The translations under genes were made by a program, and so were the position numbers. A DNA stretch of 64,000 nucleotides, from NCBI RefSeq assembly GCF_003417465.1, contig NZ_QVMV01000030.1, positions 1 to 64,000 of the forward strand, in the 5' to 3' direction. Under the pieces are notes generated by a model. The model ran no database searches and was not told where the DNA came from. It worked only from the letters and a program-made list of their open reading frames with translations. Positions 1-64,000 of the stretch are shown piece by piece (within the stretch, counting starts at the first letter, position 1; each line of letters opens with the position of its first letter). The stretch is from Wenzhouxiangella sp. 15190. GTDB taxonomy: Bacteria > Pseudomonadota > Gammaproteobacteria > Xanthomonadales > Wenzhouxiangellaceae.

Positions 1-93
1 CTGCGAGGTCCCGGATAGCTGCTTTCGCAGCTTCCGGGACGACAAGGAATGCGATTTCCGGGGCGACAGGGGGAGTCGTTTCCGGGACGACAG
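1..93. repeat. Hairpin repeat cluster downstream of the Fe-S carrier gene
   Basis: Positions 8-40 form a nearly perfect hairpin: GTCCCGGA pairs with TCCGGGAC and AGCTGC with GCAGCT around a TTTC loop, with one bulged T. Two decayed half-units ending in TTCCGGGRCGACA follow at about 54-70 and 78-93. The same unit recurs at 1.93-2.06, 2.11-2.15, 2.62-2.81 and, as a variant, 32.92-32.97 kb. It is a REP-like dispersed palindrome lying just after the stop codon of the minus-strand gene. Confidence 0.8.
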
Positions 94-101
94 CGCGTGA
101 T

Positions 102-461
102 TCACCCGCCGACGGTGAAGCTTTCCCCACAGCCACACTCGCCGGTGACATTGGGATTGCGGAAGCGGAATTCGCGCACCAGGCCCTCGTTGACGAAATC
201 CACCGTGGTGCCGGCGACCATGGGCATGGCCTTGTCCGAGACGACGACTTTCAGGCCGTCCTGCTCGAATTCGTGGTCGGACTCCTCGACCTCGTGCGCC
301 AGCCCCACATCGTAGGCGTAGCCCGAGCAGCCGGTACGGCGGATATCGATGCGCAGTCCGACGCCCCCGTCGCGCTCGAGGAACTCGCGTACCCGCTCGA
401 CGGCCGATTCGGTGAGAAGAATGCCGGATTCGCTTGCGTTTTCTTGGGTTGCCGTAGCCAT
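102..461 (-). CDS. A-type iron-sulfur cluster carrier (IscA/SufA/ErpA family)
   Basis: This 119-residue HesB/IscA-family protein would receive and deliver [2Fe-2S] or [4Fe-4S] clusters to apoproteins in the cytoplasm. The three ligand cysteines are all present: one in RTGCSGYAY near residue 45 and the pair in GECGCGESF near the C-terminus. The C-terminal part reads closer to IscA/SufA than to E. coli ErpA, so I give no symbol. The ATG at 461 starts the conserved domain with a short extension. A promoter (TTGAAA, 17 bp, AATAAT) ends only 7 bases before this ATG, so the mRNA is probably leaderless. The gene is divergent from asnS, and no isc or suf operon genes are adjacent. Confidence 0.9.
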
Positions 462-468
462 GTTGGGT

Positions 469-497
469 ATTATTGCGGCTCGCGCGACAGCTTTCAA
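469..497 (-). promoter_or_regulatory. Sigma70 promoter of the A-type carrier gene, probably leaderless
   Basis: On the minus strand TTGAAA (497-492) is separated by exactly 17 bases from AATAAT (474-469). Seven bases then precede the ATG at 461. A start site at the usual distance from the -10 box falls on or next to the A of the start codon, and there is no Shine-Dalgarno sequence. Confidence 0.6.
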
Positions 498-518
498 CGA
501 ATAAGGACTCTCAACACC

Positions 519-1919
519 ATGCAGACTGCCAGCATCAAGCAGGTGCTCGGCGGCGAAATCGCCGTCGGTTCCGAAGTCACCGTCCAGGGCTGGGTGCGTA
601 CCCGGCGCGACTCCAAGGCCGGATTTTCCTTCATCCACCTCAACGACGGCTCGACGCAAGGCAATCTGCAGCTGGTGGCCGACCAGGCGCTGCCCAATTA
701 CGAGGACGAGGTCCGGCATCTGACCTCGGGCTGCTCGCTGAGCTGCCGGGGCACCGTGGTCGAGTCCAAGGGCCGCGGCCAGTCGGTTGAGATCCAGGCC
801 GGGAAAATCGAGGTCATCGGCTGGGTCACCGACCCCGATACCTACCCCGTCCAGCCCAAGAAGCACAGCTTTGAATTCCTGCGCACGGTCGCCCACCTGC
901 GCCCGCGCACCAACACCTTCGGGGCGGTCACCCGGGTGCGTCATGCCGCCATGCAGGCGATTCACGAATTCTTCGACAGCCAGGGCTACTACTGGATCAA
1001 CACCCCGATCATCACCTCCTCGGATGCCGAGGGCGCCGGCCAGCTCTTTCGCGTGTCCACGCTGGACCTGATGAACCTGCCGCGCACCGACGACGGCAAG
1101 GTCGATTTCGGCGAGGACTTTTTCGGCCGCGAGGCCTTCCTGACGGTCTCCGGTCAGCTCAACGTCGAGGCCTACTGCCTGGCGATGAGCAAGGTCTACA
1201 CCTTCGGCCCGACCTTCCGGGCGGAAAACTCCAACACCGCCCGCCACCTGGCCGAGTTCTGGATGGTCGAGCCGGAAGTGGCTTTCGCCGACCTCGACGA
1301 CCTGGCCGACCTGTCCGAGGACTTCCTGAAGTCCGTGTTCACGCGCGTGCTCGATCGATGTGGCGAGGACATGGCCTTCTTCGCCGAGCGCATCGAGCCC
1401 GAGGCGGTCACCCGTCTGGAGAAGCTGATCAAGACCGAATTCGTGCAGATGGACTACGCCGAGGCCATCGATATCCTCAAGGCGTCCGGCAAGAAGTTCG
1501 AGTATCCGGCCGAATGGGGCCTGGACCTGCAGACCGAGCACGAACGCTACCTGACCGAGCAGCACTGCAAGGCGCCGGTGGTGGTCAAGAACTACCCCGA
1601 CGAGATCAAGGCCTTCTACATGCGCCTGAACGACGACGGCAAGACCGCCGCGGCCATGGATGTGCTCGCCCCCGGCATCGGCGAAATCATCGGCGGCTCG
1701 CAGCGCGAGGAACGCCTGGACATACTCGAGCGCCGCATGGCCGAGCACGGCCTCGATGCCGAGACCTACAGCTGGTACGTCGACCTGCGCCGCTACGGCA
1801 CCGTCCCGCACTCGGGATTCGGCCTCGGCTTCGAACGCCTGCTCAACTACATCACCGGCCTGACCAATATCCGCGACGTCATTCCGTTCCCCAGAACCCC
1901 CGGCCACGCGCCGTACTAG
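519..1919 (+). CDS. asnS: Asparaginyl-tRNA synthetase
   Basis: Charges tRNA-Asn with asparagine in the cytoplasm using ATP. The 466-residue length equals that of E. coli AsnS. The N-terminal OB-fold anticodon-binding domain (about residues 15-100, [18 protein letters not shown]) is followed by the class II catalytic core. Motif 2 is seen as [15 protein letters not shown] and motif 3 as [10 protein letters not shown] near the C-terminus. The ATG at 519 is preceded by AAGGA and starts at the family position; the longer open frame upstream overlaps the divergent gene and is not needed. The 3' end runs directly into hairpin repeats. Confidence 0.97.
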
Positions 1920-1927
1920 CTCATATC

Positions 1928-2060
1928 GTGTCGTCCCGGCCCGAGCGGAGCGAGGAGCCGGGACCTCGCACGCCAACGCCCTGCACGGCCTGGCTCAGTG
2001 CCCGCCGATAAGTGCGAGGTCCCGGATAGCTGCTTTCGCAGCTTCCGGGACGACAGGGGG
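1928..2060. repeat. Inverted pair of hairpin repeats (REPIN-like)
   Basis: The unit at 1929-1970 reads GTCGTCCCGG...CCGGGACCTCGCA and is the reverse complement, in its outer parts, of the unit at 2012-2056 (GCGAGGTCCCGG...CCGGGACGACA). Each is itself a hairpin (stems 1933-1964 and 2019-2051). About 40 bases separate them. This two-unit inverted arrangement resembles REPINs, although the unit does not match the classical enterobacterial REP that I know. Confidence 0.75.
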
Positions 2061-2110
2061 AGCCGTTTTCAGGACGCTGGGGGCGTGTCCGCGGCGACAA
2101 TCGCAATCCC

Positions 2111-2155
2111 GTGTCGTCCCGGCCCGAGCGGAGCGAGGAGCCGGGACCTCGCACG
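2111..2155. repeat. Hairpin repeat unit at the 3' end of the GIY-YIG gene
   Basis: This is a near-exact copy of the 1929-1970 unit, and the following spacer sequence (CGCCAACACCCTGCACGGCC) is shared as well. It lies about 25 bases beyond the stop codon of the GIY-YIG gene, so the conserved repeat unit directly abuts that gene. Confidence 0.75.
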
Positions 2156-2177
2156 CCAACACCCTGCACGGCCTATC

Positions 2178-2501
2178 TCAGTAAGGCACTGACGAACCAG
2201 CGCCGTCGAACTCCGCCAACTCCGGAAACAGATCCCGCCAACCGGAATTCTGTTGCTCGATCAACGCCAACTTCCACGCCCGGCGCCAGCGCTTGAGCCG
2301 CTTTTCTCGCTCGATCGCGGCGCAGATGTCGCCACATGCCTCGAAATGAACCAGCCGACGCAAGCGATATTTGCGGGTAAACCCCGAAACCCTGCCCAGT
2401 CGATGCTCCCACACCCGCCGAACCAAATCATTGGTGACGCCAATGTAGAGCGTTCCTCGCAAACGGTTTGTCAGGATGTAGACGTAGTACTGACGATCCA
2501 T
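2178..2501 (-). CDS. Small GIY-YIG nuclease-superfamily protein
   Basis: A 107-residue single-domain GIY-YIG protein. The start YYVYILTNRLRGTLYIGVT carries the YVYI...LYIG version of the motif, followed by the conserved Arg of RRVWEHR and a basic helix (EREKRLKRWRR). Single-domain members of this family are usually annotated only as GIY-YIG nuclease family protein; a structure-specific DNA endonuclease role is plausible but unproven. Hairpin repeats lie on both sides (2111-2155 downstream, 2616-2806 upstream). This suggests either that the nuclease acts on them or that gene and repeats travel together. No partner gene is adjacent. Confidence 0.88.
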   Translation of the reverse strand: MDRQYYVYILTNRLRGTLYIGVTNDLVRRVWEHRLGRVSGFTRKYRLRRLVHFEACGDICAAIEREKRLKRWRRAWKLALIEQQNSGWRDLFPELAEFDGAGSSVPY

Positions 2502-2615
2502 TTATGAAGTGTTGGCGATGCGCCATGCTCGGATCGATCGGAATTCAGCGTTCGCAGATGTAGGAATTGCACGTTAAGAGGCGGGGGATTGTTTGGAGCC
2601 GTGCAACCCGAGGGG

Positions 2616-2806
2616 TGCGAGGTCCCGGATAATCGCTGCGCGATTTCCGGGACGACAGCCCCCGTGTCGTCCCGACCGGAGCGAAGCGGAGAGCCGGGAC
2701 CTCGCACGCCTGCCTCCGGCATAGCCTGGCTCAGTGCCCGCCGATGAGTGCGAGGTCCCGGATAACGGCTGCGCCGTTTCCGGGACGACAAGACGGGGCG
2801 GGTTCC
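2616..2806. repeat. Three-unit hairpin repeat array upstream of the GIY-YIG gene
   Basis: Three hairpins are present, with stems near 2622-2653, 2668-2700 and 2754-2784, followed by a decayed half-unit to about 2806. The outer two share orientation (GCGAGGTCCCGG to CCGGGACGACA) and the middle one is inverted. Inner stems differ (AATCGC/GCGATT against AACGGC/GCCGTT) yet stay self-complementary, so the structure is conserved while the sequence changes. The stretch 2502-2615 before it holds no gene that I can see. Confidence 0.78.
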
Positions 2807-2833
2807 GGGACGACAGGGGCGGGGCTGCCTTAT

Positions 2834-2863
2834 TTACAAAACATACATCCATGTATGTATAAT
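2834..2863 (+). promoter_or_regulatory. Promoter of the RND efflux operon
   Basis: A -35-like TTACAA at 2834-2839 and a perfect TATAAT at 2858-2863 are separated by 18 bases. The operator palindrome fills the spacer, so bound repressor would block RNA polymerase directly. The adaptor ATG lies 65 bases downstream of the -10 box. Confidence 0.65.
2841..2858. promoter_or_regulatory. TetR-family (AcrR/TtgR-like) operator
   Basis: A perfect inverted repeat, ACATACAT-CC-ATGTATGT, lies between the -35 and -10 boxes. From memory, the TtgR and AcrR operators have the same TTTACAAACA...ATGTA style. The TetR-type gene at the end of the same operon (7239-7856) is the obvious ligand-responsive repressor for it. 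Confidence 0.7.
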
Positions 2864-2928
2864 TGTGCGGTTGCCGAAGGACGCCCTGCCCGTCCGATTC
2901 AATCCCATCAGACCGGAGTCAACCGAAC

Positions 2929-4098
2929 ATGACGTTTTTCTGCCGTACCGGAACCCGGGTCCGGGACATGGCCGCCGTGTTTGCGGTCATTCTGCTGCTG
3001 TCTGCCTGTTCCGAGCCCCAGCAGGACCAGCAGCAGCCACCTCCCCCGGTCCGCTTCACGACCGTCGAAGCCACGGATGTCACGACCGAGGCGGAATACG
3101 CCGGCCGGGTGCGCGGTTCGCGCGAGGTCGAGGTGCGCTCGCGCGTGGAGGGCATTCTGCTCGAGCGGCTCTACAACGAGGGCCAGATAGTCGCCGCCGG
3201 CGACGAACTGTTCCGGGTCGATCCCGAACGCTACGAGATCGCCGTCCAGCGGGCGGAAGCCGAGCTGGCCAACGCCCGGGCCAGCTACAACCAGGCGCAG
3301 CGCGAATGGCGCCGAATCAGCGGGCTGTATGAACAAAATGCCGTCAGCGAGCGTGATCGCGACCAGGCGCAATCGGCACTGGAACTGGCCGAGGCGGGCG
3401 TGGCGCTGGCCCGGGCCGGATTGGCTTCGGCACAGCTCAATCTGGACTGGACCCGGGTCACCGCGCCGATCTCGGGCGTCACCGGGCTCGAAACGGTCTC
3501 GGAGGGCAGCCTGATCAGCACCGGCGCTCTGCTGACCACCATCACGCAGACCGATCCGGTACACGTGCGCTTCTCCCTGCCCGAGCGTGACGCGGTGATG
3601 CAGCAGCGTGCACGCCAGGCCATGCACGGCCGCGGTGAAACCACCGAGCAGACCGCCCGCCTGGAACTGCCCGACGGCCGCGAGTACGCCACGCCCGGAC
3701 GGGTCGACTTCACCGACGCCACCATCGACCCGCGCACCGGCAGCGTGTCGGCGCGGGCCGTGTTTCCCAACACCGACGGCGAACTGGTGCCCGGCCAGTT
3801 CGTCCGCATTCGCATGACCACGCGGTCATTCGAGCAGGTCTTCAGCGTGCCGCGCGAAGCCGTGGCGCAGGGGGCCGACGGGGCGCGCCTGTTCATCGTC
3901 GGCGACGACGACACGGTGAGCGCCCGGCTCGTCGAACTGGGCCCGACCAGCGGAGAAAGCCGGATCATCATTTCCGGGCTGGAGAACGGTGAGCGCGTGG
4001 TCGTCAGCGGACTGAACAACCTGCGCGACGGCATGCCGGTCCAGGCACAACCCGTCGAAGCGAACCCCGAATCCGCCAGCGAACAAGGCGACGCCTGA
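2929..4098 (+). CDS. RND efflux periplasmic adaptor lipoprotein (AcrA/MexA type)
   Basis: Membrane fusion protein of a tripartite multidrug pump, linking the inner-membrane RND permease to an outer-membrane channel. It has 389 residues with a signal peptide and the lipobox LLLSAC, so it should be lipid-anchored in the inner membrane. Lipoyl/barrel-sandwich halves (GRVRGSREVEVRSRVEG and TAPISGVTGLETVSEG) flank an alpha-helical hairpin at about residues 95-150. The ATG at 2929 is chosen because it begins the signal peptide. It lies two bases upstream of the permease gene. No outer-membrane factor gene is in the operon, so a TolC-like partner must be encoded elsewhere. Confidence 0.93.
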   Translation: MTFFCRTGTRVRDMAAVFAVILLLSACSEPQQDQQQPPPPVRFTTVEATDVTTEAEYAGRVRGSREVEVRSRVEGILLERLYNEGQIVAAGDELFRVDPERYEIAVQRAEAELANARASYNQAQREWRRISGLYEQNAVSERDRDQAQSALELAEAGVALARAGLASAQLNLDWTRVTAPISGVTGLETVSEGSLISTGALLTTITQTDPVHVRFSLPERDAVMQQRARQAMHGRGETTEQTARLELPDGREYATPGRVDFTDATIDPRTGSVSARAVFPNTDGELVPGQFVRIRMTTRSFEQVFSVPREAVAQGADGARLFIVGDDDTVSARLVELGPTSGESRIIISGLENGERVVVSGLNNLRDGMPVQAQPVEANPESASEQGDA

Positions 4099-4100
4099 TC

Positions 4101-7100
4101 ATGCTCAGATTCTTCATCGACCGGCCGATCTTCGCCTCGGTCATCTCGATCATCATCGTGCTGGCCGGCAGCGCGGCGCTTCGCGCCCTGCCGATCGAAC
4201 TGTACCCGGACGTGGTGCCGCCGCAGGTGGTCGTCCAGGCGAACTATCCCGGCGCCAGCGCCGATGTCATCGCCGAGACGGTTGCCGCGCCCATCGAGCA
4301 GGAGATCAACGGCGTCGACGACATGATCTACATGGAGTCGACCGCCACCGACTCCGGCGCCCTGACGATCACCGTGTCGTTCGAGATCGGCACCGACCCC
4401 GACCAGGCCACCATCAACGTCAACAACCGCGTGCAGGCGGCCCTGCCCCGGGTACCGCAGACCGTGCGCCAGCTGGGTGTACGCGTGGAGTCGCGCTCGA
4501 CCAACATCCTGCTGGTACCGGTGCTCTACTCGCCCGAGGGTTCGCACGACGCCCTGTTCATGTCCAACTACGCGCTGCTCAACGTGCTCGACGAGCTGGT
4601 GCGCGTGCCCGGCGTGGGCGATGCCTCGCTGTTCGGCCGCCAGGACTACTCGATGCGGATCTGGCTCAAGCCCGACAAGCTCGCCCAGTTCGGGCTGACC
4701 CCGGCCGACGTGGCCGGCGCGGTGCGCGACCAGAACGCGCAGTACGCCGCCGGCCGGCTCGGCGCCGAACCGGCGCCGGACGACACCGCCTTCACCATGG
4801 CGGTCTCGACCAGCGGCCAGCTCGCCGACGCCGAGGAATTCGAACGGATCATCCTGCGCTCGCAATCCGACGGCAGCGTGCTGCGCCTGGGCGATGTCGC
4901 CCGGGTCGAGCTCGGTGCCCAGGACTACAACTTCTCGGCCACCTACGACGACCAGCCCAGCGTGCCGATCGGCATCTACCTCCAGCCCGGCGCCAACGCG
5001 CTGGAAACCGCCCAGCGCGTGCGCGATGCCCTCGACGAAGCGCGAGGCCGCTTCCCGGCGGACCTGGACTACGCCATTCCCTTCGATACCACCGAATTCA
5101 TCGATATCTCGATCCGCGAGGTCTTCACCACGCTGGTCATCGCCACGCTGCTGGTGGTTCTGGTCACCTTTGTGTTCCTGCAGCACCTGCGCGCGACGCT
5201 CATCCCGGTACTGGCCATTCCCGTCTCGCTGGTGGGCACCTTCGCCGGCATGCTGGCGATGGGCTTTTCGATCAACCTGCTCACGCTGTTCGGGCTGGTG
5301 CTTTCGATCGGGATCGTGGTCGACAACGCCATCATCGTGATGGAAAACGTCGAGCGGCTGATGCACGAGAAGAACATGAAAGCGCGTGAGGCCTCGGTCC
5401 AGACCATGCAGCAGGTCGCCGGCGCCGTGGTGTCGTCCACGCTGGTGCTGGTGGCGGTATTCGCCCCGGTCGCCTTCCTGGGCGGCATGAGCGGCGAGCT
5501 GTACCGCCAGTTCGCGGTGACCATCGCGGTGTCGGTGGTCGTCTCCGGCGTGGTCGCACTGACCCTCACGCCGGCGATGTGCGCGCTGCTGCTCGACGGC
5601 GAACGGCGCGACGTGTCCAAACCCTTCCAGTGGTTCAACAAGGGGTTCGAGAAATTCACCAACGGCTTCGTGGCGAGCGTGGAATGGCTGCTGCGCCGCT
5701 CGGTCATCGGCGTCGGGCTGTTCGTGCTGGTCATCGTGCTGGCCGTGCTCGGGATGCAGCGCCTCGCCCCCGGCCTGGTGCCGGCCGAGGACCAGGGCGT
5801 GGCCCTGGTGTCCTACTCACTGCCGCCCTCGGCCTCGCTCAACCGCACCGTCGAATTTCGCGACCGGCTCTCCGAGTCGTTGCTGGCGATGGACGAGATT
5901 GACGACTTCACCACTTTCGCGGGTTTCGACATCATCTCCATGAGCCAGCGCACCAACTCGGGTGCCGGCTTCGCCAACCTGGCCGACTGGAGCGAGCGTG
6001 AAGGTCCGGGCCAGGATGCCCAGTCGATGACCGGACGCATCATGGGCATGGGCATGCAGATGCCCGACGGGTTCGTGATCTCGTTCGCCCCGCCGCCGAT
6101 CCAGGGCCTGTCGCTGACCGGCGGCGTGGAGGGCTACCTGGAAGTGCGCGGCGATGCCGACACCGCTGAAATCCAGGCCCTGGCCGCCCGCCTGATGGCC
6201 ACAGCCAACGAGCGCCCCGAGCTGACCAATGCGCGCACCACGCTGGATACCTCCTTCCCGCGCTACCGGGCCGAAGTCGACCGCGACAAGGCGCTGGCCG
6301 CCGGCGTGCCGATCGGCCAGGTGTTCTCGACCATGCAGGCCACCTTCGGCTCGCTCTACGTCAACGACTTCACGCTGTCCGGGCGCAACTGGCAGGTCAA
6401 CCTGCAGTCCGAAGGCGAGTTCCGCAGCACCCCCGAGGACCTTGACAAGGTCTTCGTGCGCTCGAACAGCGGCGAAATGATTCCGCTCAGTTCCCTCGTC
6501 CGTCTCGAGCGAACGTCGGGCGCGGATATCATCAACCGCTTCAACGTCAACTCGGCGGCCAAGATCATGGCCGACGCCGCCCCCGGCTACACCACCGGAG
6601 AGGCCAAGACCGCCATACAGGAAGTGCTCGACGCCGAAATCGACGATCGCAACGTACTACCCGGCTGGACCGGCGAGGCCTACCAGCTCGATGCCGCCGC
6701 CGGTGCCGGCACACTCGCCTTCGCCCTGGGCCTGGTGATGGTGTTTTTGATCCTCGCCGCCCAGTACGAGCGACTGACCCTGCCGCTGGCCGTGGCCACC
6801 GCCATACCCTTCGGCGTGCTCGGCGCGGCCCTGGCGGCCATGCTGCGCGGCTTTCCCAACGACATCTACTTCCAGGTGGGGCTGCTGGTGCTCATCGGCC
6901 TGGCCGCCAAGAACGCCATCCTGATCGTCGAGTTCGCCGCCCAGAACCGCGCATCGGGGATGAGTGCCTTCGAATCGGCCGCGGCGGCGGCTCGCCAGCG
7001 TTTCCGGGCCATCCTGATGACGGCATTCACCTTCATCATCGGCACCTTCCCGCTGGTCATCGCCAGCGGCGCCGGCGCGAACAGCCGCCAGGAGATCGGC

Positions 7101-7235
7101 ACCGTGGTGGTCGGCGGCATGATCTTCGCCTCTACCCTGGCGCTGTTGTTCGTGCCGCTGTTCTACAAGCTGTTCGAGGACTTCTCGGACTGGCTCCGGC
7201 GGCGGCGTACCGAATCAAGTTCCGGAGACGCCTAA
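4101..7235 (+). CDS. RND multidrug efflux permease, HAE1 family (AcrB/MexB type)
   Basis: Inner-membrane proton/drug antiporter of 1044 residues, the usual AcrB length. It opens with the classic FFIDRPIFASVISIIIVLAG helix and has two RND repeats, each with a large periplasmic loop. The TM4 proton-relay motif reads GIVVDNAIIVMENV, so only the first of the two Asp residues typical of AcrB is present and the second is Asn. The relay lysine is kept in GLAAKNAILIVEF. It is translated with the upstream adaptor, and the repressor gene follows three bases after the stop. Substrates cannot be told from sequence. Confidence 0.95.
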   Translation: MLRFFIDRPIFASVISIIIVLAGSAALRALPIELYPDVVPPQVVVQANYPGASADVIAETVAAPIEQEINGVDDMIYMESTATDSGALTITVSFEIGTDPDQATINVNNRVQAALPRVPQTVRQLGVRVESRSTNILLVPVLYSPEGSHDALFMSNYALLNVLDELVRVPGVGDASLFGRQDYSMRIWLKPDKLAQFGLTPADVAGAVRDQNAQYAAGRLGAEPAPDDTAFTMAVSTSGQLADAEEFERIILRSQSDGSVLRLGDVARVELGAQDYNFSATYDDQPSVPIGIYLQPGANALETAQRVRDALDEARGRFPADLDYAIPFDTTEFIDISIREVFTTLVIATLLVVLVTFVFLQHLRATLIPVLAIPVSLVGTFAGMLAMGFSINLLTLFGLVLSIGIVVDNAIIVMENVERLMHEKNMKAREASVQTMQQVAGAVVSSTLVLVAVFAPVAFLGGMSGELYRQFAVTIAVSVVVSGVVALTLTPAMCALLLDGERRDVSKPFQWFNKGFEKFTNGFVASVEWLLRRSVIGVGLFVLVIVLAVLGMQRLAPGLVPAEDQGVALVSYSLPPSASLNRTVEFRDRLSESLLAMDEIDDFTTFAGFDIISMSQRTNSGAGFANLADWSEREGPGQDAQSMTGRIMGMGMQMPDGFVISFAPPPIQGLSLTGGVEGYLEVRGDADTAEIQALAARLMATANERPELTNARTTLDTSFPRYRAEVDRDKALAAGVPIGQVFSTMQATFGSLYVNDFTLSGRNWQVNLQSEGEFRSTPEDLDKVFVRSNSGEMIPLSSLVRLERTSGADIINRFNVNSAAKIMADAAPGYTTGEAKTAIQEVLDAEIDDRNVLPGWTGEAYQLDAAAGAGTLAFALGLVMVFLILAAQYERLTLPLAVATAIPFGVLGAALAAMLRGFPNDIYFQVGLLVLIGLAAKNAILIVEFAAQNRASGMSAFESAAAAARQRFRAILMTAFTFIIGTFPLVIASGAGANSRQEIGTVVVGGMIFASTLALLFVPLFYKLFEDFSDWLRRRRTESSSGDA

Positions 7236-7238
7236 GTC

Positions 7239-7856
7239 ATGGCACGCCGAACCAAGGCCGAAGCCGAAGCCACCCGCGAATCCCTGCTCGATGCCGCCGA
7301 GGCGGTCTTTTACGAAAAGGGGGTCGCAAGGGCCAGCCTGCGCGAAATCGCCCACACCGCCGGTGTCACGCGCGGGGCCCTGTACTGGCACTTCGAGGGC
7401 AAGGCCGACCTGTTCCAGAGCATGCTCGAGCGCGTCCACATGCCCTTCGAGGAACTGGTCGAGGCCATACCCGACGAACAGCGGGCCGAGGGCCATCTCG
7501 ACGAGATTCGCCTGGCCTGCCTGCAGGCGATCGATCGGCTCGAACGCCCGCAGTACAAGCGCGTTCACGCCATCCTGCTGCATCGTTGCGAGTTCTTTGC
7601 CGATATCAACCCGGTCGGGATGCTGGCCGAACTCTCACGCGAGGCGGTGGCCGCCACCCTGCCCCGATTCGAAGCCGCACGCAGCGCCGGTGAGCTGCGT
7701 CCGGGGCTGAGTGCCGAAGACGCCAACCAACTGCTCCACGCAACCCTGCGCGGCCTGATTCATGGCTGGCATCTGGACACCTCGGCATTTTCACTCGCGG
7801 AGACCGGCAGTCGCCTGGTCGACCAGTGGTTCCGGCTGGTGTCGGCAGACGGCTGA
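7239..7856 (+). CDS. TetR/AcrR-family repressor of the upstream efflux operon
   Basis: A 205-residue regulator. The N-terminal helix-turn-helix (about residues 10-55: VFYEKGVARASLREIAHTAG, then VTRGALYWHF) is the AcrR/TtgR/NalC-style signature, and MARRTKAEAEATRESLL matches the usual start of that subgroup. The C-terminal half would bind drug-like ligands. It is the third gene of the adaptor-permease operon, so it would be autoregulated through the palindrome at 2841-2858. Its stop codon ends one base before the stop of the convergent phytochrome gene, leaving no room for a conventional terminator. Confidence 0.93.
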   Translation: MARRTKAEAEATRESLLDAAEAVFYEKGVARASLREIAHTAGVTRGALYWHFEGKADLFQSMLERVHMPFEELVEAIPDEQRAEGHLDEIRLACLQAIDRLERPQYKRVHAILLHRCEFFADINPVGMLAELSREAVAATLPRFEAARSAGELRPGLSAEDANQLLHATLRGLIHGWHLDTSAFSLAETGSRLVDQWFRLVSADG

Positions 7857-7857
7857 C

Positions 7858-9885
7858 TCAACCGTCCGCGAGCTCGACCCGATTGCGTCCGCCTTCCTTG
7901 GCGGCATACAGGGCCCGGTCGGCACGCTTGACCAGCTCGCGGCTCTGCTCGCCCTTTTCGTGTACGGCCACGCCGAAGCTGGCGGTGACGCTGCCGTAGT
8001 CCCGGATTTCCAGGACCTCGATCGCGGCTCGCAGCCGTTCAGCCAAGTGGGTCGCACCTTCGAGCCCGGTATTGGCGGATAGCACGATGAATTCTTCACC
8101 GCCCCAGCGGCCAACGTGATCGGTGTCGCGCAGCTGGGTCGAGACGGACCTGGCAACGTGCTTGAGCACCTCGTCGCCGGCGTCGTGCCCCCAGGTATCG
8201 TTGAAGCGCTTGAAATGGTCAATATCGAACATGACCAGCGCGCAGGGTCGACCGTAGCGTTCGGCCACGGAGACCTCGTGGTCGATGGCCTCTTCCATGC
8301 GGTAGCGATTCCACAGGCCGGTGAGGTGGTCACTGGTGGCCAGGCGCTCAAAGCGCTGATTGAGCCGACTGATCTCGCCGGCGGCGACCAGCACCGCAAG
8401 ATCGCTGGCCAGATCGGCGGCGGCACGCCGCTCAACGGGCAGCCAGCGGGCACTTTGTCCGCGCACGGTTTCCTTCCAGGCCTCGAAGCTCTGGCGCGGC
8501 GACAGTCGGCCGCTTTCCCGATCGATCGCCTTTGCGGGATTACCCGCCCAGATTCTGGTTTCGGCCTTCTCGGAGCGAAAGAACAACAGCCAGGCGTCGC
8601 GCGGATTCTGGACCGGCAAAGGCACCGCCAGCAGGCCCGCGGCCCGCGCGGGTTTGCAGAACTCGGCCAGTCCGGTCTTGCCGAGCTCATTCGATGACCA
8701 GGCCAGGTCGCCGGAATGGTGCTCGCCTAGCCAGGCGACGATGCTTTCGATTGACTCGGTATCCGGCACGGTGCCCGCGCTGGCGCTCCAATCTCCCGCG
8801 ACGAGCACCGCACCACTGGCATGGAAGACCCGCAGCCAGGCCGGCCCGTGCCGCGCCACGATTTCTTCCGGCTCGGAGAACTCGCCACGCTGGTCGACCA
8901 GCATGTCGCGACTGTCGTTGGCCCGCTGAATCAGCGCGGCTTCCTCGCGCGCCTGGATCAGTTCGAGCTGAAAGCAGGCTGTCTGCACCATGGCGCGCAG
9001 CGCATCACGCAGCGCCGGCGGCAGGATGTTGGGCGAGGCGGCGTGGCAGGCCAGCAATCCCCACAACTGACGATCCAGGTGCAGTGCAATCGACATCGAG
9101 GCGGTCACACCCATATTGGCCAGATAGGCGGCGTGAATCGGCGCGACCGCACGCAGAACGCCGCGCGAGAGGTCGAGGGGTGATTCGTCGACGGGATCGG
9201 TCGGCGGCACCAGGGGCACGGCTTGAGCCGCCGCATCCGGAATGTCGCGAACGCGCTTGACGCTATAGAGCCGACGGACCTGGGCGGGAATGTCGCTGGC
9301 CGGAAAGTGGTGGCCCAGATAACTGTCGGCGCCTTCGACCCGGCTTTCGGCAACGACGCTGCCGTTCCAGTCCTCGTCGAACCGGTAGATCATGACCCGA
9401 TCGTAGCCGGCCAATTCGCGCACCAGGGCGGTCAGTCCCCGGAGCAATCCATCGCGCGTCGTGTAGCCGGACAGCTCGGTCTGCCAGTCGGCCAGGGCGC
9501 CGAAGAGCCAGCGTTCAGGATGACCGGACATCGGTTCGAGTTCAGCCACCACGCGCGACTCGCTGCGATAGGGCAGCAGGCTAAAGCGCCGCGCCCGACC
9601 ACGGATACGCAGCGAAACAACCAGCGCGCCGTAACGGTTGCGCGTGTCGAGCTGGGCGCGAATCTGGTCGAGCCAGCGGCGAGTGAACAGCTGCTCGGGG
9701 GTCATGGCGAGCGCATCCTCCGGCGGTACCCCGAGGATGGATTCGAGATTGGCGCTGACCTGGCGCACCGCCTCGAGTTGTTCGTCCATGGCAATCAGCG
9801 CGCCATGCGGCTGAATCGCGCCCGGAATATGCACCGGCTCACGCTCGCAGGCTTCGAGCGCGGCATCCAGTTCCCGCTCGTCCAT
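7858..9885 (-). CDS. bphP: Bacteriophytochrome with GGDEF output (light-regulated diguanylate cyclase)
   Basis: Red/far-red photoreceptor predicted to make c-di-GMP. The 675 residues run PAS (about 15-115), GAF (about 135-300), PHY (about 310-490) and GGDEF (about 510-670). The biliverdin-attachment Cys is present at residue 13 in EACEREPVHIPGAIQPHG. The GAF domain keeps the chromophore-pocket motif FPASDIPAQVRRLY. The cyclase site is intact as RWGGEEFIVL near residue 592. No histidine kinase or EAL domain is present. The ATG at 9885 is preferred over a GTG one codon upstream. The heme oxygenase gene directly upstream supplies biliverdin. Confidence 0.93.
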   Translation of the reverse strand: MDERELDAALEACEREPVHIPGAIQPHGALIAMDEQLEAVRQVSANLESILGVPPEDALAMTPEQLFTRRWLDQIRAQLDTRNRYGALVVSLRIRGRARRFSLLPYRSESRVVAELEPMSGHPERWLFGALADWQTELSGYTTRDGLLRGLTALVRELAGYDRVMIYRFDEDWNGSVVAESRVEGADSYLGHHFPASDIPAQVRRLYSVKRVRDIPDAAAQAVPLVPPTDPVDESPLDLSRGVLRAVAPIHAAYLANMGVTASMSIALHLDRQLWGLLACHAASPNILPPALRDALRAMVQTACFQLELIQAREEAALIQRANDSRDMLVDQRGEFSEPEEIVARHGPAWLRVFHASGAVLVAGDWSASAGTVPDTESIESIVAWLGEHHSGDLAWSSNELGKTGLAEFCKPARAAGLLAVPLPVQNPRDAWLLFFRSEKAETRIWAGNPAKAIDRESGRLSPRQSFEAWKETVRGQSARWLPVERRAAADLASDLAVLVAAGEISRLNQRFERLATSDHLTGLWNRYRMEEAIDHEVSVAERYGRPCALVMFDIDHFKRFNDTWGHDAGDEVLKHVARSVSTQLRDTDHVGRWGGEEFIVLSANTGLEGATHLAERLRAAIEVLEIRDYGSVTASFGVAVHEKGEQSRELVKRADRALYAAKEGGRNRVELADG

Positions 9886-9926
9886 CACCCTACCCTTCTC
9901 TCCAGCAGCCGCTACTGACGGTCAAG

Positions 9927-10529
9927 TTAACGCAATTGGACGTCATGTTTCCCGCTTTCGAGGAAATCCAGGCCGGCCTTGTAGGCGGTAAATGCCGCCC
10001 GGGCACTTGCAACAGCCTGCTCGAGTGCTTCATCTTCTTCCAGCTCGTGCTCCAGAGTCGCCAGCAAAACAGCGTAGTCGTGGGGCGCCGTCGCCTCGCC
10101 GAAGAAACGGCAGGGAACGGTATCGCCCAGACTGGAATGGATGCATTTGGCAATAACCGCACTGCCCTGGCGCGACCCCTCCAGTACGTACACCCGGCCC
10201 CACCAGGCCGCGCGTTCATCCGAATCCTCCAGCCGGTTCTGCGAGAGTGGGGGAACGGGCCGGCCCAATTCGAACAGGTCCGCTTCCAGGCGTTCGAGAC
10301 GCGCGGACAGTTCGAGTCCCGACCCGGGATGGTGGCGACTTTCATGAACCTGCCGTTCGAGTTGCGCGTGCGGTCGGTGCATGGCCGCGAGCGATTCAGC
10401 GTACTGCGCGCGGCTGAGATCACTGCTGGTGAGCCGCTGCATCAACGGGTGATGGTCCAGTTCGTGATGGGCTGCCGCCGTGGCCCGGCGCAAGGTCTGG
10501 TGGACGTGGCCCCGTAGACGCCTGCTCAT
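9927..10529 (-). CDS. bphO: Heme oxygenase (biliverdin-producing, phytochrome-associated)
   Basis: Opens heme to biliverdin, releasing iron and CO. The protein has 200 residues. The proximal-His region is seen in TAAAHHELDHHPLM near residue 20, and the distal-helix signature in YVLEGSRQGSAVI near residue 115. Its position 41 bases upstream of the bacteriophytochrome gene on the same strand is the standard bphO-bphP arrangement, which argues for chromophore supply rather than iron acquisition. The start lies four bases after the stop of the AEC transporter gene, so translation may be coupled. Confidence 0.9.
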   Translation of the reverse strand: MSRRLRGHVHQTLRRATAAAHHELDHHPLMQRLTSSDLSRAQYAESLAAMHRPHAQLERQVHESRHHPGSGLELSARLERLEADLFELGRPVPPLSQNRLEDSDERAAWWGRVYVLEGSRQGSAVIAKCIHSSLGDTVPCRFFGEATAPHDYAVLLATLEHELEEDEALEQAVASARAAFTAYKAGLDFLESGKHDVQLR

Positions 10530-10533
10530 GGCG

Positions 10534-11439
10534 TCACGATAGCAGTTGCGCGCCGAGCATGTACCACAGGGGCACGGTCACCGCTGACAGCAATACACCC
10601 CAGGCCACCAACGCGGAAGCCAATGGCGGCGCCAGCCGGGCCGCGGAGAGCAGCGCGGCGGCGGTAATCATCGGCGGCATGGTCGATTCCAGCAGGGCGA
10701 CGCGCGCGATGTCGGGGCGTGTGTCGAGCAGCAGGATGATGCCCAGCGCCACGGCCGGCAGGATCAACAGCTTGCTCAGCAAACCGATCATCAATGGCCG
10801 ACGGTACTCCGGCACCAGGCGCAGATGCAGGCTCATGCCGATCGCCAGGGTAACCAGCGGCAGCAGCATGTCGGCGAAGTTGTGCGCCAGGTTCATCAGC
10901 CACTCCGGGAACCAGGCATTGCCCAGCAGCAGTGCGCCGACCAGTGCGATAAAGGGCGGGAAGGTCACGATCCGCTTTGCCATGTCCCCGACCGCCGGAC
11001 GCTGTCCGCTGCCGAACCAGGCGAGCACGAAAAGCGCGTGTGTACACACGATCAGGAAGGAACCGAACTGGTCGTAGACCACCGCGAAACGCACCTGCTC
11101 CTCGCCCAGCAGGGCCTCGACCAGGGGAAAGCCGAGAAACGAGGTATTGCCCAGCGGCAGCAACAGCAACAGGACGGCCACCGCCTCGCGTTTGAGTGCC
11201 AGCCAGCGCGCCAGCAAGAGCACCATAACGACGCTCACGGCGAGCAAGGCCCAGGGCACGATCACCAAGGGCAGTAACGCAGTGCTGGCTTCCAGGGTCG
11301 GCACGTGGATGAAGATCAGCGCCGGCAGGCACAACATGATCACCACGCGATTGAGCACTTCCGGCGCGCTGGGCGGGAAGAAGCGTGCCAGCAATCGCCC
11401 GACCACGATCAGGGAAATGATGACGAAATAGGCCGACAT
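10534..11439 (-). CDS. AEC (auxin efflux carrier) family transporter
   Basis: An inner-membrane protein of 301 residues made almost entirely of about ten hydrophobic helices. It begins YFVIISLIVVGRLLARFFPP and contains the conserved LLLPLGNTSFLGFPLVEALLG stretch typical of AEC/BART carriers. Bacterial members export or import small organic acids; the substrate here is unknown. It is the first gene of a run with bphO and bphP (4-base then 41-base gaps). This is not a usual phytochrome partner and may be read-through neighbourhood rather than function. Confidence 0.85.
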   Translation of the reverse strand: MSAYFVIISLIVVGRLLARFFPPSAPEVLNRVVIMLCLPALIFIHVPTLEASTALLPLVIVPWALLAVSVVMVLLLARWLALKREAVAVLLLLLPLGNTSFLGFPLVEALLGEEQVRFAVVYDQFGSFLIVCTHALFVLAWFGSGQRPAVGDMAKRIVTFPPFIALVGALLLGNAWFPEWLMNLAHNFADMLLPLVTLAIGMSLHLRLVPEYRRPLMIGLLSKLLILPAVALGIILLLDTRPDIARVALLESTMPPMITAAALLSAARLAPPLASALVAWGVLLSAVTVPLWYMLGAQLLS

Positions 11440-11578
11440 GGCCTGAAATCATACGGCAGATTGGCGCCGGCGAGGCGCGCAGGTTTCATGAAACCCGGTT
11501 GAAAGGATTTCGACAGGTATTCCGCCGCCGTGGATGGTGATCTCGCCTTTCTAACTGTCCTTCACGGGAGGTACTACC

Positions 11579-12325
11579 ATGAAATTCAATATCATCAGCA
11601 TCGCTTGCCTGGCCCTGGCCGTCAGCCCGGCATTTGCCGACAACCACGAAGAAGCCGAAGACTGGGTTCAGCGCGTCTATCTCGAATACGTCAAGGGCGA
11701 CAAGCATGACGCGTACAAGGAAGTCGTCACCGAGTGGAACGAGTGCATCAAGGAAGCCGACGAAGATGCCGAGTGGTCCGTCTACCAGGCCGAAACCGGC
11801 AACGTCAATCGCTATGCATTCGTGGTCAACAACCAACGCTGGGCCGATTTCGACGACGACGATACGGAACTCGACGCCTGCTACGGGCAGTTCAAGGACC
11901 GCTATCATGACACCGTCGACAAGGTCTACGCCTCCTTCGACGTCTACCTCGAAGACCACAGCCATCACGTCGACGACGACAAGGATCGCTCGATCGCCTG
12001 GGTGACCAGCTTCGAACTCGAGGACCGACGTGCCTTTCTCGAAAACGTCAAGAAGTACACCGAGGCCGCAAAAGAGAATGAGTGGGGCGACCCCTTCTAT
12101 TTCTATTCAGCCATCGGTGGAGAACACGGCAGCGGCATTTACGTTGTTTCGCCCGTGACCAGCTTTGCCGATTTCGACGGCGACAACGGCTTCTGGAAGA
12201 TGCTCGAGGAACACTTCGGCGAAGAAGCATTCATGAAGATGCGCGAAACCGACCGCGAGTCGATCAAGGACTACCATGCCGACATCTGGGTCCGGGTCGA
12301 CGAACTCAGTCACATGAAGGAATAG
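11579..12325 (+). CDS. Secreted acidic protein with two ferredoxin-like repeats, function unknown
   Basis: A 248-residue protein with a clear signal peptide (MKFNIISIACLALAVSPAFA) and a strongly acidic, His-containing mature part. I see an internal duplication. About residues 27-105 (WVQRVYLEYVK...YAFVVNNQRWADFD) and 141-205 (WVTSFELEDRR...GIYVVSPVTSFADFD) share the same order of a strand, a helix, a short Tyr-rich segment and a V-V...ADFD segment. That pattern suits tandem dimeric alpha/beta-barrel (NIPSNAP/ABM-like) folds, but I do not recognise the family. A good Shine-Dalgarno (GGGAGG) precedes the ATG. It is convergent with katG. Confidence 0.75.
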   Translation: MKFNIISIACLALAVSPAFADNHEEAEDWVQRVYLEYVKGDKHDAYKEVVTEWNECIKEADEDAEWSVYQAETGNVNRYAFVVNNQRWADFDDDDTELDACYGQFKDRYHDTVDKVYASFDVYLEDHSHHVDDDKDRSIAWVTSFELEDRRAFLENVKKYTEAAKENEWGDPFYFYSAIGGEHGSGIYVVSPVTSFADFDGDNGFWKMLEEHFGEEAFMKMRETDRESIKDYHADIWVRVDELSHMKE

Positions 12326-12341
12326 GCTTAAAAATCTAGAC

Positions 12342-12372
12342 AAAAAACCCCGGCGCCCGGTGGGCGTCGGGG
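12342..12372 (-). terminator. Rho-independent terminator of katG
   Basis: CCCCGGCGCCC (12348-12358) pairs with GGGCGTCGGGG (12362-12372) across a GGT loop. Read on the minus strand it is followed by TTTTTTG, the expected tail for katG 33 bases after its stop. The plus-strand tail is poor, so it serves mainly katG. Confidence 0.85.
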
Positions 12373-12404
12373 TCTCGTCTTGCTGACGACTCTTACAGGC
12401 CGGA

Positions 12405-14633
<2,229 letters not shown>

Positions 14634-14823
14634 TCAACGCAGACAGTGCGCGCGACCAACTTGAATCACAACCCCGAGATGATAGCGAAGCGCCGCCGAT
14701 TTGCAAAATAAATTGTTTTCATGCTACCGATAGCGTACGGGTATAACGGCAATCAAAGCACAGCCGGGCACATTCATAGTTTGCGAACCCGGCAAGAACC
14801 GGGTTCGCGCCCCTTCTGGGACC

Positions 14824-15225
14824 TCACGCACTGCAACTGCAATCGCATGGCTCGGCTTCGGGATTGTGCGCATCCCCTTTGACAACGAACACCTCCCAGC
14901 GGTGCCCGTCGGGATCGGCAATCCAGACCTTATCCTGGACGGCGTGGCAGCAATCCGTATCCGTTTCGACCAGGGTCTCCAGGCCCGCCGCCTGGAGCCG
15001 CTCGATGGACTGGAATACCGCTTCGCGATCGGCCACCTGAACACCCAGGTGCGAAACGGAACCCTCGTTCGCCTGATTCAGCGCCAGTTTCAAAGGCGGG
15101 TTGTCCAGTTCGAAATTGGCGTAGCCCGGGCGAACCTTGGCCGGCTCGGCCTGCAGGAAATTCCGGTAGAAGGCCAGGGCTGCATCCAGATTCCTTACGT
15201 CGAGTGAGATGTGCGTCTTGTTCAT
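14824..15225 (-). CDS. arsI: ArsI/CadI-family C-As lyase (glyoxalase fold)
   Basis: A 133-residue vicinal-oxygen-chelate protein that would cleave the C-As bond of trivalent methyl- or aryl-arsenicals. Ligands expected from characterised ArsI can be placed: His5, His59 and Glu111 for Fe(II), and the vicinal pair Cys92-Cys93 in TDTDCCHAVQDKVW that holds As(III). The C-terminus adds Cys127, Cys129 and Cys131, a further soft-metal patch. The Shine-Dalgarno AGGAG precedes the ATG well. It is downstream of, and probably cotranscribed with, an arsR-type gene 75 bases away. A cadmium-only (CadI-like) role is the main alternative. Confidence 0.88.
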   Translation of the reverse strand: MNKTHISLDVRNLDAALAFYRNFLQAEPAKVRPGYANFELDNPPLKLALNQANEGSVSHLGVQVADREAVFQSIERLQAAGLETLVETDTDCCHAVQDKVWIADPDGHRWEVFVVKGDAHNPEAEPCDCSCSA

Positions 15226-15299
15226 TTGGTACTCCTGTAATTCTGCAATTATCGAAGTAAATGGACGAAAAAGGCCACTGAAACCATGGAAGAATCAGC

Positions 15300-15647
15300 C
15301 TAGCAACAGCGACCAGCGAAGTCCGAGTCCACCACCGAATTGCGGCTGCAGCACTCGGAATACAGAAAATCGAGCAGGGCCTGAAGGGTGTCGTCCCGGG
15401 CAGCGTAACGAATCCACTGACTCTCCCGCACCGAGACCACCAGCCCGACTTCACGCAGTCGATGCAGGTGATGCGAAAGCGTCGAGGCCGGAATTCCCAG
15501 CTTCTCCTGGATCTCCCCGGCCGCCACGGCGTCCGGATAGGCCGCCAACAACAGTCGCATGACTTCCAGACGGGCGCCCTGCCCCAGCGCTGCGAACACG
15601 GGCGCCAGGTCCTCGGCCGAATCCAATTGTCCGGAGTGACTTTTCAT
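15300..15647 (-). CDS. arsR: ArsR/SmtB-family metalloregulator of the arsI operon
   Basis: A 115-residue winged-helix repressor. The recognition helix region reads IPASTLSHHLHRLREVGLV. The usual ELCVCDL cysteine pair of E. coli ArsR is absent from the DNA-binding helix. All four cysteines are at the C-terminus: Cys99-Cys100 and Cys114-Cys115. So a C-terminal As(III) or methylarsenite site is likely. It is cotranscribed with arsI, which points to trivalent organoarsenicals as inducer. The promoter at 15654-15682 places the start site essentially at the ATG. Confidence 0.88.
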   Translation of the reverse strand: MKSHSGQLDSAEDLAPVFAALGQGARLEVMRLLLAAYPDAVAAGEIQEKLGIPASTLSHHLHRLREVGLVVSVRESQWIRYAARDDTLQALLDFLYSECCSRNSVVDSDFAGRCC

Positions 15648-15653
15648 ATTTCC

Positions 15654-15682
15654 AGAATACTCGAAATACTAGCTGGATGCAA
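15654..15682 (-). promoter_or_regulatory. Promoter and likely operator of arsR-arsI, leaderless
   Basis: On the minus strand TTGCAT (15682-15677), 17 bases and TATTCT (15659-15654) form a good sigma70 promoter, with only six bases between the -10 box and the arsR ATG. The spacer holds a direct repeat AATACT-CGA-AATACT (plus-strand reading, about 15655-15670) that is a candidate ArsR contact site. Confidence 0.55.
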
Positions 15683-15791
15683 CCGCAAACTTCCTCTGGA
15701 GTGGCCCACAACCGCTTCATGCCCCGGACCGTCTTCCCCGCGGTATCCTCTCCGGTTCCGATTCGCCCAGCCGGATTTTCAGAACTTAACG

Positions 15792-16691
15792 ATGAACGAA
15801 GTCACGCATCCTCTCGCCGATGAACTCAAGGCCATGACCGAGCTGGTGCTGCTCGGCGCCATCTGGGGTGGCTCGTTCCTGCTCATGCGCGTGGCCGCGC
15901 CGGAGTTCGGGCCCTTCGCCCTGGTCGAGATCCGGTTGGCCTTCGGCGCACTGGTGCTGCTGCCCTTCGTCTTGCGGGCGCGCAAGCGCTTAAGGGGGCG
16001 ATGGCACGTGTTGTTCGGGATTGGACTGATCAACTCGGCCATTCCATTCACCCTGTTCGCCTGGGCCACGGCCATCGCGCCGGCGGGCATCAGCGCGATT
16101 GCCAACAGCATGACGGCGCTGTTCGCGGTGCTCTTCGCCGGAATGATGTTCGGCGAAAAGATCGGCATTCGCCGCGGCCTCGGCCTGGCCTCGGGCATCA
16201 TCGGTGTCATCGTCATGGTGGGCATGCCCATGGCAGGTGTACCGGTCGGCTGGGCCGCGCTGGCGGCCACGACGGCCGCCGCCTGCTACGGCCTGGCCGG
16301 GAACCTGGTGAAACGCCACCTCGCCGGCCTGCCGCCGGTTGCGCTCGGCGGTGCCACACTTTCGTGTAGCGCCGTCGTGCTTTCGCCCCTCGCGATCTGG
16401 AACTGGCCGGAGCAATCGCTGAGCGCCACCGTCTGGGCCAGCGCAATCACGCTGGGTGTGCTCTGCACCGGGATCGCCTACGCTTTCCTGTTCCGGCTGC
16501 TCGACACCATCGGCCCGAGCCGTACCGCCACCGTAACCTACCTGGTCCCCCTGTTCGGCGTCGCCTGGGCCTGGCTGGTGCTGGGCGAACCCGTCACACC
16601 CGGCATGATGATCGCGGGCACCCTCATCCTCGGCGGCGTCGCCCTAAGCCAGTCCCGCCGGCCGCCGCCGGTCATCCCGCGCCAAGCATGA
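15792..16691 (+). CDS. EamA/DMT-superfamily drug/metabolite exporter
   Basis: A 299-residue inner-membrane protein with ten predicted helices in two EamA repeats. The first repeat begins ELVLLGAIWGGSFLLMRVAA and the second includes YLVPLFGVAWAWLVLGEPVT, the usual EamA ending. Such proteins export amino acids, sugars or other small metabolites; the substrate is not evident. The ATG at 15792 is chosen over a much longer open frame that runs through the divergent arsR gene. No operon partner is present. Confidence 0.88.
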   Translation: MNEVTHPLADELKAMTELVLLGAIWGGSFLLMRVAAPEFGPFALVEIRLAFGALVLLPFVLRARKRLRGRWHVLFGIGLINSAIPFTLFAWATAIAPAGISAIANSMTALFAVLFAGMMFGEKIGIRRGLGLASGIIGVIVMVGMPMAGVPVGWAALAATTAAACYGLAGNLVKRHLAGLPPVALGGATLSCSAVVLSPLAIWNWPEQSLSATVWASAITLGVLCTGIAYAFLFRLLDTIGPSRTATVTYLVPLFGVAWAWLVLGEPVTPGMMIAGTLILGGVALSQSRRPPPVIPRQA

Positions 16692-16721
16692 CTTGCCAAA
16701 CGTCGCAGGTCCGCCTACCGC

Positions 16722-16850
16722 TCATGATTGCTGCTTCCGCGGGACAGCCCCCTGAAAGGGCAAGCCGATGAAGCGATGAATGGCGACGATTACCAGCGCC
16801 ATGACTGCGCCGAACACGGTCAACAGGACGACGCCGGAAGTTGTGCTCAT
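16722..16850 (-). CDS. Possible 42-residue single-pass membrane peptide
   Basis: The frame reads MSTTSGVVLLTVFGAVMALVIVAIHRFIGL and contains one strong hydrophobic helix followed by a basic tail. No convincing Shine-Dalgarno precedes the ATG, and a longer reading to 16931 is also possible. It fills an otherwise empty gap between the DMT gene and the large surface-protein gene. I have no homologue in mind, so this is a tentative call. Confidence 0.25.
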   Translation of the reverse strand: MSTTSGVVLLTVFGAVMALVIVAIHRFIGLPFQGAVPRKQQS

Positions 16851-16952
16851 GCTCAGCACGAAACCGAGCGGGCACTCGGGCCGGTGTACGGGCAGGAACA
16901 TCGCAGATGAGGTTGAACAGCCGCGCCTCACGTCCGGTCGTCGATTGATCGA

Positions 16953-19900
16953 TCAGTTTTCAAACCCATCACGGAAGATTGAGTCACCCGGTTCGGCGAC
17001 CTGCAACTCCACCATCGTCAGCGGATCTGCGGAATTGGTGACGGTAAACAGCCCGTCTTCGCCGGCCACCAGGTCCAACGATTCACCCAGCTGCAGTTGA
17101 CCGCTGCGCCAGGACAGCGCCTCGTCCGACTCTTCGACTCCGAGCACCAGCGCGCGTGAGCTCAGATTGACCAGGCGAACCGTCCCACCCGGGCGGACCT
17201 CGGACCAGGCCGGGCTCATACCCTGGTCCTCGATCATGATTACCCGGTCCGGTGCATTGCTCGAAATCGGTTGCAACACGAGGCCGCGTTCGATCGGGCC
17301 TTCGGCAATAAACGGCGGACTGCGATGCATCTGATAACCATCGGCCTGCGCCACGAGCTGGTAGACACCGCGTGGCACGCTGAAGCTGAACGGATAGGCG
17401 CCTTCCAGGCTGCTCTGGACATACATGCTGCCTGTCTGACCGTACGGCTCACCGTTCCAGGGCACAAACAGCATCTCGCCCCGCAACGGAACGCCGACCA
17501 GCAGATCGATACGGATTTCCGGGGCGCTTTCGTTCGACAGACCTCCGGTTTCGACGCCGGCCGGCGCCTTCCACACCTGCCCGTGCCGGGCCACAGCCGG
17601 GCGGCCGGCAAATCCGATATCCATGTCGCCCAGGGTCAATTTGACGATCAGTTCGCGCTCGTCTGGCGTATCGGTCTCGCTACGCGATTGGCCTGCCGTG
17701 GTCTGTTTTCCGAACAGGGCATCGGCCTCGTCGAAGAAGAAGGACTCGGTCTGGTAAAAGGCCGGGACGGCGGTTTCGACCGCGTTGAACCGGCGCTGCT
17801 GCTCACCGTAGCGGTCGATCAGACGCGGGTCCGCATCGATCAGCGACGGCTTGAGGCCGAACACGGCGATGTATTCGTTGCCTTCGGCCGAGGCCGGCAG
17901 CCGCACCGACCAGTCGCCGCGCGAAAATCCCAGGGTGTCGGGCAGAATCACCGGACCCGGAATGAGCGGTCGCCCATCGTCGTCGGCCATGATCGTCGCG
18001 GCCTGATCCGCGGGCACCTCGACGAAACCCAGACTGATCGGATCGATCGGCAGGCTGCTGTCGACGGTGAACACGCCACAAGCGGCCATGGCCGTTCCGT
18101 CGCGCCGGGCGCGTTCACCGATTCGGTCCTGTTGATCATCCGCCAGGCGGGCGGCCGAGTCGTCGCAGGCATACGGATCACCCACGGCAATGCGGTAGTG
18201 GGCGTCGGGCAGGTTGGTCAAGTCGAGCTGCCAGCGACCATCATCCAGGAGCGAAGTCTCCTCGACGTACACCCCGGGTGCGATGTAGTCGCCGGCACGG
18301 CTGTCATCCGTGGTGCTGGCGATGACCTGAATCCAGAGATTGACGTACCCCTCGTTGGCAATCTGTTCCTGGTAGTAGTCGCCTTCCTCGCTGACGTACT
18401 GGGCCGTTTCGCCTGTAGGAATGAAGCCGCCCAATGTCAACTCGGACTGGTTGGTGGTCCCGCGCGGCACCCAGAACGGTGAATTCGGAGAACGCGCGGC
18501 GATGCGGCCGTGCTCGGGCCATTCGGTCAGCATGCCCAGGCCGGAGACTTCCGAAAAACTGGTCACATGGTTATCGGTGTTGATATCGCCTTGCGTGATC
18601 GCCTCGGCATGCACGGTCCAGTCGACCGGCTCCGCGCGCAAGTTATCGCCAACGATCACTTCATCACCAATCTCGGGGCGGAATTGCACCACCAGGCGTC
18701 CCCGTTCGCCCGGTGCCAGGTTGACCGGCTCGAAGCGGACGCGATTTTCCTCGATGCTGTACTCGTCGGGCTGCAGGCTGGAGTAAATGGTCTGCGCATC
18801 GCGGCGTGGCTTGACCAGGGCAAACGTCGAGCCGGCCTCGATCTGGTCCCGGGAAATGCCATGCGGAAAGTCGAAGATCCGCTCGACATTGTCGGCGCGC
18901 TGGCTGCCGATATTGGCGTAGTCCATGACCCAGGTCCACTCGATCTTCTGGTCGGTAACACGCGTGCTATCCGGTTCGGTCAGGATCCGCGACGACCCGC
19001 CCAGATCGACCGCCAGGTCCGGACCGGCGCCGGCAGAGCCAAGCGGCCGGAGCAGGAAGTCTTCGGTTTCGCCGAAGCGCCACGGAACACCGGACCCGCG
19101 TCCATCGCCGAACTCGACCGATCCGACCGCGGCGGTCTTGACCGACGGCGTCTCGCTCAAGCTCAGGCGCACCCAGGCCGGCTGCAGGGCGAGCTCGCTC
19201 GGCCAATGGATTCGCCCGGTTGGAACCTGCAGCGTGTGGTATCCGGGACCCAGGGCGGCGACGTCGACCGGATAATCGATGACGGCATGTTCGAAGGCCC
19301 GCCCGGACGGACAGGACGCCACTCGCCCCCACTGCCCGTCGCGGTCGAAATCCAGCCAGGCATTGAGGAAGGCGGATTGCTGCCCGGCCGCAAACCACGC
19401 CGCCGCTTCGCGGCTGACGAACACCTGCACATCGATGGTGGTGGCGCGGCAATGCCGCAGCGCCCATGACGCGGGCTGCGTGCCGTCGTCGAATTCGTCG
19501 AGATCGGCACGGTTGCGGGCCGGCTCGATATTGGCATTCGTACCCAGATCGGCATCGGCCTCGCGACTGACCGAGCGGCCCAGGTGCAACGGGCGGGGCC
19601 GGGCATGGGCCGGCCCCGGCACTGCGCTGGGCGGTGTATCGAAAACGCTGGCGAAGCCGGCCTGCATATCTCGATAGGCATTCATCGCTACGCCGGCGCG
19701 ATTGGAACTGTCGGGCGCATCACCCAGATCCCAGCCGCGAACGCGAACCGTTCGGGAGACGTGACGGATTTCATCGTCCGGGCCCGGGCGCACGCTCTCC
19801 TCGCCGGCCCGCAGCATGGACAGCAGTACATAGTGGATCCCGGCTTCCAGCGCCGTTGCTTGCCGGCTGGTCGACGACTCGTCCAGGTGCGGGCGCATAT

Positions 19901-20684
19901 CGGTCCAGACGGCCACGGTCCGGGTCTCGCCGGCATCGATCAGAACCGGAGCATATCGGGATTCGGTCCCCGGCGGCTCCGAGTCTGCCGAACGTACGTC
20001 CATCAGCACGCCGACGGTCGCCGGCAGCTGCCCCTGATTGCTCAATGTCGCCTGCAGCAGCGCTACATTGGCATAGCGGTCATGGCTGTCACTGACTCTC
20101 GTCGGCTCCGTTCCAGCCCCGTCTTCCTCTCCGGGAAAGGACAGCGACAAATCGACCGCAATATCGTCCAGCGAAACCATCGGTGGACACTGCACCGAGT
20201 AGTCGCTCGATGCCGTCGTTCTCTGTCCACTGCCGTCGAGCACGGCAATAACGGCCTGGCTCCGGCGATCGGCGAGTGTCTGACCCGGCCGGCAAGCCAC
20301 CTCGACCCGCACGGGAATGGTCAATTGAATGCGGGTGCCGCCGGCTGCCATGGTGCCGCGCCAGCGCACCACGGTTTCATTGACGCCATCGGTCGTTCGG
20401 CGCTTCTCGACGGCAACCCGGCGACTGCTGACCGCCCCGCTGCGCACAGACAACTCAACCGTGCCGTCGATATGCAAAGGCTCGCGAATAACCTCGACCA
20501 GGGAAAATTCCCGAGTTTCGCCGCCACTGAATTGAAGGTCGGTGACGTATTCGATGAGTTCACCGGCACGAACCGTCTGGTCGTCGCTGACGATCTGCCT
20601 GGAGACGGTCAAATCCGCTATCGATGCCGCCACCGGTCCGGAGACAGCAAGCACCAGAATAATAAAACTTGCTACACGTGACAT
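16953..20684 (-). CDS. Large secreted GEVED-type surface protein with C-terminal FRDGFEN tail
   Basis: A 1243-residue exported protein with a signal peptide (MSRVASFIILVLAVSGPVAA). The first 300 residues look like conserved-repeat (DUF11-like) beta domains. A segment opening WDLGDAPDSSNRAGVAMNAY and containing AWLDFDRDGQW and later WRFGETEDFLL is the GEVED-domain pattern of secreted and adhesin-like proteins. Further beta-rich regions follow. The last ten residues are DSIFRDGFEN; I recall similar IFxDGFE endings on many secreted proteins of Xanthomonadales-like bacteria, which suggests a sorting or secretion tag. AAGG lies seven bases before the ATG. It is divergent from the next secreted protein. 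Confidence 0.8.
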   Translation of the reverse strand: MSRVASFIILVLAVSGPVAASIADLTVSRQIVSDDQTVRAGELIEYVTDLQFSGGETREFSLVEVIREPLHIDGTVELSVRSGAVSSRRVAVEKRRTTDGVNETVVRWRGTMAAGGTRIQLTIPVRVEVACRPGQTLADRRSQAVIAVLDGSGQRTTASSDYSVQCPPMVSLDDIAVDLSLSFPGEEDGAGTEPTRVSDSHDRYANVALLQATLSNQGQLPATVGVLMDVRSADSEPPGTESRYAPVLIDAGETRTVAVWTDMRPHLDESSTSRQATALEAGIHYVLLSMLRAGEESVRPGPDDEIRHVSRTVRVRGWDLGDAPDSSNRAGVAMNAYRDMQAGFASVFDTPPSAVPGPAHARPRPLHLGRSVSREADADLGTNANIEPARNRADLDEFDDGTQPASWALRHCRATTIDVQVFVSREAAAWFAAGQQSAFLNAWLDFDRDGQWGRVASCPSGRAFEHAVIDYPVDVAALGPGYHTLQVPTGRIHWPSELALQPAWVRLSLSETPSVKTAAVGSVEFGDGRGSGVPWRFGETEDFLLRPLGSAGAGPDLAVDLGGSSRILTEPDSTRVTDQKIEWTWVMDYANIGSQRADNVERIFDFPHGISRDQIEAGSTFALVKPRRDAQTIYSSLQPDEYSIEENRVRFEPVNLAPGERGRLVVQFRPEIGDEVIVGDNLRAEPVDWTVHAEAITQGDINTDNHVTSFSEVSGLGMLTEWPEHGRIAARSPNSPFWVPRGTTNQSELTLGGFIPTGETAQYVSEEGDYYQEQIANEGYVNLWIQVIASTTDDSRAGDYIAPGVYVEETSLLDDGRWQLDLTNLPDAHYRIAVGDPYACDDSAARLADDQQDRIGERARRDGTAMAACGVFTVDSSLPIDPISLGFVEVPADQAATIMADDDGRPLIPGPVILPDTLGFSRGDWSVRLPASAEGNEYIAVFGLKPSLIDADPRLIDRYGEQQRRFNAVETAVPAFYQTESFFFDEADALFGKQTTAGQSRSETDTPDERELIVKLTLGDMDIGFAGRPAVARHGQVWKAPAGVETGGLSNESAPEIRIDLLVGVPLRGEMLFVPWNGEPYGQTGSMYVQSSLEGAYPFSFSVPRGVYQLVAQADGYQMHRSPPFIAEGPIERGLVLQPISSNAPDRVIMIEDQGMSPAWSEVRPGGTVRLVNLSSRALVLGVEESDEALSWRSGQLQLGESLDLVAGEDGLFTVTNSADPLTMVELQVAEPGDSIFRDGFEN

Positions 20685-20919
20685 GACCCAGCCTTGTTGT
20701 ATGACACTGGATCATGATTCGGGCAGACGGTGGAATAGTCATGCACGATTCATCAAGAAACCCTTAAAGTCTCCTCAACTGCCTATGTAGGTAACCCTCG
20801 AGAGTCCACGAACTACTGGCCAGCGCCGGGGCGCTTCAAGGCGTAACTGGTTGAAAGCCGGGAGTGGTTGGTGTAGTTTTGAATGGGAGGAATTGTATTA
20901 GGGAGCAAAGGGAGGTTTT

Positions 20920-22785
20920 ATGGGGCTCGTTGAAAAGCTGCGTTCGCAGCATCTTTGGGCATGCTTGATCCTGGTTCTGCTGCCCGGCTATACGGAGGCG
21001 CTTTCGCCAGTCACCGTCGAAGGCTCGACCGCTTTGCCGGCACTTCCAAACGCCGAGATCACGGTTTATCACGGTACTGAAACTCCAAGTACGACGGTCG
21101 CAAATGATTCCGGACGGTTCTCAGCGCAATTTGAGTCAATTTCCAGTGACGATCTTGTTCGAATTCAGGCTTGCGGTGTTGGGGATCAGGACCACATCTG
21201 CTATTTCCGGCTGATCCACACAGATAAGCACATCACGGACAACTCCGACAGTAACGATGTGTTCCGAACGGGCCCGATTTCACCCGTCAGCACTATTGCC
21301 TACGCCTCGCTGGTCAAATTCGGGCTGGACGGTCAGGAGCCCGAAACCTGGAACGATATCGGGCACCTGGTGCGCGGACTCCAGGTCTACTCGCTGTTCC
21401 ACGATGCCGCGACCCTGTTTCATCTGTCACAGTCAGCAGACAACATGCCTGCGGGCTTCAGCAACCTGCTCGAGCTGTCCCTGAATGAACAGGCCCTGAA
21501 AGATGCGGTCAATGCATTCGATCCGGAGCAGCGCATGGTGATCTATGAAGGATTGATATCCAAGCCTTACCTGTTCCTGGTTCCGGAAGGGCAATTTCCT
21601 GTCGATAGTACATTGATGGTGCAAAATAGCGACGGTTCGACCGCCAATTCAGCCTATTCCATCGAGCTCGAGAATGATCAGTCCGGTCAGTTCAGCACGC
21701 GCGGCGGATCCGGATTGGTCACTTGGGAAAACATGGCAACCGGCGACCTCATTTTCGCCGATGACATGGACTTTTTCGGTGTCAATGAGCGCTACATTGC
21801 CATGCTGCCTGCCGAGGGTGATTCGATAATGCCTCCGATCAGTTCCTATATCATCCCCGATGGCTATACGGACTCTGTTGAGTTGGTTCAAAAGACCCTT
21901 CAAGCCGACTGGCGCATGGTCAATGCCTCCGAGGCCATTCCGATCAGCCTACTGAGTACTCGCGAGGAAACAACCGCACCGGACAACCCGGAACTGAGCC
22001 CTGATGACGTCCCGGCCCTCGGAACGACTACCAGCCACTCGGTCTTGACCACAAAGACATTCGATGCAGCCCCTGTGACCTGGTCAGGCCCCGCCGAGGG
22101 CACTTCGTGGGCCTTCCCGCGCTGCGATCCGGACTGTGAATCCGATGCAGGCGTGGTCGGCGCGCCGAACCTCGATATCATTGACTTCGAAAGTGGGGGC
22201 AATGCCAGCGCCCGGATCAGTGGTGAAGCGCTTGAATGGGCATCGACAGGCAATGAGTACACCATCACGCACGGTGATGGGATCAGCGTGGAAGTCATCC
22301 CCCTGGGCGCAAGCAGCTTCGAGTTCGGAGACCTGGAAACGACCCAGGTGGTGACCCGCGGCATTCTCCCGGATGGGCAGATCAAGACGACAAGCCACAA
22401 TATTCTGCAAGCCGATGACCCCACCCCCACCCTGGCCGATGAGGAGATTCCGGGACGATACCGGTTGATGTCACCGATTCTGTCGGGCAGCTACCTGCAG
22501 CTCAACCTCGACGGAACCGGCTGGTCGGCAATTCTGGATGATCCGAACGACCCACGGCCGGATGAAGGTGGTTACGATTTCGAGTGGGAAATCCTCGAAA
22601 GTGGCGATCTGCTGCTGAAGTTGCTGCCTAGAGGTTCCTCATTCGTGCAGGCCACTTTCACGCTGCTCCCGGCCAATCAGACCCCGGAAGGCCTGTACGG
22701 GATCGGAAGACTGGGATTTGGAGCGGAACCAGCTGTTGATTCAGCAGGCACCCTGTTTTTCCTTGAGTCAGTCCCGGAACCGTAG
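20920..22785 (+). CDS. Secreted protein of unknown function
   Basis: A 621-residue protein with an N-terminal hydrophobic signal (about residues 10-27, LWACLILVLLPGYTEA) and a strong GGGAGG Shine-Dalgarno nine bases before the ATG. Residues 30-110 look like a carboxypeptidase-regulatory or transthyretin-type beta domain (LPNAEITVYHGTE...NDSGRFSAQF) containing two Cys. The rest is acidic and beta-rich without a motif that I recognise. It appears less GC-rich than its neighbours and uses more AT-ending codons, which may indicate recent acquisition. It is divergent from the GEVED protein, with 235 bases between them. Confidence 0.75.
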   Translation: MGLVEKLRSQHLWACLILVLLPGYTEALSPVTVEGSTALPALPNAEITVYHGTETPSTTVANDSGRFSAQFESISSDDLVRIQACGVGDQDHICYFRLIHTDKHITDNSDSNDVFRTGPISPVSTIAYASLVKFGLDGQEPETWNDIGHLVRGLQVYSLFHDAATLFHLSQSADNMPAGFSNLLELSLNEQALKDAVNAFDPEQRMVIYEGLISKPYLFLVPEGQFPVDSTLMVQNSDGSTANSAYSIELENDQSGQFSTRGGSGLVTWENMATGDLIFADDMDFFGVNERYIAMLPAEGDSIMPPISSYIIPDGYTDSVELVQKTLQADWRMVNASEAIPISLLSTREETTAPDNPELSPDDVPALGTTTSHSVLTTKTFDAAPVTWSGPAEGTSWAFPRCDPDCESDAGVVGAPNLDIIDFESGGNASARISGEALEWASTGNEYTITHGDGISVEVIPLGASSFEFGDLETTQVVTRGILPDGQIKTTSHNILQADDPTPTLADEEIPGRYRLMSPILSGSYLQLNLDGTGWSAILDDPNDPRPDEGGYDFEWEILESGDLLLKLLPRGSSFVQATFTLLPANQTPEGLYGIGRLGFGAEPAVDSAGTLFFLESVPEP

Positions 22786-22976
22786 TAAACCCGAGGTGAA
22801 AGCGCCGCACAGTCGGCGCGCCAGCAAATCACGAGCAGACCCGTGGCCATCGATAGCAACAACCTGGGTGGTTCACCATATCGGGAGACATCGCGAGTGG
22901 CTTCGAAGTCCCGCGCTCTACCTGCACGTGCGGAACCGCCTCCCGGGGCGCCTGAAGCAACCTGAAACCGTCGCGA

Positions 22977-24314
22977 TCAGCGTTGCCCTACGGCCTTTTC
23001 GTACAGGCCCGGGAAGCGGCCATCGGGATCGCACTCGCGCTTGAGTGATTCGTAAGTCTCGCGATCGTATTCCTGCCAGAAGCGCGACTCGTCGTAGGTG
23101 CTGCGCGAGTACAGGCTTTTCTTGCCGCCGTGTCTGGCCACCAGTTCCTCGACCAGTGCGTTGTAGTGACCGTCCGGTTCGCTCGAGCGCACCATGTCCC
23201 AGAAGCCGAAATTGATATACGGCGTATCGGTGCGAAGCTCGAACAGGGAGAATCGGCCGTCGGGCACAACGAAGGGGCAGATCCAGACGGGGCGGATGCC
23301 GATTTGATTTTCGAACTCGGCAAGGAAGGCCGCGGCATTGTCGATCGGAATATCGACGTCCTGGATCACCGATTCGGTACGAGGGCGAAAATACTGGAGC
23401 ATACTCAGCGGCCAGTGGTGGCTGGCGCGCATGATTTTCTGGTAGGTGATGCTGTTGAGTCGCTTGCGCCCCATGACGAAGCGCAGCGGCTTGAACTGCA
23501 TGCCGAGATTCTTGCTACACCAGAACCAGTCGGTGTCCCAGCGCCAGAGATAATCGTGGATGCTCAGGTAGTCTTCCTGTCGTTCGTGCAGGCTCTTCCA
23601 GTACTGCTGCAGCCAAGTGTAGTCGCTTGCCTCGACGCCCGCGGGTAACGCATCGATGAAATGCGCGCGGGTCAGAACGAATTCACCCGGGGCAAAGTAC
23701 ACGCCGTCGAGATAGGCGCAAGTCGGCTGCTCGCATTCCCTGGCGATGGCGGCAAAGAGTTGTTCCGCGTCGCTGAACGACGTGTGCTCGAGCCGCACAT
23801 AAGGCGTTACCGGAATCAGGTCGACGCGAAGCCGTGTCGTGTAGCCCAGGCTTCCGTAGGAGTTGGGAAAACCAAAGAATAGTTCCGGGTGCTGTTCGGG
23901 CGAGCAGGTGAGCACACGACCGTCGGCCACCAGCACATCCATTTCGCGGACCGTGTGGTGCACCAAGCCATATCGGAAAGCGCTCGACTCGATGCCCAGA
24001 CCGGTCATCGCGCCGCCGACGGTGATACTTTTCAGTTCCGGGACGATGGCAGGGGCGAAACCATGCGGCAGGGTGGCGTCGACCAGGTCGACGTAGGGCG
24101 TCATGCCTTCGACTTCGGCGACGCCGGCTTCGGCATCGATCCCGATCACCTGGTTGAGCGAGGTGACGTCGAGCTCGGTGCGGTCCACCGCCTCGCGCGG
24201 ACGGAACAGGTTACTGGTGCGCTTGCGAAGGCGTACGGGGCCTTCGGAGTCCGTCAGCGCACCGGCCAGTGACTCGACACGCGCACGGTGGGCCGCCCAG
24301 TTCGCTTCGCTCAT
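22977..24314 (-). CDS. FAD-binding oxidoreductase (DHCR24/TmsA-like), partner of the CFA-type methyltransferase
   Basis: A 445-residue PCMH-type flavoprotein. The FAD-binding half (about residues 50-180) contains VEGMTPYVDLVDATLPHGF and ITVGGAMTGLGIESSAFRYG, the pattern of the DWARF1/24-dehydrocholesterol-reductase branch. The C-terminal half is Trp- and Tyr-rich (HDYLWRWDTDWFWCSKN). The ATG lies three bases after the stop of the CFA-synthase-like gene, so the two are cotranslated. In actinobacterial tmsAB loci, such an oxidoreductase reduces the 10-methylene product of a CFA-like methyltransferase to a 10-methyl fatty acid. I infer a similar lipid reaction here; it is unproven. Confidence 0.85.
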   Translation of the reverse strand: MSEANWAAHRARVESLAGALTDSEGPVRLRKRTSNLFRPREAVDRTELDVTSLNQVIGIDAEAGVAEVEGMTPYVDLVDATLPHGFAPAIVPELKSITVGGAMTGLGIESSAFRYGLVHHTVREMDVLVADGRVLTCSPEQHPELFFGFPNSYGSLGYTTRLRVDLIPVTPYVRLEHTSFSDAEQLFAAIARECEQPTCAYLDGVYFAPGEFVLTRAHFIDALPAGVEASDYTWLQQYWKSLHERQEDYLSIHDYLWRWDTDWFWCSKNLGMQFKPLRFVMGRKRLNSITYQKIMRASHHWPLSMLQYFRPRTESVIQDVDIPIDNAAAFLAEFENQIGIRPVWICPFVVPDGRFSLFELRTDTPYINFGFWDMVRSSEPDGHYNALVEELVARHGGKKSLYSRSTYDESRFWQEYDRETYESLKRECDPDGRFPGLYEKAVGQR

Positions 24315-24317
24315 GAT

Positions 24318-25448
24318 TCAGCGAACCGGGATATAGCGAGGCACGTCGCCGTGGCTGAGCACCAACTGCCAGAGGTTCAGGCCCCGCGCCCGGAACGCGC
24401 CGGCCGAGCAGTTCAGGTAATAACGCCACATGCGGTAGAAACGCTCGTCGAGCCCTTCACTCTCCTTGAGTTCCGGCCATGCTTCGAGAAAGTTCGCTTC
24501 CCAGGCCATCAGCGTGCGGTCGTAGTCGGGACCGAAGTTGTGCCAGTCCTCGAGCACGAACAGGCCTTCCTTGGCGCGCGTGAGCTGTGCCTCCGAGGGA
24601 ATCACGCCGCCGGGAAAGATGTACTTGGTGATCCAGGGGTCGGCGGTTACACGGCTTTCGTTGCCGCCGATGGTGTGGACCAGGGCCAGGCCGCCGGCCT
24701 TCAGGCGGGCCTTGGCAAGCTCGAAGAATCCACGGTAGTTCTTCGGACCGACGTGCTCCATCAGTCCGACGCTGACCACCCGATCGTACTCACCGGGATC
24801 GCGGGCCGCCTCGCGATAGTCCTGCAGCCGCAAGTCGACGGGCAGGCCCTTGCAGATTTGACGCGCATAGTCGACCTGCTGGCGGCTGATGTTGTAGCTG
24901 ACCACCTCGCAGTCATGCTCGGCGGCCAGATAACGGGCCAGTTCGCCGAAACCGCCGCCGAGTTCGAGTACACGCATGCCCGGTTTCAGATGCAGCTTGC
25001 GCGCTACCAGGGCAAGCTTGGCGCGTTGTGCCTCGTCGAGCGCGCGCGCTTCGCCTTCGGGCCCGTAGTAAGCACAGGTGTACTGCATGGTCGGGCCGAG
25101 CATGGCCTCGTAGAGGCGGTTCGACAGGTCATAGTGCTGTTCGGCGACTTGCTTCGAGCGTCGGCGATCCTGCCGGTTGATGAACCGGCTCAACAGCACC
25201 TGGAACAGTATCGACCAGGTGCGGATTTCGCGATCGAGTCGCGCCCGCTGGACCCGGAAAAAGAACTCGTCGAGCTGCTCGGCATCCCACCAGCCGTCCA
25301 TGTAGGACTCGCCGGCGCCGACCGAGCCCTCGCCCAGCACACGGTTATACAGTCGCTCGTCGTGCACTTGCAGATCCCAGGGACGCCCGCCATCAATCTC
25401 GATGCCGGCGGCCTTGAGCAGTTCCACCACTTTCCGGTTCGCTGACAC
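24318..25448 (-). CDS. cfa: Cyclopropane-fatty-acyl-phospholipid synthase family methyltransferase
   Basis: SAM-dependent enzyme acting on unsaturated acyl chains of membrane phospholipids; 376 residues, close to E. coli Cfa. The SAM motif VLELGGGFGELARYLA, the active-site segments TMQYTCAYYGP, VGLMEHVGPKNYRGFF and HTIGG, and the C-terminal WRYYLNCSAGAFRARGLNLWQ all match the family. The start codon is GTG at 25448. The downstream FAD oxidoreductase, only three bases away, is not part of ordinary cfa loci. It raises the possibility that the final product is a methyl-branched chain rather than a cyclopropane. Confidence 0.9.
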   Translation of the reverse strand: MSANRKVVELLKAAGIEIDGGRPWDLQVHDERLYNRVLGEGSVGAGESYMDGWWDAEQLDEFFFRVQRARLDREIRTWSILFQVLLSRFINRQDRRRSKQVAEQHYDLSNRLYEAMLGPTMQYTCAYYGPEGEARALDEAQRAKLALVARKLHLKPGMRVLELGGGFGELARYLAAEHDCEVVSYNISRQQVDYARQICKGLPVDLRLQDYREAARDPGEYDRVVSVGLMEHVGPKNYRGFFELAKARLKAGGLALVHTIGGNESRVTADPWITKYIFPGGVIPSEAQLTRAKEGLFVLEDWHNFGPDYDRTLMAWEANFLEAWPELKESEGLDERFYRMWRYYLNCSAGAFRARGLNLWQLVLSHGDVPRYIPVR

Positions 25449-25585
25449 GATTTGGCTCGCTTTGGAAGTCGGTTAGGTTTGAATCCCTCGCAGAAAGATT
25501 AGTCGCCCCTTGCCGACCGGGTCAAGGCGCATTCAACCCCCTGCGCTGTTATTCTTTGACATTGCCTTTGGAGTCAAGCGTTCAT

Positions 25586-26449
25586 ATGGACTGGCTGCCG
25601 AACTTCTCGATACCGGATTCCGTCTTCAGCCTGATCATCAGCACCGGCATTCTCGTTGTCGCGGTGGCCATCATGCGCAGCCTTACGGCCCGCTATATCC
25701 GCCGCAATGTCGCAGCCGCGGAGTTGCGCCGCAAGTGGCTGGTCAATTCGCGCAATGGCCTGTTGCTGCTTTTGCTGCTGGGGCTGGTACTGATCTGGGG
25801 CAACGAGCTTCGCACGCTGGCGCTGTCCATCGTCGCCCTCGCCATCGCATTCGTGGTGGCCACCAAGGAACTCATCCTCTGCCTGACGGGCTCCCTGCTC
25901 AAGAGCGGCTCGGCCGCTTTCAACCTGGGCGATCGCATCCAGATCAAGGACTTTCGGGGCGACGTTATCGACCACAGCCTGCTGGCCACGACCATTCTCG
26001 AAGTCGGGCCGGGCAAATCGATGCACCAGCGTACCGGCCGCAAGATCGTTCTCCCGAATGCGCTTTTCGTTTCCGAACCGATCGTCAACGAGAGTTTTAC
26101 CGAGAAATTCGGTTTCCACGTCCTGTCCATTCCGTTCAAGCGCGGGGACGACTGGAATGGCGCCCGCCGGGCCCTGCTCGAGGCAGCCGAACGCCACTGC
26201 GCACCCTTTATCAACGAGGTGCGCGCGCACATGGGCCAGGTCAGCGAGCTGCGGGGGCTGGGATTGCCGCCGGTCGAACCGCGCGTCACGATCCATGTGC
26301 CCAATGCAGAGGAAGTACACCTGGTCGTCCGCCTGCCCGTTCCGGCCGGACAGCGCAGCTCCACTGAACAGGCCATCCTAGAGGACGTCCTCGCGGGAAC
26401 CGATTTTTCCACCGAAAAAGAGGCGCCCACTGACCCGGAAGGGTCTTGA
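25586..26449 (+). CDS. Small MscS-type mechanosensitive channel
   Basis: A 287-residue inner-membrane protein. Three hydrophobic segments (about residues 8-30, 50-68 and 75-100) are followed by the MscS beta domain with FNLGDRIQIKDFRGDVIDHSLLATTILEV and PNALFVSEPIVNES. It is much shorter than YggB-plus-extension types. It would open under hypo-osmotic stress or act as a gated small-ion channel. The ATG at 25586 begins the first hydrophobic segment; an in-frame ATG-proximal extension upstream adds only ten residues. It is divergent from the cfa-type gene. Confidence 0.87.
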   Translation: MDWLPNFSIPDSVFSLIISTGILVVAVAIMRSLTARYIRRNVAAAELRRKWLVNSRNGLLLLLLLGLVLIWGNELRTLALSIVALAIAFVVATKELILCLTGSLLKSGSAAFNLGDRIQIKDFRGDVIDHSLLATTILEVGPGKSMHQRTGRKIVLPNALFVSEPIVNESFTEKFGFHVLSIPFKRGDDWNGARRALLEAAERHCAPFINEVRAHMGQVSELRGLGLPPVEPRVTIHVPNAEEVHLVVRLPVPAGQRSSTEQAILEDVLAGTDFSTEKEAPTDPEGS

Positions 26450-26515
26450 GGAATCGATGCGGGATGCTTCCACAGGCATGGATAATGGGCCCCTGAATTT
26501 CCCGGGAGGTTGACA

Positions 26516-27490
26516 GTGAAAGCCATTCAGATCGCAGAATTCGGCGACCCCGCGGCCATCGAGGTCAGCGACATTCCGGCTCCATCCGATCCGGGGCCGG
26601 GCGAGGTTCGCCTGGACGTGAAAGGCGTCGGCGTGGGCTATTTCGACGGTCTGCTGATTCGTGGCGACTACCAGATCCGGCCCGACCTGCCCTTCGTGCC
26701 CGGCAGTTCGCTCGCCGGCGTGGTTGAGTCGGTCGGTGACGGTGTTTCTCATCTCTCCCCGGGCCAGGCGGTCGCCGCGTTCGCATTACACGGCGGCATG
26801 GCCGAGCAGGTCGTCTTGCCGGCCAGCTCCTGTGCGCCGTTGCCGGAGGGGATCGAACCAGTGGCTGCCGCCAATTTCTTCATTTCCTGGGCGACCAGCC
26901 TGTACGGGCTGCGCGAGATCGGCGGCGTTCGCGAAGGCGATACCGTGCTGGTCCTCGGGGCCGCCGGCAGCACGGGCACGACCGCCATCCAATGCGCGAA
27001 GGCCCTGGGCGCCAGGATCATCGCCTGCGCCTCCAGCGAGGAGAAACGCAAGCATTGCCTCGACCACGGCGCGGATGTCGTCGTCGACTACACGGGCGAA
27101 GGCTGGCGCGACGAGGTCAAGGCGGCCACGGACAAGCGCGGCGTCGATGCCGTCTACGACCCGGTCGGCGGCGAGATGTCCGAACCGGCGCTGCGCCTGA
27201 TGGCACCCGGCGGCCGCTTCCTGGTGGTGGGCTTCGTCAACGGCATCGCGAATATCCCCATGAACCTGCCGCTGCTCAAGCGCTGCAGCATTCACGGCGT
27301 CAACTGGGGCGGAACGGTCATGGCCGACCCGAGCGTGGTGCCACCGGTAATCGAGACCCTGGCCGAGTGGACACTGACCGGCGCCATCGACCCGGCGCCG
27401 ACCCACAGCTACTCCCTGGAAGACGCCGGCGAGGCCTTCGCCGCGCTGTTCTCCCGGCAATCGAGGGGAAGCCTGGTCGTGACGCCCTGA
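26516..27490 (+). CDS. NADPH:quinone oxidoreductase, zinc-independent MDR family
   Basis: A 324-residue medium-chain dehydrogenase/reductase that would reduce quinones or enones with NADPH. The N-terminal GroES-like domain contains PFVPGSSLAGVVESVGDGV. The Rossmann half has VLVLGAAGSTGTTAIQCAKA and the later GGRFLVVGFVNG. The zinc-binding Cys/His residues of alcohol dehydrogenases are absent, as in QOR/zeta-crystallin-type enzymes. GTG at 26516 is chosen because GGGAGG ends six bases before it. It reads in the same direction as the MscS gene but after a gap, so it is probably separate. Confidence 0.9.
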   Translation: MKAIQIAEFGDPAAIEVSDIPAPSDPGPGEVRLDVKGVGVGYFDGLLIRGDYQIRPDLPFVPGSSLAGVVESVGDGVSHLSPGQAVAAFALHGGMAEQVVLPASSCAPLPEGIEPVAAANFFISWATSLYGLREIGGVREGDTVLVLGAAGSTGTTAIQCAKALGARIIACASSEEKRKHCLDHGADVVVDYTGEGWRDEVKAATDKRGVDAVYDPVGGEMSEPALRLMAPGGRFLVVGFVNGIANIPMNLPLLKRCSIHGVNWGGTVMADPSVVPPVIETLAEWTLTGAIDPAPTHSYSLEDAGEAFAALFSRQSRGSLVVTP

Positions 27491-27572
27491 ACCCGACCAT
27501 GACTTCTGGCAGTCGTGTACGCCGCGCGGTGGACGTTAGCCTGCGGCTTCCACCTTCAATGGACCGAATTCG

Positions 27573-29402
27573 ATGCTCAAGAAGTTTCTCAAGTGGGGCA
27601 GCGTCAGCCTTGCCGTGCTGATACTCGCGGGCAGCCTGCTGTTCGTCAATTTCTGGTATTTCAAGCCACTGTCGATCGACTGGTTCTACTCGCGGGCCTT
27701 CCTGAAGTTCAGCCTGCAGCAGCCGGAGATGCTGACCTCGCTACGGATTCTCGACCAGTTCGGGATTCGCGGTCACAACGCGGAGCTCAGCGACGCCTCC
27801 CCCGAAGCGAACGAGGAGATACTGGCCTACTGGCGCGAGCAGTACGAAACCTTCAAGCGCTATGACCGCTCCGACTACGAGGGCCAGGACCTGCTTTCCT
27901 ACGACGTGTTCGACTTCTTCATGTCGAACCAGCTCGCCGAAGCCGACCGCTGGCGCTTCCACAACTTTCCGGTCAACCAGATGTTCGGCGTGCAGAGCAC
28001 CCTTCCCGACTTCATGGTTCAGCAGCACGTGGTCGAGGACGAGCTGGGTGCCGAGCACTACATCGCCCGCCTGAATGAATTCGACGAGAAATTCGACGGG
28101 GTGCTGGAAGGGCTCCGGGTTCGCGAAGAACGCGGCATTCTTCCGCCTTCGTTCGCAGTGACCAAGGTCATCGACCAGATCGAGGGGTTTCTCGACAGCG
28201 CGCCGGATGAGCACATGCTGGTGGTGGAATTCGACGAGAAGATGGAAAGCATCGACAAGTCGGAGTTGCCGACCGACCGCCGCGAGGAATTGCGTGAGCA
28301 AGCCGTAACGGCCGTGGCGCAGTCGGTCTATCCCGCCTACGAGGACCTGCTGGCCTACCTGCGCGAGCTCGAACCGAAGGCGACGAGCAACGGCGGCGTG
28401 TGGCGCCTGCCCGACGGCGAGGCCTTCTACAAGCAGGCGATCCGGCAACACACGACCACCGAGATGAGCGCCGGGGAAATCCACGACATCGGCCTCGCGG
28501 AGGTCGAGCGCATCGGCCGCGAGATGGACGCCATCCTGCGCGCCGAAGGCCTGACCGAGGGCACCATCGGCGAACGCGTTCAGCGGCTGTCCGAGCGTCC
28601 GGACCAGCTCTATCCCGACACCGACGAAGGCCGTGAACAGATTCTGGCCGAATACCAGAAGATCCTAGACGAGATCGACCCGGCCATGGACGAGTATTTC
28701 AATCTGCGGCCCGAAACCGGCGTGCAGGTCAAGCGCGTGCCCGAGTTCGCCGAGGAGACCTCGGCCGGTGCCTACTACCAGCGCCCCTCGATGGACGGCA
28801 AGCGCCAGGGCACTTTCTTTGCCAATCTGCGTGACGTCTCCGAGGTACCGAAATTCGGCATGCGCACCCTCGCCTACCACGAAGGGATTCCGGGCCATCA
28901 CTTCCAGATCGCCATTACCCAGCAGCTCGACGACATTCCGATGTTCCGGCGGCTGGTGCCCTTTACCGCGTATTCGGAAGGCTGGGCGCTTTACGCAGAA
29001 CAGCTGGCCCGGGAGATCGGCTTTCAGGACGATCCGCTCGACAATCTCGGGCGCCTGCAGGCCGAAATGTTCCGCGCCGTTCGCCTGGTGGTCGACACCG
29101 GCCTGCACCACAAGCGCTGGACAAGGGAGGAAGCCATCGACTACATGCTGGCTAATACCGGCATGGGCGAAGGCGAGGTCGAGGCCGAGATCGAGCGCTA
29201 CCTCGTCATGCCCGGCCAGGCACTGGCCTACAAGGTGGGCATGATGAAGATTCTCGAACTGCGCGAGCGCGCCCGGCGCGAACTCGGCGACGACTTCAGC
29301 CTGCCGGAATTCCACGACCAGATTCTGGGCCACGGGGCGCTGCCGCTGACGCTGCTCGAAGAGGTCGTCGACAAGTGGATCGAGGAAGAGCGTAGCGTCT
29401 GA
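27573..29402 (+). CDS. DUF885-family membrane-anchored putative metallopeptidase
   Basis: A 609-residue protein starting with a single N-terminal hydrophobic segment (VSLAVLILAGSLLFVNFWYF), so it is anchored or secreted into the periplasm. The C-terminal half holds the family hallmark LAYHEGIPGHHFQIAI near residue 435 and then FTAYSEGWALYAEQLA near 465. These give two His and two Glu suited to a zinc site, like gluzincin peptidases. Substrates of DUF885 proteins are mostly unknown. The full family length is present and no defect is seen. Confidence 0.88.
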   Translation: MLKKFLKWGSVSLAVLILAGSLLFVNFWYFKPLSIDWFYSRAFLKFSLQQPEMLTSLRILDQFGIRGHNAELSDASPEANEEILAYWREQYETFKRYDRSDYEGQDLLSYDVFDFFMSNQLAEADRWRFHNFPVNQMFGVQSTLPDFMVQQHVVEDELGAEHYIARLNEFDEKFDGVLEGLRVREERGILPPSFAVTKVIDQIEGFLDSAPDEHMLVVEFDEKMESIDKSELPTDRREELREQAVTAVAQSVYPAYEDLLAYLRELEPKATSNGGVWRLPDGEAFYKQAIRQHTTTEMSAGEIHDIGLAEVERIGREMDAILRAEGLTEGTIGERVQRLSERPDQLYPDTDEGREQILAEYQKILDEIDPAMDEYFNLRPETGVQVKRVPEFAEETSAGAYYQRPSMDGKRQGTFFANLRDVSEVPKFGMRTLAYHEGIPGHHFQIAITQQLDDIPMFRRLVPFTAYSEGWALYAEQLAREIGFQDDPLDNLGRLQAEMFRAVRLVVDTGLHHKRWTREEAIDYMLANTGMGEGEVEAEIERYLVMPGQALAYKVGMMKILELRERARRELGDDFSLPEFHDQILGHGALPLTLLEEVVDKWIEEERSV

Positions 29403-29530
29403 TCATGCTACGGCAACCGCGCCGGACTCCGGGGCGGCTGCCGTTCTGTCGTTGATTGCTCGCAGGCTCGAACTGGCAACACCTGCTTCAGGCGGCTACG
29501 ATGGACGGGTCTCATTCAAGGACGCACCTC

Positions 29531-29809
29531 ATGCCGGCCGGAACGACCAAGACGCTGCTGATTGTCGCCGCTGCACTGCTGGCCTCGGCATGTGCGACCT
29601 CGTCACCCTCCGGGCCGCAGTTCGCACAGGACGCACCCTGGTGGGAAAAGTCCGGTCCGTGCCGGATCTGGGTTCCCGTCGAACCGCAACCCGGCCGAAC
29701 ACCGGCCTGGGATGCCGGACCCTCGACGCCCCGGATGTCCAACACCGGCGACTGCCGGGCCCTGCAGGCCGCCCTGCCCGATGGCGCCGTTCTGATCGGG
29801 TCGCCCTGA
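29531..29809 (+). CDS. Small lipoprotein of unknown function
   Basis: A 92-residue protein with signal peptide and lipobox (LLIVAAALLASAC, Cys near residue 20). The mature part of about 70 residues is Pro- and Trp-containing with two further Cys (SGPCRIW and TGDCRAL) that could form a disulfide. The ATG at 29531 directly starts the signal peptide; the longer open frame upstream adds no plausible sequence. I do not recognise a family. Confidence 0.65.
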   Translation: MPAGTTKTLLIVAAALLASACATSSPSGPQFAQDAPWWEKSGPCRIWVPVEPQPGRTPAWDAGPSTPRMSNTGDCRALQAALPDGAVLIGSP

Positions 29810-29942
29810 ACGAACGGTCTGGCAACAGCGGCCTGCGCGGGTTCAGTCGATCAGGTCGATCTGGAATGATTCCGTGTTGTCCTGAAGACCGAATTGGGCA
29901 CCGGGAAAGCTGTAAGTAGCATCTTCGCCGTAGAATCGCACC

Positions 29943-31382
29943 ATGCCCGATCTTCAAATCATCGTACTGATCGTCTATTTCATCGCGATCTTCGGGGTGG
30001 GTGTCTACGCAAGCCGCTTTGTAGGCAACACCACGGACTTCCTTCTGGCCGGACGCCGCCTGGGACTTGTGCTTGCCACTGCCACGCTTTGCGCAACGCA
30101 CTTCGGTGGCGGCTTCGTGATGGGTTCCGGGGAATGGGGGTTCCAGTACGGCCTGACGGGCATCGCCTACGCCGCCGGTGTCGGACTTTCACTGGTGGCG
30201 CTCGGCCTGGTCGCCGCCCGCCGGATGCGACGCCTGGCGATGTTCACCGTGCCTGACTATCTCGCACTGCGCTATCGCAACGAAGTGGTTCGCATACTGG
30301 GGGCACTGCTGTCGCTGGTCGCCATAATCGGCATCATCGGTGCCCAGGTATGGGCAGCACAGGGGGCACTGTCCATTGTCGGCCTTGATCCGACCTGGGC
30401 GGCAATTGCTGCTACCGGGCTGTTCATCGTCTACACGGCCATGTCGGGCCTTTGGGGTGTGACTTTGACCGATGCGGTTCAACTGGGGATCGTATTCATC
30501 GGCGTGCCGGTTGCGGCATTCATGGCCTTGGGAGAAGCGGGTGGGATCGTCGGTATGCGCACCGGCATCGAGGGGCTGGAGGTTGCGATTTCCCGTGATG
30601 CCTACTTCAGCCCGTTGGGTGCCGGCCTGGGCCTGGTACTGGCCGCCATCGTGCCGACCATGATGTATACGCTGATCGGACAGGACTTCTACCAGCGGCT
30701 GTTCGCTGCCCGCGACGAAAACACTGCTCGGCGCGCGGCGATTCTGGCCGGGTTGTTGCTGGTGCTGTTTGCCGTCTTTCCCGTCATCACCGGCATGGCC
30801 GCCCGGGCGCTGTTCGGTGGCGAAATCGAGGCTGCACAGGCCATTCCGAAGCTGATCGCCGAAGTTCTGCCATCAGCGGCTGCCGCCATTGTTATCGCCG
30901 CCATCATCGGTGCCATCATGTCGACCGCCGATTCCCTGCTGGTGGCCGGTAGCGCGCATGTCACCAATGATCTCTACGCCCGGCTCATCAAGCCCGACGT
31001 CGACATCGACGGCCGGCAGTTGCTGTTGATCTCGCGTGGGGTGACGGTGGTCATCGGCGTGCTGGCGCTGTGGATGGCGCTGGCCTTCGAGGCCATCATC
31101 GATTTGCTCTTGATGTCCTACACGCTCTATGCAGCCGGTGTTTTTGTCCCGGTCGTGCTCGGGCTGTATTGGCAACGGGGCAACGCTGCCGGGGCGATCG
31201 CTGCCATCCTGGGGGGATCGGGCGTCGGCGTGGCCGGCGAGCTCGGCTGGTTCGAGTTCGCCGGCCTACCGCTGATCGGCGGCTTTCCGGTCATCGTCAT
31301 CGGCGCTCTGGCCTCGCTCGTGCTGCACGTGACCGTTTCATTACTGACACCGCCGCGCGAGCGGCATCCAGCGCTGGAATGA
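29943..31382 (+). CDS. Sodium:solute symporter (SSS) family transporter
   Basis: A 479-residue inner-membrane protein with about 13 helices. It has the SSS family signs: TTDFLLAGRRLGLVL after the first helix, ATHFGGGFVMGSGEWG, and the Na+-site region IIGAIMSTADSLLVAGSAHVTNDLY near residue 330. It resembles the PutP/PanF branch, but the substrate is not evident; proline, pantothenate and carboxylates are all possible. No operon partner is present. Downstream lies a gene-free stretch with structured repeats before the tRNA operon. Confidence 0.9.
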   Translation: MPDLQIIVLIVYFIAIFGVGVYASRFVGNTTDFLLAGRRLGLVLATATLCATHFGGGFVMGSGEWGFQYGLTGIAYAAGVGLSLVALGLVAARRMRRLAMFTVPDYLALRYRNEVVRILGALLSLVAIIGIIGAQVWAAQGALSIVGLDPTWAAIAATGLFIVYTAMSGLWGVTLTDAVQLGIVFIGVPVAAFMALGEAGGIVGMRTGIEGLEVAISRDAYFSPLGAGLGLVLAAIVPTMMYTLIGQDFYQRLFAARDENTARRAAILAGLLLVLFAVFPVITGMAARALFGGEIEAAQAIPKLIAEVLPSAAAAIVIAAIIGAIMSTADSLLVAGSAHVTNDLYARLIKPDVDIDGRQLLLISRGVTVVIGVLALWMALAFEAIIDLLLMSYTLYAAGVFVPVVLGLYWQRGNAAGAIAAILGGSGVGVAGELGWFEFAGLPLIGGFPVIVIGALASLVLHVTVSLLTPPRERHPALE

Positions 31383-31507
31383 CCGGTACACATCGAGTCG
31401 GCGCACGGTGTCATGCAGATGTCGAGCGGCATCAAGTTCAAGCGCATCGGCCTATTGCTGCTGATGGCGGTCGGCTATGTGGTTGTCGCCGCCTTGAGCG
31501 GCCGCCA

Positions 31508-31771
31508 GCCGTCACGGGGATGGCTGAAATGCTTCGCATTTCAGCGAGCTCGGGCCGCTTTGCGGCCCTCGGTTCGAACCCTGAGGGGGTGGCGTCGAAA
31601 AGCCGGCTCGGAGGGTTTCGAGACTGAATTCTGTGTGTGGGGTTCATCGTGGCCACGGCCACCCGCCGCATTGAGCGGCGTGTGGCCGTCACGGGGATGG
31701 CTGAAATGCGAAGCATTTCAGCGAGCTCGGGCCACTTTCGTGGCCCTCGGTTCGAACCCTAAGGGGGTGGC
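31508..31771. repeat. Two direct copies of a structured element with covarying stems
   Basis: Copy 1 (31508-31593) and copy 2 (31685-31771) share about 85 bases. Each folds into three hairpins: CTGAAATGC/GCATTTCAG, GGGCCRC/GYGGCCC and a T-arm-like GGTTCGAACC inside CCCTC/GAGGG-type flanks. The first loop is TTC in one copy and GAA in the other. The second stem changes GC to AC with the matching GT on the other side, so pairing is kept. No convincing gene lies in 31383-31849; between the copies and after the second copy the sequence is unremarkable apart from tRNA-like fragments. Confidence 0.75.
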
Positions 31772-31849
31772 CGAGGGGATACAGGCTTCGAATTGGCTAA
31801 CGAGCTATTCGAAGTCTTATAGCTTCGAGGAAGTGGGTTCGATCCCATA

Positions 31850-31910
31850 GTGGGGGCGTCAAATAAAAAAGGCCCGCTCAAGGCGGGCCTTTTCTATTTG
31901 GCGTCCCCAC
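31850..31910. repeat. 28-bp inverted repeat copying the 3' end and terminator of tRNA-Glu
   Basis: The left arm 31850-31877 matches the reverse complement of the right arm 31883-31910 at about 25 of 28 positions. The right arm comprises the terminator and the last bases of tRNA-Glu, including the CCA. The left arm therefore looks like a second, plus-strand tRNA-Glu 3' end (GTGGGGGCGTCA) with its terminator, preceded by a T-arm-like GTGGGTTCGATCCCAT. No complete second tRNA can be folded. Confidence 0.7.
31865..31895 (-). terminator. Terminator of the tRNA-Ala/tRNA-Glu operon (bidirectional)
   Basis: AGGCCCGC (31870-31877) pairs with GCGGGCCT (31883-31890) around a five-base loop. On the minus strand it is followed by six Ts directly after the stem, four bases after tRNA-Glu. 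T-runs on both sides allow use from either direction. Confidence 0.9.
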
Positions 31911-31974
31911 GGGGATTCGAACCCCGGTCGCTGCCGTGAAAGGGCAGTGTCCTAGGCCTCTAGACGATGGGGAC
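31899..31974 (-). tRNA. tRNA-Glu (anticodon TTC)
   Basis: A 76-base cloverleaf with encoded CCA. The acceptor GTCCCCA pairs with the 3' GGGGAC end, the anticodon loop reads CCCTTTCACGG with TTC, and the T-arm is CGGGGTTCGAATCCCCG. It is almost identical to E. coli tRNA-Glu. It is second in a two-tRNA operon. Confidence 0.97.
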
Positions 31975-32010
31975 TGAAAACGTCTTCGGAGATGCTTTCA
32001 GAAACCTTAT

Positions 32011-32086
<76 letters not shown>

Positions 32087-32100
32087 ACAACAAGCCGGGC

Positions 32101-32129
32101 ATTCTAGTCGAGGGTATGGGGGCTGTCAA
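32101..32129 (-). promoter_or_regulatory. Strong sigma70 promoter of the tRNA operon
   Basis: On the minus strand TTGACA (32129-32124) is spaced 17 bases from TAGAAT (32106-32101). A GC-rich discriminator (GCCCGGC) follows, typical of stable-RNA promoters under stringent control. Confidence 0.9.
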
Positions 32130-32145
32130 ACCCTTTTTGGCCGTT

Positions 32146-32883
32146 TCAGTCGGACTCCAGTACCAGTTCGGAAAAATCCAGCAGTCCGGCCGGTCGATCG
32201 ATGATTCGGCTCGCTGCAAGCAGCGCGCCGCGGGCGAAAACACGCCGATCGCTGGATCGGTGCGTCAATTCGAGACGTTCACCCTCGGCCAGGAAATAGA
32301 CGGTATGCTCGCCGGCGACATCGCCACCGCGAATGGCCTGGAAGCCGATTTCACCCGCGGGACGCGCCTGGCGGCGCTGGCTGCGATCATGCACGGCCCG
32401 GTCACTCAGTTCCTGACCGCGTGCACGGGCCACGGTTTCGCCGAGCCACAGTGCCGTGCCGGATGGCGCATCGAGCTTGCGCCGATGGTGAGCCTCTAGA
32501 ATCTCGATATCGAAGTCTTCCCCCAGCGCTTGGGCCGATTGCCGGGCCAGCCTGACGAGGAGATTGACGCCGACGCTGAAGTTCGCGGCCTGGCAGATGG
32601 CGATGTGTTCGGCAATTTCGCGCAGTTCGTGCTGTAGCGGCTCGCCCAGGGCCGTGGTGCCGGTCACCAGCGGTATGCGTCGGCGGGCAGCGAAATGCGC
32701 GACGCGCTCGAGCAAGTCGGGATGGGAAAAATCCACGATGACGTCGGCTTGGACGTCCGGCTCGAAGAATTGCTGGCTGGTCGCCTCGCCGGCCAGGACG
32801 AACCGGTCATCGGACTCGATGACTTCGATGATGGCGCGGCCCACCGCGCCGGAGGCGCCGCTGACGAGAACTTGCAGGCTCAT
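32146..32883 (-). CDS. dapB: 4-hydroxy-tetrahydrodipicolinate reductase
   Basis: NAD(P)H-dependent step of lysine and diaminopimelate synthesis in the cytoplasm. The protein has 245 residues. The Rossmann motif GASGAVGRAI is at residues 9-18, GTTALG near residue 80, and the catalytic and substrate-binding segment EAHHRRKLDAPSGTAL near residue 135. It lies downstream of dnaJ on the same strand with a 91-base gap that holds a hairpin repeat (32923-32967), so cotranscription is possible but not assured. The tRNA promoter starts 17 bases after its stop codon. Confidence 0.96.
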   Translation of the reverse strand: MSLQVLVSGASGAVGRAIIEVIESDDRFVLAGEATSQQFFEPDVQADVIVDFSHPDLLERVAHFAARRRIPLVTGTTALGEPLQHELREIAEHIAICQAANFSVGVNLLVRLARQSAQALGEDFDIEILEAHHRRKLDAPSGTALWLGETVARARGQELSDRAVHDRSQRRQARPAGEIGFQAIRGGDVAGEHTVYFLAEGERLELTHRSSDRRVFARGALLAASRIIDRPAGLLDFSELVLESD

Positions 32884-32922
32884 GCTGGAAGCTTACCGCA
32901 TTCGACGCCGGTGGTTCAGGTA

Positions 32923-32967
32923 GGTGCGAGATCCCGGCTCGCAGCTTGCGCAACGGCCGGGATGACA
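32923..32967. repeat. Single variant hairpin repeat between dnaJ and dapB
   Basis: GTGCGAGATCCCGGC...GCCGGGATGACAG is a sequence variant of the 2-kb repeat family (ATCCCGG in place of GTCCCGG). The outer stem is intact and the apical part (TCGCAGCTTGCGCAAC) is less regular. It lies in the only gap between dnaJ and dapB and could act as an mRNA-stabilising or attenuating stem. Confidence 0.65.
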
Positions 32968-32974
32968 GGTCCGA

Positions 32975-34105
32975 TCAAAAGCCCATGCGGTCGAAGAAGC
33001 TCTTGACCCTGTCGGTCCAGCCCGACGACTGCGGACTCTGTTCGGGCTGGTCGTCGAGCGTGTCCTGGAGCTGCTTGAGGAGGTCTTTCTGCTCACGCGA
33101 AAGATTGACCGGTGTTTCGACCTCGACCCGGCACAGCAGGTCACCGGACGTCCGTGATCGAACCGACTGCACGCCTTTGCCGCGAATGCGAAAGACCTTG
33201 CCGGACTGCGTCTCGGCCGGAATCTTGAGCATCACCGATCCGTCCAGGGTGGGCACCTTCATCTGCCCGCCCAGTGCCGCAGTGGTAATGCTGATCGGCA
33301 CCTCGCAGAACAGGTCGTCGCCGTCGCGCTGGAACAGCGGGTGCGGACGTACCTGTACGTCCACGTAGAGATCACCGGCGCCGCCACCCTGGGCGCCGGC
33401 GCCGCCTTCACCGCTCAAGCGAATACGGTCGCCGGTGTCGACACCGGCCGGAATGCGAATCTGCAGGGTCTTGGTCTCGCGCACCTGGCCGGTTCCACTG
33501 CAGTCACTGCAGGGATCCTTGACGGTGCGACCGCTGCCGCGGCAGGCCGGACAGGTCTGCTGCACGGAGAAAAAGCCCTGCTGCATGCGCACCTGCCCCT
33601 GGCCACCACAGGTCGAACAGACGTTGAGCTGACCGTCCTTCGAGCCGGTACCGTTGCAGGTCTGGCACTCGCCGAGCGTGGGCAGGCTGACTTCCTTTTC
33701 GACGCCGGAGACGGCTTCCTCGAGGTCCAGCTCCAGGGTATAGCGCAGGTCCTGGCCGCGGCGCGACTGGCTCTGGCGCCGGCGCCCGCCGCCGCCGAAG
33801 ATGTCGCCGAAGATGTCGCCGAAGATATCGTTGATGTCGCCGAAGCCGCCCTGGGGGCCGGCGCCGCCGCCACCCATACCGCCGTTGACGCCGGCATGAC
33901 CGAAACGGTCGTAGGCCGCACGCTTCTGCTCGTCCTTGAGCACGTCGTGCGCTTCGCGGACTTCCTTGAACTTGTTTTCGGCGTCGGGATCGTCCGGATT
34001 GCGGTCCGGATGATACTGGCGCGCCTTTCGGCGATACGCCTTGCGGATCTCGTCGGTCGACGCTTCGCGCGTTACGCCAAGGATGTCGTAGTAGTCAGCG
34101 GACAT
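32975..34105 (-). CDS. dnaJ: Chaperone DnaJ (Hsp40)
   Basis: Co-chaperone that loads clients on DnaK and stimulates its ATPase. The 376 residues run as a J domain (1-70, HPD at 32-34), a Gly/Phe-rich linker, a zinc-binding domain with four CxxCxGxG repeats ([32 protein letters not shown]) and C-terminal client-binding beta domains. This is a complete type I DnaJ. It is odd that no purine-rich Shine-Dalgarno precedes the ATG: the bases before it belong to an array of GTGTTAA/GTGTGAA repeats that can pair with a matching array just after dnaK. Translation from dnaK mRNA is therefore likely to depend on that structure. Confidence 0.97.
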
Positions 34106-34109
34106 GAAA

Positions 34110-34222
34110 GACAGTGTTAAGTGTTAAGTGTCAAGTGTGAAGTAATGAAGTGCTGAAATGCGAAGGTGAAGAGGGCCGCTGAACCGCCCCCTTCACACTT
34201 CACACTTCACACTTCACACTCA
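34110..34222. repeat. Heptamer arrays in inverted orientation between dnaK and dnaJ
   Basis: The left array 34112-34143 reads GTGTTAA, GTGTTAA, GTGTCAA, GTGTGAA. The right array 34191-34220 is four copies of TTCACAC. They are reverse complements and can form a long imperfect hairpin about 110 bases across. One arm touches the dnaJ start and the other ends seven bases from the dnaK stop. The period is 7 bp. Confidence 0.85.
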
Positions 34223-34226
34223 AGAA

Positions 34227-36164
34227 TCATTTCTTCTCGTCGTCGTCGACTTCGGTGAACTCGGCGTCGACCACTTCCTCGTCTTCGCCGGAGGAAGACT
34301 CGCCGCCCTGTTCACCGGCAGCTTCCGTGCCGCCCTCTTCGGCCTGGGTCTTCTCGGCCGCGGCCTTGTAGAGCTCGGCGCCGGCCTGCTGCAGTTCGTT
34401 GACGGCCGACTCGATGGCCTCCTTGTCGTCGCCCTTCATGGCCTCGTCGACCTTGGCCAGGGCATCCTCGATCTGCTTTTTGGTCGACTCGTCGAGGTTG
34501 TCGCCGTGCTCTTCCAGGCTGGTGCGCGTCGAATGGGCGACGGCGTCGGCGTTGTTGCGCACCGAAACCAGTTCCTGGAACTTCTTGTCTTCCTCGCGGT
34601 GCGCCTCGGCGTCTTGCACCATCTGCTCGATTTCTTCCTCCGACAGACCCGAGCCAGCCTTGACTTCGACCTTCTGCTCGCGGCCGGTCGCCTGGTCCTT
34701 GGCCGAGACGTGCAGGATGCCGTTAGCGTCGATATCGAAGGTGACCTCGATCTGCGGCACACCTCTGGGGGCAGCCGGAATGCCGGTCAGGTCGAAGCGT
34801 GCCAGCGACTTGTTGGCCGATGCCTGCTCGCGCTCGCCCTGCAGGACGTGCACGGTCACCGCGGACTGATTGTCCTCGGCGGTCGAGAACACCTGCGAGG
34901 CACGTGTCGGGATGGTCGTGTTCTTGTCGATCAGCTTGGTGAACACGCCACCGAGGGTTTCAATACCCAGCGACAGCGGTGTGACGTCGAGCAGCAGCAC
35001 GTCCTTGACGTCGCCGGACAGCACGCCGCCCTGAATGGCGGCGCCCACGGCCACGGCCTCGTCGGGATTGACGTCCTTGCGCGGCTCCTTGCCGAAGAAA
35101 TCGGACACGGCCGTCTGCACGGCCGGCATGCGCGTCTGACCACCGACCAGGATGACCTCGTTGATGTCGTCAACCTTCAGGCCGGCGTCGTTGAGCGCCG
35201 TGCGGCAAGGCTCGATGGAGCGCTTGACCAGGTCCTCAACCAGCGCCTCGAGCTTCGAACGCGTCACCTTGATGCTCAGGTGCTTCGGACCCGCCTGGTC
35301 GGCCGTGATATACGGCAGGTTGACTTCGGTCTGCTGGGCAGACGACAGTTCGACCTTGGCCCGTTCCGCGGCTTCGCGCAGGCGCTGCAACGCCAACGGA
35401 TCCTTTCGCAGGTCCACACCCTGGTCCTTCTTGAATTCGTCGATCAGGTAGTCCTGCAGGCGGTTGTCGAAATCCTCACCACCGAGGAAGGTATCGCCGT
35501 TGGTGGCCAGCACTTCGAACTGCTGCTCGCCGTCGACATCGGCGATCTCGATGATCGAGATATCGAACGTGCCGCCACCGAGGTCGTAGACGGCAACCTT
35601 GCGATCGGCGCCTTCCTTGTCCAGGCCGTAGGCCAGTGCGGCCGCGGTCGGCTCGTTGATGATGCGCTTGACCTCGAGACCGGCGATCTTGCCGGCGTCC
35701 TTGGTGGCCTGGCGCTGCGAGTCGTTGAAGTAGGCCGGCACGGTAATGACCGCTTCGGTGACTTCCTCGCCCAGGTAGTCCTCGGCGGTCTTCTTCATCT
35801 TCTGCAACACCCGGGCGGAGACTTCCGGCGGCGCCATCTTCTTGTCGCCGACCTGTACCCAGGCATCGCCGTTATCGGCTTCGATGATCTTGAAGCCGAC
35901 CAGATCCTTGTCCTTCTGGACCACGTCTTCCTTGTACTTGCGCCCGATCAGGCGCTTGACCGCGTACAGCGTGCGGTCGGCGTTGGTGACCGCCTGGCGC
36001 TTGGCCGGCTGACCCACCAGCACCTCGTCGTCCTTGGTAAAGGCCACGACCGACGGTGTGGTGCGGTTGCCCTCGGCGTTTTCGATCACGCGCGTCTTGC
36101 CGCCTTCCATGACGGCAACACAGGAATTAGTGGTTCCCAGGTCAATGCCGATAGTCTTACTCAT
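34227..36164 (-). CDS. dnaK: Chaperone DnaK (Hsp70)
   Basis: ATP-dependent folding chaperone of 645 residues. The actin-like ATPase domain opens [18 protein letters not shown], with the phosphate loop [15 protein letters not shown] near residue 195. The linker reads [19 protein letters not shown]. The substrate-binding domain and helical lid end in an acidic tail, [14 protein letters not shown], the usual DnaK C-terminus. It is the middle gene of grpE-dnaK-dnaJ, with its own sigma32-type promoter at 36236-36265 in the 127-base gap after grpE. Confidence 0.98.
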
Positions 36165-36235
36165 GGTATTTCAATCCTGTTCGATTCGTTTTGAAACTCG
36201 GTTGTACGTAAATGCACTGAAGAATGCTCTAGCCG

Positions 36236-36265
36236 TTTAGTGGGGCCCGGAGACGCTCATTTCAA
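36236..36265 (-). promoter_or_regulatory. Sigma32 (heat-shock) promoter of dnaK
   Basis: On the minus strand TTGAAA (36265-36260) is followed after 14 bases by CCCCACTAAA (36245-36236), close to the sigma32 consensus CTTGAAA-N(13-15)-CCCCATNTA. It lies 72 bases upstream of the dnaK ATG. No CIRCE inverted repeat is seen, in line with the absence of hrcA. Confidence 0.65.
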
Positions 36266-36291
36266 TCGCCGGGGCACGCGCTCGTTCATCA

Positions 36292-36867
36292 TCAAGGCTC
36301 GCTGGCAACGATCACGCGCGCGGCGCGCAACAAGCGATCATTGAGCCGATAGCCTTTCTGCAGCACCATCAGCACGGTGTCGGGCTCGGCGTCCTCGCTG
36401 GGCTGCACGCTCATCGCCTCGTGCCACTGCGGATCGAAGCGTTCACCTTCGGGATTGATGACTTCGAGGCCATGATCTTCCAGCGCCTTGAGCAGCAGCT
36501 TGCGCGTCAACTCCAGGCCTTCGCGCGCAGAGTCGCCTTCCGCGGCGTTCTCCAGCCCCTGCTCCAGGCCGTCGATAACCGGAAGCAGATCGCGCATGAG
36601 CGCCTCGTGCTGGTAACGCCGGGCCCTGTCCATGTCGCGTTCGGCGCGCTTTTGCATGTTGTCCATGTCGGCACGCGTGCGCAGCAGCGCCTCGCGCAGC
36701 TTCTCGACCTCGCGTTCCGGATCACCGTCATCCGCGGATTCGGACTGCGTGGGTTCAGCCTGGGAGGACGCTTCTTCCACGCTGTCGGCGTCGCCGGCCT
36801 CGGCCTGGCTCGCCTGTTCGTCAAACCGCGTCTGCTCGTTATCGGCCGCTTCCTTCTTGTCTCCCAT
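36292..36867 (-). CDS. grpE: Nucleotide exchange factor GrpE
   Basis: Releases ADP from DnaK. The 191-residue protein starts with a disordered acidic segment (to about residue 55), then a long coiled coil (EREVEKLREALLRTRADMDNMQKRAERDMDRARRY is its core region), and ends in the beta-wing domain with LKALEDHGLEVINPEGERFDPQWHEAM. The ATG at 36867 is preferred over an upstream in-frame start because AAGG precedes it and the extension is unlike GrpE. It is the first gene of the chaperone cluster and divergent from recN. Confidence 0.95.
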   Translation of the reverse strand: MGDKKEAADNEQTRFDEQASQAEAGDADSVEEASSQAEPTQSESADDGDPEREVEKLREALLRTRADMDNMQKRAERDMDRARRYQHEALMRDLLPVIDGLEQGLENAAEGDSAREGLELTRKLLLKALEDHGLEVINPEGERFDPQWHEAMSVQPSEDAEPDTVLMVLQKGYRLNDRLLRAARVIVASEP

Positions 36868-36909
36868 ATCGATTCGCCTTGATCGTGAACTTGTTGATCC
36901 TGCGCGCAA

Positions 36910-36938
36910 CAATGGGGGTCGCAGTCGGCCAATACAAC
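36910..36938 (-). promoter_or_regulatory. Candidate heat-shock promoter of grpE
   Basis: On the minus strand GTTGTATT (36938-36931) and CCCCATTG (36917-36910) are 13 bases apart. The -10 element fits sigma32 well but the -35 is poor (TTG and A matched), so this is weaker than the dnaK site. It falls within the 134-base gap divergent from recN. Confidence 0.35.
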
Positions 36939-37001
36939 CGGAGTTGTTCGAAGGCCTGCTTAGTGCTAGCTTGTTGGGCTTCTGGCCCGACCGGAACCCG
37001 C

Positions 37002-38669
37002 ATGCTGCGTCACCTCGCGATCCGAAATTTCGCCATCATCAGCGAAGTCGAAATCGACATCGAACCCGGTTTCACCGCCATCACCGGCGAAACCGGGGCG
37101 GGCAAATCCATCCTGGTCGACGCGCTTGGACTACTGCTGGGCGACCGGGCCGAATCGAGCCTGATTGCCGAAGGCCGGAAACAGGCGGAACTGGAAGCGG
37201 TCTTCGCCCTGGACGAAAATGACCCGGCACGCCAATGGCTCGAGGAACAGGCGCTCGACGAGGGCGACGAACTGATCCTGCGCCGGGTTCTGACGGCACC
37301 GAGCGGATCGCGCGCCTGGATCAACGGCCGCTCGGCCACCGTCGGTCAGCTGGCCGAACTGGGGGAACGGCTGGTCGAAATCCACGGCCAGCACGAACAC
37401 CAGCAGCTCGAAAAAGCGCCTGTGCAGCGGCGCCTGCTGGACCGCCAGGTCGATGACAAAACCCTCGGGGCGGTCGCCGACGCCTATCAGGACTGGCGAA
37501 AGGCCCGCCAGGCACTCGATGAAATGGAAGCGGCCGCCGGCGACGCCGGCCAACTCGATCTGTTGCGCTTCCAGGTGCGTGAGTTGTCGGACCTGGCGCT
37601 GGCCGAGGGAGAATTTGACGCGCTCGGGAAAGAGCAGGAACGGCTGGCGCGCAGCGACGACGTGCGCCTGGCCGTCGCCGATGCGGACCAGGCACTCGAC
37701 AGCGAGGAGGGGCCGGGCGCCCGGAGCCTGATCAATCAGGCCATTCAGGCACTCGATCCGGTGCGGGAACTCGAGCCCGAACTCGAGGAAACCGCCAGGA
37801 TGCTGGAAGAGGCGCGCATCAACATCGACGAGGCCCGCAACAGCCTGGAGCGCGTCGGCAGCGAAGACGACGGCGATCCCGAACGGCTCGACACGGTCAA
37901 CCGGCGTCTCGAGAAGGCGCTGGACCTGGCACGCAAGCATCGCGTCCAGCCCGACGAGCTACCGGCCCTGGCGGCGCAACTGGCGGAAAGGCTGGAATCA
38001 CTCGAAAACCAGGGCGAACGGCGCCAAGCGCTCATCCGGGATCTCGAGCAAGGCCTGGAGAAGTGGCGCAAGGCGTCGAGCAAGCTCAGTGACGCGCGCA
38101 GCAAGGCGGCCGAGGCGCTTTCCAGGCTGATTACCGAACGACTCGGTGAGCTGGGCATGGACACGGCAAAGTTCGGATTCAGGGTCGAGTCCGAACCCGA
38201 TGCGACACCCTCGGTGCACGGCCTCGATCGCGTGGTCATCGAGTTCAGCGCCAACCCCGGCCAGCCGCTCCAGCCGCTATCGAAGGTTGCCTCCGGCGGC
38301 GAATTGTCGCGCGTAGCGCTGGCGCTGATGATCGCCACCGGTGGCCGGGTCGGCCCGAAGACGCGCATTTTCGACGAAGTCGACGCCGGTGTCGGCGGCG
38401 AGACGGCCCACATCGTCGGGCAATTCCTGCGCGAGGCCGCCGGCAACGGCCAGGCCATGTGCGTCACGCATCTCGCCCAGGTCGCCGCCCGCGCCGACCA
38501 CCAACTGCGGGTTCACAAGGAAAAAGGCGAGGCCGCCACCGCCCTGGCCGTCGAATCACTCGACAGCAAACAACGTCAACGCGAGATTGCACGGATGCTG
38601 GGCAGCGCGGATTCGGACAAGAGTCTCGCGCATGCCAAGGAAATGCTGGGAAAGAGCGTGAAGTGTTAA
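37002..38669 (+). CDS. recN: DNA repair protein RecN
   Basis: SMC-like ATPase acting at DNA double-strand breaks. The 555 residues have Walker A ITGETGAGKSILVDALGLLL near residue 30, a long coiled coil (about 150-380), the signature region KVASGGELSRVALAL and Walker B KTRIFDEVDAGVGGETA. The ATG at 37002 gives the family start (MLRHLAIRNFAIISEVEI). The end is unusual: the last codons and the TAA (38661-38669, AAG TGT TAA) lie inside a GTGTGAA-type repeat array, so the repeat supplies the C-terminal Lys-Cys and the stop codon. Confidence 0.96.
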   Translation: MLRHLAIRNFAIISEVEIDIEPGFTAITGETGAGKSILVDALGLLLGDRAESSLIAEGRKQAELEAVFALDENDPARQWLEEQALDEGDELILRRVLTAPSGSRAWINGRSATVGQLAELGERLVEIHGQHEHQQLEKAPVQRRLLDRQVDDKTLGAVADAYQDWRKARQALDEMEAAAGDAGQLDLLRFQVRELSDLALAEGEFDALGKEQERLARSDDVRLAVADADQALDSEEGPGARSLINQAIQALDPVRELEPELEETARMLEEARINIDEARNSLERVGSEDDGDPERLDTVNRRLEKALDLARKHRVQPDELPALAAQLAERLESLENQGERRQALIRDLEQGLEKWRKASSKLSDARSKAAEALSRLITERLGELGMDTAKFGFRVESEPDATPSVHGLDRVVIEFSANPGQPLQPLSKVASGGELSRVALALMIATGGRVGPKTRIFDEVDAGVGGETAHIVGQFLREAAGNGQAMCVTHLAQVAARADHQLRVHKEKGEAATALAVESLDSKQRQREIARMLGSADSDKSLAHAKEMLGKSVKC

Positions 38670-38767
38670 GTGTGAAGTGTGAAGTGTGAAGTAGTGAGGC
38701 GCTAGAGAAGATGACGCACTCAACCTGCTGTTTTCTTTACACTTCACACTTTACACTGAACACTTTC
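38658..38767. repeat. Heptamer arrays in inverted orientation between recN and fur
   Basis: The left array 38658-38692 reads GTGAAGTGTTAAGTGTGAAGTG..., overlapping the recN stop. The right array 38737-38767 reads TTTACACTTCACACTTTACACTGAACAC and ends three bases before the fur stop. The arms are mutually complementary, so the gap between the convergent genes can form one long hairpin usable as a bidirectional terminator. The about 45 bases between the arms hold nothing else. Confidence 0.82.
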
Positions 38768-38769
38768 AG

Positions 38770-39195
38770 TCAATCTTTTTTGGGCCTGACGTACAGCACC
38801 ATCGAGTGATCGATGATTTCGTAGCCGTGCTCCCGGGCGATCTCTTCCTGCCGCTTTTCGATGGCTTCGTCGAAGAATTCGACCACTTCGCCGGTCTCGA
38901 GGCAGACCATGTGGTCATGGTGATCGCCCTCGTCGAGTTCGTAGCAGGCCTGCTGGGAGCGACCGGTTCCGTCGTCGAACAGGTGCTTGCGAACCAGATG
39001 GGCCGACTCGAACTGGGCCAGCACGCGATAGACCGTGGCCAGACCGATTTCCTCACCCTGGTCGACCAGGGTGCGGTAAATGTCGTCAGCCGTCATGTGT
39101 TTCTGGTCGGTGGTCTCCAGCAGGCGCAGAATCTGCCGGCGGGGATGGGTGACCTTCAGGCCGGCTTTCTTCAGTTCGCTGCTTTGTCCTGGCAT
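38770..39195 (-). CDS. fur: Ferric uptake regulator Fur
   Basis: Fe(II)-dependent repressor of iron-uptake genes; 141 residues. The winged helix (about 15-80, with LATVYRVLAQFESAHLV) is followed by the dimerisation domain with the metal motif DHHDHMVCLETGEVVEF. Only one Cys of the CxxC seen in E. coli Fur is present. P. aeruginosa Fur also lacks the second Cys, so this is a lineage trait, not damage. The gene is divergent from bamE, the conserved fur-omlA arrangement of Pseudomonas and Xanthomonas, and convergent with recN. Confidence 0.95.
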   Translation of the reverse strand: MPGQSSELKKAGLKVTHPRRQILRLLETTDQKHMTADDIYRTLVDQGEEIGLATVYRVLAQFESAHLVRKHLFDDGTGRSQQACYELDEGDHHDHMVCLETGEVVEFFDEAIEKRQEEIAREHGYEIIDHSMVLYVRPKKD

Positions 39196-39221
39196 GCTCT
39201 ACCCCGGTCGGATGGCCCGTA

Positions 39222-39245
39222 CGCAAGATAAGTATTGTATCATTG
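39222..39245. promoter_or_regulatory. Overlapping fur/bamE promoter region with a weak Fur-box-like sequence
   Basis: GCAAGATAAGTATTGTATCATTGCC is AT-rich and partly palindromic (GATAAG...ATC). TAT-rich -10-like hexamers can be read in both directions. It resembles hexamer repeats of a Fur box (GATAAT) at only about half the positions, so autoregulation by Fur is suggested but not shown. Confidence 0.4.
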
Positions 39246-39251
39246 CCACCC

Positions 39252-39695
39252 ATGTTGAACGCACCTACAGTCATCAAACTCGCCCGTCCGTTGGTTGTAC
39301 TGGCCGCCCTGTGGCTCAGTGCCTGCGGCGCTCTCGTCTACAAACAGGACATCCAGCAGGGCAACGTCCTCGACAGCGAGGACGTCTCCGAGCTGGAGAC
39401 CGGCATGACCAAGCGCCAGGTCCAGGTCCTCCTGGGTACGCCATCGGTCAACAGCCCGTTCCACAACGACCGCTGGGACTACATGAACTCCTATGCGTCC
39501 CGCGGCAGCAACCCGAAAAAGCGTGTTCTCACACTGTATTTCGAGAACGATACGCTGGCGTCCATCGAGGGCAACTACCTCGACGAGGAGAACATGGCCA
39601 GTGAGGCGCTGGACGAGTTGCAGAATCCCGAGGACACACCCATTCAGGATCTCGACACGTTGCGCGACGAAGAGCGCGGTGGCCCCGGCACCTGA
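39252..39695 (+). CDS. bamE: Outer-membrane assembly lipoprotein BamE (OmlA/SmpA)
   Basis: Lipoprotein of the BAM complex that folds beta-barrel proteins into the outer membrane. The 147 residues begin with a signal peptide and lipobox ALWLSAC (Cys near 25), followed by the SmpA/OmlA domain with SELETGMTKRQVQVLLGTP and WDYMNSYASRG. An acidic C-terminal tail of about 35 residues follows. The ATG at 39252 is preferred to a TTG three codons upstream. Its start lies 56 bases from that of divergent fur. Confidence 0.93.
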   Translation: MLNAPTVIKLARPLVVLAALWLSACGALVYKQDIQQGNVLDSEDVSELETGMTKRQVQVLLGTPSVNSPFHNDRWDYMNSYASRGSNPKKRVLTLYFENDTLASIEGNYLDEENMASEALDELQNPEDTPIQDLDTLRDEERGGPGT

Positions 39696-39706
39696 AGCCC
39701 GGGGCT

Positions 39707-40012
39707 TCAGCCTTTCCTGTTTTGGGCGCGCGCGAGCTCGGCGAGTTGGCGCCGCACTTCCTTGGGATCGGCAGTGAGCGGCCGATAGACTTCCGCACGA
39801 TCACCTTCCTGCAGAACGGTATCGGGCCGGCGGCGCTTGCCGAAAATGCCCATTCGATCCTCATTGACCTCGAACCCCGGGATCCGGGCCGGTATATCAG
39901 CCTGTGCGACGGCCTGGGCCAGCGTGGTTCCCGCGGGCACGGTCAGAGGAACGACCAGCTGACGCTCCGGCGTGGCGGCGGCAACTTCAACCGAGATGCG
40001 CTCAGCGCTCAT
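39707..40012 (-). CDS. rnfH: RnfH family ubiquitin-like protein
   Basis: A 101-residue beta-grasp protein. It begins ISVEVAAATPERQLVVPL and contains the family core GIFGKRRRPDTVLQEGDRAEVYRPLTADP. The role of RnfH is unclear; it is named from its link to the rnf electron-transport genes in some bacteria but is usually found, as here, next to ratA. The start overlaps the ratA stop by 11 bases, so the two are translationally coupled. Confidence 0.93.
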   Translation of the reverse strand: MSAERISVEVAAATPERQLVVPLTVPAGTTLAQAVAQADIPARIPGFEVNEDRMGIFGKRRRPDTVLQEGDRAEVYRPLTADPKEVRRQLAELARAQNRKG

Positions 40013-40433
40013 AAACCCGGTAAGCGCGACGCGTGAAATCGTCGACCATGCGATCGGCCATGCGCGAAAAGTTGCGCTGGAACGGCCTCAGCAAGAGTCC
40101 GCCGCTGACGCGGAAATGCAGATCCAGGCTGACCCGGCAACCGTCCCCGACGGCAGCAAACTTCCAGCCCCCGCCGAGATCATCGAACGGACCACGATCG
40201 AGTTCCATGAGCAATTCCTCATCGGGCACCAACGTGTTGCGCGTGGTGAAGCGCCTGACCAGACCCGCCACCTGGATTTCCAGTGTGGCCAGCTGATAAC
40301 GCTCATCCTCACGGTGCACCTCGGCCGATTTGACCCAGGCCAGAAAATGAGGATATCTCTCGACATCCCGGACCAGGGCGTACATCTGGGCCGGCGCGTA
40401 GGGAACGAGTGCTGAGCGGTGGACTTCGGGCAT
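40002..40433 (-). CDS. ratA: RatA/Coq10-type START-domain protein
   Basis: A 143-residue polyketide-cyclase/START-like protein. In E. coli it is described as RatA, which blocks 70S assembly; its eukaryotic relative Coq10 binds ubiquinone. Family marks are VPYAPAQMYALVRDVERYPHFL at the N-terminus and FRVSGGLLLRPFQRNFSRMADRMVDDF at the C-terminus, which predict a hydrophobic pocket. The ATG at 40433 fits the family start. The 5' leader consists of a GTGTGAA heptamer array (40440-40475). It is coupled to rnfH and divergent from smpB, a widely conserved group. Confidence 0.92.
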   Translation of the reverse strand: MPEVHRSALVPYAPAQMYALVRDVERYPHFLAWVKSAEVHREDERYQLATLEIQVAGLVRRFTTRNTLVPDEELLMELDRGPFDDLGGGWKFAAVGDGCRVSLDLHFRVSGGLLLRPFQRNFSRMADRMVDDFTRRAYRVYER

Positions 40434-40439
40434 GCAAGC

Positions 40440-40475
40440 GTGTGAAGTGTTCAGTGTGAAGTGTGAAGTGTGAAG
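40440..40475. repeat. Heptamer array in the ratA leader
   Basis: Five units of GTGTGAA (one degenerate, GTGTTCA) lie six bases upstream of the ratA start codon, in the leader between ratA and smpB. It is the same family as at 34.1-34.2 and 38.66-38.77 kb, but here only one arm is present and no hairpin partner is seen nearby. Confidence 0.82.
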
Positions 40476-40555
40476 TTTAACGGTTGGCGGGGTTGCCGAA
40501 TGGTGTGCATGGATCCAAGTTATCATTCTGCGTTCGCCTGAATACGACCAACACC

Positions 40556-41020
40556 GTGGCCAAGAAGCAGTCCTCATCGACCATCGCCGTCAACAAGCGT
40601 GCCCGCTTCGAGTATCAACTCGACGAGCGGCTGGAGGCCGGTATTGCGCTGGAGGGCTGGGAAGTCAAGGCGCTGCGTGAAGGCAAGCTGCAATTCGGCG
40701 ACAGCTACGTGCTGCTCAAAAACGGGGAAGCGTTCCTGTTCGGCTGCCTGATCACGCCGCTGCCGTCGGTTTCCACACACATCACGCCCGACCCGACGCG
40801 CACGCGCAGACTGCTGCTACATCGCCGCGAGATCGACCGGCTCATCGGGCTGGTCGAGCGCAAGGGGCATACCGTCATCCCGACCGCCATGTACTGGAAA
40901 CAGGGCAAGGTCAAGGTCGAGATTGCCGTGGCCAAGGGCAAGAAGCAGCACGACAAGCGGCGCGCCGAAAAGGAAAAGGACTGGGAGCGGCAGAAGAGCC
41001 GCATTCTCAAACACAATTGA
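40556..41020 (+). CDS. smpB: SsrA-binding protein SmpB
   Basis: Binds tmRNA and carries it to stalled ribosomes for trans-translation; 154 residues. The oligonucleotide-binding core is marked by [31 protein letters not shown] and [13 protein letters not shown]. The basic C-terminal tail ([19 protein letters not shown]) that enters the mRNA channel is intact. A GTG at 40556 is the start that fits the family length; no upstream ATG does. Its RNA partner ssrA is 3 kb downstream on the same strand. Confidence 0.96.
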
Positions 41021-41063
41021 ATGAAGTTTCCGCGGCTCCCGGGTCGGGCGCTATGATGACGCG

Positions 41064-42179
41064 ATGAAAGGGGAACGAATCACGACAGACCCGGATTTAC
41101 GCGAGTTTGCTCGGCTGAGCGATCTGGGTCTCATGCCGCGCCGCGTCTACCGCCTTCGCATGCTGGGCATGGGCCTGGCCGCGCCGCCGGTCGGCGTCGT
41201 GCTGATCGAAATCGGCGCCGGCTGGCCGAGCTGGGCGCTGCTGATCTTCACGGCACTGATCTGGCCGCAGCTGGCCCTGATACTGGCTCAGCGCAGCCGC
41301 AACCCCTACCGCGCCGAACTGCGCAACCTGTTAATCGACTCCGCCGTGGCAGGGCTGTGGGCGCCGCTGATGCACTTCAACCTGCTGCCCAGCGTGCTCT
41401 TGATCACCCTGGCGACCGTCGACAAGATCAGCACCGGCATTCGCGGCCTTTGGCTGTGGTCGCTTCCGGGGCTGTTCGCGGGTCTGCTCGGCGGTGCGCT
41501 GGTGACCGGCTTCCGATTCCAGCCCGAGTCGAGCATGGCCGTGATTCTGGTCTGCATGCCCCTCCTTCTCATCCATACCATCGCCGTGAGCCTGACCGGC
41601 TACCGCCTGGTGCGCAAGGTCCAGCGGCAGAACCGCCAGCTCGACGAGTTGAGCCGTATCGACATGCTCACCGGACTTTCGAGCCGCGGACACTGGCAGG
41701 CGCGCGCCGAACTCATGCTACAGTCCAGGCACCAGGACGGCGAGCCGGTCAGCCTGCTCCTGGTCGATCTCGATCACTTCAAGACCATCAACGATCAGCA
41801 CGGACACATCACCGGCGACGATGCCCTGCGCGGCGTATCCACCATCATTCGCCGCCACCTCGTCCGTGGCGACGTGGCGGGACGATTCGGGGGCGACGAG
41901 TTGGCGATCGCCCTCGCCGGCGACGCGCGACGTGCCGAAGCGGTTGCCGAGGCCATTCGCTCGGACGTAAGCGAACTCGATCTGCCACATCTCAGCGACG
42001 AGGAACTATCGGTCAGTATCGGCTTTGCCGAGGCCGGCGACCGGGACCTGGGCGTGCGTGAATGGCTTGAATCAGCCGATCGCGCCCTCTACCGTGCCAA
42101 GGAGGCCGGACGCAATCGCATCGCCGGACTGAACGAAGCCGACTGCGGCTCAATGCCGCTACCCGAATCGGGAACTTGA
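41064..42179 (+). CDS. MASE2-type membrane diguanylate cyclase (GGDEF)
   Basis: Predicted c-di-GMP synthase of 371 residues. The N-terminal half (about residues 25-190) has five or six hydrophobic helices and a RRVYRLRMLGMGLAAPP start like the MASE2 sensor of DgcC/AdrA proteins. The GGDEF domain (about 205-350) contains LSRIDMLTGLSSR, LLLVDLDHFKTIND and the active site RFGGDELAIAL near residue 275, so catalysis is expected. No obvious I-site RxxD is seen just before the active site. It is downstream of smpB with a 43-base gap; cotranscription is possible. Confidence 0.9.
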   Translation: MKGERITTDPDLREFARLSDLGLMPRRVYRLRMLGMGLAAPPVGVVLIEIGAGWPSWALLIFTALIWPQLALILAQRSRNPYRAELRNLLIDSAVAGLWAPLMHFNLLPSVLLITLATVDKISTGIRGLWLWSLPGLFAGLLGGALVTGFRFQPESSMAVILVCMPLLLIHTIAVSLTGYRLVRKVQRQNRQLDELSRIDMLTGLSSRGHWQARAELMLQSRHQDGEPVSLLLVDLDHFKTINDQHGHITGDDALRGVSTIIRRHLVRGDVAGRFGGDELAIALAGDARRAEAVAEAIRSDVSELDLPHLSDEELSVSIGFAEAGDRDLGVREWLESADRALYRAKEAGRNRIAGLNEADCGSMPLPESGT

Positions 42180-42256
42180 CCCAACGTCTGGCACATGCGT
42201 GATAGCCCGCACCCGAGCTAGGCTTGCCTCACTTTCGGCAACTTGAGGAGACCACC

Positions 42257-43960
42257 ATGGGCATCACAAACTTTCGCCAGCGTCTGATCTCCCTGGCCCT
42301 GCTGATGCTGTCTACCCCGGTACTGGCGAGTACCGGAGAAGAAACGCCGTCCGATCGGCTCGCAGAGCTGCTGGACGAATACGATTCGACCACACCCGGC
42401 CTGGTCATCGGCGTCGTCAAGAACGGGGAACTCGTCCACCAATCGGCCCACGGCATGGCCGATCTCACGCACGATCAGCCGTTTCGCATCGACACGCCCA
42501 CCAACCTGGGCTCGACGAGCAAGCAATTCACCGGGTTCGCAATCGCACTTCTCGCCAGCCGGAATCAGCTGTCACTGGACGACGACATTCGCGAGTATTT
42601 CCCCGAGCTGCCGGATTTCGGGCCAACGGTGACCTTGCGTCACCTGGTCTCGCATACCAGCGGCTACCGGGAAATCCTCAACACGCTGGCGCTGGCGGGC
42701 TGGCGGCTGATGGAGGGCGACCAGTTCGAGCCACGCGAAGCCTTGACCGTCATACGCCGACAACCCGAACTTCAGAATACGCCCGGCGAGGAATTCAATT
42801 ACAACAACACCGGTTTCATGCTGCTGGCGCAGGTTATCGGACAGGTGACCGAAAGCTCCCTTGGTGAGTACCTGGAAGCCGAAGTGTTCGAACCCCTGGG
42901 CATGAATGCCACGCAGATCCGTTCCCGCAGCGGGCAGATCATAGAAGACCGAAGCATCGGCTACACCGAGAAGGATGAAACGTTTCACGAAACCCAGGAT
43001 ATAAGTGGCGCCGATGGTGCCGGCGGTGTCTATTCGACGGTCGGTGACATGGCGCGCTGGATGACCCACCTGAACCAGTTCGAGCTCGGCGGAGAGGCGG
43101 TTGAAGACATGATGACCACGCCCTTCGAGCTCAACAATGGCAAGGCCACCAACTACGGCATGGGCCTGTATATCGACGAGTATCGTGGCGTGACGCGCTG
43201 GCAGCACGGCGGAGCCGATGCAGCCCATCGATCGCACTTCGTCTACTTCCCCGAGCTGAACGGAGGCTACATGGTCTTCAGCAATCACGCGGGACTACCG
43301 GCCGCAATTCCACGCCTGGTCGCCGAAGTTCATTTCGGCGAGCACTTCGAGCAGGAAACCGAATCCGAGGCGGCTGTCGACAATCGCAGCGATGCCACCT
43401 TCGACCCCGACTCGCTCACATCCAGGGATCTCTCGCGCCTGACCGGGCGTTACGAGCTCGAAGCAGATCCGGACTTCATTCTCAATGTGTTCGTCGAAGA
43501 AGGGCAGTTGCACGTACAGGGAACCGGACAACCGGCCCTGGCCGTCGAGGCCGTCACGCCAACCGAGTTTACGGCCCAGGAAGTCGGCGCACGTTTCGAG
43601 TTTCACGTCACTGAAGACGGCAGCGTGCCCGAGCTCACCCTGCACCAGGGCCAGGCGATGAAAGCCGTTCGGCTGGAAGATGAAGAAAGCGAGGGCCCGT
43701 CGATTCAAGACTACACCGGCCAGTATTTCAGCGAAGAGCTCCAAACCGTCTACACCGTCGAGAGCGAGGATGACACCCTGGTGATCCGGCACCGTCGACT
43801 TGGAGCAATACCGATGGCACGTATTCGCGGCGACCGCTTCAGCGGTGAGTTCCCGATCGTGAACATCGAATTTCAGCGCAACGAAGACGGCGAGGTCACT
43901 GGCATCACGGCGGGCAACGGACGCACCAGTAACGTGGCCTTCGAACGTTTCGAGCCCTGA
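42257..43960 (+). CDS. Secreted serine hydrolase, class C beta-lactamase family
   Basis: A 567-residue periplasmic or secreted protein. The signal peptide (MGITNFRQRLISLALLMLSTPVLA) is followed by a beta-lactamase/transpeptidase-like domain (about 30-390) with SxxK as Ser86-Thr-Ser-Lys89, the Tyr motif FNYNNTGFML and WQHGGADAAH as the third box. The last 170 residues are a separate beta domain, as in Pab87/DUF3471-containing hydrolases. It is more likely a peptidase or esterase than a resistance enzyme. The ATG at 42257 follows GAGGAG. Confidence 0.9.
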   Translation: MGITNFRQRLISLALLMLSTPVLASTGEETPSDRLAELLDEYDSTTPGLVIGVVKNGELVHQSAHGMADLTHDQPFRIDTPTNLGSTSKQFTGFAIALLASRNQLSLDDDIREYFPELPDFGPTVTLRHLVSHTSGYREILNTLALAGWRLMEGDQFEPREALTVIRRQPELQNTPGEEFNYNNTGFMLLAQVIGQVTESSLGEYLEAEVFEPLGMNATQIRSRSGQIIEDRSIGYTEKDETFHETQDISGADGAGGVYSTVGDMARWMTHLNQFELGGEAVEDMMTTPFELNNGKATNYGMGLYIDEYRGVTRWQHGGADAAHRSHFVYFPELNGGYMVFSNHAGLPAAIPRLVAEVHFGEHFEQETESEAAVDNRSDATFDPDSLTSRDLSRLTGRYELEADPDFILNVFVEEGQLHVQGTGQPALAVEAVTPTEFTAQEVGARFEFHVTEDGSVPELTLHQGQAMKAVRLEDEESEGPSIQDYTGQYFSEELQTVYTVESEDDTLVIRHRRLGAIPMARIRGDRFSGEFPIVNIEFQRNEDGEVTGITAGNGRTSNVAFERFEP

Positions 43961-43975
43961 ACATGTGCCCAACGC

Positions 43976-44005
43976 TTGCGGAACTTTCACGCAAACTGCT
44001 AGTCT
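43976..44005 (+). promoter_or_regulatory. Probable promoter of ssrA
   Basis: TTGCGG (43976-43981) and TAGTCT (44000-44005) are 18 bases apart, placed about 14 bases before the mature tmRNA 5' end. A short precursor leader would be removed by RNase P. Confidence 0.45.
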
Positions 44006-44019
44006 TAACTGACGACTTC

Positions 44020-44376
44020 GGGGGCGTTCCGGCTTCGACGCGGATCGGACGTACCCTGGGGCATGCCGAGGTCTCAGCTCACCTCGTAAAACCAGCTGAA
44101 CCAAAGTTAGTTGCCAACGACGACAACTACGCAATGGCTGCGTAAAACCCAGCCTGCTCCCGACCGTTTGAGCCTGCGCTTTCGACTCGGGATCATTTAG
44201 CAGGATCGCGTCATGTCGCGTCTCTGGGCATGGCGTTAAATCAAACAGGGACTGGTCGTTACATATGCCCTGCCCCTCGGGCGTTGTAACGACGAGAAAT
44301 AATCGAGCGGGCTAAGCATGTAGAACCAGGATCAGATGGTTCGCGGACGGGGGTTCGACTCCCCCCGCCTCCACCA
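44020..44376 (+). ncRNA. ssrA: Transfer-messenger RNA (tmRNA, SsrA)
   Basis: A 357-base tmRNA that rescues stalled ribosomes. The acceptor stem GGGGGCG (44020-44026) pairs with CGCCTCC, with CCA encoded at 44374-44376. The conserved TTCCGGCTTCGACG follows the 5' end and a T-arm, CGGGGGTTCGACTCCCCCC, precedes the 3' end. The tag frame 44113-44145 reads ANDDNYAMAA and stops at TAA. This differs from the E. coli tag at two positions (Asp for Glu, Met for Leu) and keeps the terminal Ala-Ala needed by ClpXP. Confidence 0.97.
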
Positions 44377-44391
44377 GGATCCCCGAGACAG

Positions 44392-44418
44392 AGCCGGCCA
44401 TTGCGCCGGCTTTGTTGT
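44392..44418 (+). terminator. Rho-independent terminator of ssrA
   Basis: AGCCGGC (44392-44398) pairs with GCCGGCT (44405-44411) around a six-base loop, followed by TTGTTGT. It lies 15 bases after the CCA of ssrA. Confidence 0.8.
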
Positions 44419-44522
44419 ATCTGGACAACCAGTTTCCGCCAACCAACCCGCCAAAACCCCATAGTGGCTAGAATGTCCCGGTCGCATTCACTACCGAGAA
44501 TCCTCGGCCGGGGACAGCAACG

Positions 44523-46325
44523 ATGCATCTGGCTACTCTGCTCTTAATCATCCTGGGCGCCGGTTTGGCCAGCCAGTGGCTGGCCTGGCAGATCCGGTTG
44601 CCGGCGATCGTGATCCTGATCGCCAGCGGTCTTGTGCTCGGCCCGGTGACCGGGTTGATCGATTTCGCCATGGCGCCGGAAGAGCTGACCGAGCTGATCG
44701 GGCTGGGTGTCGCCATCATCCTTTTCGAAGGGGGGATGGACCTCAAGCTGGGCGAGTTCCGCCGGGTCGGTCACGGGGTCGCGAGGCTCACGACCATCGG
44801 GCCACTGCTGGCGTGGCTACTGGGTGCGCTGGCCGGCCATTTCGTGGCGGGCCTGACCTGGCCGGTCGCCATCGTGCTCGGCGCCATCCTGGTCGTGACC
44901 GGACCCACTGTCATCCTGCCGCTGCTCAGGCAGGCGCGTCTCAACAAGGAATCCGCTTCCCTGCTGAAGTGGGAAGGCATCGTCAACGATCCCGTCGGCG
45001 TCTTGCTGGCGGTCCTGGCCTTCCAGTATTTCACGATCTCGGGCGAAGACTGGACATCGGTACTCCTCGGCCTGGGCAAGGCCGTGGCCGTCGCCGCGCT
45101 GCTCGGCGGGCTGGGTGGCTGGCTGACCGGCTGGTTCTACCGCCGCGGTGCCGTGCCGACCCATCTCAAGCCACCCATGCTGATGGTGCTGGTCCTCGCC
45201 GCCTACTGGGCCAGCAACCAGGTGCAGCACGAAGCCGGACTGCTGACGGTCACCATCATGGGCTTGGTACTGGGCAACATGAAACTGGTCGAACGCGAAC
45301 CGTTGCGGCACTTCAAGGAAAACCTCACCGTCGTTCTGCTGTCGGTGCTGTTCATCGTCATCCCCACACAACTCGACGCCTCGCATCTTCAATTGATCAG
45401 CATGTCCTCGGTGCTCTTCGTGCTGGCCATACTCTTCGTGGTACGTCCGCTGACGATTGCTCTGGCGACCATCGGCGCCCCCATGCGCTGGCAGGACAGG
45501 CTCTTGATGGCCTGGATCGCGCCGCGCGGGATCGTGGCCGCGGCCACGGCCAGTATTTTCGGCCCGGCGCTGGTTGCCGCCGGCTATCCGGAAGCCGAAA
45601 TCCTGATGCCGCTCGTTTTCCTGGTCATCCTGGTGACCGTGGTCATCCACGGCCTGACCCTCGGGCCGCTCGCCCGCAGGCTGAAACTGGCCGCGGAAGA
45701 GGAAAACGGTCTGCTGATCGTCGGCGCCAGCGACTGGACCCGTGCGCTGGCCAACGTTCTCGAGGACCTCCACATCGATGTCCTGATTGCCGACGGCTCG
45801 TGGCATCGGCTCAAAGCGGCGCGCATGGACGGCATCCGCACATACTACGGCGAAGTGTTGTCCGAGCATGCCGAGCACGAGCTCGAGGACGAGCATCTCA
45901 GCTACCTGCTGAGTGCGACCGACAACGACTACTACAACGCGCTGGTGTGCAAGGCGCTGGGCGGCGAGTTCGGCCATCACCGCACATTCCAGCTCTCACC
46001 CCCGAGCGAGTCGAGCGACGAGCAGCGACGCCTGACGCTGCAACAGCGCGGCTACTTTGCCTTCGAACCGCCCGTGGACGCCCGTTCGCTGGACCAACGA
46101 CTGGACGACGGCTGGACGATCCAGACGACGCGCCTGAGCGAGCGTTTCGAATTGGACCAGCTGAAAGAAAGGCTGGGCGAACCGGGCGAGGACTGGCTGC
46201 TGATCGGCAGCGTCTCTCCCGACGGCAAACTCCAGGTGTACTCAAGCGAGCATGCATTCACCGCGGAAGCCGACTGGCGACTACTCTACTTCGCGCCCGG
46301 GCAGGCGGGTTCACCCCAATCCTGA
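44523..46325 (+). CDS. Monovalent cation/proton antiporter (CPA family) with C-terminal regulatory domain
   Basis: A 600-residue inner-membrane exchanger for Na+ or K+ against H+. Twelve or so helices (residues 1-385) contain VVTGPTVILPLLRQARLN and WEGIVNDPVGVLLAV, the Asn-Asp pair typical of CPA1 transport sites. Residues 395-600 are cytoplasmic: the part ENGLLIVGASDWTRALANVL looks like a TrkA-N/RCK Rossmann domain, so nucleotide or ligand gating is likely. The 3' end overlaps the convergent rlmKL gene by 15 bases. The ATG at 44523 follows the ssrA terminator by about 100 bases. Confidence 0.92.
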   Translation: MHLATLLLIILGAGLASQWLAWQIRLPAIVILIASGLVLGPVTGLIDFAMAPEELTELIGLGVAIILFEGGMDLKLGEFRRVGHGVARLTTIGPLLAWLLGALAGHFVAGLTWPVAIVLGAILVVTGPTVILPLLRQARLNKESASLLKWEGIVNDPVGVLLAVLAFQYFTISGEDWTSVLLGLGKAVAVAALLGGLGGWLTGWFYRRGAVPTHLKPPMLMVLVLAAYWASNQVQHEAGLLTVTIMGLVLGNMKLVEREPLRHFKENLTVVLLSVLFIVIPTQLDASHLQLISMSSVLFVLAILFVVRPLTIALATIGAPMRWQDRLLMAWIAPRGIVAAATASIFGPALVAAGYPEAEILMPLVFLVILVTVVIHGLTLGPLARRLKLAAEEENGLLIVGASDWTRALANVLEDLHIDVLIADGSWHRLKAARMDGIRTYYGEVLSEHAEHELEDEHLSYLLSATDNDYYNALVCKALGGEFGHHRTFQLSPPSESSDEQRRLTLQQRGYFAFEPPVDARSLDQRLDDGWTIQTTRLSERFELDQLKERLGEPGEDWLLIGSVSPDGKLQVYSSEHAFTAEADWRLLYFAPGQAGSPQS

Positions 46326-48473
46326 TTGCCCGGGATCGTCCGAGGCCGCGCCCTCGCGGTGCCGAATGAACCAGCACTGGTGAATGCGACGGTTACGCTC
46401 GAAATCCTTCGGAATCGACCAGCGCGTCCGATCCTCGACTTCGAACGCCTGTTCAATCGCCGCGTCGAGCGAGAAACTGCGCAGGTTGGTGGAAAACACC
46501 AGCGTGCCCGCGTGATCGAGGCAGCGCATCGCCTCGGCCACCAGTTCAGCATGGTCGCGCTGGATATCGAGATCGCCGTCCATGCGCTTGGAGTTCGAGA
46601 AGCTGGGCGGATCGAGAAAGATCAGGTCGAAACGATTGCGGCAGCGGGCCAGCCAGTCGCGGGCGTCGGCGTGAATCACGTGGTGCCGGTCCATGTCGCA
46701 GCCGTTCAGTTCCAGGTTGCGCCGCAGCCAGTCGAGATAGGTATTTGAAAGATCGACGCTCGTCGTCGCCCGGGCACCGCCGAGAGCAGCATGCACCGTC
46801 GCGGCGCCCGTGTAGCAGAACAGGTTCAATAACCGCTTGCCGTGGGCGTGTTCGGCCAGCCACTGTCGCACCGGCCGGTGATCCAGGAACAGCCCGGTAT
46901 CGAGGTAGTCGGTCAGGTTGACCTCCAGCCGGCAGTGGCCCTCGCGCACGATGAGCGTGCGCGATTGTTCGCTCATGCGTTCGTACTGCTCGCTGCCGCG
47001 CTGCCGGCGCCGCACCTTGAAGACCATCCGCTCCGGCGGCACGCCGGCAGCGGCCGGAATGGCGCTGAGAGCGGCACGCAGGCGATTCTGCGCCTTACCG
47101 GGATCGACGCTGCTCGGCGGCTCGTACTCCTGCACGTGCAACCAGTCGCCGGACTCGCTGCCGTAAACGTCGACGGCCAGGGCGTACTCGGGAATATCGG
47201 CGTCGTAGAGCCGGTAGCAGGTGATCCCTTCGCGCTTGCGCCATTTCCTGAGCTGGCGCTCGTTCTTGTGCAGTCGATTCGTCAGATCCGGTGCCGCCTG
47301 CTCCCCGGTCGAAGCGGCGGCATCGGCGCCGATCTCGAAACGCTCCAGCCGACACTCGAGCGGCCCGTTGAAGAACTGCCAGCTCTTGTCCGGCTGCAGG
47401 CCGATGCGACAGCCGGCGCCGTTGAGTACCAGCGCCCGCCAGCCGGGAAAATGGCTTCGCAGTGTCTCGCCCAGCTTGAGGTAGAGCGGCAACAACTCGT
47501 GCTGTTCCCCGATGCGTTCGCCGTAGGGCGGATTGGTGGCCACCAGACCGGTCCGCACGCCCGACGGCGCGGTGGCTTCCCCGAGCTCGCGTCGTTCGAC
47601 GTGAACACGGCCTGCCAGTCCGGCACGCTCGACATTGACCAGGGCCAGGCGAACCGCCTGGCGGTCGTGGTCGAACGCGACCATCGGCGGCAGGTGTTCC
47701 ATTCCCTTCTCCTGGCGCTCCAGGGCCTCGTCGACCAGGTCCTTCCAGGCATTGTCGTCATGGCCGCGCCAATGCTGAAAACCAAACCCGGTGCGCAGCA
47801 AGCCCGGGGCGGTGTCGGACGCCATCCAGGCGGCTTCGATGGCCAGGGTTCCCGTGCCGCACATCGGGTCGACAAAACCGCCCCTGTCGGCGGCAATCCG
47901 TGGCCAGTCGGCCCGGTAGAGCATGGCGGCGGCGAGATTTTCCTTCAGCGGGGCGGCAATACCGGTTTCGCGATAGCCGCGCTTGTGGAGGCTATCGCCG
48001 GACAGGTCGATGGCCACGGTCACCTGCTCGCCGTGCATGTGGACATTGATGCGAACGTCAGGCTGCCGAATATCCACGGACGGCCGGCCACCGACCGTCT
48101 CGCGTATCTGGTCGACAACGGCATCCTTGACGCGCTGGGCGGCAAAGCGGCTGTGGGTGATGGCCGCCTTGATGCCGGTGAAGTCCACCGCCAACGTGTT
48201 GTCCGGGCCGAGGTGCATCGACCAATCGATGGTCGAGACACCGCGATAGAGTCCGTCATCGTCCTCGGCTTGAAATTCCGCAATCGGCAACAACACCCGG
48301 TTGGCTATCCGCGACCACAGGCAGACGCGGTAGGCATCGACTAGCGTGCCTTCGAACAGCACGCCGCCGCGCTGCGGATGAACACCCTCGAGACCGAGCG
48401 CCGTGAGTTCCGTCGCCAGCAGATCGTGCAGTCCACGAGGTGCCGTGGCGAACAGTGTGAAGCGCTTGTTCAA
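46311..48473 (-). CDS. rlmKL: Bifunctional 23S rRNA methyltransferase RlmKL
   Basis: A fused enzyme that makes m2G2445 (RlmL half) and m7G2069 (RlmK half) in 23S rRNA; 720 residues. A THUMP domain (about 40-155) is followed by the first methyltransferase domain with MCGTGTLAIEAAW and the catalytic TNPPYGERIG near residue 315. The second domain has LNLFCYTGAATVHAALGGA and LIFLDPPSFSNSKRMDG. Both active sites are complete. The start is TTG at 48473: no ATG or GTG lies in frame upstream, and GGGAG is placed seven bases before it. It overlaps the antiporter gene at the 3' end. Confidence 0.95.
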   Translation of the reverse strand: MNKRFTLFATAPRGLHDLLATELTALGLEGVHPQRGGVLFEGTLVDAYRVCLWSRIANRVLLPIAEFQAEDDDGLYRGVSTIDWSMHLGPDNTLAVDFTGIKAAITHSRFAAQRVKDAVVDQIRETVGGRPSVDIRQPDVRINVHMHGEQVTVAIDLSGDSLHKRGYRETGIAAPLKENLAAAMLYRADWPRIAADRGGFVDPMCGTGTLAIEAAWMASDTAPGLLRTGFGFQHWRGHDDNAWKDLVDEALERQEKGMEHLPPMVAFDHDRQAVRLALVNVERAGLAGRVHVERRELGEATAPSGVRTGLVATNPPYGERIGEQHELLPLYLKLGETLRSHFPGWRALVLNGAGCRIGLQPDKSWQFFNGPLECRLERFEIGADAAASTGEQAAPDLTNRLHKNERQLRKWRKREGITCYRLYDADIPEYALAVDVYGSESGDWLHVQEYEPPSSVDPGKAQNRLRAALSAIPAAAGVPPERMVFKVRRRQRGSEQYERMSEQSRTLIVREGHCRLEVNLTDYLDTGLFLDHRPVRQWLAEHAHGKRLLNLFCYTGAATVHAALGGARATTSVDLSNTYLDWLRRNLELNGCDMDRHHVIHADARDWLARCRNRFDLIFLDPPSFSNSKRMDGDLDIQRDHAELVAEAMRCLDHAGTLVFSTNLRSFSLDAAIEQAFEVEDRTRWSIPKDFERNRRIHQCWFIRHREGAASDDPGQSGLG

Positions 48474-48630
48474 TCCGTCACTCCCACGTCTGATCGCAAC
48501 GCGTCGTATCCCCTTCGATCACGTTCTCTTTGATGCTTCATGTGACGAATCCGTCCTCGGCTTCACTGCGAGTCGACTACGATAACCGTTTGGACTCGCA
48601 ACGAGTGTTCGACTCGATGGATTCGGATCA

Positions 48631-49701
48631 ATGAAGCGTCTTGCAGTGCAGTTCCTGCTGGTTGCCATCCTGGGCTGCCAAACCATGACCGGGGCGGCCC
48701 AGACGCCGGTGCAGACCGTCCAGCCGACCACAGGCCGCAGCACGGAGTCGCTGCGCATGACCGGCAACCTGGTCGCGCGCCAGGTTTCGGGCCTGTCGAC
48801 ACAGGAGTCCGGGCTGATTTCGACCATCCACGTCGATGCCGGCGATGCCGTCGAGCGGGGCGACCTCCTGGTCGAACTCGACGTCGGCCTGGTCGAGCAG
48901 GACGTGGCCCGGGCCGAGGCCGCCCGGGACGAGGCCAGGGCATCGCTCGCCGAAGCCCGGCGCCTGGCCGCGGAAGCTCGCCGGCTCGGCGACGACAGTT
49001 TCTTTCCCGAAACCGAGCGCCGAGCTCGCGAGTCGGCCGTCATACTGGCCGAGGCGGCACTGGCACGGGCCGAAAGTGAACTCTCGCGCGAGCGCGAACG
49101 GCTCGATCGCCATCGCCTGTCCGCGCCGTTCGACGGCGTTATCAGCCAGCGCCATTTCGACCGGGGAGAATGGGTGGATCCGGGGTCGGCGGTGGTCGAA
49201 CTGGTCAAGGTCGACGAGCTTTGGCTGGACGTGCGCGTGCCGCAACATTACTGGCAGGACCTGCGCGATCGGGAAAATGTGACTGTCCGGGCCTGGGCCG
49301 ATGTGGATCCGGAGCGCGAACTCGATGCCCGCGTGCACGCGCGCGTACCGCTCAGCGACCCTACCGCCCGTACTTTTCTGCTCCGGCTTCTGGTCAATGA
49401 CGATTCCGGCCGCATCACGCCGGGCATGTCGGCCGGCGTCGAGGTCATGATCGAGCGCGACGAAACCACCGTGCGCATACCGCGCGACGCGATCCTGCGC
49501 TACCCCGATGGCACCACGACGGTGTGGATCATCGAGGATGGCGGCAACCGCGCCACCGAAAGGGAAGTCGTCGTTCAGCGCAATATCGGCGATCTCGTCG
49601 AGCTCGAAGGCGAACTGCCCAAGGATGCGCGGGTAATTACCCGCGGTAACGAGGTGCTCAGTGAGGGCGAGACGGTGCGCATCGTCGAGGGTGAAAACTG
49701 A
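48631..49701 (+). CDS. RND efflux periplasmic adaptor (second system)
   Basis: Membrane-fusion subunit of 356 residues with a signal peptide ending near MTGAAQ. A Cys in AILGCQTMTG could be a lipobox, but the match is weaker than in the first system. Lipoyl halves (STIHVDAGDAVERGDLLVELD and LSAPFDGVISQRHFDRGEWV) flank a short helical hairpin rich in Ala, Glu and Arg (about 85-150), and a beta-barrel domain follows. The stop overlaps the permease ATG by one base (TGATG), so the two are coupled. There is no outer-membrane factor or regulator in the operon. Confidence 0.92.
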   Translation: MKRLAVQFLLVAILGCQTMTGAAQTPVQTVQPTTGRSTESLRMTGNLVARQVSGLSTQESGLISTIHVDAGDAVERGDLLVELDVGLVEQDVARAEAARDEARASLAEARRLAAEARRLGDDSFFPETERRARESAVILAEAALARAESELSRERERLDRHRLSAPFDGVISQRHFDRGEWVDPGSAVVELVKVDELWLDVRVPQHYWQDLRDRENVTVRAWADVDPERELDARVHARVPLSDPTARTFLLRLLVNDDSGRITPGMSAGVEVMIERDETTVRIPRDAILRYPDGTTTVWIIEDGGNRATEREVVVQRNIGDLVELEGELPKDARVITRGNEVLSEGETVRIVEGEN

Positions 49702-52700
49702 TGTTCGAGGGCATCATCCGCCACGGCGTCATCGTCACCGTGGTCGTGTTGATCATTGCGGTACTGGGCGTGCTTGCGGCCCTGCGCATCCCGGTGCAGA
49801 TGATTCCCGACCTGGAAGTGCGGGTTATCGGCGTGGAAACCAGCTGGCCCGGGGCTACACCGCAGGACATCGAGAAGGAAATCCTGATCGAGCAGGAGCA
49901 GTACCTGCGCAGCATCCCGAGCATGGACCGCATGATCTCGACGGCCAGCTACGGTCGGGCCGAGATCGAACTGGAGTTTCCCTTTGGCACCGACATCAAC
50001 GAGGCGCTGATCCGGGTCAACAACGCGCTCAGTCAAGTGCCCTCCTATCCGGAAAACGTCGACGAGCCGCGGCTCGAAGCCAGTTCGTTTTCGCAGAATT
50101 CGTTCATGTACTTCCGCATCACACCGCTGGAGGGCAACCCCTTCGAGCTGGACATGCGGCTGATGTACGACTTTCTCGACGACAACGTACGCCCGCGCCT
50201 GGAGCGGGTCGATGGCGTGTCGCGGATCAACATCGGCGGCGGCGCCGAACGCCAGATCCGCATTCTCGTCGACCCCGGCGCCCTGGCCGAACGCGGCATC
50301 ACGCTCACTCAGGTGCGCGACGCCGTGCGCGGGCGCAACCGCGACACTTCGGCCGGCGACGTCGAACTGGGCAAGCGCCGCTACCTGCTGCGCACGGTGG
50401 GGCGATTCGAAAGCCTCGAAGAAATGGAGCGTCTGATCGTCGATCGCCAGGACGACAGCCTTGTACGGCTCGAAGACGTCGCTAACGTTGAGGAGTCCTA
50501 CTACGAGCAGCGCGACCTGAGCTTCGCAGGCGGGCAGCCGAGCATGAGCATCTCCGTCGACCGCGAACCCGGTTCCAACGTCATCGACATCAAGCAAGCT
50601 CTCCTGCCGGAAGTCGAGCGAATCAACGCCGAAGTACTCGAACCGGCCGGCATGCAGATGGGACTGACCAGCGACGACGTGCGCTACGTGCAGGCCTCGG
50701 TCGCCAATGTCTGGCAGAACCTGATCCTGGGCGCGTTGCTCGCCACCGTGGTGATGTTTTTGTTCCTGCGCTCATTCGGCGCCACCCTGGTGGGTGTCAT
50801 CGGCGTACCGATCTGCACCCTCGCCGCCTTTCTCGGCTTGCTGGCGGCCGGGCGGACCATCAACGTCATCTCGCTCGCCGGTGTGGCCTTTGCCGTCGGC
50901 ATGACGCTCGACAACAGCATCGTCGTGCTCGAGGCGATCGAACGCCGGCGGCGCGAGGGTCTGGAGCGCATGGCCGCCGCGCTGGATGGCGTCAGGCAGG
51001 TCTGGCCGGCGGTGCTGGCATCGACCATGACGACCGTGCTGGTGTTCGCGCCGATCTTCTTCATCCGGCAGGAAGCCGGCCAGCTCTATTCCGACGTGGC
51101 CGTGGCCATATCGGCCTCCATTCTGGCGAGCATGCTGGTCGCCATCTCGGTGGTACCGACGCTGAGCGCACGCATGAACTTCGGCGTGCGTGATACCGGC
51201 CGGGCGCACGGTCATGCCTTGCGCGACCGCATTCTCTCCGGTGTGGGATGGCTGATCGAATCGACCCGGCGGCGATGGGCGACACTTGCGTCGGTCTTCG
51301 TCGGCGTCGCCGTGATCATCATCACGCTCACGCCACCGGCCGAATACCTGCCCGAAGGCGAAGAACCCAAGACCTTCGCGACCATGATCGCCCCGCCGGG
51401 CTACAACCTCGAAGAAATGCGGCGTATCGGCAAACAGGTCGAGGACTACCTGATGCCCTTCGTCGGCGACGACCCGGAACGCTTCGAACGCGGTGAGACG
51501 GAGGTACCGGCCATCGCCTACATCAACCTGTCGGTCAGCACCGACAGTATCTGGGTGCTGGCCGAATCGATCGATCCCGGCCACATCGAGCCCTTGATGG
51601 ATGCCCTGGAATCCCATTACGAAACCTATCCGGGCATGCGCGCCTTCGTCAGCCGCGGCTCGATCATCTCGAGCAACGATGGCGGCACACGCAGCGTCAA
51701 CCTCGATATCACCGGCCGCGAGCTGGCCGATATCTACCGTGTGGCGCGGCTGGCCTACGATCGGGCCGAAACGCTGTTCGACGATCCCAGGCTCGGCTCT
51801 TCACCCTCTTCGCTGTCACTCGACCAGCCGCTGGTCGAGATTCGACCCAACTGGGAGCGCGCCGCCGAAATGGGCATCGACGGGGCTGACCTCGGGTTCT
51901 CGGTAGCGGCGCTGACCGACGGCGCCTTCATCGACGAGTACTTTCGCGGCGACGACAAGATCGACATCTTCCTGTTCAGCCAGGCCGGCAGCGAGCAGCG
52001 TCTCGACCGCATCGAAGAGCTGCCCGTGCATGTCCCCGATGTCGGCGTCGTACCACTGGCCAGCCTGGCCGACGTCGTCGAGACCGTCGACACCGACGCC
52101 ATTCGCCGGCTCAACGGTCGGCGGACCGTCACCCTCAACATCATTCCGCCGCGTTCGGTCGCCCTCGAGACTGCCCTTGGCCAGGTTCAAACGGAAGTGG
52201 TGGACTGGCTCGCCCGGGAGGGCCACCTGGCGGACGACATGAGCCTGGACATCTCCGGCGCCAGCGACCAGCTGATGGAAACCCGCGCAGCGCTGGGGGG
52301 TAACTACATCGTTGCCATTATCCTCTGTGCCCTGGTCATGGTCGCCATCTTCAGGCACTGGGGCTGGCCGCTTGTGATTCTGACCTCGGTGCCATTGGGT
52401 ATCGCGGGGGGCATTGCCGGCCTGGCCCTGCTCAACGGGGTGGGCAGCCTGCTCCCGCTGGTCGGCGGCCCGGAGATCAGCCAGCCGTTCGACATGATCA
52501 CCATGCTCGGCTTCCTGATCCTGCTCGGCGTGGTGGTCAACAACCCGATTCTGATCGTCGACCGCACGCTGCGTAACCTGCGAGAGGGCATGACCGACGC
52601 CGTCGAGGCGGTGCGCGAAGCCGTGTCAACCCGCATCCGCCCGATCATGATGTCGATGATCACCACCCTGTTCGGCCTGGCACCGCTCGTGTTCATCCCC

Positions 52701-52841
52701 GGCGAGGGCACCGAACTGTATCGCGGTGTTGGTGTGGTCGTACTCGCGGGCCTGCTGTTCGCCACGCTGGTCACATTGACCTTCCTGCCGGCACTGCTGG
52801 TGACGCTGCTGAAACTGAGAGAGCGCCGGGCAAGCGCCTGA
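49701..52841 (+). CDS. RND efflux permease (second system)
   Basis: A 1046-residue inner-membrane RND transporter with two homologous halves, each with a large periplasmic domain. The TM4 relay reads GMTLDNSIVVLEAIERRR, so a single Asp is followed by Asn, and the TM10 segment GVVVNNPILIVDRTLRN has Asn where AcrB-type pumps carry the relay Lys. It is distant from the MexB-type permease at 4.1 kb and belongs to the broad efflux RND permease group with unknown substrates. It is followed after 70 bases by the arsenic operon. Confidence 0.93.
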   Translation: MFEGIIRHGVIVTVVVLIIAVLGVLAALRIPVQMIPDLEVRVIGVETSWPGATPQDIEKEILIEQEQYLRSIPSMDRMISTASYGRAEIELEFPFGTDINEALIRVNNALSQVPSYPENVDEPRLEASSFSQNSFMYFRITPLEGNPFELDMRLMYDFLDDNVRPRLERVDGVSRINIGGGAERQIRILVDPGALAERGITLTQVRDAVRGRNRDTSAGDVELGKRRYLLRTVGRFESLEEMERLIVDRQDDSLVRLEDVANVEESYYEQRDLSFAGGQPSMSISVDREPGSNVIDIKQALLPEVERINAEVLEPAGMQMGLTSDDVRYVQASVANVWQNLILGALLATVVMFLFLRSFGATLVGVIGVPICTLAAFLGLLAAGRTINVISLAGVAFAVGMTLDNSIVVLEAIERRRREGLERMAAALDGVRQVWPAVLASTMTTVLVFAPIFFIRQEAGQLYSDVAVAISASILASMLVAISVVPTLSARMNFGVRDTGRAHGHALRDRILSGVGWLIESTRRRWATLASVFVGVAVIIITLTPPAEYLPEGEEPKTFATMIAPPGYNLEEMRRIGKQVEDYLMPFVGDDPERFERGETEVPAIAYINLSVSTDSIWVLAESIDPGHIEPLMDALESHYETYPGMRAFVSRGSIISSNDGGTRSVNLDITGRELADIYRVARLAYDRAETLFDDPRLGSSPSSLSLDQPLVEIRPNWERAAEMGIDGADLGFSVAALTDGAFIDEYFRGDDKIDIFLFSQAGSEQRLDRIEELPVHVPDVGVVPLASLADVVETVDTDAIRRLNGRRTVTLNIIPPRSVALETALGQVQTEVVDWLAREGHLADDMSLDISGASDQLMETRAALGGNYIVAIILCALVMVAIFRHWGWPLVILTSVPLGIAGGIAGLALLNGVGSLLPLVGGPEISQPFDMITMLGFLILLGVVVNNPILIVDRTLRNLREGMTDAVEAVREAVSTRIRPIMMSMITTLFGLAPLVFIPGEGTELYRGVGVVVLAGLLFATLVTLTFLPALLVTLLKLRERRASA

Positions 52842-52872
52842 TCCGGACAAGGGCCCCCTGCCGGATGTTCGT

Positions 52873-52890
52873 GATAAGCTATCGCTTATC
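52873..52890. promoter_or_regulatory. ArsR operator of the arsR-acr3-arsC operon
   Basis: A perfect inverted repeat GATAAGC-TATC-GCTTATC lies 21 bases before the first arsR ATG. It is the expected size for a dimeric winged-helix repressor, and its AT-rich arms could cover a -10 element. I cannot place the -35 and -10 boxes with confidence. Confidence 0.65.
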
Positions 52891-52911
52891 GTCGATTTGC
52901 GATTGGTATTC

Positions 52912-53196
52912 ATGATGTCCCACGATGAAAGAATCGCCGAAGTCGCACGAGCTCTGGGCCACCCGGCTCGCGTTCGGATCGTGCGGCTTCTTCTGGAACG
53001 CGACCGCTGCATCGGCGGCGATATCGTCGACGAAATCGGCCTGGCGCAGTCGACGGTTTCCGAACACCTGCGCATCCTCAAGGACGCTGGCATCGTGGTC
53101 GGCGAAATCGAGCGCCCGCGCGTATGCTACTCACTCTCATCGGAGCGCCTGACCGCGCTGTCCGAGCTGATTTCACAAGTAGAAAGCTGCTGCTGA
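52912..53196 (+). CDS. arsR: ArsR-family repressor of the arsenite efflux operon
   Basis: A winged-helix regulator of 94 residues (93 if the second ATG at 52915 is used). The recognition helix reads [19 protein letters not shown]. The E. coli As(III) motif CxC in helix 3 is replaced by a single Cys33 ([10 protein letters not shown]). Other cysteines are Cys72 and the terminal pair Cys93-Cys94. A three-thiol As(III) site built from Cys33 or Cys72 with the tail is plausible. It is the first gene of arsR-acr3-arsC with a palindromic operator upstream. It differs in its Cys layout from the arsR at 15.3 kb. Confidence 0.9.
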
Positions 53197-53219
53197 ACGC
53201 TGACCACGGACCCAAGCCT

Positions 53220-54281
53220 ATGCCGGAAGCGCCCCGCAAACGACTGTCGTTCCTCGACCGCTACCTGACGCTGTGGATCTTCGTGGCGATGGCCGCCGGC
53301 ACCGTCCTCGGGACGGTGTTCACCAGCCTGCCCGAGGCGCTGGACGCGGTCTCGATTGGCCACACCAACCTGCTCATTGCCGCCGGCCTGATCCTGATGA
53401 TGTATCCACCGCTGGCGCGGGTGAAATACGAGGAACTGCCGCTGGTCTTTCGCGACAAACGGGTGCTGGCATTGTCGCTTGTCCAGAACTGGCTGATCGG
53501 GCCGGTGCTGATGTTCGCGCTGGCGATAATCTTCCTGCGCGACTATCCCGAGTACATGACCGGCGTGATCCTGATCGGCCTGGCACGCTGCATTGCCATG
53601 GTCATCGTCTGGAACCAGCTTGCCGGCGGCAACAACCAGTACGTGGCCGCGCTCGTGGCGTTCAACTCGCTGTTCCAGCTGGTCTTCTTTACCTTCTACG
53701 CCTGGATTTTCCTGACCGTCCTGCCGCCGCTGTTCGGCCTGGAAGGCAGCGTGATCGATGTCGGCTTCGGCACCATCGCGCAGGCGGTGTTCATCTATCT
53801 GGGGATTCCCTTCGCCGCCGGCTACCTGACCCGCCGCATCCTGATCAAGCGACGCGGGGTCGACTGGTACGAAGGCACCTTCGTGCCGACCACCGCGCCG
53901 ATCACCCTGTTTGCGCTGCTGTTTACCATCGCCATCATGTTCTCGCTGAAGGGCTCGGCCGTGCTCGGCCTGCCGCTTGACGCGCTGCGCATCGCCGTGC
54001 CGCTGGTCATCTATTTCGTCATCATGTTCATCGTCAGTTTCTGGATGGGCCGGCTGATCAACGCCGACTACCCGCGTACCACAGCCATCGCCTTCACGGC
54101 CGCCAGCAACAACTTCGAACTGGCCATCGCCGTGGCCATCGCCGCATTCGGCCTGGCCTCGCCGGTGGCCTTCGCCACGGTCATCGGCCCGCTGGTCGAA
54201 GTACCCGTGCTGATCAGCCTGGTCACCGTGGCGCTGTGGCTGAAGCGGCGGTGGTTTGCGGCGGGTGCTCCTGAGCGGTAG
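53220..54281 (+). CDS. acr3: Arsenite efflux transporter Acr3
   Basis: A 353-residue inner-membrane protein with ten helices that extrudes As(OH)3 or arsenite. The Acr3 signature in the fourth helix, [20 protein letters not shown], includes the conserved thiolate Cys needed for transport. The Glu-containing helix near the C-terminus is seen as [15 protein letters not shown] and [10 protein letters not shown]. It is not an ArsB-type protein. The ATG at 53220 is used, since upstream codons overlap the arsR reading frame; it lies 23 bases after the arsR stop. A repeat element separates it from arsC. Confidence 0.94.
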
Positions 54282-54324
54282 ACAGTAGCCGGTATCTGGG
54301 GGCGCTTCGTTTTAAAACCTTAAT

Positions 54325-54479
54325 TGTCCACAGATGAACACTGATGAACACAGATGAAAAACACACAAATCCACGTTCGAGAATCTATCGATAGTCCAAA
54401 AGCCGGGATCAACAACCGCAGATTTCATACTTTGTTTTTCAGTCAATATCTGTGTTTATCTGTGTTCATCTGTGGACAT
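54325..54479. repeat. Decamer repeat hairpin between acr3 and arsC
   Basis: The left arm 54325-54358 contains CACAGATGAA, CACTGATGAA and CACAGATGAA. The right arm 54447-54479 reads as the reverse complement (ATCTGTGTTTATCTGTGTTCATCTGTGGACA). The arms match at about 29 of 32 positions and enclose an AT-rich spacer of about 90 bases. The right arm ends 17 bases before the arsC ATG. There is no gene in the gap 54282-54496. Confidence 0.85.
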
Positions 54480-54496
54480 TCAGGGTTTTTGAATTC

Positions 54497-54910
54497 ATGA
54501 CCAGGCAACGAATCCTCTTTTTGTGCGTCGCCAATTCGGCACGCAGCCAGATGGCCGAAGGGCTGGCCCGGGCAATGCTCGGTGAACGGGCCGAGGTGAT
54601 GAGCGCCGGCTCGCAGCCGTCGACCGTCAACCCCTGGGCAGTGAAGGCGATGGCCGAGATCGGTATCGATATCTCGGAGCATCGTTCCAAGTCCATCGAC
54701 GAATTCGATCCAACCGATCTGGACCTTGTCATCACGCTATGCGCCGAGGAGGTCTGCCCCGCCCTGCCCGGCGGCGTCGAGCACTTGCACTGGCCGATTC
54801 CCGATCCGGCCACAGAACGCACCGATCAATTGTCCGATGGAGAGGTTCTGGATCGGTTTCGAAGCGCTCGCGACAGCCTGCGGGCGCGATTGGATTCGCT
54901 CTTCGGCTGA
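54497..54910 (+). CDS. arsC: Arsenate reductase, thioredoxin-coupled (LMW-phosphatase type)
   Basis: Reduces arsenate to arsenite, which Acr3 then exports; 137 residues. The phosphatase-like loop is [15 protein letters not shown] with Cys10 as nucleophile, and the relay cysteines are Cys82 and Cys87 in [13 protein letters not shown]. This is the thioredoxin-dependent B. subtilis/S. aureus type, not the glutaredoxin-dependent E. coli type. The ATG at 54497 has only a weak AGGG in front and follows directly on the repeat hairpin, so its translation may differ from that of arsR and acr3. Confidence 0.94.
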
Positions 54911-55036
54911 GTTCTATCCGAGCGTTTCCAGTTGGTCATCGCGTGACAACCCAACTACGTGGAAACCGAATACAGCCAGACCCCGCCATTGGGGTAATCT
55001 ACCGGCATTGCCAACTCGCCTCAGAGGAGCCCGCAC

Positions 55037-55573
55037 ATGCAAATGATCACCAACCAGCCCGCCAGGTTCGTGTTGCATTCCTTGTTGTTCATCTTCATGT
55101 TTTCAGGTTCGGCTCACGCCGCCGAGCTGATGCTGGCTCCCGGCCTCACCAGCCAGGGCGATACCACGGCCAACGCCAGTCTGGCGTTCGACTGGAACAA
55201 GCGCTGGTTCGAGAGCGAGCGCGGCCACCTGAGCGCCTACTGGAACGTGGCGTATACGTGGTGGGAAGCCGGGCGATTCGAAAGCGACGAGCACTCGGTT
55301 TCGGTCTCGCCGGTGTTCGTCTATCGCTTCAACGCCGACGGCTGGCAGCCTTTCGTCGAGGCTGGTGTCGGAGCGGCCTATTTCAGCGACGATCTCGTGG
55401 GCGACCGCCGGTTGGGCTCGCAAGCCCTGTTCGAGGACCGATTCGCCGTGGGCGTTCAGATGAGTGAACGCGATGCACTTCGGCTCAGGGTGATCCACTA
55501 CTCCAACGCAGGCCTGGAAGACCCCAACCAGGGGATCAACTCGTGGTCGCTGGTCTACAGCCGGCGGTTCTAG
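55037..55573 (+). CDS. pagL: PagL-like lipid A 3-O-deacylase (acyloxyacyl hydrolase family)
   Basis: An outer-membrane beta-barrel of 178 residues with a signal peptide ending SGSAHA. The PagL signature RVIHYSNAGLEDPNQGIN gives catalytic His154 and Ser156 and the oxyanion Asn157. By spacing from the Pseudomonas enzyme, the third triad residue (Glu) would fall at an Asn here, and I cannot assign it with confidence. It would trim the 3-position acyl chain of lipid A. The strands end in the aromatic C-terminus SWSLVYSRRF, typical of outer-membrane proteins. It stands alone after arsC. Confidence 0.85.
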   Translation: MQMITNQPARFVLHSLLFIFMFSGSAHAAELMLAPGLTSQGDTTANASLAFDWNKRWFESERGHLSAYWNVAYTWWEAGRFESDEHSVSVSPVFVYRFNADGWQPFVEAGVGAAYFSDDLVGDRRLGSQALFEDRFAVGVQMSERDALRLRVIHYSNAGLEDPNQGINSWSLVYSRRF

Positions 55574-55615
55574 GAAGCCCCTGAAAACGACTGCACGGAC
55601 ACTCCTCGCATTCGG

Positions 55616-56047
55616 CTACTTGGCTTTGTCGTCTTCGGAATCGCCCTTGCTGACCGAGTCGTCCTTCTTGTCCGACGTTTGCGAAGCCGAAGGCTTGGTC
55701 GCCTGAGCGGAAGGCCGGTAGTCCTTCGGCGCACCGATATGACGCAGGCGCACTTCCGCGTGCCCGACCTGGGGCATACGTTCGCGGACGGCTTCATTGT
55801 CGACCAGTCGCTCGGCACCGTCGCTCAAGTGATCGAAGACCTTCTTGTAGCTGTCGGTCAGCTCGTTGATCAGTTCGGCCGTCTGCACGAAGTGAGCATT
55901 GACCTCCTCGCGAAACCGCTCGTTTTCCTTCTTCATCTCGTTCACGGACATCGGTCCGGCACGGCGAACGGCGAACATCCAGACGGCGCCGGCGCCGAGC
56001 GCAGCCCCGACGATCAGGCCGATGATGACCCATGCGAAGGTGCTCAC
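55616..56047 (-). CDS. zapG: ZapG/YhcB family envelope protein (DUF1043)
   Basis: A 143-residue inner-membrane protein with one N-terminal helix (WVIIGLIVGAALGAGAVWMFA) and a cytoplasmic coiled coil (about 35-85, with FREEVNAHFVQTAELINELTDSYKKVFDHL, the family hallmark). In E. coli, YhcB/ZapG takes part in division and envelope growth. The tail is charged and low-complexity (SDKKDDSVSKGDSEDDKAK). GTG at 56047 is chosen because AGGAGA lies eight bases upstream; an in-frame ATG further upstream would place residues before the membrane helix without a ribosome site. Confidence 0.9.
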   Translation of the reverse strand: MSTFAWVIIGLIVGAALGAGAVWMFAVRRAGPMSVNEMKKENERFREEVNAHFVQTAELINELTDSYKKVFDHLSDGAERLVDNEAVRERMPQVGHAEVRLRHIGAPKDYRPSAQATKPSASQTSDKKDDSVSKGDSEDDKAK

Positions 56048-56107
56048 GAATAATTCTCCTGCCTTCAAGCCTGCGGGCATCATAACAACCCACACGTTAG
56101 TGCCCCG

Positions 56108-57658
56108 TTATTCGTCCCGATCCTTCCAGCGCAGCTCGTAGAGGTCATGGCGCCGGTCAGCCAGGTTGCGCACCGAGCCGTGTGAACGAATCTCGCGCAG
56201 ATTGTCGAGGTCGAGATCGGCGATCAGCATGGTCTCGGTGTTGGGCGTGGCCTCGTGGGCGATGGCGTCGTGCGGGAAGGCGAAGTCCGAGGGCGTGAAC
56301 ACCGCCGCCTGGGAATACTGCATGTCCATGTTCTCGACCCGGGGCAGGTTGCCGACCGAGCCCGTGATGACCACGTAGCACTCGTTTTCGATGGCGCGGG
56401 CCTGGGAACAGCGGCGCACGCGCAGGTAGGCGTTCTTGGTATCGACCCAGTAGGGCACGAACAGGATGTTGATGCCGCCGTCGGCCATCAGGCGCGGCAG
56501 TTCGGGAAATTCGACGTCGTAGCAGATCAGGATGCCGATCCGGCCGAAGTCGGTGTCGAAGACCTTGACCTTGTCGCCGCCCTTGAGACCCCAGTAGGCC
56601 ACCTCGTCGGGCGTGACGTGCACCTTGTACTGGCGGTCCCAGGTACCGTCGCGCCGGAGCAGGTAGCAAACGTTGCGCAGTCGCTCGCCGTCGTACTCGG
56701 GCATGGAGCCGGCGATGATATTGATGTTGTAGGACACCGCGAACTTCAGCATCTGGTCGCGAATGGCCTCGGTATAACCGGCCAGCTGGCGCACGGCTTC
56801 GGCCGGCCCCTGGTCGTTCCACGGCGCCATCAAGGGCCCGTTGAAGAACTCGGGAAACAGCATGACGTCGGCCTGGTAGCCGGAGACGGCGTCGACGAAG
56901 TACTCGATCTGGCTGTAGAGGTCGTCGAGCGTTTTCATCGGCCGCATCTGCCACTGCACGGCACCGACGCGAACGTCCGACGGCCGCCCGCCGATCATCT
57001 TCTGGTCGGCCTCGTCGTAGTAGATATTGACCCATTCGAGCAGGACCGCGTAACCGGAAGAATCCTTGTCGTCCGGCAGGTAGCCCTTGACGATGCGCCG
57101 CACCTGAAAGTCGTTGGAAAGCTGGAAGGTCAGGATCGGGTCGACCAGTTCGCGCGCGCGCACCTTGGCGACATACTGCTGCGGCGTCATCTCGTTGGCA
57201 TACTGCTTGTAGCCCGGGATTCGGCCGCCGACGACGATGCCGCGCAGGTTGAGATTTTCGCACAACTCCTTGCGCGCGTCGTACAGGCGCCGGCCCAGGC
57301 GCAGGTCGCGATAATCGGGGTGGACGAAGACGTCGACGCCGTAGAGCACGTCGCCGTTGGGATCGTGCGTGGTCAGGTAGCCGTTGCCGACGATGTCCCA
57401 GTAGCGGTGGCTCTGGCCCCAGCGGCTGTACTTGACGATCAGCGAGATCGCGGCGGCCACCACCTTGCCGTTGTCCTCGATGCAGATCTGGCCTTCCGGA
57501 AAGCGCGTGACCTGCGATTCGAACTGTTCCCGCTCCCACGCACCGTCGAGGCCCTTGTAGACCCGGTCCATGATCTCGGCGATGTCGTCGTAGTCCTCGA
57601 TCCGCGAGGGGCGCAGGATCAGACGGTGGGAGTCGGAGTTGGAGTCAGTGCTGTTCAC
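56108..57658 (-). CDS. GNAT acetyltransferase-nitrilase fusion (carbon-nitrogen hydrolase)
   Basis: A 516-residue two-domain protein. Residues 10-200 are a GNAT fold with the acetyl-CoA loop DLRLGRRLYDARKEL. Residues 225-510 form a nitrilase-superfamily amidase with the triad Glu (LFPEFFNGPL), Lys (YKVHVTPDE) and Cys (ILICYDVEFPEL). The fusion is widespread and fixed, but its substrate is unknown; the pair could acylate and deacylate the same amine. The start is GTG at 57658 with GGA upstream. No operon partner is evident. Confidence 0.92.
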   Translation of the reverse strand: MNSTDSNSDSHRLILRPSRIEDYDDIAEIMDRVYKGLDGAWEREQFESQVTRFPEGQICIEDNGKVVAAAISLIVKYSRWGQSHRYWDIVGNGYLTTHDPNGDVLYGVDVFVHPDYRDLRLGRRLYDARKELCENLNLRGIVVGGRIPGYKQYANEMTPQQYVAKVRARELVDPILTFQLSNDFQVRRIVKGYLPDDKDSSGYAVLLEWVNIYYDEADQKMIGGRPSDVRVGAVQWQMRPMKTLDDLYSQIEYFVDAVSGYQADVMLFPEFFNGPLMAPWNDQGPAEAVRQLAGYTEAIRDQMLKFAVSYNINIIAGSMPEYDGERLRNVCYLLRRDGTWDRQYKVHVTPDEVAYWGLKGGDKVKVFDTDFGRIGILICYDVEFPELPRLMADGGINILFVPYWVDTKNAYLRVRRCSQARAIENECYVVITGSVGNLPRVENMDMQYSQAAVFTPSDFAFPHDAIAHEATPNTETMLIADLDLDNLREIRSHGSVRNLADRRHDLYELRWKDRDE

Positions 57659-57693
57659 GTGTGCGATTCCAACGCTCTGGAATGATGAAAGTG

Positions 57694-57724
57694 GCCACAG
57701 ATGAACACAGATTAACGCAGATCA
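57694..57724. repeat. Single-arm decamer repeat
   Basis: CCACAGATGAACACAGATTAACGCAGATC is three degenerate units of the CACAGATGAA family found at 54.3-54.5 kb. Here only one arm is present, in the gap between the amidohydrolase 3' end and the GNAT-nitrilase start. Confidence 0.8.
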
Positions 57725-57770
57725 GGTTGACCCCGGATGGGTCGTGAAACTGTGGCGATCTGTAGATTCC

Positions 57771-59417
57771 TCATTCACCATGCTCGAAGACAGTCTCGCC
57801 GCCGACGACGGTTCGCAACACTTCGATATCGGCCAGGTCGGCGGCTTCCACGTCGTAGGGATCGGCATCCACGATAATGAAGTCGGCCTGCTTGCCGACT
57901 TCCAGGCTGCCGACCTGATCTTCGGCAAACCCGGCGTAGGCCGCGTCGATGGTGAAGCCGCGCAATGCCTGTTCGAATGTCAGCGCCTCCTGTGGACGCC
58001 AACCGCCGGGCGGCAGACCGTCGCGTTGCCGGGTGACGGCGGCATGGATACCCAGCCAGGGATTGACCGGCTCGACCGGGAAGTCGGAGCCCAGGGCGAG
58101 ATGAATACCATGCTCGAGCATGGTCGCCCAGGCGTAGGCGCCTTCGAGCCGCCCCTCGCCCAGGCGATCGCGGGCCCAGCGCATGTCGGAGGTCGCGTGG
58201 ATGGGCTGCATGCTGGCGATGATGTCGTGCTCGGCCAGACGCGGGATATCGTCGGGATGAATGATCTGGACGTGTTCGATGCGGTGACGACCCGGATTGT
58301 CCGGATGATCGCCCTTGCTCGCGACGATGGCGTCGATCACCTGCCGATTGGCGGCATCGCCGATGGCGTGGATGCCCACTTGCAGGCCGCAGCCCATTGC
58401 ACGGTCGACGAGGGCCTGCAGATCCTCGTCGGATTCGAACAGCAAGCCGCTGTTGCCCGGATCGTCGCTGTAGTCTTCGAGCAGTGCCGCACCGCGGCTG
58501 CCGAGCGCCCCGTCGGCATAGAACTTGACCGACCGGGCCTTCAGGCGATCGCCGGAATGGCGTCCGCTCTCGCACAACCACTCGAGCATGGCTTCGTCGC
58601 CGTCGGCGAAGGCGGTAACGCGCACCGGCAGATCGCCGGCCTGGTCGAGACGTCGATAGAGCCGGAAGTCGGCCAGGCTGGCGCCCATGTCGTGTACGCC
58701 CGTCAGGCCGTAGCGTGCCATTTCCGACATTGCCAGTTCGAGCGCACGCTCGCGCACTTCGTCTCCGGGCGCCGGCATGGCGTCCTCGATGAAGCGCATG
58801 GCGGTATCGATCAGGATGCCGGTCGGGCGACCGTCGTCGTTGCGATGAATCGCCCCGCCCTGCGGCTGCCACTCGCCGGCCAGATCGCGGGTCGCGCGTT
58901 CGAGCGCGGCCGAGTTGGCCCAGCCGGCATGGCCGTCGACGCGAACGAGCCACACGGGGCGCTCGGGAAACGCCTCGTCCAGGTCGGCGGCCGAGGGAAA
59001 CGGTCCCTCCCAGCGGGTCTGGTCCCAGCCGCGTCCGGTCAGCCAGGCGCCCTCGGGGAGGGTGTCGGCATGGGCCTTCAGCGCCTCGATGGCTTCATCG
59101 AGGCTGTCGGCCGTGGTCAGGTCGGCCCGAAGTCGCGCCAGCCCCAGGCCCATGACGTGGCCGTGCGCATCGATCAGGCCCGGCAGCAGCGTATGGCCGC
59201 CGGCGTCGACGGTCTCCAGATCGGGATGGCTGGATTCCAGTTCCTCGGAAGCGCCCAGAAAGACGACCTTCCCGATCTCGTCCCAGGCTATCGCCTGGAC
59301 AAGCGGCGCATCCGGGTTCATGGTATGGATTCGTGCGTTGACAACTGCCCCGGGCTTACCGGCAGTGGCGGTCAGGGACAACAACAACAGCGAGGCAAGC
59401 AGGAAGATACGTGGCAT
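57771..59417 (-). CDS. Secreted metal-dependent amidohydrolase (YtcJ-like)
   Basis: A 548-residue amidohydrolase-family-3 protein with a signal peptide (MPRIFLLASLLLLSLTATA), so periplasmic or exported. The TIM-barrel metal site is present: HxH in GLIDAHGHVMGL near residue 85, His in IHAIGDAANRQVI, RIEHVQIIHPDD and the late Asp in LALGSDFPVEPVNPWLG. The relative YtcJ and similar enzymes act on cyclic amides or N-substituted amino acids; the substrate here is not known. It is divergent from the metallophosphoesterase gene. Confidence 0.9.
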   Translation of the reverse strand: MPRIFLLASLLLLSLTATAGKPGAVVNARIHTMNPDAPLVQAIAWDEIGKVVFLGASEELESSHPDLETVDAGGHTLLPGLIDAHGHVMGLGLARLRADLTTADSLDEAIEALKAHADTLPEGAWLTGRGWDQTRWEGPFPSAADLDEAFPERPVWLVRVDGHAGWANSAALERATRDLAGEWQPQGGAIHRNDDGRPTGILIDTAMRFIEDAMPAPGDEVRERALELAMSEMARYGLTGVHDMGASLADFRLYRRLDQAGDLPVRVTAFADGDEAMLEWLCESGRHSGDRLKARSVKFYADGALGSRGAALLEDYSDDPGNSGLLFESDEDLQALVDRAMGCGLQVGIHAIGDAANRQVIDAIVASKGDHPDNPGRHRIEHVQIIHPDDIPRLAEHDIIASMQPIHATSDMRWARDRLGEGRLEGAYAWATMLEHGIHLALGSDFPVEPVNPWLGIHAAVTRQRDGLPPGGWRPQEALTFEQALRGFTIDAAYAGFAEDQVGSLEVGKQADFIIVDADPYDVEAADLADIEVLRTVVGGETVFEHGE

Positions 59418-59549
59418 GGCAGAATCGATCCGGGCAGTCAGGGAAACGCCGGCCAGTCTCCAATGCCGTCACGGTTTCGTCAAGCGCCGGTCATCGCGCT
59501 GCCACATACCGATTCCAGGCTGCAGTCAGATTTCTGTCGAGGTGGCGAC

Positions 59550-60380
59550 ATGACACAGCGCAATTCCTTTCCGTTCAAGCGGCATGTCCGCACGATCTGG
59601 ATCTCCGACCTGCACCTGGGTTTCCCCGGCTGCAGCGCGGAGCAGGTGCTGGATTTTATCCGCGAGATGCGCTGCGAGACACTCTACCTGGTCGGTGACA
59701 TCGTCGACTTCTGGTATCTGAAGAAGAAACGCCACTGGCCGCAGAGCCACAGCAACGTCATCCGCTCCCTGCTGGGCAAGGCCAAGCACGGAACCCGCGT
59801 GATTTACGTGCCCGGCAACCACGACGAAGCCATGCGGCAGTACGACGGCATGACGATCGGCAACATCGAGGTCACCAACGAAATCATCCACGAAACCGCC
59901 GACGGCCGACGCTTGCTGGTACTGCATGGCGACCAATTCGATGCTGCCGTGGTCAGCTCCCCGCTACTGGGCTTGATCGGCTCACGAGTCTACGACGGAC
60001 TACTCAAGTTCAACCGCCTCATCAATTGGATTCGAACCAAGATGGGTCGTGGACACTGGTCGCTGGCCGCCTACATCAAGCAGCGGGTCAAAAAGGCAGT
60101 GAAGTTCATGTCCAATTTCGAGGAAGCCGTGCGCCGATCCGCGCAGAAAAACGAGGTCGACGGCCTCGTCTGCGGCCATATTCATCGCCCCGAGATCGCC
60201 GTCGGCGAGGAAGTCATCTACCTCAACTGCGGCGACTGGGTGGAAAGCTGCACTGCCCTGATCGAACACCATGACGGCACAATCGAGCTGATTCGCTCCA
60301 GTGATGTGCAGGAAGTCGTCAAGCGCCTGCCGCCGCGACGCAAGCGCTCGCCCACGCCGGATGCGCAACAGGCAGCGTGA
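59550..60380 (+). CDS. LpxH-like metallophosphoesterase (putative UDP-2,3-diacylglucosamine diphosphatase)
   Basis: A 276-residue calcineurin-type phosphoesterase. Metal ligands are evident in WISDLHLGFPG, LVGDIVDFWYL, YVPGNHDEAM, LLVLHGDQFD and the late GLVCGHIHRPEI. The closest annotated group is the UDP-2,3-diacylglucosamine pyrophosphatase-like family, which would make lipid X in lipid A synthesis, but members are often not true LpxH and no lpx genes are adjacent. The ATG at 59550 follows GAGG; the long open frame upstream is antisense to the amidohydrolase. Confidence 0.88.
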   Translation: MTQRNSFPFKRHVRTIWISDLHLGFPGCSAEQVLDFIREMRCETLYLVGDIVDFWYLKKKRHWPQSHSNVIRSLLGKAKHGTRVIYVPGNHDEAMRQYDGMTIGNIEVTNEIIHETADGRRLLVLHGDQFDAAVVSSPLLGLIGSRVYDGLLKFNRLINWIRTKMGRGHWSLAAYIKQRVKKAVKFMSNFEEAVRRSAQKNEVDGLVCGHIHRPEIAVGEEVIYLNCGDWVESCTALIEHHDGTIELIRSSDVQEVVKRLPPRRKRSPTPDAQQAA

Positions 60381-60418
60381 ACATTTTGCCGCTCGACAAG
60401 AAGGCAGCGGCGCGCCGG

Positions 60419-60424
60419 TATAAT
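60419..60424 (+). promoter_or_regulatory. -10 box of xseA, probably leaderless
   Basis: A perfect TATAAT ends eight bases before the xseA ATG at 60433. The -35 is weak (GACAAG at 60395-60400, 18 bases away). No Shine-Dalgarno fits between them, so the transcript would start at or next to the ATG. Confidence 0.45.
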
Positions 60425-60432
60425 CCCATGCC

Positions 60433-61800
60433 ATGTCACTCACTGCCCCCGGCCCCGAAACACGCGTCTATCGACCTGCCGAACTGAACAAGGAGGTCCG
60501 CCTCCATATCGAGGCCGGCTTTCCCCGCCTGTGGCTGTCGGGCGAAATCTCCAACCTGGCCCGACCGCCGTCGGGACACCTGTATTTCACGCTCAAGGAC
60601 GAACGCGCCCAGATCCGCTGCGCTTTGTTCCGCGGCAACGCCGCCGCTGTCGGCTTTCGGCCGGAGAACGGCATGCAGGTGCTGGTACGCGGGCGGTTGA
60701 GCCTCTACGAACCACGCGGCGACTACCAGTTGATCGCCGACGGCCTGCTGGAGGCCGGCGCCGGCGCCCTCGCCCAGGCCTTCGAAGCGCTCAAGAAGAA
60801 ACTTGAGGGCGAAGGCCTGTTCGAGGAGGCCCACAAGCAGGCCCCGCCCAGATGGCCGGAGCGGATCAGTGTCGTGACCTCACCGTCGGGCGCGGCCATC
60901 CGCGACATCCTGCAGACGCTGGGCCGGCGCTGGCCCCGCGCGAAAGTGCGCATCTATCCCAGCCAGGTCCAGGGCGAGACGGCACCCGCCGAGCTGGTGC
61001 GTGCCCTGAAGGCCGCCGACAGGCACGGCTTCGGCCAGGTCATCCTTCTCTCCCGCGGCGGCGGATCGCTGGAAGACCTGTGGGCGTTCAACGACGAAAC
61101 CCTCGCCCGCGCCATTCATGCCTGCGCTACCCCGGTGATCAGCGGTGTCGGCCACGAAACCGATTTCACCATCGCCGACTTCGTCGCCGACCTGCGCGCG
61201 CCGACGCCGACCGCGGCCGCGGTGGCCGCCACGCCTGACGGTCCCGAACTGCTCGTTCAGCTTCGCCGCCAGGAATCGCGGCTCGAGCGCGCGCTCGATC
61301 AGAAACTGATGCAGCAGGCCCAGCGTCTCGACCACGCCGACAACCGCCTCAAACAGCAACACCCTCAACGCCGCCTGGACGAGTTGTCGCGCCGCCGGGA
61401 AGAACTGGCTCGCCGCGGCGAACTCGCCATCAAGCGACAGCTGGATACACGCCAACGGCAACTACAGGGACTCGAAAGCCGTTTGGCCGCCCGCCACCCC
61501 AAACGCCAGCTCGATCAGTTGCAGCAGCAAGTCGGCATGCTTCGGGCACGTCTGGATCGCGCCGCCAAATACGCGCTGGAGAGCCGCCAGCAACAGCTCG
61601 CCTCCGTCGCCCGATCGCTCAACAACGTCAGTCCGCTGGCCGTGCTCGAACGCGGCTACGCCGTGGTTCGGGACAAGGAAGGCCAGGCGGTGACGCAGCG
61701 CACCCAATTCGACAAAGGAAAGCGAATCAATATATTGATGGATCAGTTTGAAGTAGACGCGGAAGTCGTGGACTCACCCCGGGACGCCCGCCTGAAATGA
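60433..61800 (+). CDS. xseA: Exodeoxyribonuclease VII large subunit
   Basis: Catalytic subunit of ExoVII, a single-strand exonuclease used in repair; 455 residues, the normal length. The N-terminal OB fold (about 25-105, LWLSGEISNLARPPSGHLYF) is followed by the catalytic domain with VVTSPSGAAIRDILQTL, LSRGGGSLEDLWAFNDE and ISGVGHETDFTIADFVAD. The long coiled coil (260-400) is rich in Gln and Arg. The start is ATG at 60433 with no Shine-Dalgarno. The 3' end overlaps yigZ by four bases (ATGA). The small subunit gene xseB is not in the window. Confidence 0.96.
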   Translation: MSLTAPGPETRVYRPAELNKEVRLHIEAGFPRLWLSGEISNLARPPSGHLYFTLKDERAQIRCALFRGNAAAVGFRPENGMQVLVRGRLSLYEPRGDYQLIADGLLEAGAGALAQAFEALKKKLEGEGLFEEAHKQAPPRWPERISVVTSPSGAAIRDILQTLGRRWPRAKVRIYPSQVQGETAPAELVRALKAADRHGFGQVILLSRGGGSLEDLWAFNDETLARAIHACATPVISGVGHETDFTIADFVADLRAPTPTAAAVAATPDGPELLVQLRRQESRLERALDQKLMQQAQRLDHADNRLKQQHPQRRLDELSRRREELARRGELAIKRQLDTRQRQLQGLESRLAARHPKRQLDQLQQQVGMLRARLDRAAKYALESRQQQLASVARSLNNVSPLAVLERGYAVVRDKEGQAVTQRTQFDKGKRINILMDQFEVDAEVVDSPRDARLK

Positions 61801-62381
61801 GTTATCGCCTGCTCGCGCCCGTCACACACGAGGTGGAAGTCAAGAAGAGCCGATTCATCGCCCAGGCCGCTCCCGTCGACGACGAGGATGCCGCGCGCGA
61901 ATTCATCGATCGAATCAGCGACCCGGCCGCCACCCACAACTGCTGGGCCTGGCTGATCGGCGACAACTACCGTTTCGACGACGACGGCGAACCCGGCGGC
62001 ACGGCGGGGCGCCCGATACTGCAGGCCATCGAGAGCCAGGGCTACGATCACACCGTCGTGGTCGTCACCCGTTTCTTCGGCGGGACCAAGCTGGGCACCG
62101 GCGGCCTGGCAAGAGCCTACGGCGGCACGGCCAACGAGGCCCTGCGCACTGCCGAGAGCGCACCCATCGTTCCCAAGGTCCGGCTACGACTGATCCTGCC
62201 CTTCGAATTCGTCGACGCCGCTCACCACGCCCTGTCCGAGTTCGAGGGCGACAAGCTCGACGAGGAATACGACAGCGACGGCGCCACGCTGATCGTGACC
62301 ATCCCGGCCGTCAGCCGCGCCGCGTTTGCCGATTACATGAGGGACCTCGCCAAGGGGCGGGTTCGGGTGGCGAGGATTTAA
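61797..62381 (+). CDS. yigZ: YigZ/IMPACT family protein
   Basis: A 194-residue protein with the N-terminal IMPACT domain (to about 125) and a C-terminal DUF1949 ferredoxin-like domain. Marks are KKSRFIAQAAPV, THNCWAWLIG, DDGEPGGTAGRPIL and VVVTRFFGGTKLGTGGL. Eukaryotic IMPACT proteins bind GCN1; the bacterial role is uncertain. It is translated in the frame overlap with xseA, so the two form an operon. A repeat-rich, gene-free region follows. Confidence 0.92.
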   Translation: MSYRLLAPVTHEVEVKKSRFIAQAAPVDDEDAAREFIDRISDPAATHNCWAWLIGDNYRFDDDGEPGGTAGRPILQAIESQGYDHTVVVVTRFFGGTKLGTGGLARAYGGTANEALRTAESAPIVPKVRLRLILPFEFVDAAHHALSEFEGDKLDEEYDSDGATLIVTIPAVSRAAFADYMRDLAKGRVRVARI

Positions 62382-62440
62382 GGTCTGCTCGAATGGGGGC
62401 TGCCATCCGCTGGCTCTGCGGCTTTCGATCTGGCTCGGAA

Positions 62441-62505
62441 ATTTTCAAATTCGAAGCACCAAGTACCAAACAAATTCGAATGATCAAAAATTGAATGTTC
62501 AAAAC
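62441..62505. repeat. AATTCGAA-rich dispersed repeat
   Basis: An AT-rich stretch in GC-rich DNA with two copies of AAATTCGAA about 30 bases apart and a TTGAATGTTCAAAA tail. I recall near-identical sequences as multicopy intergenic repeats in other proteobacterial genomes. No reading frame here looks real. Confidence 0.6.
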
Positions 62506-62587
62506 GGGAACGGTGCTGGAAAGCAACTTGTTGCGGGCACCCCGAAACGAAACGACGCAAACGAACCAACTCAAACAAAATCACCAA

Positions 62588-62790
62588 GGTCGTGCGGTAT
62601 GGTTCGCCCGCGACCTCGGCGAAGCCGAAGCGCACAGCGAAGAGCGGAAAACAGCCGGCGGATGTCTGAGCGGAGGCCCGCAGGGCCGGAGCGAGTTCCG
62701 ACGGCGCCGCTCTTCGCGAGCACTGCAGGGAAAGCTGCGGCGCCAGCCGCAGCTCGAGCCGCGGGAGCGGGCGAACCATAGCGCACGACC
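62588..62790. repeat. 203-bp structured element with 24-bp terminal inverted repeats
   Basis: The ends 62588-62611 and 62767-62790 are reverse complements at 23 of 24 positions (GGTCGTGCGGTATGGTTCGC... and its complement). Inside lies a second inverted pair, CGAAGAGCGG with CCGCTCTTCG, plus several short GC stems. Open frames through it have the composition of noise. It fills most of the 62382-62873 gap and could be a MITE-like or RNA-structured element. Confidence 0.7.
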
Positions 62791-62873
62791 GTCCCACACC
62801 CGCGGAACAAGCCGCATGAGCGAACGGCGTGCCCCGCACGGCCCGCCCCACCCTAAGCTAGACTGAATGAACG

Positions 62874-64000
62874 ATGCCTGCCGACACCCAGCACCTGCAT
62901 ATAGCCATCATCGGCGCCGGATTCGCGGGGATCGGCACCGCCATTCGTCTGCGCCAGCGTGGCGAAAGGAATTTCCGGATCTTCGAAAAGGCCGAAGGCG
63001 TCGGCGGCACCTGGTGGGTCAACCGTTATCCCGGCTGTGCCTGCGACGTACCCTCGCGGCTGTACTCGCTTTCCTTCGCGCCCAACCCGGACTGGACGCG
63101 GCACTTCGCGCCGCGGGCCGAGATCCAGGAATACCTCGAACGACTGGTCGACGAATACCGGCTGAAACAATATTTGCAGACCGGCACGGAGATCGTGCGG
63201 GCCGAATGGAGCGACTCCGACGGCCTCTGGCAGCTGGCGGACGGACAAGGCCGACAATACACCGCCGACGTACTCGTCTCCGCCATCGGCGGCCTGTCGC
63301 GGCCGGCCTGGCCGGACTTGCCCGGACTGGACGACTTCTCCGGAACAATCGTGCATTCCCAGCAGTGGCCCGACCAGCTCGATCTGGCTGGAAAGCGCGT
63401 GGCGGTCGTCGGCACGGGCGCCTCGGCGGCACAGTTCGTGCCGCATGTCGCCGAAACGGCCGAGCACCTGACCGTCTTCCAGCGAACGCCGGCCTGGATC
63501 ATCCCGCGCCGTGACCGGCCCATCGGCCCGATTCGCCGACAACTGTTCCGGCGCATACCCGTCCTGCTACGCCTGGCCAGGTTCATGATCTTCGCGCGCA
63601 ACGAAATGCGGGTCCCCGCGCTGATGCGCTGGCACTGGCTCGGCGCCGGCCACCGCTGGTTGGCCGACCGGCACCGACGACGCCAGGTCCGGGACCCGGA
63701 AACCCGCGGGAAACTGCGGCCGAGCTACGACATCGGCTGCAAGCGCGTCATCCTGTCCGACGATTTCTACCCGACCTTCAATCGCGACAACGTCACCCTG
63801 ATCGATCGTGCGGTCGCCCGAGTGACCGAAACCGGCGTCGTCGACGCGGACGGCCGGCATCACGAAGTGGACACACTGATCCTGGCGACGGGCTTTCGCG
63901 CCACGGAACCCGTTCCGGAAGGCATGATCACCGGCCGCGACGGACGCGACCTGGCCGGGCAATGGCGCGACGGGCCGGCCGCCTACAAGGGCACGACCGT
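62874..64000 (+). CDS. Flavin-containing (Baeyer-Villiger-type) monooxygenase, 3' end beyond the window
   Basis: An FAD- and NADPH-dependent monooxygenase; the first 375 residues are visible and the frame is open at the window end. The FAD Rossmann motif IIGAGFAGIG is at residues 11-20. The type I Baeyer-Villiger fingerprint FxGxxxHxxxWP is met exactly by FSGTIVHSQQWP near residue 160. The NADPH motif VVGTGASAAQ and the ATGF motif LILATGFRA follow. Substrates could be ketones or long-chain compounds. The start is ATG at 62874, right after the 203-bp repeat region. Confidence 0.9.
   Translation, partial: MPADTQHLHIAIIGAGFAGIGTAIRLRQRGERNFRIFEKAEGVGGTWWVNRYPGCACDVPSRLYSLSFAPNPDWTRHFAPRAEIQEYLERLVDEYRLKQYLQTGTEIVRAEWSDSDGLWQLADGQGRQYTADVLVSAIGGLSRPAWPDLPGLDDFSGTIVHSQQWPDQLDLAGKRVAVVGTGASAAQFVPHVAETAEHLTVFQRTPAWIIPRRDRPIGPIRRQLFRRIPVLLRLARFMIFARNEMRVPALMRWHWLGAGHRWLADRHRRRQVRDPETRGKLRPSYDIGCKRVILSDDFYPTFNRDNVTLIDRAVARVTETGVVDADGRHHEVDTLILATGFRATEPVPEGMITGRDGRDLAGQWRDGPAAYKGTT

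Follow-up and report, generated by a model that had tools for sequence, protein, structure and literature searches.

The motif IFx[DN]GFE is best read, at roughly even odds, as a helix-free sorting tag carried by Sec-exported proteins of the Lysobacterales (Xanthomonadales) and belonging to a surface pathway built on exosortase H (XrtH) and the type II secretion system (T2SS). The existence of a short C-terminal tag on exported proteins is in itself real and well supported; judging from sequence, its probable role is that of an address label, not described before, that sends proteins to the cell surface or holds them there.

One such protein is encoded in the window, i.e. the whole stretch of 64,000 nucleotides of Wenzhouxiangella sp. 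15190 that was analysed. Its features are listed in the table below. The translated ORF bears out the ending that the earlier note had read, and the N-terminus, MSRVASFIILVLAVSGPVAAS, was judged by eye to be a Sec-type signal peptide. As for its description as a GEVED surface protein, a GEVED-like region is present, but its Pfam score (18.2 bits) lies under the curated cut-off of 24.4. No homologue was found when 42 further genomes from its family were searched (E 1e-3) or in one scan of the genome contigs, and NCBIfam gave no match up to E 1.

Features of the tagged protein in the window of Wenzhouxiangella sp. 15190
Feature	Position	Strand	Basis
1243-residue tagged exported protein, reading frame including stop codon	16953..20684	-	
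Probable signal peptide of Sec type, some 20 residues long, MSRVASFIILVLAVSGPVAA	20625..20684	-	By-eye reading of sequence
Weak GEVED-like region, residues 440-545	19050..19367	-	Pfam PF20009, E 0.0047
C-terminal tag DSIFRDGFEN	16956..16985	-	Family-wide tag consensus
Tag core IFRDGFE	16959-16979	-	

The genome of this strain is a marginal user of the tag, with two clear tagged proteins. It contains three matches to F-x-D-G-F-E, against none for the reversed control: two lie one residue before a stop codon, in the window protein and in a beta-propeller-like protein of contig C33 ending in VIFEDGFEE, while the third is internal to a frame. The context of all 40 matches to the looser F-x-x-G-F-E was also read, and added only two near-stop cases, L004, six residues before the stop of a 55-residue frame and devoid of the D/N, and L388 (HFGNGFENIVF), four residues before the stop of a frame that is only a candidate.

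When 200 genomes from the order were searched, IFx[DN]GF[ED] gave 1627 matches, with a maximum of 80 per genome, vs. 12 for the reversed pattern, so that the recurrence of such endings on otherwise unrelated exported proteins, which the earlier note had put forward, was confirmed. Dokdonella and Marinicella are examples of groups with tag-rich species. Tag use is on/off by lineage: in the 200-genome search, the majority of genera in families f2 and f11 had no real copy, and the tail, although recurrent in Xanthomonadales-like bacteria, does not characterise the order as a whole. An origin by chance, or by common descent of a C-terminal domain, has some data in its favour, since certain tagged proteins are homologous to one another and low-count genomes contain antisense or internal chance matches. 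Set against the reversed control, a mean column identity of 7% among 78 tagged proteins and the use of all synonymous codons in the tag copies, this explanation is hardly credible. The same 78 proteins matched 61 models of NCBIfam and 77 of Pfam, with overlapping models counted separately; the tagged cargo includes peptidases and members of an endonuclease I family and of glycoside hydrolase 44. For the tails queried, no NCBIfam or Pfam match covers the motif, among the matches listed, and no published description of an IFxDGFE tail or C-terminal motif in the order was found in a search of mostly open-access literature.

The position of the tag was counted on 59 loci picked without requiring a stop codon and carrying 62 motif copies. 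Fifty-seven of these lie at most 15 residues from the C-terminus, four at 16 to 45 residues from the end, and one directly after the signal peptide. At least three motif copies occupy this last position, and the motif is sometimes found in tandem; because of these copies it is not strictly C-terminal. No membrane helix follows the motif, the stretch behind those 57 copies being at most 15 residues long. Within a set of 241 collected tails, selected to have at most 15 residues after the motif, 155 stop at the last motif residue; where anything follows, the commonest first residues are G, S, D, N and A. No basic cluster was found after the motif, which mostly has nothing behind it. Signal peptides, scored with a crude predictor of our own, were predicted in 42 of 59 tagged proteins vs. 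144 of 587 other frames in a first set, and in 42 of 48 vs. 81 of 239 in a second one.

A search for co-occurring partner genes, as suggested in the earlier note, yielded one candidate with a closely matching distribution, XrtH. Scored with TIGR04177, it was positive in 102 of the 200 genomes and negative in 98. All 62 genomes with at least four tag matches possess it, vs. 40 of the 138 others (Fisher p 1e-24, ignoring phylogeny), and 1623 of the 1627 matches fall in XrtH-positive genomes. The four matches of the XrtH-negative genomes are in PilY1-like, antisense, VirB3-like and phage-like frames (names given by eye) and none is a tail; tails were found only in XrtH-positive genomes. By hand count, the four tail genera of family f11 are all among its five XrtH-positive genera out of 20, and the two tail genera of family f2 are the sole XrtH-positive ones among 16. 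XrtH is not sufficient for the tag, since 23 of the 102 positive genomes have no match. PF09721 was discarded as an exosortase marker in favour of TIGR04177, as it proved to be mainly a weak XrtH detector (six proteins checked). High-scoring exosortase matches occurred in only two of the 200 genomes (G181, 228 bits; G121, 149 bits), the others scoring 21 to 41 bits. The neighbourhoods of xrtH (20 loci) hold mostly housekeeping genes; 16 of them contain a response regulator and 14 a kinase, according to rough counts that include shadow reading frames.

Co-occurrence is the basis on which these distributions are linked to a putative tag-reading machinery, and phylogeny is the main confounder. 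The on/off pattern may represent just a few losses, because genera are not independent. Also, the partners examined were GspL, GspG, exosortase, XrtH and the IPTL tag, and another gene could therefore fit better.

A canonical T2SS was defined by our own cut-off of at least 45 bits for GspL, and three genomes (G154, G060 and G100) were included manually on the strength of their GspG. GspL reaches this score in 47 of the 48 genomes with at least ten matches; in the remaining one, GspG scores 182.8 bits. The median number of matches is 15 in the 79 genomes having both XrtH and T2SS and zero (maximum 6) in the 23 having XrtH only, while the ten with T2SS only have none and the 88 with neither have at most one. 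This association would also be expected if the canonical T2SS itself recognised the tail as its signal and XrtH were merely co-inherited in the same lineages. The canonical parts (GspL or GspG) found in all 48 of those genomes agree with such a role, as does the cargo, peptidases, endonucleases and glycoside hydrolases being the kind of enzymes that the T2SS exports. So does the transport of GlyGly-CTERM and MYXO-CTERM proteins by T2SS, as given in PMC3237569 and PMC11980579. Several distributions speak against it: the ten T2SS-positive, XrtH-negative genomes lack matches, although eight of them are from f2 and are called from GspL at 45 to 63 bits alone, and a GspL match exists in 13 of the 26 zero-match genomes of a 52-genome panel, seven of them strong. 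Moreover, seven f8 genomes (G079, G089, G093, G113, G117, G125 and G153), with two to six matches including real tails, have no GspL match and a GspG of only 117 to 130 bits, which suggests that a canonical T2SS is not strictly needed. Taken as a whole, a signal read by the T2SS itself is unlikely, while keeping some weight. Tag genes located in T2SS loci (three flagged in 20 loci, and a fourth, in G012, inside by coordinates) were dropped as evidence, two to three being expected by chance from a rough estimate of gene density.

IPTL-CTERM (TIGR04174) is the known partner of exosortase H (TIGR04177), and a few cases suggest that IFxDGFE behaves as a suffix, some homologues carrying IPTL-CTERM in its place. 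The IPTL-CTERM protein L375 aligns with the tagged L213 over 446 aa, the alignment stopping 12 and 5 residues before the respective tags; likewise, L378, L357 and L363 align with the tagged L186 over about 100 aa, corresponding to one shared domain. In total, 92 IPTL-to-tail alignments were obtained, most of which fall short of one or both tags; among the 40 listed, four reach both tags and involve two tagged proteins. A partial NCBIfam match named "midcut-by-XrtH" at an IPTL-type end agrees with the IPTL-CTERM/XrtH pairing. TIGR04174 itself matched neither the window protein (up to E 1) nor six other tails (up to E 5) and is not among the 25 listed of the 61 NCBIfam families matching the 78 tagged proteins.

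The genes beside 117 tag loci showed no widely recurring family, the largest clusters spanning five loci. This lack of a dedicated neighbourhood, together with a motif found at either end and at times in tandem, an arrangement possible for a docking peptide, would suit a tail that binds a non-protein surface component (polysaccharide, S-layer or LPS) or self-assembles, with no dedicated reading machine and with XrtH genomes simply sharing a surface. The close tie with XrtH and the exchange with IPTL-CTERM suggest instead a shared protein pathway, and we consider binding of this kind rather improbable.

The very close co-distribution would also fit XrtH itself cutting or transferring the tail. 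In exosortase tags, as described for PEP-CTERM (PMC3237569), the motif is followed by a membrane helix and by basic residues. Of the 241 collected tags, however, 155 have nothing behind the motif, and processing of that kind would be impossible for the N-terminal copies; direct action of XrtH is therefore very unlikely. IFxDGFE resembles PEP-CTERM in its sporadic distribution, often with dozens of carriers per genome, but has neither the PEP motif nor the helix. With the tripartite signals in general (LPXTG, PEP-CTERM, GlyGly-CTERM and IPTL-CTERM), it shares a signature near the C-terminus of unrelated proteins and carriers with an N-terminal signal peptide (by the crude predictor), and differs in lacking both transmembrane helix and basic cluster. 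IPTL-CTERM occupies largely the same genomes and, on a few homologous proteins, the same C-terminal place; it has both a hydrophobic stretch and basic residues at its end. Both are missing from IFxDGFE, which may also stand at the N-terminus. GlyGly-CTERM/rhombosortase and MYXO-CTERM/myxosortase similarly place one C-terminal tag on many unrelated exported proteins, with suffix exchange (PMC3237569, PMC11980579), but those tags are tripartite and cut by intramembrane proteases, while IFxDGFE measures 7 to 10 residues without a helix. Immediately upstream of one tail there are matches to M36 models that bear the names of these two systems. The C-terminal signals of the T9SS are also helix-free and located on Sec-exported proteins, but they are folded domains of roughly 70 to 100 residues from Bacteroidota, and no T9SS sorting-domain model matched the window protein (NCBIfam, E 1) or six other tails.

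In the preferred reading of a helix-free tag of an XrtH/T2SS surface pathway, Sec would export the tagged protein, which would fold in the periplasm and expose its terminal peptide to a receptor. The peptide would be bound rather than cut, because it lacks a helix and some copies of the motif are located at the N-terminus of the mature protein. This receptor would belong to the XrtH surface pathway, or be itself sorted by it; the T2SS would then take the protein across the outer membrane, to be held at the surface or released from it. More specifically, and only tentatively, IFxDGFE might be a linear label for surface delivery in Gram-negative bacteria, different from both helix-bearing tags and folded type IX domains, and read at either end of a protein folded in the periplasm by an XrtH-tied component that hands its cargo to the canonical T2SS.

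Most known bacterial surface tags either include a membrane helix, which a sortase-like enzyme cuts, or are whole folded domains, and to our knowledge no linear T2SS signal is generally accepted. The IFxDGFE tag would mark out a new route by which proteins are delivered or retained, would predict much of the surface proteome in one bacterial group, and would supply a testable sequence signal on a possible T2SS route. If the linear-label reading is true, it would offer a sequence handle on the cargo choice of the T2SS.

As the earlier note had described, a 1243-residue protein ending in DSIFRDGFEN was seen in its reading frame. The N-terminus looks like a signal peptide; the GEVED match, after which the protein was named there, is weak and under the Pfam cut-off. 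No NCBIfam model matched it up to E 1, and no homologue was found at E 1e-3 in the 42 other genomes of its family, so that kinship leaves its tail unexplained. The window genome contains three F-x-D-G-F-E matches, two of which stand one residue ahead of the stop, in the window protein and in a beta-propeller-like protein that is probably exported; its clear tagged proteins number two. It also carries exosortase H (XrtH, TIGR04177; 201.5 bits), the type II secretion system (T2SS) parts GspL (51.9 bits) and GspG (182.4 bits), and three matches of the type of IPTL-CTERM (TIGR04174), the XrtH tag (best E 3e-4). In the window genus, the tag is little used: any motif match was found in 8 of 30 genomes (the window genome included), and at least two matches, L045 and L051, are no tails.

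Coordinates of the features considered
Feature	Location	Strand	Description
Window protein	16953-20684	-	1243 residues; C-terminus DSIFRDGFEN
Putative reading frame of the window genome (L388)	G000:C55:11400-13200		End HFGNGFENIVF
OmpA-domain protein with Ig repeats, genus g29	L343:6966-9254		Next to xrtH
OmpA-domain protein with Ig repeats, genus g29	L344:10489-12768		Next to xrtH

The recurrence of IFxDGFE endings put forward in the earlier note was borne out within the order Lysobacterales (Xanthomonadales). Among 200 genomes requested at ≥90% completeness, IFx[DN]GF[ED] gave 1627 matches in 83 genomes, with a maximum of 80 in one genome, vs. 12 (hand-summed) for the reversed control; V and L variants go uncounted, since the pattern takes only I at the first position. 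In the 43 genomes of the family, 116 matches (summed from the table) were spread over 21 genomes, the reversed control giving none. When a named collection was scanned for the motif plus stop written in GC-rich codons, at least 117 stretches came up. Among the 80 listed, 57 (hand count) bear names of the order (Dokdonella, Tahibacter, Pseudofulvimonas, Aquimonas, Wenzhouxiangella and Marinicella, among others), and a further 18 belong to unresolved proteobacterial bins. The remaining five come from other phyla: one, from Thermoanaerobaculia (L141), looks like a genuine tail, L144 is ambiguous and three are chance-like. A longer ending, IFxDGFExG....W, occurs three times in the 6.75-kb L141 contig, with single occurrences in L209 and in a genus-mate of the window genome (L050), two of these endings finishing in a T[TV]xxP-like TVP; it may represent a relative of the tag in a different phylum.

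The position at the extreme C-terminus was likewise upheld. In 59 loci taken without C-terminus selection from part of the matches of five genomes (G045, G047, G074, G078 and G090), 57 of 62 distinct copies lie ≤15 residues from the end, four at 16-45 and one directly behind a signal peptide, the frames under at least two copies (L272, L295) being doubtful. All loci together provided 241 distinct C-terminal copies with the consensus D-[LV]-I-F-[A/R]-[D/N]-G-F-E, whose fixed positions are by construction, as the set was picked by the motif and ≤15 trailing residues. The motif is the exact protein end in 155 of them, D occupies position -2 in 54%, and every synonymous codon is used for the fixed residues.

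Diverse, mostly exported proteins carry the tail, much as had been proposed. With a crude home-made predictor, which also scores membrane proteins, signal peptides were found in 42/59 tagged vs. 144/587 other frames for the named loci, and in 42/48 vs. 81/239 for the fetched loci. For 78 tagged proteins from both sets (predicted signal peptide, ≤1000 residues), mean column identity is 7%, the only invariant columns being the four pattern-fixed tag residues, with five more reaching 90%. At E 1e-3 they matched 61 NCBIfam and 77 Pfam models (overlapping models counted apart), including choice-of-anchor Q (10), reprolysin-like peptidases (6), subtilases (4) and M36 peptidases (3). The motif also lies a few residues past the signal-peptide end in L067 (DUF1800), L085 (Lcl_C) and L258 (PQQ propeller), this place being doubtful in a fourth flagged frame, L086. 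Internal copies occur in L059, L073 and L089, and two tandem C-terminal tag-like segments in L071, L074, L078, L188 and L296. For a peptide usable at either end, binding would be a better explanation than C-terminal cutting.

GspL was the partner candidate tested first. In a 52-genome panel, it is strong in all 26 tag genomes and in 7 of 26 zero-match genomes, with six more weak. Over the 200 genomes, 47 of the 48 with ≥10 matches have GspL at ≥45 bits, the remaining one (G154) having GspG at 182.8 bits; the 117 zero-match genomes comprise 19 strong, 34 weak and 64 without. Seven genomes of family f8 with real tails (2-6 matches each) count against the T2SS as partner: they gave no GspL match, and only a lower-scoring GspG (117-130 bits) was found, a range shared with tag-free f11 genomes. 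By GspG score, the T2SS of 57 genomes is of two types (about 150-194 and about 90-136 bits), often present together.

The exosortase test turned up a small exosortase, which is XrtH at 171-201 bits in six proteins checked. XrtH is present in 102 of the 200 genomes and in 62/62 of those with ≥4 matches, a threshold used because some lone matches in XrtH-positive genomes are spurious (e.g. L045, L051, L099, L102). Four matches fall in the 98 XrtH-negative genomes, and none of these is a tail; 23 XrtH-positive genomes have no match. In family f11, four of the five XrtH-positive genera (of 20) are the tail genera (p 0.001), and in f2 the two XrtH-positive genera (of 16) are the two tail genera (p 0.008), genera being taken as independent, which they may not be. 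Genomes with XrtH and canonical T2SS (n = 79) have a median of 15 matches, those with XrtH alone (n = 23) a median of 0 and a maximum of 6, those with canonical T2SS alone (n = 10) none, and those with neither (n = 88) at most one. Within 10 kb of xrtH (L331-L350), rough clusters gave a response regulator at 16/20 loci and a kinase at 14/20. The OmpA-domain protein beside xrtH in g29, barrel-like by eye ahead of that domain, is a candidate outer-membrane partner.

Most XrtH-positive genomes have IPTL-CTERM-type ends (0 to 20 matches at the loose cut of E ≤0.1), and some XrtH-negative ones, too, have a single weak match (E 4e-4 to 0.1). Fifteen of 30 returned IPTL loci have a clean end by pattern; a sixteenth, L043, was rejected as spurious. 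Compared with 253 tail-type proteins, IPTL-type proteins gave 92 alignments, mainly of repeat domains distant from the ends. Among the 40 listed, four extend to 12 residues or fewer from both tags: the alignment of L375 with L213 (446 residues, 30% identity), and those of L378, L357 and L363, through one common domain, with L186.

Neither literature searches nor family libraries yielded a description of the IFxDGFE tail. It resembles a C-terminal sorting tag in its behaviour, but lacks the helix and the basic end of the tripartite class. XrtH is unlikely to be the cutting enzyme itself, since the tail has no helix that would set it in the membrane. Rhombosortase is described as a discovery of phylogenetic profiling (PMC3237569), and the T2SS as taking MYXO-CTERM cargo to the surface (PMC11980579). 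From the demonstrated tag, its position, cargo and distribution, and the few exchanges with IPTL-CTERM, a route may be proposed in which the tagged protein would be exported by Sec and fold, its exposed terminal peptide would be captured by an XrtH-linked receptor, and the cargo would pass through the T2SS, to be displayed on the surface or released.
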